This document shows, piece after piece, positions 1 through 33,320 of a DNA stretch of 33,320 nucleotides. The notes under the pieces were generated by a model that saw only the letters and a list, made by a program, of their open reading frames with translations, was not told the origin of the DNA and searched no databases. This DNA comes from Methanobrevibacter sp. Lineage in GTDB: Archaea; Methanobacteriota; Methanobacteria; Methanobacteriales; Methanobacteriaceae. Positions within the stretch are counted from its first letter, which is position 1, and each line of letters opens with the position of its first letter. The stretch lies in assembly GCA_017434555.1 (NCBI GenBank), contig JAFRFB010000014.1, positions 1 through 33,320 on the forward strand. Direction: 5' to 3'. Position numbers and translations under genes: made by a program.

Positions 1-336
1 TACATTCTAAAATAATAAAAAAAAGAAAGGATAGGAGTTTATTACGAATTTAAATAAAAATAACATGAAACCATTATGGCAAAAAAATTCAAATCTGAGT
101 TTCATCAAAATTTAAAATCAACAAAGTTTTTTAAAGAGTCTTAATTTTTCTTTGGAAATAATTTATATATTAATTTACAGATAAATATACATAATAAGTT
201 TAGGCATGATATTTTATTTAAATTAAATATTGATTCATGTATGTTCTTTAATTTACGGTTTAAACCTATGTTTACACTTAATGAAACTCTAATGATTTAA
301 ATTTATGTTATAAAAGTTTAGAATTGGTGGTTTATT
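1..336. other. AT-rich non-coding stretch upstream of mntA
   Basis: No gene longer than about 22 codons is visible. A 22-codon ORF begins at the ATG at 77 without a ribosome binding site and is not called. The right end carries the mntA control region: a TATA-like TTTAAATTTATG near 296, a second TTATAAAAG at 308-316, and a good ribosome binding site GGTGGT at 325-330, six bases before the mntA start. Confidence 0.5.
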
Positions 337-630
337 ATGATTTACACTCTTGATGAAATAAAAGAAAAAACAATACCTATTGCAATAAAATATGGTGTTT
401 CTAGCATGAGCCTGTTTGGATCTTATGCACGGGGTGAAGCAACTGATGAATCAGATGTTGATTTATTAATAAACAAAGGTGAAATCAAAGGTTTAATTGA
501 TTTTGTTGATTTTATCCATGATTTAGAACAATCTTTAAAATGTAATGTTGATGTTGTAACAACAAGTTCACATAATAAAAAATTTTTAGAAAAAATATGC
601 AAAGATGAGGTTTTAATCTATGGAAGATAG
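337..630 (+). CDS. mntA: MntA-type nucleotidyltransferase antitoxin
   Basis: Small (97 aa) minimal nucleotidyltransferase of the MNT family. The signature GSX10DXD is intact: G28-S29, then D40 and D42, in the segment LFGSYARGEATDESDVDLLI, with a further acidic strand (NVDVV) as the likely third metal ligand. In studied HEPN/MNT pairs such as that of Shewanella, MntA neutralises the HEPN ribonuclease HepT by adding AMP to a tyrosine near its active site. The gene overlaps the downstream HEPN gene by 11 bases, the usual coupled arrangement. A ribosome binding site GGTGGT lies six bases upstream of the start. The family call is firm. The antitoxin role is inferred from motif plus partner. Confidence 0.9.
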   Translation: MIYTLDEIKEKTIPIAIKYGVSSMSLFGSYARGEATDESDVDLLINKGEIKGLIDFVDFIHDLEQSLKCNVDVVTTSSHNKKFLEKICKDEVLIYGR

Positions 631-967
631 GGATTTAGAATATCTTGATAATATTATTGATTATTGTGAAAAAGTTGAGAATATTCTTAATGAATTTGAT
701 TCCAGTTATGATGAATTCATTGTAAATGATATTTTTCAATTATCTTGCAGTATGTGCATTATTCAGATAGGAGAAAATGTAGATAGGCTATCCGATGATT
801 TTAAGAAAAATCATAATCATATTCCTTGGCGCAGTATTAAGGATATGCGCAATATCATGACTCATAAATATGAATCAGCGGAGTTCGATGTGATGTGGTA
901 TGCATTGACAGTTGAAGTTCCGGAATTAAAAGAAGAGATAGTTAAGTTAAAAATCGGCAATTTGTAA
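620..967 (+). CDS. hepT: HepT-type HEPN ribonuclease toxin
   Basis: A 115-aa all-helical protein with the HEPN active-site motif RX4HXY: R77-NIMT-H82-K-Y84. The Arg and His form the metal-independent RNase site when two subunits dimerise, and the Tyr is the residue AMPylated by MntA in characterised pairs. It starts inside the last codons of mntA (ATGGAAGATAG, 11-base overlap), so translation is coupled. Length is typical of the HepT family (DUF86). Known targets in related systems are tRNA ends or mRNA; the target here is unknown. All key residues are present, so the toxin looks functional. Confidence 0.9.
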   Translation: MEDRDLEYLDNIIDYCEKVENILNEFDSSYDEFIVNDIFQLSCSMCIIQIGENVDRLSDDFKKNHNHIPWRSIKDMRNIMTHKYESAEFDVMWYALTVEVPELKEEIVKLKIGNL

Positions 968-1090
968 TATGCTAATCCTTCCGAATACATTACATAATAA
1001 GACATTGTAACGAATCTCTGTATTGGCCAATTCAAATAGTGCTTTAGCAGATATTAAATTACTTTTACCCACATTAAAAGCATGTATGAC
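961..1090 (-). pseudogene. Frameshifted HEPN-domain remnant
   Basis: Directly downstream of the minus-strand nucleotidyltransferase gene, where a HEPN partner is expected, the minus strand reads as two partial HEPN-like pieces in different frames. The upstream piece contains SNLISAKALFELAN, and after a +1 shift near 1020 the next piece contains MSYYVMYSEGLAYYK, which resembles the helix SYYAMxxAAxAL of many HEPN proteins. The remnant runs into the 3' end of the convergent hepT and no C-terminal RX4H motif is left. It could also be chance reading of AT-rich DNA, but the position and the SYYVMY match favour a dead toxin. Confidence 0.45.
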
Positions 1091-1091
1091 A

Positions 1092-1397
1092 TTATTCGAT
1101 TACAATACCTTCTTTAAGAACATTATTTAAAAATGGATAATCAATAGTCTTGTTGAAATGCTCTTCACTCATGACATGCGGGGATATGAATTCATCCTTT
1201 TCAAGAATAATGTCAACTGCCGCACTATTAATCTCATCAGATAATTCATCAGAATTAGTTGTGATAATTAAAATATCAATATCTGATTCTTCCGTGTCAT
1301 CACCACGAGCTACAGAACTGAATAATATGATTTTGACAATATCATCAGAACGTATAGCATCAGCAAACTCACGAACAATATTATACCGATTATTCAT
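1092..1397 (-). CDS. Second MNT-type nucleotidyltransferase, orphaned
   Basis: A 101-aa minimal nucleotidyltransferase with the strand-turn LFSSVARGDDTEESDIDILI. The two catalytic aspartates are kept (D39, D41), but the first Gly of the GS pair is Ser (S27-S28), a conservative departure from the usual GSX10DXD. AVDIILEKDEF supplies the likely third carboxylate. The ribosome binding site AGGTGAT lies just before the start on the minus strand. It is not closely similar to the mntA at 337, so it is unlikely to be a recent duplicate. Its natural HEPN partner appears only as a broken remnant downstream, so this may be an antitoxin that outlived its toxin, or a gene now acting alone. Confidence 0.8.
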   Translation of the reverse strand: MNNRYNIVREFADAIRSDDIVKIILFSSVARGDDTEESDIDILIITTNSDELSDEINSAAVDIILEKDEFISPHVMSEEHFNKTIDYPFLNNVLKEGIVIE

Positions 1398-1736
1398 ACA
1401 TAATCACCTTTATTGATAAGCAGTTTTTATAATAAATAATATCCAATTCATTAATAAAAAATATTTGCCAACTGCGATTCCATGAAAAAAACAATGCCCA
1501 TCATATGGAATACATCCTGTCCACAATATGCAAGGATATAATTCTTATTACTGTAATAAAAAGATTTTTTAAATTTTTTGATTAATGAATTATCTATCTC
1601 TCAATAGGAAATTAATTTAATAAAATACCTACTGAAATACACATCCTTATCCACAAATTTAATTAACCTGCCAAATCTAAACTATAATATAGAAATGTTA
1701 AGAGAAAAATAATTAATTGATATTTAAAGTGATATT
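1398..1736. other. Intergenic gap with an uninterrupted minus-strand fragment
   Basis: Most of this gap is AT-rich. On the minus strand about 49 codons between 1600 and 1454 are open and have a protein-like composition (pieces YCGQDVFHMMG and FFMESQLANIFY), ending at a TAA at 1451-1453, with no plausible start. It may be the tail of a lost gene; the family is not recognised. Close to the right end, ACTATAATATAG near 1681-1692 is a TATA-like element suited to the GTPase gene at 1737. Confidence 0.35.
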
Positions 1737-2765
1737 ATGATGATACCAACGATACCTACTCCTGATGAAATATTGGATAAGGGATTCAGCAGAGGAAAGA
1801 AAGCTGCTGATTTACTCAGAACACAAAAAATCCCTAAACATTTAAAAGGTAAAAAACTTGAGGAAAGAAGAGTTGTTACTGCATGTCAGGTAATGAAAGA
1901 CAAATTAAAATCAATTATTGATGCAGTTCCAGAAATTGAAGAATTACATCCATTTTATCAAGATTACATAGACATTACAGTTGGAGTGGATTCAATGAAA
2001 CAAGCATTGGGTGCACTTAACTGGGCATATGGTATTCTAGCCCAATTGGAAAGGGAATATTCAAATAAAATTAAAAGAAATCCTTCCGAAAGGGCCAGTT
2101 CAATTCAAAGAGAAGCATATGGAAGAATTGCATCCGTTATAAATAAAATCGAAAAGGATCTTGACTTTTTGGATTTTGCAAAAGCCAGTTTAAGAAACAT
2201 GCCTACAATTGACTTTGATGCAACAACCATAGTAATTGCAGGATTTCCGAATGTAGGAAAATCCACACTTTTAAGACAACTCAGTGGTGCTGATCCGCAA
2301 GTAGCCAATTATCCATTTACAACAAAAGGAATTCAAATAGGACACACAGAAAGACACTGGAAAAGCATCCAATTCATTGACACCCCAGGATTGCTTGACA
2401 GACCAGTTCTGGAAATGAATGATATTGAAATGAATGCAATTGTTGCTTTAGAACATTTGGCAGATGCAATATTATTCATATTTGATGGATCTGAAACCTG
2501 CGGATTCCATTTGGACAGCCAATACAATCTATTAAAACAGATTGAAAAAATATTTAGTGAAATACCAATAATTTACTTATTCAATAAAATGGATATTGAA
2601 CAGGATGAAGAATATATTAATCAGTTTGTAGACAATCCGGAAAAGACTTTATTTATATCCGCTCTTGATGGTGATGGAGTAGATAAAATCAATGCAATTA
2701 TAGATACCATTGAAAAAATAGACAGAACCCCGGAAGTGGATGAGGAAGAATTAGATTACTACTAA
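1737..2765 (+). CDS. NOG1-family GTP-binding protein
   Basis: A 342-aa P-loop GTPase of the OBG/NOG1 group. The first 160 residues are the helical NOG1 N-terminal domain. The G domain follows: G1 GFPNVGKST at 169-177, G3 DTPGLLDRP, and G4 NKMD preceded by IIYLF. In eukaryotes NOG1 is a 60S ribosome assembly factor; the archaeal homologues are shorter and are thought to act in large-subunit biogenesis, which is inference here. It ends with an acidic tail (DEEELDYY). GTGAT at about 1727 is the likely ribosome binding site; either of two adjacent ATG codons (1737 or 1740) may be used. It stands alone, with a TATA-like box upstream. Confidence 0.88.
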   Translation: MMIPTIPTPDEILDKGFSRGKKAADLLRTQKIPKHLKGKKLEERRVVTACQVMKDKLKSIIDAVPEIEELHPFYQDYIDITVGVDSMKQALGALNWAYGILAQLEREYSNKIKRNPSERASSIQREAYGRIASVINKIEKDLDFLDFAKASLRNMPTIDFDATTIVIAGFPNVGKSTLLRQLSGADPQVANYPFTTKGIQIGHTERHWKSIQFIDTPGLLDRPVLEMNDIEMNAIVALEHLADAILFIFDGSETCGFHLDSQYNLLKQIEKIFSEIPIIYLFNKMDIEQDEEYINQFVDNPEKTLFISALDGDGVDKINAIIDTIEKIDRTPEVDEEELDYY

Positions 2766-2771
2766 AGATAA

Positions 2772-2834
2772 GTTTATATATGTGTATTGCTAATCTATTA
2801 TCAAACATATAGGAAACTAATTAAAAAGAGGTGA
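2772..2834 (+). promoter_or_regulatory. Archaeal promoter and ribosome binding site of the Hsp20 gene
   Basis: GTTTATATATG at 2772-2782 is a near-consensus archaeal TATA box, predicting transcription from about 2803. AGAGGTGA at 2827-2834 is the ribosome binding site. The GTG inside that site must not be taken as the start; the ATG at 2840 has the proper spacing. Confidence 0.65.
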
Positions 2835-2839
2835 AAACC

Positions 2840-3433
2840 ATGGTCGAAAAAGATGTTCTTGAAGAAAAAATAAACGAAAGAAAAGAAAAATTCGAAGAAA
2901 AAAAAGAAACCGTCGGAGAAAAAGTTGATTCAAAATACAACGAGAAAAAAGAAAAATTCGACGAAAAAAAGGAAAAAGGTAAAGTTTACTCTGAAAAATT
3001 TGTCAACGATTTAAATACCACTATTGATGAATTTAAAGACAACCTTAAAAACATGCAAAAATATGCTGATGAAAAAATCAACGAATACAAAAATGCTACC
3101 ATAAGTAATTTAGCAGTTGATTTAATCGAATCAGACGATATTTACTACTTAAAAGTTGCAGTTCCTGGTCTTGACAAAGATGAAGTTGAAATTGAAGCAG
3201 GTGACAATGACATTGTAATTACCGCTACATTCAAACCATTCATTGAAGAATTAGAAGATATTGAAGATGCTAGAGTAATCGCATCTGAATTAACAGTAGG
3301 AAAATGCTCCAAAACTGTCAGATTCGAAAACAGCATCGAAATAGAAAAAATTAAAGCAAAATATAAAACTGGTGTAATCTTAATTACCATTCCAAAATTA
3401 ATTATACCAAAACATAAAGTAACTGTAGAATAG
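2840..3433 (+). CDS. Hsp20/alpha-crystallin small heat shock protein
   Basis: A 197-aa chaperone that would hold unfolding proteins in a soluble state. The C-terminal half (about residue 90 onward) is an alpha-crystallin domain: LKVAVPGLDKDEVEIEAGDN, then GVILITIPKL, the usual last strand. The first 80 residues are unusual: almost pure Lys/Glu with a loose repeat around EKKEKF(D/E)EKKE, predicted to be a long charged helix or coiled coil instead of the usual hydrophobic N-terminal arm. I chose ATG 2840 because the in-frame GTG at 2831 lies within the ribosome binding site. A strong TATA box is upstream and a perfect terminator hairpin downstream, so it is a single-gene unit. Confidence 0.88.
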   Translation: MVEKDVLEEKINERKEKFEEKKETVGEKVDSKYNEKKEKFDEKKEKGKVYSEKFVNDLNTTIDEFKDNLKNMQKYADEKINEYKNATISNLAVDLIESDDIYYLKVAVPGLDKDEVEIEAGDNDIVITATFKPFIEELEDIEDARVIASELTVGKCSKTVRFENSIEIEKIKAKYKTGVILITIPKLIIPKHKVTVE

Positions 3434-3446
3434 ACGTTGAACTTTA

Positions 3447-3487
3447 TCTACTCTAATCATTTAGAGTAGAACTATTTTTTATTTTTA
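3447..3487 (+). terminator. Hairpin plus T-run after the Hsp20 gene
   Basis: A perfect 10-bp inverted repeat TCTACTCTAA / TTAGAGTAGA with a four-base loop (3447-3470), followed by ACTATTTTTTATTTTT. It lies 13 bases after the stop codon. Confidence 0.8.
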
Positions 3488-3518
3488 TTCACCACTTAAA
3501 AACTTAAATAACAATTTT

Positions 3519-3713
3519 TTTAAGGTTTTAATTTCATCAGTGACAATTAGTGCTGTGCATATCTTTCCAGCCGTTAATATGTGCCAATATTCCATCAGTT
3601 GATTTGATTTGCATACAAAATCAGTGATAAAAAACACTTATTATCCCGGTGCAATTGAAACAGAACTTCTAAATAACACCATAAAAACAGAAGCTGTTGA
3701 AGAATTTAACTGA
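3519..3713 (+). pseudogene. Remnant of a short-chain dehydrogenase/reductase
   Basis: Between 3531 and 3713 one frame reads like the C-terminal half of a classical SDR enzyme with one internal stop (TGA 3600-3602). In order it gives ISSVTISAVHIFPAV, matching the SDR 'ISSxAGxxxFP' catalytic-serine strand; a degraded stretch where the YxxxK helix should be; and YYPGAIETELLNNT, matching the 'PGxxxTEL' segment after the Rossmann core. The catalytic YxxxK is not recognisable and the N-terminal NAD(P)-binding half is missing. This is a decayed gene, not an expressed enzyme. A short piece in another frame, 3734-3772, is not assigned. Confidence 0.6.
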
Positions 3714-3783
3714 AATGTGGTTTAAAAAAAAAAGAATCATACATTGTTGTTGCCCATCTCGGAGGGCTAAAATAATTAATAAT

Positions 3784-3808
3784 AACAGTAGAATATTTTT
3801 CTACTGTT
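3784..3808 (-). terminator. Hairpin terminator after the SIS-domain gene
   Basis: A perfect 10-bp inverted repeat AACAGTAGAA / TTCTACTGTT with a five-base loop lies eight bases beyond the stop codon of the minus-strand SIS gene. T-rich tails flank it on both strands, so it could stop transcription from either side. Confidence 0.65.
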
Positions 3809-3816
3809 TTTTAAAA

Positions 3817-4824
3817 TTAGTATCTTACTTTACCGATGTGTCTTGTAGCACCAGGATCTTCACCATTGAAATGTGCCAAGTAATAGACAAACCATTCAAG
3901 AGGAACTACAAAGATTAATGGAGATAATAACTTATCTACATCAGCATAGTCTTTTAATTCATAAAGTATAACTTTTGCTTCAAGATTATTGGAAAAATCA
4001 ATAGCTTTTCTTGTAATTTCATCAGATTCAAAACCACAATCAAAGATAATCATAGGAACGTCCTTTTCAGCACGTTCAATTAATCCGTGTCTGAATTCAG
4101 AAGCGTATAACGGACAGGCATGTTTGATTGCTCCTTCCATAAGCATTGTCATTGCAACTTTAAATGAAAGGCCGAAGTTAGGTCCGCTTCCTAAACAGTA
4201 GAATATATCTTCATACTTATATTGCTCAGCTAATTTTTTACCTTCTTCTTCAGTTGTTTTGAGCAAATCTTCAATGATATCTGGAATTTCTTTTAATTGA
4301 GATAAGAGTTCATCTTTATTTTCATAATCAGATGCTGAAAATAAAATCTGATAAAGACAAGCAATTTGAGTTACATAGGTTTTTGTACCTAAAATAGCAG
4401 TTTCAGTTTCACATCTTGTGGTAATTGGAGTTTTAGCTTCTTTAATCATGGAACTATCTGGCTCATTGGAAATAGAAACGGTATGAATTCCATATTCATT
4501 AGCACGTCTGAGAGAAGATAATGTATCAGCAGTTTCTCCAGACTGGGATGTGAAAATTGCTATTGAATTTTCTCCTTTTTGTAAAAATTTATTATAATAA
4601 AACTCATAACCTGAAAATACTTCGATATTCATTGTAGTAGACATTCTAAGTGCGTCTCTAACACTGTAACAGGTTGATATTGAACTACCACAACCAATTA
4701 AATAAACTTTATCTGCATTTTTAACTAATTGTGAAACTTCATCCATAGTGGATAATTCACTTTCAAAGGTTTTTCTAAGTGAATCTGGTTGTTCCATCAT
4801 TTCATCATACATTTTATAGTTCAT
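3817..4824 (-). CDS. SIS-domain sugar-phosphate isomerase (GlmS isomerase-like)
   Basis: A 335-aa protein with two SIS domains, which bind phosphosugars. The first has [13 protein letters not shown] (about 43-55) and the Ser-rich loop [14 protein letters not shown]. The second starts near LGSGPNFG. The C-terminal tail resembles the GlmS tail that closes over the active site. The N-terminal glutaminase domain of full-length GlmS is absent, so it may use ammonia to make glucosamine-6-phosphate, or may be a deglycase of the FrlB/AgaS type; the sequence alone does not decide. Amino sugars are needed for pseudomurein and glycans. The ribosome binding site AAAGGAG is nine bases before the start. 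Confidence 0.75.
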
Positions 4825-4916
4825 GAAAAAAACTCCTTTAATTTTTATATAATATATATAGTTTCTTTTTTAAAATATAAAAAGTTTTTTTATAAAAGAA
4901 ATATAATTTATAAATA
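4825..4916. promoter_or_regulatory. Divergent promoter region, SIS gene and DUF447 gene
   Basis: This 92-base spacer drives two genes in opposite directions. Toward the SIS gene it has TATA-like stretches (4851-4862 and 4871-4885, read on the minus strand) and an AAAGGAG site. Toward the DUF447 gene TTTTTATAAAAG at 4887-4898 sits about 25 bases before the ATG at 4917, with no ribosome binding site, so that mRNA is probably leaderless. Confidence 0.55.
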
Positions 4917-5543
4917 ATGGAGATTGATTTAACAAAAATTGGTATGTTTAAAGGCCAACAATATGAAACAATTATTAGTACAGTCAATTGTGATAGTGAA
5001 GTGAATGCCGCACCGATTGGAATACTTTGCAGGGAAAAGGATAAGGTGATGTGCCGTATTTTTAAAGGAAGCACGACATTGGAAAATATTATTTCACAAA
5101 AGGAATTTGTTGTCAACATTACACAAAATCCTGAATTATTTACCTGGTCCCTTCTTGATAATCTCCAAAAAGATGATTTCAACAAAGATTTATCCATAAA
5201 AAACGTTGACTGCTATTTTAAATGCAAAGTTACAGATATTAAAGAAGCAGTCAAGCAAAGTGATCCGATCAAAAAGAAATCCGAAGCCAATGTCATTAAA
5301 GCAGATGTTTGTGAACTGGTAATTAATAAAGAGACTAAAGTTTACAATAGGGCTTTTGGCTGCGTTATAGAAAGTCTTGCTAATTTTTCAAGGTTTGACA
5401 TTGTTGATAATGAAAAAAGAAAGTTCTATCTTGACTCATTTAAGGAATCATACAGGGTTGTAAAAAAAGTCGGTTCCCCTAAGGACAAAAAGGCAATGGA
5501 TACAATTAAAAATAAATTAAAAGAAAAAGGTTATGAAATCTAA
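4917..5543 (+). CDS. DUF447 FMN-binding split-barrel protein
   Basis: A 208-aa protein of the DUF447 family. The N-terminal part reads like a flavin-reductase split barrel: [19 protein letters not shown], then KGSTTLENI and [13 protein letters not shown] Methanothermobacter member of this family (MTH863) has a crystal structure with bound FMN; the reaction is unknown. The family is common in methanogens and sometimes linked with tetrahydromethanopterin-related genes, which is weak evidence for function. The start has no ribosome binding site but a well-placed TATA box, suggesting a leaderless transcript. Its stop overlaps the stop of the convergent adenine deaminase gene by four bases. Confidence 0.75.
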
Positions 5544-7264
5544 CCTTTAATTACATCAATAAATTCAAAGTTATCTCCATCAAAAAGACCCATATCAGAT
5601 ATTTTTATGGATGGAATAACTAAAAGAGCCATAAATGCCATCGTCATAAATGGAGAGTCCAGTTTACAGCCTAAAGCAGCAGTCATCTTATGTAAAATTT
5701 TTAATTTGTGTGCTACATCATAGACATCCTTATTAGACATTAATCCTGCTATTGGAAGTGATAAATGGTCTGTGAAATCCTCACTTACAACAGCAATACC
5801 TCCTTTATTTTCAATGACCGTATTTACAGCTTCAGCCATTTCTTCTGAGTCATATCCAACAACTATAATATTATGGGAATCATGGGCTATAGATGAAGCG
5901 ATAGCTCCTTTTTTAAGGCCAAATCCTTTAATGAAAGCATTGGCCATATTGTTATTGCCATGTCTTTCAACGACAGAAATTTTCAAAATGTCTTCATAAA
6001 TATCAGGCATTACTTTACCGTCTTCACAAAATAATCTTGCAGTAGTTTTTTGGGTAATTAAATCACCATTAAAACATTCAATAACATTTACTTCACATTC
6101 ATCCCCGTCAAACAATACATCAAAGTCCTGAGGAGCCTTTTTATCAGCAACAATACGGTTTTGAGTCGTGACTTCGGGAGCATCAAACAATACATTTTCC
6201 CCATCAAAAACACATTCGCCTGCAATATATGTCTTTAAAATATTGAAATCAATGATATTATCAATAATTATGAAATCTGCCTTAGCACCTGTAACAATAG
6301 CACCAGCATCCAAATTATAATGGGAAGCCGGATTAATAGTCACCATTTCAATAGCTTTAATTATATCGATGCCCAAATCAACAGCCTTTTTAACAGATTC
6401 GTTGAGGTGTCCATGAATCAAATCGTTAGGATGCTTGTCATCACTCACTATAAAATCAAATATCGGAGAGTGAATTCTTCTCTCGAGGACTTCAGTTGGA
6501 ATTATTCCAAAACTTTCCTGATGTTTCAAATGATTTATCCTATCAGAAAAATCAAAAAGTGCTTCCATATCCTTGGCAGATGACCCATCACGAACCATAA
6601 TTTTCATACCTTTCTGCTTTTTTTCAATAGCTTCAGCAAAATTGCTGCATTCGTGGTCAGTCACTATATATTGTTCCATGTATTTATCCAATTCTTCACC
6701 AGAAACCAGTGGTGCATGACCGTCAATAGGCTTTTTATATTTTCTGGCCAATTTTAATTTCTTCAAGACTTCCTCATCACCATTGATAACACCCGGAAAA
6801 TTCATCATCTCACCAAGAGCAACAATTTCATCTTTTTTAAGCAAATATTCAACATCGGATGAATCCAATATAGCACCTGATGTTTCAAAAGAAGTTGCAG
6901 GTACACAGGAAGGAGCTGTGAAATAAAAATTAAACGGAACATGGGATGCATTTTCAATCATGAATTCAATCCCTTCAATTCCACTGACATTAGCTATTTC
7001 ATGAGGATCGCACACAACAGAAGTAGTACCATGCCTTACCGCTATTTTTGCAAATTGTGCTGGAGTAAGCATGGAACTTTCAATATGGATATGTGAGTCA
7101 ATGAATCCTGGAAGCAGTAATCCATCGACATCGACTTCAATATCATTATCATCTATTATAGGAACAATATGCTTAAAAATACCATCTTCAATTGTTATTC
7201 TGGCCGGATAAACTGAATTAGTCAATACATCCAGGATATAAGCAGTAAATTCCATTTTAATCAT
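5540..7264 (-). CDS. ade: Adenine deaminase
   Basis: A 574-aa amidohydrolase converting adenine to hypoxanthine and ammonia in purine salvage. The metal-binding motif DSHIHIES (H58, H60) is followed by [19 protein letters not shown], and further catalytic segments include [12 protein letters not shown]-like and [10 protein letters not shown]. The C-terminal adenine deaminase domain ends with [20 protein letters not shown], characteristic of the Ade family. Length is normal. It overlaps the end of the upstream gene by eight bases (ATG 7264 lies inside its last codons), so the two are co-translated. An alternative ATG at 7255 has GGATGAT before it and is equally plausible. Confidence 0.93.
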
Positions 7265-8477
7265 CCATTAATGCATTGTAAAGTAATGGTAAAAATGTTC
7301 CAATATCAGTAACAATACCCAGTACCTGAGCACTGCCCCTATCGGACAATTTAGTAACGGTAGATGGATTAATATCTACACAAATACTTTTAACTCTGGA
7401 AGGAAGTAAGTTACCCATAGCAATTGAATGAAGCATTGTTGAAATCATTATAACCATGTCCACTTCCTGGGCATATTTTCTCATAAGCTTTTGAGCTTCA
7501 ATAACATCAGTGATTACATCTGGAAGAGGACCGTCATCACGAATGGAACCTGCTAAAACAAAAGGAACATCATTTTTAATACATTCATACATTATTCCAC
7601 CGGTTAATGTTCCGTCCTCAACTGCATTTTTAATAGAACCTGAACGATTAATCTTATTTATTGCCCTCATGTGGTGAGTATGTCCATGAGCAACAATCTT
7701 TCCGGTTTCCACTTCAATACCCAAGGAAGTTCCAAAGAGATTTGATTCAATATCGTGAGTAGCCAGTGCATTTCCGGCCATGATTACATCAATATAACCC
7801 TCTCTGATTAAGGAAGCCAAATATTTGCCGGAGCCTGTGTGAACAATAGCCGGTCCACCGACAATACCTATTTTTCCGCCTTTAGATTTGATTTCTTTCA
7901 TTTCTTCAGCGATACCTCTGATTACATTCATTAAAGGCTTTTCAGATGAAACATCACTGTTCATGAATTCAAATACCTGGTGTTCTTCTCTTGATCTGTG
8001 TGGTGGAGTAACTTTAACACCATCAAGACCAACGACAATCTTATCGCCGGCTTTTACCTCAGCAATAGGTTTTACAAAAGCACGTCTGTTTTTTTCATCA
8101 ACAACAACCAGACAATCCATTTCAATGTCTTCAACAGGAATCCAATTTCCCCCATAAAAGATATGTGTAGTGTGATTGGATGAAGAGTAAAAACCTTCAG
8201 GAGCAACTTTATCTTTTGTGGATGCCACCAACTGAACCTCTTTAAGTTCATCAATTGATGCACCGAGAACGGATAATTCATCCAATATAGATTCTAACAA
8301 TTCGGGAGAATCAGCTGAAACTTCAATTTTCGCCCTACTTATATCAGATTTTTTTCTTCCAACATTGATTTCTAAGATATCAAATTCGCCTCCTTTGTCC
8401 ATAATTATTGCCATTGTTCTAGTTAAGGTCAATGAGTCAATAATATGTCCAGAAAGACTAATAGTTCTTTTATTCAT
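7257..8477 (-). CDS. Archaeal ornithine cyclodeaminase (LOR/SDH, TIGR00300 family)
   Basis: A 406-aa protein of the TIGR00300/LOR-SDH family. The N-terminal LOR/SDH domain (about 1-110) precedes a conserved middle with [16 protein letters not shown], and the C-terminal half is a dinucleotide-binding domain ([19 protein letters not shown], then [19 protein letters not shown]). A Methanococcus maripaludis homologue (MMP1218, from memory) was shown to be an NAD-dependent ornithine cyclodeaminase making proline and ammonia; it is unrelated to the bacterial OCD fold. The gene leads a two-gene operon with ade. GGAGC lies ten bases upstream of the start and a TATA-like CCATATATAATATT at 8501-8514. 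Confidence 0.8.
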
Positions 8478-9065
8478 AATATTTTGCTCCTTTTTTAGTT
8501 AATATTATATATGGTTTACGATGATATTTAATGGTATTGATGGAGAAAAAACTTATGGGACTGTCCATTAATTAGTATTTTGTTTTAATATCGATGTGAA
8601 CGGGAAGTGGAAATTAGAGTTGAAATTTCATATCATGTTTATTTCAATTAAAATATCATTCATAATATTAAGTGTAAAGGGGTTTTTAGAGATTATATAT
8701 AATAATATACCCATTACATTATTTATATTCTGTTATTTTTCTTATTATCAATTAAAAATCATTATCACCATATATTATTTATATTAATGTGTTAACATGA
8801 ATGGCATGATTTAGATTGTTGATTTTAAAAAGAAGCTCATTTAATTAAAATATATTTAACGAGAACTTATTTAATTTTAATAGGAGTTACATTCGTTTTA
8901 GTTAATTTAAAAGATTAATGTCATGTAAATTTTGATATTGATAATTATTTCTTAAAAAATATATAAACTATTATTAAATTAGTAATAAAGAATTAGAGTA
9001 TAGTTCATCATGACAATTTTGGACAGAGCCAAATTATATATGATACTGTTTTCTTAAATTATATT
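8478..9065. other. Long AT-rich intergenic region carrying one inverted repeat copy
   Basis: No convincing gene. An ORF at 8596-8787 has an Ile/Tyr/Phe-rich composition expected from AT-rich non-coding DNA and no ribosome binding site. The left part has the repeat GGGACTGTCCATTAATTAG (8557-8575), whose inverted partner is at 13147. A looser relative, TTTTGGACAGAGCC, lies at 9017-9030. The right end has the ALP1 promoter: AATTATATATG at 9032-9042, about 29 bases before the ATG, implying a leaderless or nearly leaderless mRNA. Confidence 0.5.
8557..8575 (+). repeat. 19-bp inverted repeat, left copy
   Basis: GGGACTGTCCATTAATTAG matches the reverse complement of 13147-13165 at 17 of 19 positions. 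Together they bracket the protease-adhesin gene and the broken cfbB. The form resembles insertion-sequence ends, but no transposase gene lies between the copies. Confidence 0.55.
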
Positions 9066-12000
9066 ATGATTAACATAAATAAATCAATTGTTTTCAGTTT
9101 GATGTTGCTGATATTATTAACAGTGTCAGCGGTTTCGGCTGAAGAAAATATAACAGATTTTACAACTAAGGGAAATCTGTTAAAAGTAGATTCGTCAAAT
9201 GATAACTTCAATGATTTAAATAATGGGATAAATGGGAGTCTAAATGAATTAAAACTTACTCATGACTATGTCTACGATGAAGGCAATGACATCAATTTCA
9301 CAGATGGAATTAATGTCTCCAAAAGCAACTTCCTTTTGGATGGTAACGGATATAGTATTGACGGAAACGGAAAAGCGAGAATATTTAATATAATTGGGAA
9401 CAATGTCACTCTAAAAAATTTGATAATCAAAAATGCATTAAATGGTGCTGTGTCTTTCGTTCAGCCAAATGCAGAGTATTATCTGGACAATGTCACCATT
9501 CAAAACTCATCCTCCAAATATTCTTATGGTGGAATTGAATTAAATGCTACCAATCTGCTTGTAAACAATTCAAAATTTATTTCAAATAATGGTACTGACA
9601 GTTCAGATATTTTTTGCAACGAAGAATGTAATGTAATTGTTCTAAATTCCACTTTTGAAGGTGGAATCGAGTCAAAATGGTCACATATTTATTTTTCTGG
9701 CGGAGCATTGATTGTTGACGGTTCCACTTTTGCAAATTCACGTTCAAGCTATGCCAATGCAATTTATGGTGAAGATGGTAGGGTGACTGTACGTAACACT
9801 AAATTCAGGAATCTTACTGTTTTGAATAGTGCTGGTGCAATTGGCGTTAAATATGCGGTTAATTTAACTGTTGAGGATTGTGAATTTACAAATATCACTT
9901 CAGGTAAGGATGGTGGGGTGATTTTTGCTGATATTGAACAGGGTTATGTGACAATCGCCAACTCAAAATTCCATGGTTGTTTTGCGGCATTTGGAAGTGC
10001 CGTAATGCAGCTTAGAGCTGAGTTAAATATCATCAACTCAACTTTCGAAGATAATATTGCAATGTATGATGGTGGAGTATTATGGACATCATATGCTGAT
10101 GTATCCATTGAAAATTCTACATTCAAGAGAAATAATGTTGTTAAAGAAGATTTGGAAATTGGGGGAGTATTGTACTTTGATAAAGGAGACATATTAATCA
10201 AGGGTTCAACTTTCATTGACAATCACGGATCAAACAAGGGGGATGCGGTATTCACCTATGATTCCAAACTCACATTACAAAACAACACCTTTAAGGATAA
10301 CGGAAATGCCCTATACTCAGTATTCTCAACACAAGACATTGCCGAAGACAATAAATTCAATAATGATTTGGTTTCTGTTAACAACACATTTTATGCAACA
10401 ATTGTGGTAAACGACGGAATAGAATTAACACTGATTAATAACACTCCTTATAAATTTGACACCTTACCTGATAAATTCAATTTAAAGGATTATGGATTAG
10501 TGGGTCCTGTCAGAGACCAGGGTCATATGGGTGCATGCTGGACATTTGCAACATCCGGTGCTTTAGAATCAGCATTGCTTAAAGCAACCGGAAAATTATA
10601 TAATTTTTCACAGGACAATATTCAAAATACAATGCTTCAATATTCAATTTATGGAGTTGATGGAATTTTAGAAGGTGCACAACAATCCACAGGTGTCGGA
10701 TATCTTGTAAACTGGTACGGTCCATATCCAACCGATCTGGATAGATATGATGAGCTTGGAAAAGTATCCACCCATATCAACATGGGAAATGAAAGTATAC
10801 ATGTTCAGGACGTAGTGTTCTTCCCGGCTCGTCAAAATGCAACAGACAATTATATCTTTAAAAAAGCATTAATAGACTACGGAGCATTTCTAGTGGCAAT
10901 TTATTCAGGTGAGAGTTCAAAATATTATAACGAAACATCTGCTGCACGTTATTACAATGGAACTAAAGGTATAAATCATGCGGTAACCCTTGTTGGTTGG
11001 GATGATAATTATCCTGCAAGTAATTTCCTAAATCCACCTTCTGGTGATGGTGCATGGATTATTAAAAACAGCTGGGGTACAGAGTGGGGAGATGAAGGCT
11101 ATTTCTACCTATCATATTATGATACATCATTCAATACTCAAAACCCTCAGCAGTATCCATACTATGCTGCTTACTTATTTAACAACACTGTTCCATACAA
11201 TAAGAATTATCAAACAGATGCCGGACAGTTAAATAACTTTGTAGATCAATACAAGTACTTCTCAAATACCTACACTGCTCTTGAAGATGATTTAATTGCA
11301 GCCGTGGGTACTTACTTTGATAGTGATGGAGTTGATTATGAATTTGATATTTATGTTAATGGAGTATTAAAACACACACAAAATGGTGTAAGCCCATTTG
11401 CAGGTTATCATACCATCAAATTAACACAATACGTTCCAATTTCAGCAAATGATACTTTTAAAGTTGTATTCAAAAGTAGTTCTCTACCTTTCGAATATAA
11501 TTCAAGACATCATCATAAGGAAAACGTTTCATTTGGAAGCGTGGATGGTGTCAATTGGGAGGACCTTGGTAAAGATAATGTAACAGCAATATTGAAAGTG
11601 TACACCATTCCCATGGAAAGTGTCATTATTCAAGCTGAAGACATTGTGATGTATTATAAAAACGGCACAAGATTTGAAGTAAAATTATTCGATAGCCAAG
11701 GCAATCCATTTGCAAATGAAAATATAACTCTTTCTATTAACGGTGTTTCTTATAATAGAACAACCGATGAAAACGGTAGTGCTTCAATTGCCATTAATTT
11801 AAACCCTGGCAATTATACATGTTCTGTATCTTATATTGGCAGAGAAAATTATACTAATTCCACTGTTGAAAACACAATAACTGTTTTATCTACTATTCGT
11901 GGTAATGACTTGGTAAAAATATTCAGAAATGAATCTCAATACTATGCTACTTTCCTTGATGGCCAAGGCAATCCTTTAGCTGAAGGAACAAATGTCACAT

Positions 12001-12665
12001 TCAACATCAATGGCGTATTCTACACTCGCCAAGTAAATGGCAGTGAAGGAAAAGCTAAATTAAACATTAATTTAGAAGCTGGAAAATATATCATTACTGC
12101 TTATCATCCATTTAATAATCAGACACATTCAAACAACATTACTGTATTATCTAGGGTAATCGATAATGATGATTTAGTAAAATACTACAGAAACGGTTCC
12201 CAATATGTTGTTACTATTTTAGGTGCTGACGGTAAAGTGGTAGGTGCTGGTGAAAACGTCACATTCAACATCCATGGTGTAATGTACACTCGCCAAACCA
12301 ATGAATCAGGTCAAGCTAAATTAAACATTAATTTAGATCCTGGAAACTACACGATAACAGCAATGTACAATGACTGTAGAGTATCTAATAACATTGAAGT
12401 ATTGCCTGTCCTGTTTGCTGAAGACTTAGTTAAAAAATATGGTATTTCCGATCAATTCAAAGCATTATTAGTTGATGGTCAAGGAAATCCTTTCCCTAAT
12501 CAAAAAATTACTTTCAACATTAACGGAGTATTCTATCAAAGAACCACAAATGATGAAGGTTATGCTGCATTGAATATTAGATTAGGATCACCTAATGATT
12601 CATATATCATTACTTCAAGTTTCAATGGAACTAACATATCAAACAAAATTACTATTGTAGATTAA
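9066..12665 (+). CDS. Secreted adhesin-like protein with papain-family (C1) protease domain
   Basis: A 1199-aa surface protein. Residues 1-25 are a signal peptide (hydrophobic core, ending AVSAEE). About 75-430 is a right-handed beta-helix with repeated 'N-S-x-F' and 'GG(V/A)I' turns. About 470-690 is a C1A cysteine protease: oxyanion Gln485 and nucleophile Cys491 ([12 protein letters not shown]), His638 ([11 protein letters not shown]), Asn668 ([20 protein letters not shown]). All catalytic residues are present. About 700-850 resembles the lectin-like domain that often follows such proteases. The last 350 residues are four Ig-like modules shared with the two other adhesins in this window. 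No C-terminal membrane helix. Likely exported to the cell surface; the substrate (own wall, glycoprotein, or other microbes) is unknown. Confidence 0.9.
11617..12662 (+). repeat. Shared C-terminal cassette of adhesin-like proteins, copy 1 (plus strand)
   Basis: Four tandem modules of about 80-95 residues, each with an opening such as [12 protein letters not shown], a middle VTFNI(N/H)GVxYxR and a closing 'LNINL..G.YIIT'. The same four module types occur in the same order at 24397-25440 and 30867-31890 on the minus strand. Confidence 0.8.
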
Positions 12666-12697
12666 GGGGGCAATGCCCTCTTAATCTGTTTTTTTTA
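12659..12697 (+). terminator. Strong hairpin terminator at the end of the protease-adhesin gene
   Basis: Stem AGATTAAGGGGGC / GCCCTCTTAATCT (13 pairs with one G-T), three-base loop, then GTTTTTTTT. The stem begins in the stop codon. Confidence 0.8.
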
Positions 12698-12823
12698 AAA
12701 TTTTCTATAATTACCAAAAATCCTATTTTTGAAAATTTAGTTTTAGAATCAAGATTTTTAGAACCATACCTAAAATCAAATGATTTCAAAAAGATAATAT
12801 ATAATCAAAATAAATTATTATTC

Positions 12824-13150
12824 ATGAGAGTTATTTTAACAGGAACAGGTAGTGCAGTTGGAAAGACTACAATTGCAACAGGAATCATGAAAGCATTATC
12901 TGAAAAATATAATGTGCAGCCGTTCAAAGTAGGTCCGGACTATATCGACCCATCATACCACACTTTAGCAACTGGAAATACTTCCAGGAACTTAGATTCA
13001 TTCTTTATGTATGACGGACAGGTCAGGGACTCATTCAATAAGGCGATGAAAGATAAGGACATTGCAGTTATTGAAGGAGTCAGAGGCCTTTATCAACATC
13101 TAACAATTTTTCAATTTCACCATCCAATAAATTTTAAATATAAAATTTAA
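12824..13150 (+). pseudogene. Truncated cfbB/cbiA-type amidotransferase gene
   Basis: The first 90 codons match the N-terminus of the CobB/CbiA family, which in methanogens is CfbB, the Ni-sirohydrochlorin a,c-diamide synthase of coenzyme F430 synthesis. Visible are the P-loop [11 protein letters not shown], then [12 protein letters not shown] and IEGVRGLY. After GVRGLY (about 13093) the similarity stops and the frame runs on for about 18 unrelated residues to a stop at 13150, just at an inverted repeat. The family is about 450 residues long, so the ATPase half is incomplete and the glutaminase domain is gone. A TATA-like TAATATATAAT at 12795-12805 remains upstream. A functional copy must exist elsewhere if the cell makes F430. 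Confidence 0.8.
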
Positions 13151-13165
13151 TTAGTGGACAGTCCC
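13147..13165 (-). repeat. 19-bp inverted repeat, right copy
   Basis: TTAATTAGTGGACAGTCCC, the inverted partner of 8557-8575. The stop codon of the truncated cfbB frame (13148-13150) falls inside it, and a minus-strand gene fragment reads through it from the other side. Confidence 0.55.
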
Positions 13166-13272
13166 TTATCTCTTTTTTCGCTGATGCCTCTTTTTAATGC
13201 CATACCACTATAATTTCTAAAACATACTGCATCATTTTCTAAAGTTAATACTCCAAGTTTATCATTTACTTA
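13148..13272 (-). pseudogene. Unidentified gene fragment ending in the inverted repeat
   Basis: The minus strand is open for about 40 codons from 13272 to a TAA at 13148-13150, with protein-like content (NDKLGVLTLENDAVCFR, NYSGMALKRG). It is preceded directly by a stop and its last residues (GLSTN) come from the repeat itself, as if a gene had been cut by an insertion. Family not recognised. Confidence 0.35.
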
Positions 13273-13425
13273 AAATTTTACATAAACATTAGTTATTCTG
13301 TTATAGTGCAGTGAAAATTATCCTAAAAATGAAATTGATTTGTTATATGCAAAAAATAATTATTGCTATTATCCTGCTAATAGCATATAGATACCAATAA
13401 AATAGCTAAAAACCATATATTAATC

Positions 13426-13701
13426 ATGGATATCAAAGATGACATGAGAATTATATCACTATTGCTTCGCTCTAAAAAACGAGTAGAAGTCTTAAAATCC
13501 CTAGAATTTGAAGATAAAATCCCTTCCAAAATCAGTAAAGATATTGGTGATAATAGCAATCATGTATCCAAATATTTAAAAACCTTAAAAGATGCGGATT
13601 TGGTAGTCTGTTTAAATGAAGAAGACAACAGATACAGATTTTACAGCATCACCGATAAAGGAACCTATTATCTTAATAAAGTTAAAGATGAATATAAATA
13701 A
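13426..13701 (+). CDS. Small winged-helix transcriptional regulator
   Basis: A 91-aa single-domain HTH protein of the ArsR/MarR-like type common in archaea. Residues 8-50 form the helix bundle with recognition region SKDIGDNSNHVSKYLKTLKDADLV, and 55-90 the wing (EEDNRYRFYSITDKG) and last helix. No metal-binding cysteines or ligand domain are visible, so the signal is unknown. No ribosome binding site precedes the ATG, suggesting a leaderless transcript. It converges on the ferredoxin-like membrane protein gene with only three bases between the stops. Confidence 0.75.
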   Translation: MDIKDDMRIISLLLRSKKRVEVLKSLEFEDKIPSKISKDIGDNSNHVSKYLKTLKDADLVVCLNEEDNRYRFYSITDKGTYYLNKVKDEYK

Positions 13702-13704
13702 ATT

Positions 13705-14526
13705 TTAAAAATCCAGCGCATTAACCGAACAATTCCTAACGCATTCAGCACAAAGAATACATTCTGTCCCGTTTTTTCTTTTTCTTGAATTATTCAACAT
13801 GTCTACATTCATAGGACATGTCTTTATACATTTTTGACAATCAACGCATTTTTCTTCATCAACAGTTACACGAAGCCTTGAAAAATAACTTGTAGGCTTT
13901 AAGAATACTGTAATTGGACATATGTATTTACAGAAAGCACGATTATCCTTTAGGACAAATGCAAGTACAATTCCAACTGCATAATAAATTATATTTCCCA
14001 CAATGAATGTATAATACATTATTAATTCAAGATTATTGACTTTTAAAAGGAATAGGCCTGAAACAAAGCACAAAATAATTACAAATAGAATATATCTAAT
14101 GTAGCCAAAGTTTTTTCTTGGATTTTGAGGAACTTTATATGGCAGTAAATCCAGTATCATAGCTGTCCAGCAGGCATAACCGCACCATCCCCGACCGAAG
14201 AGGAATGGTCCTGCAATCTTTGCAACCAAAAAGTGTATTACTGCCGCTTCAAATAGGCCTAAAAACAGATAATACCAAAATCCAGAAATCAACATATTTT
14301 CATGGCCGATTAAACCTACAAATATCAGTAGGTAACATCCAATTGCCAACAATATGAGATTGCGACCCCATTTATAACCATTGGAAAGCAAAGCTATTCC
14401 AATAGCTAAAGATGTCCCAATATACAGGAAATTATATATGTAAAAATCATTACCCGTTATAAAATAAATTAAAAATGCTATAAATATAAAAATAATTTCA
14501 ATTAATAGTGGTGCTTTAATTTTCAT
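13705..14526 (-). CDS. Membrane-bound 4Fe-4S protein (NapH/MauN-like)
   Basis: A 273-aa protein with about six hydrophobic segments and a C-terminal double 4Fe-4S ferredoxin domain: CVDCQKCIKTCPMN and CILCAECVRNCSVN. Two further cysteine motifs lie at membrane edges, GRGWCGYACW and FCKYICP, the pattern of the NapH/CcoG/NosR-type family that passes electrons across or along the membrane. The redox partner is unknown. The start codon follows the speB stop without a gap (TAA then ATG), so it is co-translated with agmatinase, although a functional link between the two is not obvious. Confidence 0.82.
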   Translation of the reverse strand: MKIKAPLLIEIIFIFIAFLIYFITGNDFYIYNFLYIGTSLAIGIALLSNGYKWGRNLILLAIGCYLLIFVGLIGHENMLISGFWYYLFLGLFEAAVIHFLVAKIAGPFLFGRGWCGYACWTAMILDLLPYKVPQNPRKNFGYIRYILFVIILCFVSGLFLLKVNNLELIMYYTFIVGNIIYYAVGIVLAFVLKDNRAFCKYICPITVFLKPTSYFSRLRVTVDEEKCVDCQKCIKTCPMNVDMLNNSRKRKNGTECILCAECVRNCSVNALDF

Positions 14527-15396
14527 TTAAATCAATGATAAAAAGTCATAGATTATTTTAGCAGCAGTGACAGCCGTATTTTCGCCTAATCTGTCGGTAG
14601 CTGTTTCAACAACATCCATTCCAACAACTTCTTTAAATGCCAAAGCCTTAATAACGTCCTCAATTTCTGATGTGAATAACCCGCCAGGAGATGGATTTCC
14701 AACACATGGCGCAATGGCAGGGTCAAAAACGTCCATATCAATTGATAAATAAATCGGCGTTTCTACAGTTGCCAAATAATACTCTACAGCATCCATATGT
14801 TTGTGAACGTCCTTATTTTTAAATGTTCGGATATTATAAGTGGACTTGACGAACTCTTCCTCTTCAAGAGATGATGATCTTATTCCAATCTGAACCAAAT
14901 CAACACCAAATTCATGAGCTCTTCTCATAACCGTTGCATGAGAATATTTCTCACCTATGAAATCGAATGCCAAGTCTCTGTGTGCATCCAAGTGAACTAC
15001 AGTCAATTTGTCATATTTTTCAGTTAATGCCTTAATTACCCCAATTGATGCTGAATGTTCACCGCCAATAGTTATCGGCTTAACATTTAAATCAAGCAAT
15101 TCCCTGACCGTGTCTTCAACAATATTGCATGTGGCCTGACAATTTCCCGGAACTACATTAACATCTCCGAAATCATAGAATGTAGTGTCCAAATCACTTT
15201 TAAAATTAGTATTGTATTTTTCAAAACCATATGATGCTTCACGAACAACAACAGGCCCTAAACGTGAACCTGAATGATATGATGTTGTGCTGTCAAATGG
15301 AACACCGATTATGCCATACGAATCCTTTTTAATATTTTCAAAATCAGTTTCTGCAGAAAATGCAAATTTCCACGGTTCGTAGGTATTCAATAGCAT
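14527..15396 (-). CDS. speB: Agmatinase (ureohydrolase family)
   Basis: A 289-aa arginase/agmatinase-family enzyme, which would split agmatine into putrescine and urea. The manganese-binding motifs are present in order: GGEHS (Glu in place of the more common Asp), DAHRDL, and SIDMDVFDP. The small SPGGL segment near the end favours agmatinase over arginase. It follows the aIF5A gene; putrescine leads to spermidine, the donor for hypusine, giving a metabolic reason for the pairing. A hairpin between the two genes may uncouple their expression. Confidence 0.9.
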   Translation of the reverse strand: MLLNTYEPWKFAFSAETDFENIKKDSYGIIGVPFDSTTSYHSGSRLGPVVVREASYGFEKYNTNFKSDLDTTFYDFGDVNVVPGNCQATCNIVEDTVRELLDLNVKPITIGGEHSASIGVIKALTEKYDKLTVVHLDAHRDLAFDFIGEKYSHATVMRRAHEFGVDLVQIGIRSSSLEEEEFVKSTYNIRTFKNKDVHKHMDAVEYYLATVETPIYLSIDMDVFDPAIAPCVGNPSPGGLFTSEIEDVIKALAFKEVVGMDVVETATDRLGENTAVTAAKIIYDFLSLI

Positions 15397-15404
15397 AATG
15401 TATC

Positions 15405-15441
15405 TAAAAAAAGAATAAAGTAGAGAACTTATTTAGTTCTC
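15405..15441 (-). terminator. Hairpin between aIF5A and speB
   Basis: On the minus strand GAGAAC / GTTCTC (6 pairs, seven-base loop, 15423-15441) spans the aIF5A stop codon and is followed by TACTTTATTCTTTTTTT. It could end the aIF5A transcript or reduce read-through into speB. Confidence 0.6.
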
Positions 15442-15818
15442 ATAATTTTCATATTACCTAAAGCTACAATGTATTCTACTTCAATACCTTCAGTGATTTG
15501 GTCTTTTAAGTCTTCAGGCATTGGTAAGTCTAAAGTTTCGTAACTTTCCATATCCATTAATTGAACATTGTCACCTTGGATAGATAAAACTTGTCCTACT
15601 CTTTTATCGATAATAGGAATATCTACTTTAGTATCTACAGGTTTAACAATACTTCTTTTTTGGTTATCAAAAATACCTACTGCTTCTAATCTTGCTTTAG
15701 CAGCCCCGTGTTTACCAGGGGATGAGGTAGTTAAACTAGTGATTTTAGATGCTTCTCCACCTAATACAATATATTTTCCAACTTTTAATGTTTTAATCTC
15801 TACAACTTTAGTTGACAT
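15429..15818 (-). CDS. eif5A: Translation factor aIF5A (hypusine-containing)
   Basis: A 129-aa archaeal IF5A, which helps ribosomes through stalling sequences. The N-terminal SH3-like domain carries the hypusine loop [12 protein letters not shown], with Lys36 as the residue modified by deoxyhypusine synthase. The C-terminal OB-fold follows from about residue 70 ([20 protein letters not shown]). Length is exactly that of the family. GGAGGAAA directly upstream is one of the strongest ribosome binding sites in the window, and TTATAGATTATAAAAAT (about 15842-15860, minus strand) is the promoter candidate. Confidence 0.95.
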
Positions 15819-15933
15819 TAATTTTCCTCCATAAATCCAGATTTTTATAATCTATAATAAGAATTATTTTAGATTAATTATAATTTTATTTAATATTTTA
15901 TTTAAAGTATTCGCTTATCACAAGGAATTCAAC

Positions 15934-16266
15934 TTATGCAATAATAATGAAAGTTACTGCCAAAAGTATTGTCATTAAAAAAACCCAAACTATGACAAAA
16001 GTTTTTTTAATATCACTTTCGCCTTTGGTAATGTAAGACTCACCCTCAATGTCTGAGGATCTTTTCCTGGTATTTTTATACTGGTCATCGTTTCTTAAAA
16101 AATTGTAGAATGCTCTGCAGATAAAAACAAAGAATATAACAATAATTCCAGAATAAACGATATTCATTCCAGGATTAATCAGCATTACTAATGAAGATAA
16201 AAGCAACATCAGCATTAAAAATAAAACTCCCGTGATTACTAATGAAATGTATTTATTTATAATCAT
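15934..16266 (-). CDS. Small membrane protein of unknown function
   Basis: A 110-aa protein not recognised as a known family. It has three hydrophobic segments (about 7-29, 37-55 and 87-109) and a charged loop (about 58-86) between the second and third. There is no ribosome binding site; TATA-like ATTATATAC on the minus strand lies about 25 bases before the start, implying a leaderless mRNA. It shares a divergent promoter region with the NAD kinase gene. No enzymatic motif is visible. Confidence 0.6.
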   Translation of the reverse strand: MIINKYISLVITGVLFLMLMLLLSSLVMLINPGMNIVYSGIIVIFFVFICRAFYNFLRNDDQYKNTRKRSSDIEGESYITKGESDIKKTFVIVWVFLMTILLAVTFIIIA

Positions 16267-16414
16267 AATTTTATATAGATAAAAGGTATATAATAAAATT
16301 AGTGATAGATGAAAATAGCTATTGTCAAAAAAGGAAAGAATAGAAAATTTAATGCTTTAAGTGATGCCTGATTGGACGTTGTAGCATCAGTAGTTTATTT
16401 GGAAGATTGATAAT
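16267..16414. promoter_or_regulatory. Divergent promoter region with a small interrupted ORF
   Basis: TTTTATATAG (16270-16279) and GTATATAATA (16287-16296) can act as TATA boxes in either direction. An ATG at 16309, with AGTGAT before it, opens a 20-codon ORF ending in TGA at 16369; the same frame continues with LDVVASVVYLED to a TGA at 16408, five bases before the NAD kinase ATG. It could be a leader peptide or a decayed small gene. Confidence 0.4.
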
Positions 16415-18268
16415 ATGGATGAAAAAGATAAAAAAATAGCTACCGATTTAGCATATGAGATAATAAAAGAAGTGAGTAGAGCCATTAGGCCTTATGCCGG
16501 AACTGAAGAAGCCGGTGAAAAAGTAAAGATTGGGGCCGACGGTACGCCTACATCATATATCGATATTATTGCAGAAGATACGCTAATTAACATTTTAAAG
16601 AATGCTCCGGTACTTTCATACATCATCAGTGAAGAAGTCGGTGAATTAAAACTGGGTAAAGGAACTAAAAGAAGCATTAATCTAACTGAAGAATTGCAAC
16701 GTGACGATTTAGATGAATCAGAAAAGCCTAAATTCATATTTTTAGTCGACCCGATTGATGGAACCAGCAATGCAATTAAAGAAATACCTGCTTACGGCAT
16801 ATCAATTGCTGTTGCAAATGTTCCCGAAGGAAGATTAGCTACACTGGAAGATGTTGAATTAGGTTTTATCAGCAATTTTGGAAATGGTAACTTCTTTGAA
16901 GCCGAAAAAGGAAAAGGTTGCTGGTTAAACAATGAAGAAGTACATCCGAGCGATGTTGTAAAAATCAGCCAAATGACATTAGGGGGTTTTACAAAAAGTG
17001 GAACTTCTTCCGCTTCAAAACTGGTTGATAGTGCAAGAAGAATGAGAGTTTTAGGTTCTGTTGTATTGGAATTGTCCTATGTTGCAAGTGGAAGATATGA
17101 TGCCTTTCTTGATTTGAGAGGAAGTAGAATAATTGATATTGCAGCATCCAAATTGATTGTTGAAGAGGCCGGAGGAATCGTTACCTCAAAACACGGTGAA
17201 AAACTGAACAACAAACTGAGCATATATGAAAAGGCAATAGTCGTTGCTGCAAATAATAAAATAATGCATAAGCAAATAATAGATATCTTAAATGACAATA
17301 TGGCAGATTTTATTGGAAAAGTAGCTATTTTAAGCCGTATTGATCAGGATAAAGCCATATTATTCTCAGCAAAACTTGTCGATTACTTTTTAACAAACGG
17401 TCTTGAAGTTGTTATTGAAAAGAGACTTGCCACCAAGATTGAAGAGTTGAAAGAGAATCCGAAACTTGACAGGATAATTGAAAAAATAATTAAAGAATCC
17501 CCAGACATGAAAGAATATCTTGAAGATTTAAATCTCAATATTGACTTTAAAAAAATCGCTAAAGATACAAATGAATTCAGATGTGACATGGCCGTTGTTT
17601 TAGGTGGAGACGGAACACTTTTAAGAGCGCAAGCAAAACTTAAAGAAGAGACTCCGCTATTCGGAATTAACATGGGTACCGTTGGATTTTTAACCGATAT
17701 TGAAGTATCCGAAACATTCAATGCACTGAATAAGGTTCTTAAAGGAGAATATTATAAAGAAAAAAGGTCAAAATTGGTAGTCTCTCACGAAAACCACAAT
17801 TATAATGCAATGAATGAAGTAGTTATAATGACAAACAAACCTGCCAAAATGCTGCATTTTGAAATTCAGGTAGACGGAGAAACTATTGAAGAAGTCAGGG
17901 CTGACGGACTTATCATTTCCACACCTAGTGGTTCTACAGCTTATGCGATGTCTGCAGGAGGTCCTATTGTTGATCCTAAACTTGAAGGATTCATTATCAT
18001 ACCAATATGCCCATATAAACTTGGCGCAAGACCGTTCATCGTATCTGACAATAGTGAAATAACAGTAAAATTGCTTAAAAAAGGAAAAAGTGCAGTATTC
18101 GTAATGGACGGGCAAATCAATGAAGAAGCAGATTATCTTGAAGAAATTAAATTTAAAAAAGCAGACAAAGATGTTTATTTCATAAGAACAAGTAGCAAAT
18201 ACTTCTATGAGAAAGTTAAAGACAAGTTAGGTGAAGGCGGTCTTAATAAACAGCAAGGGTGCTTATAG
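16415..18268 (+). CDS. nadK: Fused inositol-monophosphatase-type phosphatase / NAD kinase
   Basis: A 617-aa two-domain enzyme. Residues about 1-275 are an IMPase/FBPase-type phosphatase with metal ligands in ISEEVGE and D112-PID115-GTSN. Residues about 290-610 are NAD kinase: GGDG at 397-400 within VVLGGDGTLL, then MNEVVI, STPSGSTAYAMSAGGP and VMDGQ. The same fusion in Methanocaldococcus jannaschii (MJ0917) has both NAD kinase and NADP phosphatase activity, so one protein can set the NADP/NAD balance. All core motifs are intact. It overlaps the start of cfbE by one base (TAGTG), indicating a two-gene operon. Confidence 0.93.
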   Translation: MDEKDKKIATDLAYEIIKEVSRAIRPYAGTEEAGEKVKIGADGTPTSYIDIIAEDTLINILKNAPVLSYIISEEVGELKLGKGTKRSINLTEELQRDDLDESEKPKFIFLVDPIDGTSNAIKEIPAYGISIAVANVPEGRLATLEDVELGFISNFGNGNFFEAEKGKGCWLNNEEVHPSDVVKISQMTLGGFTKSGTSSASKLVDSARRMRVLGSVVLELSYVASGRYDAFLDLRGSRIIDIAASKLIVEEAGGIVTSKHGEKLNNKLSIYEKAIVVAANNKIMHKQIIDILNDNMADFIGKVAILSRIDQDKAILFSAKLVDYFLTNGLEVVIEKRLATKIEELKENPKLDRIIEKIIKESPDMKEYLEDLNLNIDFKKIAKDTNEFRCDMAVVLGGDGTLLRAQAKLKEETPLFGINMGTVGFLTDIEVSETFNALNKVLKGEYYKEKRSKLVVSHENHNYNAMNEVVIMTNKPAKMLHFEIQVDGETIEEVRADGLIISTPSGSTAYAMSAGGPIVDPKLEGFIIIPICPYKLGARPFIVSDNSEITVKLLKKGKSAVFVMDGQINEEADYLEEIKFKKADKDVYFIRTSSKYFYEKVKDKLGEGGLNKQQGCL

Positions 18269-19668
18269 TGAACATCCTCGTAATTGACCTGACTCACGGA
18301 GGAGTTAAAATTGCAGTAAGCCTTGCAAAAAAAGGAAAAAGCGTTTACTGTTATGACATCTACAATACACTAAAGGATATTGATAGAAGAATGCTTGACG
18401 TTTATAATGTGAAGCTAATTCAATTGAAAGATTTGAAAGATTTTACTGGTGATTTAAAAGTCATTTATCCGATCCATTTGCCTTTAACTAATGAAGACAT
18501 TAGAAAAAATAATGAAAACTTAAACTACACTTTCATCACACACCACGAAGCGGTAGCTGAAATCCTGAATGGATGGGGAAAAGATATTAAAAAAATTGAA
18601 ATAACTGGCGTTAAAGGAAAAACCAGCTGTGCATTCATGCTTAAGGAAATACTGATTGATGAAAATCCTTTGGTCTTATCAAGCTTGGGCGCCCTGCTTT
18701 ATGTAGATAAAAAGGAAATTGTTCTTCAAAAAAACATTTCAATCGCCCCTTCAAATATCAAGGAAACGGTTGATTTGGCCAATAAACTGGCTAACCCTCT
18801 TTGTAATGGAGAAAGTAAAAATCAAATTTATAATAGTGCTATTTTTGAATCATCCCTCGGCGCAACAGGCATTGGGGATGTGGGGCTTTTGACAAATATT
18901 GTTGAGGATTATCCCATCGCACAAAACAAATCATCTGCAAGCATTGCTAAAAAGCAGGTGTTTAGATGTGGAATCATATGCTGTGAAAAGGAATCTCTGG
19001 ACAAATATTACAGGGATATTGAACATGAAAAAGTAAATTCATTCAGTTTTGACGATGAATCTGCAGATTTATATGTTGAAAATGTAAAATATTCCCTTGA
19101 TGAAAGTATAATTGACATTGCATTTAATAATATAAAAACAAAAAGTGATGATATAATCAGCGGCAAAATCAAGGTCAAAACCTTCGCTCCTGGAAAACAT
19201 CATGTCCTTAATGTTTTGGGAGTTGTTGGAACTGCATTATCATTAGATATTGATGAAAATACCATCATTAACGGGCTTAAAAACTATAAGGGAATTGCCG
19301 GGCGAACAAATAAAAAGAATATTGGAAACATTACAGTTATAGAAGAAATAAATCCAGGTATAAATACCAAAGCAATAGAAGCATCCATCAACATGATAGA
19401 TAATGATGGAAAATACATTATTTCCATTGGCGGAGATTATGGAATAACCTGTGAAGAAATTGATGAGGACTCTGTTGCAAAATTAATTGACACATTGGAT
19501 AAGGAGATAATTTTAACCGGAGAAGTTGGAAAAAGCATATTAAATAAAATCAATAAGAAAGTTATTTTTATTGAAGATTATAATGCCGTGTATGATTTTG
19601 CAATTGAAAATAATAGAAATCTTCTTTTTATTTACAGGTCAGACTATAGAAAGTTATCAAAACGCTGA
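18268..19668 (+). CDS. cfbE: Coenzyme F430 synthetase (Mur-ligase-like)
   Basis: A 466-aa Mur-ligase-family protein matching CfbE, which performs the last ATP-dependent step of F430 synthesis, closing the cyclohexanone ring of seco-F430. The N-terminus (VNILVIDLTHGGVKIA) is typical; the ATP-binding loop GVKGKTS is at 114-120; central features include LSSLGALL and ESSLGATGIGDVG; GIAGRTN marks the Mur-like C-terminal linker. I start it at GTG 18268, overlapping the nadK stop, with AAGGGTG six bases upstream; the GTG at 18259 lies in that site. It is unusual for murein-type ligases in that the acceptor is a tetrapyrrole, an established property of CfbE. Confidence 0.85.
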   Translation: MNILVIDLTHGGVKIAVSLAKKGKSVYCYDIYNTLKDIDRRMLDVYNVKLIQLKDLKDFTGDLKVIYPIHLPLTNEDIRKNNENLNYTFITHHEAVAEILNGWGKDIKKIEITGVKGKTSCAFMLKEILIDENPLVLSSLGALLYVDKKEIVLQKNISIAPSNIKETVDLANKLANPLCNGESKNQIYNSAIFESSLGATGIGDVGLLTNIVEDYPIAQNKSSASIAKKQVFRCGIICCEKESLDKYYRDIEHEKVNSFSFDDESADLYVENVKYSLDESIIDIAFNNIKTKSDDIISGKIKVKTFAPGKHHVLNVLGVVGTALSLDIDENTIINGLKNYKGIAGRTNKKNIGNITVIEEINPGINTKAIEASINMIDNDGKYIISIGGDYGITCEEIDEDSVAKLIDTLDKEIILTGEVGKSILNKINKKVIFIEDYNAVYDFAIENNRNLLFIYRSDYRKLSKR

Positions 19669-19854
19669 TAATAACCAATTGTTAACAACAATATGTAAAA
19701 TTATTTTTACAATAAATTGAAACATTTAATTATAATTAAAAATAGAATATACAATGTAAATTTTTTTAAAAGTTATAAGTTAAAACTTATATGCAAAATA
19801 GAAAAAATAAATATTTTTTTTCTGCAATACTTTTATAAAATTGGAGACGATAAA
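19669..19854 (+). promoter_or_regulatory. hemC upstream region with an 18-bp palindrome
   Basis: TATAAGTT-AA-AACTTATA at 19774-19791 is a perfect palindrome that includes a TATA-like element. It is a candidate operator. GTAAAA-TTA-TTTTTAC near 19694 is a weak hairpin that may end cfbE transcription. The ribosome binding site GGAG at 19843 sets the hemC start at the TTG 19855. Confidence 0.5.
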
Positions 19855-20724
19855 TTGATAGTTGGAACAAGAGGCAGTCAATTAGCACTTGCACAGACAA
19901 AACAAGTTTGTAAGGACTTATCTAAAATAACTGGCGAAGAAATTGACTTGGAAATCATAAAAACTAAAGGAGATAAAATTACTACTTCCCAATTATACAA
20001 TATGGATTCAAAAGGCCTTTTTACAAAGGAATTGGATATTGCACTTTTAGAAGAGGAAGTTGATTTTACAGTACATAGTTTTAAGGATTTACCTACCGAA
20101 TTAGATGAAGACTTGGAAATTGTTGCCGTCCCAATACGTGAGTCCCCACGTGAAGTATTAATATCTGAAAAAACTTGGGAAGAATTAGAACCTGGTTCTA
20201 AATTAGGGACCAGCAGTCTTAGACGTGAAGCATTCTGTAATCACTACGATAAAGGCTTTGAACTTAAACCAATCAGAGGAAATATCGAAACCAGAATCAA
20301 TAAGGTTATTGAAAGTGATTTGGATGCGACAATAATGGCTGAAGCCGGGTTAAAAAGACTTGGTTTAACTGAACATATTAAAACAGTGTTTCCACTAGAT
20401 TATATAACTCCGCCTGCAGGACAAGGAGCTTTAGCCATAATAACAAGGAAAGACTCTGATAAAAAGCAAATCATATCAAAATTAAATGATTATACTTCAA
20501 TGCAAGAAGTATTGGCTGAAAAAAAAGTTTTAGAAGAATTGGGCGTTGGCTGCCAATGGCCAATTGGTGCTATAGCACAGATGAAAAATAAAAAATTTAA
20601 TATTTACTCAATATTATTAACAAAAGACGGAGAAATCCTAAAAGAACAAAGTGAAACTGGTTCAATCAAAAATGCGATTGAATTGGGTAAAAAAATCGGG
20701 AAAGTATTCGAAGACTATGTTTAA
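19855..20724 (+). CDS. hemC: Hydroxymethylbilane synthase (porphobilinogen deaminase)
   Basis: A 289-aa enzyme joining four porphobilinogen molecules, the step before uroporphyrinogen III and so required for F430, cobamides and sirohaem. Motifs in order: IVGTRGSQLALAQTK, HSFKDLPTE (contains the catalytic Asp loop), LGTSSLRREA, PIRGNIETRI, PPAGQGAL, and C233 in VGCQWPIGA, the cysteine that holds the dipyrromethane cofactor. The upstream frame is open to a TTG at 19717 but that extension is Lys/Ile/Tyr/Phe-rich and not part of HemC; the TTG at 19855 has GGAG eight bases before it. First gene of a likely three-gene operon. Confidence 0.94.
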   Translation: MIVGTRGSQLALAQTKQVCKDLSKITGEEIDLEIIKTKGDKITTSQLYNMDSKGLFTKELDIALLEEEVDFTVHSFKDLPTELDEDLEIVAVPIRESPREVLISEKTWEELEPGSKLGTSSLRREAFCNHYDKGFELKPIRGNIETRINKVIESDLDATIMAEAGLKRLGLTEHIKTVFPLDYITPPAGQGALAIITRKDSDKKQIISKLNDYTSMQEVLAEKKVLEELGVGCQWPIGAIAQMKNKKFNIYSILLTKDGEILKEQSETGSIKNAIELGKKIGKVFEDYV

Positions 20725-20739
20725 TTGGAGGAGTTGAAA

Positions 20740-21699
20740 TTGAGAACTGTTAATGTAGGAGTTGTTGGAGTAGGAGCAATGGGTGAAAACCATGTTCGTG
20801 TGTACCATAAAATGGAAGAAGCCAATTTGCTTGCCGTTTCAGATGTAAGTGAAAGAGCACTTAAAAAAATAGAGCGAAAATATGGCGCAAAAGGTTACAC
20901 CGATTACAGCGAACTACTTGAAAATCCAGATATTGAAGTGGTTAGTGTTTGTGTACCGACTACTTTTCACCATGCAGTGGTAATGGAAGCTATTAAAAAC
21001 AAAAAACATGTTTTAGTTGAAAAGCCAATAGCATTCACACTAAACGAAGCTGAAGAAATGATTGCTGCTGCAAAAGAAGCTGGAGTAATTCTTGCAACAG
21101 GACATGTCGAAAGATTTAATCCTGCTGTTCAAAAAGCTAAAGAACTTATTGAAGATGGCGTTATTGGAGATATAGTATCCGCATTTGCAAAAAGAGTAGG
21201 ACCACTTCCACCAAGAATTAAAGACGTTGGTGTTGCAATAGATTTAGCTATTCACGATTTAGACATTATGAATTACTTATTTGAAGAAGACATAACCCAG
21301 GTATACGGTACAATGAACAGTATACTTGATGACTGTGAATTTGAAGATCATGCAGAAATCATGGTAAGCTTTGATAACGAATCAACAGGAATTATCGAAG
21401 TAAACTGGTTAACTCCATATAAAAGGAGAGAACTTGAACTTACCGGAACTGACGGAATTATCTCCGTAGATTACATCAAACAAAGTATTGACGTTTTCGG
21501 AAAATTCGCTCAGGATATTGAAATTGTACATGAAGAACCTTTAAAAGGAGAATTAAAATCATTCTTAAATGCTGTTGTTAATGAAGAAGAACCAGAAATT
21601 ACTGGTGAAGATGGGCTTAAAGCTCTTAAAATGGTTATTGCAGCAAATAAATCATCTAAAGAACACAGACCAATTAGTTTAGATGAACTTGAGGAATAG
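20740..21699 (+). CDS. Gfo/Idh/MocA-family oxidoreductase
   Basis: A 319-aa NAD(P)-dependent sugar oxidoreductase. The Rossmann motif GVVGVGAMG lies at 7-15 and the family signature E94-K95-P96 (VLVEKPIAF) follows; the C-terminal sheet domain has [14 protein letters not shown], whose His-Asp pair belongs to the catalytic site. Methanogen relatives are sometimes annotated as UDP-N-acetylglucosamine 3-dehydrogenase, which would suit pseudomurein or glycan synthesis; this is only a suggestion. The start is TTG 20740, six bases after GGAGGAG; the upstream TTG codons at 20725 and 20734 overlap or abut that site. It lies 15 bases after hemC and ends eight bases before the regulator gene. Confidence 0.85.
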
Positions 21700-21707
21700 T
21701 GATATTT

Positions 21708-22319
21708 ATGAAAACCAAATTAATTCAAAAAGCTCAGGAACTTAGAGAACATGGATTTACAACTGGAGAAATCGCTGATGAACTCAATGTTAGTATGGAC
21801 ACAGCCAGATGGTTAACACTCCAAAAAGCAGAAGAAGAAAAAGTAGATGCACCAGTCGACTTTGCTATTAACTGGAATAGTATCGGTGGAAATTCAACCC
21901 GTTTAAGTTATGTTTCCGGAGCTTTAAGTGATATGGCCCTTTCACACGGTGAAGCAGATATTGTTTTAGGAATTGCAGTCAGCGGAATTCCATTTGCAAC
22001 TGTAATGGCTGAATTTTTAGAAGAAATGACTGGACTTGACACATCCTTAGCTATTTTCCACCCAAACAAACATAGAAAAGACCAAGACAACACCGATGAC
22101 GAAGGTACAATCAGTACCAATTTCGGATCCGTTAAAGGTAAAAAAGTCATCATTGTCGACGATGTAATTACAAGTGGAAAAACCGCTCGTGAAGTAATAC
22201 ACACAGTTAAAGACCAAGGCGGAGAACCTCTCTGTGTAACTGTATTAATTGATAAAGCAGGCCTTTCAGAAATTGAAGATATTCCTGTTGAATCTTTAAT
22301 TAAAGTAAGTAGATTATAA
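21708..22319 (+). CDS. PRTase-type transcriptional regulator (GfcR / PyrE-like)
   Basis: A 203-aa protein with an N-terminal helix-turn-helix (about 1-40: [20 protein letters not shown]) and a type I phosphoribosyltransferase fold. The PRPP-binding loop is [14 protein letters not shown] (147-160). In Haloferax volcanii the homologue GfcR is a transcription factor controlling sugar metabolism; methanogen members are usually listed as orotate phosphoribosyltransferase-like, but the HTH argues for a regulator whose ligand may be PRPP or a sugar phosphate. I prefer ATG 21708 with GTGAT just upstream over GTG 21699 within the previous stop codon. Last gene of the hemC group, followed by a strong hairpin. 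Confidence 0.82.
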
Positions 22320-22341
22320 ATCTACTTTTTATCCTATTTTT
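22307..22341 (+). terminator. Hairpin terminator of the hemC operon
   Basis: A perfect 9-bp stem AAGTAGATT / AATCTACTT with a three-base loop spans the stop codon, followed by TTTATCCTATTTTTTT. Confidence 0.78.
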
Positions 22342-22419
22342 TTAATTTCAATCACCAGAAAACATATTTAAATAATGCATAAAACAAATAATAATATAAC
22401 AATCGTTTAGGAAAAAATT

Positions 22420-24366
22420 ATGGATATTGCATTATTACAAAATTTGTCGGCGATTTTGATAACTGCCGTAATAGTCCTTCTAATTTTTAATAAACTGAAA
22501 CTACCTACCATGATTGGTTTATTCATCACAGGAATTGTTCTAGGACATGCTATTAATAATACAACAATAATTTCAACACTTTCAGAATTAGGAGTAGTAT
22601 TTTTATTATTTATTATAGGGCTGGAATTCTCGGTTGAAAAGTTCTCTGCAATTAAACGCTATGCTTTGATTGGAGGTATCCTGCAGGTTAGCATAACGAC
22701 TGTGCTGACTACACTTCTTGGACTTGCATTAGGGTTTAATTTACCCAGTTCAATATTTTTAGGATTTTTAGTGTCCTTTTCAAGTACTGCAATTGTTATG
22801 AAAATAATGCAGCAGAAGCATTTAACTCACTCAATGCAGGGAAGAGTGACATTGGGTATTTTAATCTTTCAAGACATTGCAGTTATTGTAGTTATATTGA
22901 TTACTCCATTGCTGGGCGGATCAAAAATTGAACTCCATACAATCCCTACATTAATTGCCACTTTCATAGGACTTGCAATACTGATATTTGTCGGAGCAAA
23001 ATGGTTTATTCCTCTAGCTTTAAGGGATGCTGCCAAAACCAAAAATAGGGATTTATTTTTACTTTTAACATTGTTTATCTGTATGGGAACTACATTTGCA
23101 ACAAGTCTTATTGGAATCGGCCCTGAACTTGGAGCATTTATTGCAGGACTATTAATATCAAATACCGAGTACTCACACCAAACTTTAGGTTATATTCAGC
23201 CGTTTGAAGACGTGTTCATGAGCCTATTCTTTATCAGTATCGGTTTAATGGTCAATTTGCACCTGTTCCTGTATAACATATGGATAATTCTCATATTAAC
23301 CGCAATAATTTTAATTATTAACTTTTCAGCAACATTAATAACAGGTATGGTGCTGAAACTTCCTTCCAAGGTATCGATTACAATAGCTATTCTTTTAAGC
23401 CAAATTGGGGAATTCTCTTTTGTTCTTGCAAGTGAAGGAATGAAATACGGCTTAATGACACAGAGATTTTTCTCAGTATTTTTGGGAGTAAGTATACTTA
23501 CAATGTCATTGACTCCATTTTTACAAAAGATGACTCCTAAAATCGTTAAACAGTTCGGAAAAATTAACTATTTCCAGGTTGATGATGAATTGAAAACCCT
23601 TCCGGAAGAGTTTGAAGACACGCAGCCTATTAAAGACCATGTTATTCTGGTCGGTTTGGGTCGTGTCGGAAAACAGATGACAAAGGCATGTCATCAATTC
23701 AATGTTCCGATTCTTGCTGTTGATATGAACCCTATTGTTGTTGAAAAGCAGCAGGCTTTAGGTGTGCCGATTATATATGGTAATGCATCAAATGAAAGTG
23801 TTTTAAAGGAACTTCAAGTAACTCGCGCACAGTGTATTGTAATTTCCGCTTCAACATATGAAGGTACCCTTAAAACAATCGATACTGCAAGGAGATTGAA
23901 TCCGGATATCCACATCATCGTAAGGACGAAATACCTGAAAAATATTGAAGAGGTTATTGATGCCGGCGCAGACGAAGTAATTCCAAAAGAGTTTGAAACA
24001 AGTATCCTGATGTTTACAAGAATCATGGATTACTATCAAAAGGATATGGATGAAATAGCCGATGCAGTTAATAATTTAAGATCAGATAATTATGATGCTT
24101 TGCGTAGTGTTTCATCAGAAGATATTTCAGCTTACCTAAGCAATTCATTTACAGATATTGAGCTCGATTCCGTTAGAGTCTATAATGATGCGCACATAAG
24201 CGATTTTCCTTTTGAAAAGCATGATTTGACAATAACAAGCGTAATACGTGAAAATAATACCATAACAAATATTAAAAATAGCTTTTTATTCCTGGAAGAC
24301 GACATTATACTGTTCACAGGACAGAGAAATGATATAAATAAGTTCTTTGAAGATATAGAATTTTAA
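22420..24366 (+). CDS. Kef-type monovalent cation/proton antiporter with TrkA domain
   Basis: A 648-aa CPA2-family transporter. Residues 1-385 hold about 12 membrane segments, including the conserved LLFIIGLEFS, SFSSTAIVMKIM and LISNTEYSHQ (CPA2 normally has aspartate near this site; here a Leu-Ile-Ser precedes). About 410-530 is a TrkA_N nucleotide-binding domain with VGLGRVGKQM, and 560-648 a TrkA_C-like domain. This is the layout of KefB/KefC and archaeal K+ or Na+/H+ exchangers, gated by NAD(H) or related ligands. The ion is not decided by the sequence. AGGA is nine bases upstream of the ATG and a TATA-like ATTTAAATAATG lies near 22365. Confidence 0.87.
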   Translation: MDIALLQNLSAILITAVIVLLIFNKLKLPTMIGLFITGIVLGHAINNTTIISTLSELGVVFLLFIIGLEFSVEKFSAIKRYALIGGILQVSITTVLTTLLGLALGFNLPSSIFLGFLVSFSSTAIVMKIMQQKHLTHSMQGRVTLGILIFQDIAVIVVILITPLLGGSKIELHTIPTLIATFIGLAILIFVGAKWFIPLALRDAAKTKNRDLFLLLTLFICMGTTFATSLIGIGPELGAFIAGLLISNTEYSHQTLGYIQPFEDVFMSLFFISIGLMVNLHLFLYNIWIILILTAIILIINFSATLITGMVLKLPSKVSITIAILLSQIGEFSFVLASEGMKYGLMTQRFFSVFLGVSILTMSLTPFLQKMTPKIVKQFGKINYFQVDDELKTLPEEFEDTQPIKDHVILVGLGRVGKQMTKACHQFNVPILAVDMNPIVVEKQQALGVPIIYGNASNESVLKELQVTRAQCIVISASTYEGTLKTIDTARRLNPDIHIIVRTKYLKNIEEVIDAGADEVIPKEFETSILMFTRIMDYYQKDMDEIADAVNNLRSDNYDALRSVSSEDISAYLSNSFTDIELDSVRVYNDAHISDFPFEKHDLTITSVIRENNTITNIKNSFLFLEDDIILFTGQRNDINKFFEDIEF

Positions 24367-24394
24367 AAAAAAAGAATAGAGGATTAAATCCTCT
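24364..24394 (-). terminator. Hairpin terminator of the second adhesin-like gene
   Basis: On the minus strand AGAGGA-TTTAA-TCCTCT starts at the stop codon and is followed by ATTCTTTTTTTTT. The antiporter gene ends just to the left, so the spacer of 27 bases serves both convergent genes. Confidence 0.72.
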
Positions 24395-27324
24395 TAATTA
24401 ATTTGTATTGTGTTTGCAATATTACAACCATTATAACTTGATGTGATGATATATTTACCACTCATTAAGTTAATATTTAATTGAGCAACACCAGATGAGT
24501 TAGTTGATCTATTATAGAACAAACCATTAATGTTAAAAGTTACTACTGCATTTGCTAATGGATTACCTTGACCATCGACAAGATTTGCATTAAATGTGGA
24601 TCCATCCTTGTAGCTCATGGTTAGGTCATTTGCAGATAAAACAGATTTGACCGTAATATTGTTTGATACCCTACAACCACCATATTCAGCAGTGATTATG
24701 TAATCGCCAGGCTGTAAGTTAATATTAAGTCTTGCATAACCTGATTCATTTGTGGTCCTCTCATAGAACACACCATTAATGTTGAAGGTAACTGTTTCAC
24801 CAGCACCGGCATAGCTTCCATAATCATTAACGAGTCTTACAATATACTGTGAATCGTTTCTATAATATTTCACCAAATCATTATTTTCAACAATCTTTGG
24901 AATGACAGTGATAATATTTGAACTCATTTCACCTGTTTTATTGTTAATAGCAGTTATGATATATTCCCCTTGCTCAAGGTTGATATTTAATCTTGCCATA
25001 CCATCATCACCAACTGAACGGGTGTAGAAGATACCATGAATATTAAAAGTAACAGATGTTCCACTAGCTAAATAATTACCATCGGAATCCCTGAATGTTG
25101 CACAGTATTGTGTTGCATTTCTATAGACTTTTGTAATGTCAGTCCCATTTACTGTTGTTAGGATAGTTATTGTAGGATATAGAGTTACATCATTATAAGT
25201 ACCGTTACCATCAAAATAGACAGTAGCTTCATATTCACCACTGTTTAGATTAATTGCAATTGAAGTATTTCCGTATGCATTAGTTGTACGATTGTAAGTA
25301 ACACCATTTATAGTTATTTGAATGGATGCGTTGGCAATAGGATTTCCACTGCTGTCAGCCAAATTAATGACCAATCTGTCAGAAGCACCATAATATTTAG
25401 TTAAATTATTTGCGGTTAAAGTAACATTTTCAGATTCCAATACTATAATGGTAGCTGTAGCATTAGCTGATTCATACTTGTAATCACCACCATAATAAAC
25501 ATAAAGCTCAAATTCACCAGCAGTTAAATTGGAACATTCAAATACTCCAACACCGTCATTGATTTCCACTTCATAAGTGGAATTGTCAAATAAAACAGTT
25601 ACATTGTCATTTATTTCATCATCTGACAAGACAATATCTAAAGACAGCCCTCTGCTTTCGTAAACTTCAGTATCATTGACATCAATTGAAACTTCAACTT
25701 TAGGTAAAACATTGAATGAATTGGTATAGTTACTTTCAGGATTTAAATCATTGCCGCCATAATATCCATAAATTGTATAATTTCCAACAGCCAAATCACT
25801 AATTGTAATATTACCTTTTCCTGAATCCAATACAATGGTGTAATTTTCATCATTTAAAGTGATTGTAACGTTTCCAGTCGCATCGGAAGGCAAATTAGCA
25901 TAGACAGTTGCATTTTGACCAACATAAATATCATCTGCATGAACATACAATGAAGATATATTTATTACAAAATTAAAGGTAAAATCAAGTCCCAATAGAT
26001 TTATTGTCAGGGATCCGTTACCCATTTCTTCAGCCAAATAGTTTATGTCAGCACTTCCATTTGTAAATGAAACGGATGTTTCATTGACACTACCGCCGAC
26101 AACATCAACAACTTCCAAATCACAATCATGCAATTCATATTCATCAGTTTCAGAAATACTTCCCTGAGCATCAGTAATATGTTTTAAATCTACAGTTATG
26201 ACAGAATTTTTACCGACATATATTTCGGTAGGGTTTGCAGTAACATTTAAGAATAACCAGTTGTCTACAGTTACATTTCCCCAGGTATTTGGTGCAGTAA
26301 TTAAATCATTCACAGTATTTCCCCACCAATTTCCATTAGCGATAGCAGATGCAGTATCTGTAGTTGCATTAACAGTATTTGAATTATTCAAATCATTACC
26401 AATGAAAACAGAATTTTCTAAAGTTAAGAAAGTGTTGCTTCCAACAGCAATAGCTTCACCACTGGCTGCTGTATTATTGGTGAATACACAACCGGTTATG
26501 AGACCAGTATCATCTTGACTGTACCAGTAAATAGCACCACCTTGGAAAGTATTACTTAAATAGGAGATAGCACTATTGGACTTGAAATAAGATTTTGAAA
26601 CAGTACCATTAGCACCGTTCCAGTAAATAGCACCACCATACCAAGCAGTATTGTTAATAAAAGTGGAATTATATACTAAACCGTTATCAGCACCGCCACC
26701 CCAAAAGATAGCTCCACCATTAACGGTTCCGGAGTTATTTATGAAATATGAATTTGATACAACACCATCATCACCAAACCAAAGGACGGGATATGAAATC
26801 GGTGCGGTGTTACTTGACAAATCATTGTTTGTAAAATAACATCCGTCAATTAAACCACTGCTTGCATTCCAATAAACAATAGCTCCCAAAAATTGGGAAA
26901 CATAGTTGTCTGAAATGTTACAATTGATTAATTGACCGTTTTCTCCATTCCATAAAATTGCATTAGTTTTACCGGAAGTAATATTAATGTTTTTAATAGT
27001 CAAATTGTTTAAGATTACATTAGATCCAGTGATTGTGAATACTTTTGATGCTCCGTTTGCATCAATAACATGATTATTACCGTTGATAGTTATTGTCTTA
27101 TCAATAGTAATTTCAGAATCAGAGTACACATAATCCTCAGTTAAGTTTATTTCGCCTGATGTATCACTATCAATAATTGTCTGTAAATCAGAAAAAGTAG
27201 CAGCTACAACATCAGAATCTTGAATAGCCACAACATCATCATTAATATTATCATTTGCAGAAACTGCAGAAATGGACAATATTAAAAATAAAAATATTGA
27301 TAGATATTTTATTTTTCTATCGAT
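24394..27324 (-). CDS. Adhesin-like surface protein with beta-helix and Ig-like modules, apparent ATC start
   Basis: About 976 aa if translated from ATC at 27324-27322. The frame upstream of the nearest standard start (TTG 27279) encodes a complete signal peptide: DRKIKYLSIFLFLILSISAV followed by SA, and a perfect AGGAGGT lies six bases before the ATC. Starting at TTG 27279 would lose the hydrophobic core. Residues about 50-340 form a beta-helix with GGAIFWGG and GGAIYW turns; 350-640 are several Ig-like domains; the last 340 residues are the four-module cassette shared with the other adhesins. No catalytic residues are seen and no membrane anchor. Many N-x-S/T sites suggest heavy N-glycosylation. 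Likely surface attachment or recognition. Confidence 0.85.
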   Translation of the reverse strand: MDRKIKYLSIFLFLILSISAVSANDNINDDVVAIQDSDVVAATFSDLQTIIDSDTSGEINLTEDYVYSDSEITIDKTITINGNNHVIDANGASKVFTITGSNVILNNLTIKNINITSGKTNAILWNGENGQLINCNISDNYVSQFLGAIVYWNASSGLIDGCYFTNNDLSSNTAPISYPVLWFGDDGVVSNSYFINNSGTVNGGAIFWGGGADNGLVYNSTFINNTAWYGGAIYWNGANGTVSKSYFKSNSAISYLSNTFQGGAIYWYSQDDTGLITGCVFTNNTAASGEAIAVGSNTFLTLENSVFIGNDLNNSNTVNATTDTASAIANGNWWGNTVNDLITAPNTWGNVTVDNWLFLNVTANPTEIYVGKNSVITVDLKHITDAQGSISETDEYELHDCDLEVVDVVGGSVNETSVSFTNGSADINYLAEEMGNGSLTINLLGLDFTFNFVINISSLYVHADDIYVGQNATVYANLPSDATGNVTITLNDENYTIVLDSGKGNITISDLAVGNYTIYGYYGGNDLNPESNYTNSFNVLPKVEVSIDVNDTEVYESRGLSLDIVLSDDEINDNVTVLFDNSTYEVEINDGVGVFECSNLTAGEFELYVYYGGDYKYESANATATIIVLESENVTLTANNLTKYYGASDRLVINLADSSGNPIANASIQITINGVTYNRTTNAYGNTSIAINLNSGEYEATVYFDGNGTYNDVTLYPTITILTTVNGTDITKVYRNATQYCATFRDSDGNYLASGTSVTFNIHGIFYTRSVGDDGMARLNINLEQGEYIITAINNKTGEMSSNIITVIPKIVENNDLVKYYRNDSQYIVRLVNDYGSYAGAGETVTFNINGVFYERTTNESGYARLNINLQPGDYIITAEYGGCRVSNNITVKSVLSANDLTMSYKDGSTFNANLVDGQGNPLANAVVTFNINGLFYNRSTNSSGVAQLNINLMSGKYIITSSYNGCNIANTIQIN
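24397..25440 (-). repeat. Shared C-terminal cassette, copy 2 (minus strand)
   Basis: Four modules matching copies 1 and 3 in order. DNA similarity to copy 3 is high: for example 24640-24700 and 31110-31180 share long runs such as ATATTGTTTGATACC and GCAGTGATTATGTA. It is inverted relative to copy 1 about 12 kb away. Confidence 0.8.
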
Positions 27325-27435
27325 TTTAATACCTCCTAATTTACTTACATATAATATTTAAATTTTTTCTATTATATAATCCTACTTAACAAATATAACA
27401 AATTTATTAACATAGTTACGACAAATAAGTACATA
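27325..27435. promoter_or_regulatory. Divergent promoter region between adhesin 2 and the DUF2142 gene
   Basis: Contains the AGGAGGT site of the adhesin (27331-27337 on the minus strand) and AT-rich TATA-like elements in both directions (CATATAATATTTAAA near 27349, TATTATATAATCC near 27369). The DUF2142 gene has no clear ribosome binding site. Confidence 0.45.
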
Positions 27436-28908
27436 ATGAAGATAAATAACTTAAAAGAAGAATTAATTAATAATAAAAAATATCTCTTATTATATGCAAT
27501 ATTAATACTAATTTGCATAATTTTAATGTTTGGCCCTAAAAATTATCAGTATTGGTATTTCGAATCAGCATCAATTCCAGTCATATCACTAATTGGACTT
27601 GTTTTGATATTATTCTCTTTTAAGAAAAAACTTGAGCTGGAAAAAGTTGCATTGCTTTTAATCATTATATTCGGATTAATGATGGTGTTTTTAGCTCCAC
27701 CAATGGCTCATCCAGATGAAATGAATCATTTTACAAAAGCAGAACTCTTATCTGAAGGTATTTTATATCCTGAAAAAAGTGATGCTGGAGTTTTGGTTAA
27801 TGATTATTATTTTCCATTAAATGAAGCTCAAAAGGGATTGACCATTCTTGATAATCCGCACATCTTTGATGAAATAAGCAACCACAAGGGATACGCACAA
27901 ACAAACGATAGCCCATTTTATTCATATATTCCCTCAGCAATTGGAATATTGATTGCAAAATGCTTACATTTAACTGCAGTATTCTCTTTATTATTCGCAA
28001 GGCTTTTGAATTTGATATTATATGCCGGTGTTGCATATTGGGCCATAAAAAAAGCGCCCGCATTTAAAATCGGATTGACATTGATTGCAGCAATGCCTAT
28101 GGCAGTTGCACAGGCATCATCCGTAAGTTACGATGCATTCATCATAACTTTTACCCTAATAATACTGACATATTTCATCAAAATGTTTGAGCAAAAAGCC
28201 GAAAATAAAGATTTGGCAATATTTTTCATTTCAATATTTTTGATTACTCTTATTAAGCCACCATACATCATGCTTTCATTTTTAATCTTAGTGATTCCTA
28301 AAGAAAACTTCATAGAAAATAGAAACTATTCATTTATAGCAATCGCCTTACTATTTATAGCAAGCATTTTATCATTCAGCAGCTTTCTAACACCGGCCAC
28401 TCCAACAACAGTATCTGCCAGTGCCAGCAACATCTCTTCAAGTGCACAGTTAAGCTATATCTTAAATAATCCCTTATCACTATTGGAACTAATAAAAAAT
28501 TCCATCACATTGATTCCAGACACATTTGTATTGAATTCTAGTTTCTACCATTATGCGGACTTTAAAGGTCTTAAAGCATATAAATTGGCTTATTTAATAT
28601 TTTTTGTTTTATTTGCTCTTTTTTACAAACAGGACATCAACCTGTCAAAAAGAAACAGACTGATTTTAACTTCAATATTTTTAATTACATACTTTGGAAT
28701 ATTTGGCATTTTATATTTAATATGGACCCCAATTGGTTCAAATACTATTTTAGGAGTTCAATCAAGATATTTTGTACCTATAATTCCATTATTGCCGTTA
28801 ATCATCAATTACGATAAAAAATCAATTGAAAAATATGAGTATTTGATAACGCTTATAATAACTTTCTTAGTTGGATTGATTATCCTAACAATAACTCATT
28901 ATTATTAA
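27436..28908 (+). CDS. DUF2142 membrane protein
   Basis: A 490-aa protein with about 11-12 hydrophobic segments. The early loop AHPDEMNHFTKAELLSEG matches the conserved 'DE..Hf.ra..ls.G' of DUF2142, a family related in layout to GT-C glycosyltransferases, where an acidic pair in the first external loop is catalytic. A role in glycosylation of surface proteins would fit its place between two heavily glycosylatable adhesins, but that is inference. A large external loop (about 110-165) follows the first membrane pairs. No ribosome binding site is visible before the ATG. Confidence 0.75.
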   Translation: MKINNLKEELINNKKYLLLYAILILICIILMFGPKNYQYWYFESASIPVISLIGLVLILFSFKKKLELEKVALLLIIIFGLMMVFLAPPMAHPDEMNHFTKAELLSEGILYPEKSDAGVLVNDYYFPLNEAQKGLTILDNPHIFDEISNHKGYAQTNDSPFYSYIPSAIGILIAKCLHLTAVFSLLFARLLNLILYAGVAYWAIKKAPAFKIGLTLIAAMPMAVAQASSVSYDAFIITFTLIILTYFIKMFEQKAENKDLAIFFISIFLITLIKPPYIMLSFLILVIPKENFIENRNYSFIAIALLFIASILSFSSFLTPATPTTVSASASNISSSAQLSYILNNPLSLLELIKNSITLIPDTFVLNSSFYHYADFKGLKAYKLAYLIFFVLFALFYKQDINLSKRNRLILTSIFLITYFGIFGILYLIWTPIGSNTILGVQSRYFVPIIPLLPLIINYDKKSIEKYEYLITLIITFLVGLIILTITHYY

Positions 28909-29651
28909 ACGATGGATATTAGTTAAATCATTAAAAAAAGATAATAATTTAGAAAAGTAGAAAATCTACAAATCCAAATCAAAATTTCGCACACGAATAA
29001 TTAAAAAAAATACGGATTTTTTTAATTTTCATTATTAATTATGAATCAAATAGTATTTAAATATTATAGTTAATACAAAATACATCAATAATATTAAAAT
29101 TCAATGCATCTCCAAAATACATTAAAACCCACAATAAGAGTAATTACAGTTGAATTGAAATAAGAATACTAAAAATTCCTAGTTATTAATATAATTAGGA
29201 TACCAACGACTAAAAAAATACATAATTTGATTTATATCATCAGTTAGTTAAGATATCTTATATTACCAAAGATAATGCGATAATCATAGAAAGAAATCAA
29301 ACATTTGACAATCACTAGCAGTAGCGTAATAGCACCAATACTCATTCAAACATAGACTATCCAGTAGCTGGAAGAGTGTTGTTTAATCAAAGTTAGCTAT
29401 AATAAAATGGTGAGTAACCAAAACAATTAGTAGAATATATGAAGCAATTTTCAAAATCCAAATGAGTAATGTCAAATCACGACTAAATGAATTAATATAT
29501 GTAGATGAACTTACCCAGATTATGAAAAATAACAAATACATGAAATTATCAAATCATACAAGCCAATTAGAACATTATTTGGATAACAAATTACCTATCA
29601 AAGTAACCGAATAACAAAATCAAAAAGGATTGGTGTTTTTTCACAATCATA
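28909..29651. other. 743-base gap with decayed coding remnants
   Basis: No intact gene. The right part has coding-like pieces on the plus strand: a 48-codon ORF 29464-29610 (VKSRLNELIYVDELTQIMKN, then LSNHTSQLEHYLDN), preceded in another frame by QLVEYMKQFSKSK ending in TGA just before its ATG, which looks like one reading frame broken by a shift. Further left, 29270-29420 has several short open pieces separated by stops. Family not recognised. The left part, 28909-29200, is AT-rich without visible features. Confidence 0.4.
29464..29613 (+). pseudogene. Possible C-terminal fragment of a decayed gene
   Basis: An open frame from ATG 29464 to a TAA near 29611 encodes a charged, helical tail of about 48 residues. 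There is no ribosome binding site or promoter. A neighbouring frame immediately upstream encodes a similar helical piece, so a frameshift near 29460 is likely. It is not recognised as part of any family. Confidence 0.35.
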
Positions 29652-30737
29652 TTAAAGTTTTTTACCGCAATTTGTGCAAAATGTATCCCCTTCATTTACA
29701 ATCTGACCACAATTGAAACACTTCAATACACCTGTAGTTAACTTAAATCCACAGGATGAGCAAAATGAATCACCTTCATCAATATTGGCACCGCAATTTG
29801 GACAAGATAAATGAAATTCAAATTTAGCTCCACAGGAAGTGCAGAATATAGCATCCATAAGTTCTTTGTGACCACAATTTTTACAGATTTTCATTGAAAC
29901 ATTATCAGTTTTTTGTGTGAACTTAGCATTAGGATTTTCAGCCAGAACTGGTTTTGAATAGTCAATTCCTTCTTCAATTTCTAAAACTAATGATTTCATT
30001 ACATTAATACGTTTTTCATCAGCAGGATGTGTAGAAAAAAAATCAAAGTTGTTGGCATTCTGTCCACTCATTTTCTGCCAAAATGCAGGAACACCAGTAA
30101 TATCATAACCTGCCCAATGAATAATCAACATTCCCAAACGGTCAGCTTCCAGTTCCTGGTCTCTTCCCCAAGGATTCAATAAAAAGAATTGAGAACCTAT
30201 ACTTGCAGTATTTACAGCCGCTCTTGTGAGATTACCCACTTCACCCATACCAATCAAATCAAAAGCAAAACTTCCAAACCATGATACGGTGGTTAATGTA
30301 TTCTTTGTGTTTTGAACACTTTGTCTTGTCCGAGTATGATCTAATAATGCATGAGCCATCTCGTGCCCTAAAATAAATGCCAATTCCTCTTCAGTTCTTG
30401 CAACAGACAATATACCTGAAAATACTGCAATTTTACCTCCAGGAATACAGAATGCATTTACAGTATTATCCAAAAGCAAGTGGAACTCCCAATCATAATA
30501 ATCTTCAACATAATCAATTCTTCCGATGGAAGACAAATAAGTTTCAACGGCTTGAATTAATTTGCTTGCAACATTTCCTATTAACTGACCTTCAGAGCTA
30601 TTATCTGCAATTTGAGCATTATTTATAATATGATAATATTCCCGATAACATTCCTCTAAAAACTTGTCATCATTGATATTATCATGATGTTCTTTTCCGG
30701 TGAATGGATTGAGTGCACTGCGATTATCCTTAGCCAT
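29652..30737 (-). CDS. M48-family zinc metalloprotease with three C-terminal zinc ribbons
   Basis: A 361-aa protein. The M48 peptidase core spans about 50-255: H125-E126-MA-H129 binds zinc and catalyses hydrolysis, and the third ligand is the Glu in QELEADRLGM. Unlike HtpX there are no obvious membrane helices around the active site and no signal peptide, so it is probably cytoplasmic. The last 85 residues contain three zinc ribbons in a row, each with two CxxC pairs (CKNCG..FCTSCG, CPNCG..FCSSCG, CFNCG..FCTNCG), an unusual addition that could bind protein or nucleic acid. ATTTATAAC about 30 bases upstream on the minus strand suggests a leaderless mRNA. Confidence 0.88.
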   Translation of the reverse strand: MAKDNRSALNPFTGKEHHDNINDDKFLEECYREYYHIINNAQIADNSSEGQLIGNVASKLIQAVETYLSSIGRIDYVEDYYDWEFHLLLDNTVNAFCIPGGKIAVFSGILSVARTEEELAFILGHEMAHALLDHTRTRQSVQNTKNTLTTVSWFGSFAFDLIGMGEVGNLTRAAVNTASIGSQFFLLNPWGRDQELEADRLGMLIIHWAGYDITGVPAFWQKMSGQNANNFDFFSTHPADEKRINVMKSLVLEIEEGIDYSKPVLAENPNAKFTQKTDNVSMKICKNCGHKELMDAIFCTSCGAKFEFHLSCPNCGANIDEGDSFCSSCGFKLTTGVLKCFNCGQIVNEGDTFCTNCGKKL

Positions 30738-30826
30738 GATAATAATTTTGTGTTTAAAATGTTATAAATATTATTACTAGAGCCTTACTGGAACATTCTA
30801 GTAACTCAGTTAAATATATTATTTTT

Positions 30827-30864
30827 AAAAAAAAAGAAAAATATTTGGCAAAAGTATGCCAAAT
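30827..30864 (-). terminator. Hairpin terminator of the third adhesin-like gene
   Basis: On the minus strand ATTTGGCA-TACTTT-TGCCAAAT (8 perfect pairs, 30843-30864) followed by ATTTTTCTTTTTTTTT. Confidence 0.78.
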
Positions 30865-33320
30865 CATGTAATTAATATATTATTTGAAATTTTACTACCA
30901 TCATACTCCGAAGTTATAATATACTGGCCAGGCATCAGATTAATATTTAAGCTTGCAATACCTCTGCTATTTGTATACCTATTGTAGAATACTCCATTAA
31001 TATTGAATGTTATTTTAGCATTATATAATGGATTGCCTTGACCGTCAACAAGCGCAGCATCAAATGTAGATCCGTCCCCATAACTCATGGTTAAGTCATT
31101 TGCAGATAAAATCGGTTTGACAGTGATATTGTTTGATACCTTACAGCCACCACAATCGGCAGTGATTATGTACTCACCAGGTTCTAAATTAATATTAAGT
31201 TTAGCATAACCTGATTCATTTGTAGTCCTATTATAGAACACACCATTAATATTGAAAGTAACGACTTCACCAGCACCAGCATAACTTCCATCATCATTTA
31301 CAATCCTAACAACATATTGAGAATCATTTCTGTAATATTTTACCAAATCACTATTCTCAATAATTTTTGGAAGAACTGTAATATTATTAGAGTACATTTC
31401 GCCAGTTACAAGATTTGTTGCGGTTATTATGTAATTTCCTGCATCAAGATTTATGTTCAGTTTTGCTAAACCGGCACCCCCATTCACATGAGGATTATAG
31501 AAAACACCATGGATATTGAATTGTACTTCACTTCCATCATCCAAATAATTACCGGCAGAATCTCTAAATGTAGCATAATACTGAGTATCATTTTTGAAAA
31601 TTTTAACAATATCCGTACCATTGACGGTTGATTTTACAATTATTGTTGCATTAGCAGTTATTAAATCAGTACCATTATATGAAACAGTTACAAAATATTC
31701 CCCAGCATTCAAGTTGATTGCAATGGAAGCTGAACCGTTTTCATTGGTTGTTCTTGAATAACTAACACCATTAATTTCAAGAGTTAATTTAGCATTTGCG
31801 ACAGGACGGGAATTGCCATCATGGAGATACATATAAAATCTTTCAGATCCACCATAATACTTGATTAAATCATCAGCGATTAAACTATATGGTCTTGAAA
31901 TTGAAATGTTGCCCTCGATAGAAGATTTGGCATATATTTCATCTCCAGAACATGTAATTACAATATTGTAATAACCAGTGTCTAAATCAGAAAGATTGAA
32001 TGATGCAGTAGCATTATTAATCTTTACCACATAAGTATTGTTTTCAATTTGGATTGTAACATTTCCAGTAACATTTTCAGAAATATTTACTGTTAAAACA
32101 TCACCCACACATTCATATGTAACATTATAATCAGATTTTTTATAAACCGTGAAATTACCAAAGTCCATGGATGGATTATACTTTTTATCCCCATTATATG
32201 TGGCATTAACGGAATAATATCCTGCATTTAATGAATCTTCAACCAAATACAATACTAAAATACCATTTAATCCATGAACAGTACTTTCATTAATATTTAT
32301 AACTTCACTAACGTTATTAATACAAATGGTTAAATTACCGGTTGCATCACCAGGTAAAAATACTAAAATTAATTCTTCTTCGCCAACAGTAATGTCTTCA
32401 ACTTCAAGAGTGATATTGGAATTGACTTTTTGAACATTGAAGATTGTGTAGTTAGATGCATAATTATAATTAGAATCATTTACTTCAACAATTACAGTAT
32501 AATTTCCCTCAGTCAAATTATCCAATATAATTAAATTATCCTCTACAATTCCCCCATATTCGTCATTTACATAATAAGTTAAATTGGAAGCTATTTCTTC
32601 TGATAATGATATGACAATTTGTTCTTCCTGTGAAGGATTAATATCGCCCGTTGAATTAAGAATTATTGTAACATTAGCCTTATTAACAACAATACTTGAA
32701 ACAGTAGATTCGGAAGTATAATAATCTGAAACAATTGTTTTAGTCAATAAAGTATAGTTACCAGCATTTAATCCATCGATAATGATATTAAAACCGTCAA
32801 TTGTCAAATTTGCATCAACTTCGATACCATCAATATCATAAACACTAGCTGAAATGCCTGTTGCATTAATGCATGTTGCAGTCAGATTAATATCATCACC
32901 ATAAGTTACAGTGACATTATCAACACTAACACTACTTGAAGCAGCCTTAATTTCAATACTTGAAACATTACTAACTGAATTATAATTTTTATCGACAATA
33001 GTTGTTGTATTAATAACATACTGACCAACAGCAAGATCAGATATAATCAAATTAAATCCATCGATAGCCAAATTATCTGAATAATCAACACCATCAATAT
33101 CATGAATAGTAGCATTAATACCTATAGCATTAGTACAAACAGCAGTCAAATTAATAACATCCGGATAAACACTAGTCAAATCATCAACATAAACTGTAGA
33201 ATTGGCTTTACCAACATCAATAACTGATGAATTAGAAACCGCAAAATGATTACCATCAACAACAGTAGTAACATTTAAAACATAACTACCAACATCCAAA
33301 CCGGAAATAGAAATATTAAA
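30864..33320 (-). CDS. Adhesin-like surface protein, 5' end beyond the window
   Basis: At least 818 codons; the frame is open to the right edge, so the N-terminus, signal peptide and any beta-helix lie outside. The visible part is all Ig-like. From the right edge come tandem repeats of 88 residues (264 bases) with SxVxVDxxTxxYxDxINLTA and IDG(V/I) in each, about two and a half copies; then several 'GNVTI..NN..Y.V.I' MG/Ig-type domains; then the four-module cassette shared with adhesins 1 and 2 (last 340 residues). Asn-x-Ser/Thr sites are dense. No protease or binding motif is visible. Probably a long stalk displayed at the cell surface. Confidence 0.82.
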   Translation of the reverse strand, partial: FNISISGLDVGSYVLNVTTVVDGNHFAVSNSSVIDVGKANSTVYVDDLTSVYPDVINLTAVCTNAIGINATIHDIDGVDYSDNLAIDGFNLIISDLAVGQYVINTTTIVDKNYNSVSNVSSIEIKAASSSVSVDNVTVTYGDDINLTATCINATGISASVYDIDGIEVDANLTIDGFNIIIDGLNAGNYTLLTKTIVSDYYTSESTVSSIVVNKANVTIILNSTGDINPSQEEQIVISLSEEIASNLTYYVNDEYGGIVEDNLIILDNLTEGNYTVIVEVNDSNYNYASNYTIFNVQKVNSNITLEVEDITVGEEELILVFLPGDATGNLTICINNVSEVININESTVHGLNGILVLYLVEDSLNAGYYSVNATYNGDKKYNPSMDFGNFTVYKKSDYNVTYECVGDVLTVNISENVTGNVTIQIENNTYVVKINNATASFNLSDLDTGYYNIVITCSGDEIYAKSSIEGNISISRPYSLIADDLIKYYGGSERFYMYLHDGNSRPVANAKLTLEINGVSYSRTTNENGSASIAINLNAGEYFVTVSYNGTDLITANATIIVKSTVNGTDIVKIFKNDTQYYATFRDSAGNYLDDGSEVQFNIHGVFYNPHVNGGAGLAKLNINLDAGNYIITATNLVTGEMYSNNITVLPKIIENSDLVKYYRNDSQYVVRIVNDDGSYAGAGEVVTFNINGVFYNRTTNESGYAKLNINLEPGEYIITADCGGCKVSNNITVKPILSANDLTMSYGDGSTFDAALVDGQGNPLYNAKITFNINGVFYNRYTNSRGIASLNINLMPGQYIITSEYDGSKISNNILIT
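30867..31890 (-). repeat. Shared C-terminal cassette, copy 3 (minus strand)
   Basis: Same four modules in the same order as copies 1 and 2, in direct orientation to copy 2 about 6.5 kb away and inverted to copy 1. Confidence 0.8.
32675..33320 (-). repeat. 264-base tandem repeats inside adhesin 3
   Basis: Units begin near 33207, 32943 and (partial) 32680 on the minus strand. Each encodes an Ig-like domain of 88 residues with conserved INLTA, IDG and G(Q/N)Y positions. More units probably lie beyond the window. Confidence 0.65.

Follow-up and report, generated by a model that had tools for sequence, protein, structure and literature searches.

A probable natural ATC start codon in a Methanobrevibacter adhesin-like gene, and near-cognate starts among secreted proteins of the genus

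The DNA analysed here, referred to as the window, is a stretch of 33,320 nucleotides from a Methanobrevibacter sp. (assembly GCA_017434555.1, contig JAFRFB010000014.1), and forms contig C113 of its own genome, G000. An adhesin-like gene on its minus strand (Table 1) encodes a protein with a signal peptide and Ig-like repeat domains, as in Methanobrevibacter adhesin-like proteins. The Big_3_5 repeats scored 79.4 bits in a profile search (cut-off 35.5), and the Big_1 and Chlam_PMP profiles both fell below their cut-offs. There are 195 matches to the whole protein in G000, many of whose proteins share its C-terminal part. At 30864-33320 the contig ends within another adhesin gene, whose C-terminal part is similar and whose start is therefore unreadable. 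Elsewhere in the window, an ORF of 108 aa (12824-13150) resembles only the N-terminal part of what we take to be a cobyrinate diamide synthase-type protein, and is therefore perhaps a truncated copy. A search of a plasmid collection gave no match.

Table 1. Coordinates of the adhesin-like gene and of the elements around its proposed start
Feature	Position in window	Strand	Remarks
Adhesin-like gene, 976 residues counted from ATC	24394..27324	-	Big_3_5 above cut-off
Signal peptide, 23 codons, IDRKIKYLSIFLFLILSISAVSA, first residue would be Met	27256..27324	-	
TTG, first canonical codon of the adhesin frame, unlikely start	27277..27279	-	Within hydrophobic core; TTA in ortholog
ATC, proposed start codon	27322..27324	-	Aligns with ATC in ortholog (L005/L064)
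Shine-Dalgarno site AGGAGGT	27331..27337	-	Read in the sequence; identical 7 bases in ortholog
TAA, in-frame upstream bound of the adhesin frame	27358..27360	-	

Upstream of the adhesin, a Shine-Dalgarno (SD) site is separated by six bases (ATTAAA) from an ATC, a codon one base off AUG that heads a real coding frame: the predicted peptide IDRKIKYLSIFLFLILSISAVSA is followed by NDN... and the frame stays open down to the stop at 24396-24394. The signal peptide was called by eye together with a simple hydropathy and cleavage-motif rule. No ATG, GTG or TTG occurs in this frame between the upstream TAA and TTG 27279, which is codon 16 counted from the ATC; a start there would leave the signal peptide without its n-region and with little of its hydrophobic core, and the next canonical codon after it is a GTG. 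The mechanical ORF list places the adhesin start at this TTG; gene callers that accept only ATG, GTG and TTG clip the signal peptide off the protein. The initial annotation had described the same arrangement, including the want of any canonical codon before one that would cost the protein its signal peptide core, and its coordinates all proved correct. The commonest spacing of ATG codons in sampled sequence of G000 and G004 was 7 nt past AAGGAGG (32 of 80 counts for SD matches of at least 7 bases, where overlapping matches of one SD can score twice), and the ATC of the window lies at this same distance from the AAGGAGG core. RNA folding at the start region is unremarkable (z -0.95). A minimal ATG-TAA is present just upstream of the SD (27345-27350), out of the adhesin frame.

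The N-terminal 441 residues of the adhesin find some match in 66 of 67 genomes of the genus. Besides its own genome, the sole close match (82% identity; next best 42%) is in G016, a Methanobrevibacter sp. MAG from goat reticulum (NZ_JAFSNZ010000003.1); both genomes are draft assemblies. The start region of this ortholog reads AGGAGGT-ATTATTT-ATC-AAC-AAA-AAA-ATC-ATG, that is, the same SD, 7 nt and an ATC, so the start site is conserved in the single close ortholog found. Its in-frame ATG, five codons on and 22 nt past the SD, could serve as a start in that species; it aligns with AAA in the window, and TTG 27279 of the window aligns with TTA in the ortholog. The two proteins share 752 of 975 aligned residues, and both reading frames are intact and free of stops. 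Over the 975 aligned codons pS is 0.68 (dS about 1.7, with synonymous sites near saturation) and dN 0.16, giving a dN/dS of about 0.09, which points to purifying selection on the pair. The two loci are largely syntenic, with a shared order of adhesin, M48-type peptidase, ATC-start adhesin and Kef-type antiporter, the peptidase and antiporter being what we take these neighbours to be from their translations. The gene just upstream of the adhesin start differs (27436-28908 on the plus strand of the window versus 4816-5712 in L064), so the SD and the ATC have been kept despite a changed upstream neighbour.

How common such starts are was gauged at SD sites without a canonical codon, by comparing near-cognates in frame and out of frame in samples of three genomes (G000, 679 kb; G004, 800 kb; G007, 400 kb). 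Among secreted ORFs of G000, near-cognates made up 9/11 in-frame codons versus 6/42 out-of-frame triplets (Fisher p 4.8e-5), a rate that is not a genome average since the G000 contigs were partly picked for holding adhesins. The figures for G004 were 3/4 and 1/20 (p 0.0076), and the 400-kb sample of G007 held no such sites in secreted ORFs. Among other ORFs the proportions were 6/26 versus 3/74 in G000 (p 0.0088) and 15/52 versus 11/121 in G004 (p 0.0014), with no significant enrichment in G007 (3/16 versus 6/53, p 0.35). Further secreted cases in G000, with an SD-led ATC, ATA, ATT or CTG, are found on contigs C111, C81 (two), C65, C45 (two), C130 and C63, and C45 has an additional one with ATT behind GGGGGT, an SD type outside the scoring script. 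This 14.5-kb contig (L084) carries three secreted ORFs with likely near-cognate starts (ATT, ATT, and ATA or ATC).

Conserved genes at large were also compared. Canonical codons were found in 99/105 SD-supported comparisons of orthologous starts (both directions, 302 ortholog pairs), and the other six were alignments one codon off, five from ATG and one from ATT; that ATT, the only near-cognate among the six, belongs to one of the adhesins on C45, and ATG stands in its counterpart in G007. Near-cognate starts are therefore uncommon among conserved genes in general, and cluster in particular genes. Some candidates were set aside or were ambiguous. An ATT start for a CfbD-like gene of G004 was rejected, with GTG or TTG three codons upstream in most plus-strand rows read and an ATG one codon on in L196. 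For L088:8007-8888, which has ATT in G004, only G004's own protein matches from residue 1 among 30 loci, the rest from residue 8 or later. A TiaS-like gene of G004 has ATT, or GTG within the SD. Nothing bearing on the start question came from scanning 60 stretches of G004 and G007 for tRNAs.

Three unrelated genes were compared at their aligned start sites across the genus. The first is a HycI-type hydrogenase maturation protease (TIGR00142, 129.3 bits, cut-off 119.1), with mostly AGGTG-type SDs. Its start codons were ATT 14, TTG 9, ATG 6 and GTG 1 in the best 30 loci (L145-L174; 64 genomes with a match), and those of a macro-domain gene ATG 15, ATA 7, ATT 6, ATC 1 and GGG 1 in the best 30 loci (49 genomes with any match); both counts lean towards the query's relatives because the 30 loci of each search are the best-scoring ones. 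Of the 14 HycI-type ATT rows, ten lack a canonical codon upstream in the same frame; the remaining four comprise three in which a GTG within the SD lies three codons before the ATT and one with a TTG 13 codons before it. For the macro-domain gene, such an upstream codon is present in 5/14 near-cognate rows and absent from the other 9; in L263 an ATG directly precedes the ATT and is the likelier start, and the GGG row has an ATG three codons on. ATG, ATA, ATT and ATC thus interchange at one aligned start site of this gene within the genus. Readthrough of a TAG in some macro-domain rows was considered and rejected, the TAG being a stop before the downstream ORF.

The third gene, encoding a secreted CobN/Mg-chelatase-like protein (PF02514, E 3e-170), was sampled at 50 loci (L305-L354), one per genome, from 56 genomes with a match. 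In the 46 loci that could be read by a strict motif the start codons were ACG 29, ATC 10, ATT 3, ATA 2, TTG 1 and ATG 1, so that a near-cognate stands behind a strong SD in 44/46. The loci outside this count (L340, L341, L342 and L353) give ACG, ACG, ACG and ACA on a looser reading. The copy in the window's own genome (G000:C111:170683, L308) has ATC at its start, as does L306. No canonical codon lies upstream in frame in 22/46 rows, none within 11 codons downstream in 21, and none on either side in 8; 24 rows carry one upstream. Nine rows are less clear: in seven the SD itself contains a GTG, three codons ahead of the start site, and in two with ACG (L322 and L328) an ATG follows two codons later.

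Outside the genus, 16 of 20 loci of the CobN-like gene (29 such genomes with a match) show an ATG or GTG where a start is expected or close by. The exceptions are an SD-led ATC in L355 (G068) and an SD-led ATT in L363; L360 is ambiguous, with an ATG before the SD and an ATT behind it, and L364 is unreadable. Of 20 HycI-type loci from other genera of the same family (L265-L284), ten carry ATG, GTG or TTG and one can be read either way; in the remaining nine, ATT and ATA are the only plausible candidates, and no canonical codon precedes or falls within roughly the first ten codons. Near-cognate starts therefore reach past one genus, and the shift in the CobN-like gene lies mainly within it.

On this evidence the ATC is very probably the true start of the adhesin. 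The explanation that we favour, with high confidence, is translation from AUC 27324-27322 by way of the strong SD, the weak codon probably lowering or regulating output. The initial annotation had left two readings side by side, a rare non-AUG start that keeps expression low, or a start-codon mutation that silenced the protein, as in phase or antigenic variation. Its first reading is supported, at least as to the use of the codon, given the SD and ATC shared with an ortholog in another species, the signature of purifying selection and the interchange of ATG with ATA, ATT and ATC in the macro-domain gene. Silencing is unlikely, and we assign only a small probability to the adhesin being a pseudogene, a silent cassette or the off state of a phase-variable gene. 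It would account for the lack of a canonical start in place; a silent cassette is conceivable in a genome with so many related adhesin matches, and an AT-rich imperfect inverted repeat does flank the start (27280-27315 and 27472-27507, 26/36 complementary). However, such AT-rich imperfect repeats were all that was found at the start by way of an invertible segment, and the best score of the region's inverted repeats was reached by 29/100 shuffled sequences, which speaks against phase or antigenic variation. A mutation is likewise at odds with an ATC common to two species that are far apart at synonymous sites; neither a differing start nor a decaying frame was seen in the two species compared, and a low dN/dS holds across the aligned length. 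Because a relative shares the ATC and other, unrelated genes use near-cognate starts, the adhesin gene looks alive rather than broken.

Initiation at an inner canonical codon (TTG 27279 here, the ATG five codons on in the ortholog), with the ATC as mere leader, is still less probable. TTG often serves as a start in this group and is the codon that gene callers pick, and the ortholog does offer an ATG, but the TTG lies 52 nt past the SD in the hydrophobic core, and neither codon is shared between the species, whereas the SD and the ATC are. We give the slimmest chance of all to another nearby in-frame near-cognate being the real start, for which ATT 27330-27328 and ATA 27312 are the candidates. 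The ATT directly abuts the SD and is without an in-frame counterpart in the ortholog, which reads GTA TTA TTT ATC at that place, and the ATA lies 12 nt beyond the ATC, where the ortholog has an ATC.

If the adhesin is indeed initiated at the AUC, the strong SD (AGGAGGU), at the spacing seen most often, would keep this codon in the ribosomal P site; with the codon so held in place, initiator Met-tRNA would start on it despite the third-base mismatch and presumably decode it as Met. The product would be the complete secreted adhesin, with a Met ahead of its signal peptide, perhaps made in throttled amounts. The weak codon would probably lower output or tie it to the stringency of start selection, in which aIF1 may take part; in a Sulfolobus solfataricus system, aIF1 is described as discriminating against non-canonical starts (PMC8211752, PMC6237735). 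The adhesin would then be one case of a lineage habit, in which AUU, AUA, AUC, ACG and CUG behind an SD recur among secreted proteins.

Near-cognate starts as such are already known. The additions here are a surface protein for which two species have in common a probable natural ATC start, and a secreted protein that is almost never ATG-started in its genus; the broad pattern matters more than this one ATC codon. A broader proposal, for which we see the chances as evenly balanced, is that start choice is relaxed in this gut methanogen lineage and that, in one class of secreted surface proteins, selection keeps the starts behind strong SDs off AUG, in favour of AUC, AUU, AUA and, most of all, ACG. 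If it is true, the stringency of start selection would offer a means of adjusting surface display, and callers that accept just ATG, GTG and TTG would set many of these N-termini in the wrong place. Should the pattern hold, many genomes would carry gut methanogen surface proteins with wrongly annotated N-termini, and these methanogens would offer a natural system for studying archaeal start-codon choice. The nearly AUG-free start of the CobN-like gene makes this question directly testable.

Near-cognate codons with a third-base mismatch serve as natural starts in infC of E. coli and in other bacterial AUU-started genes, and the weak AUU codon limits or regulates infC expression. The adhesin would likewise start one base off AUG with a third-base mismatch; it differs in being a secreted surface protein of an archaeon with AUC as its codon, and autocontrol by an initiation factor is a feature of infC. 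Starts at AUU, CUG and AUC are described as occurring at variable incidence across prokaryotes in a paper that cites the infC AUU work (PMC9845219). The same source relates conserved non-AUG starts of chloroplast genes, which resemble the present case in being proposed as a layer of translational control; in plastids, however, ACG is editable to AUG, and such editing cannot turn AUC, AUU or AUA into AUG (PMC9845219). Methanosarcina mazei is also a methanogen with non-canonical starts overlooked by annotation, and CTG starts are given there for about 5% of unannotated small ORFs (PMC11456600). Those are CTG codons of small ORFs supported by ribosome profiling (PMC11456600), whereas here ATC, ATT, ATA and ACG head long genes and the support is comparative. 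Among the matches listed in the open-access literature searched, no report of ATH or ACG starts in Methanobrevibacter was found, and the portions of PMC2812497 that treat the adhesin-like proteins of Methanobrevibacter ruminantium M1 make no mention of non-AUG starts. Those proteins are otherwise much like the adhesin of the window, being large and secreted, with Ig-like repeats and a C-terminal part that recurs genome-wide, and adhesin-like proteins are discussed there as vaccine leads against methane emission (PMC2812497).
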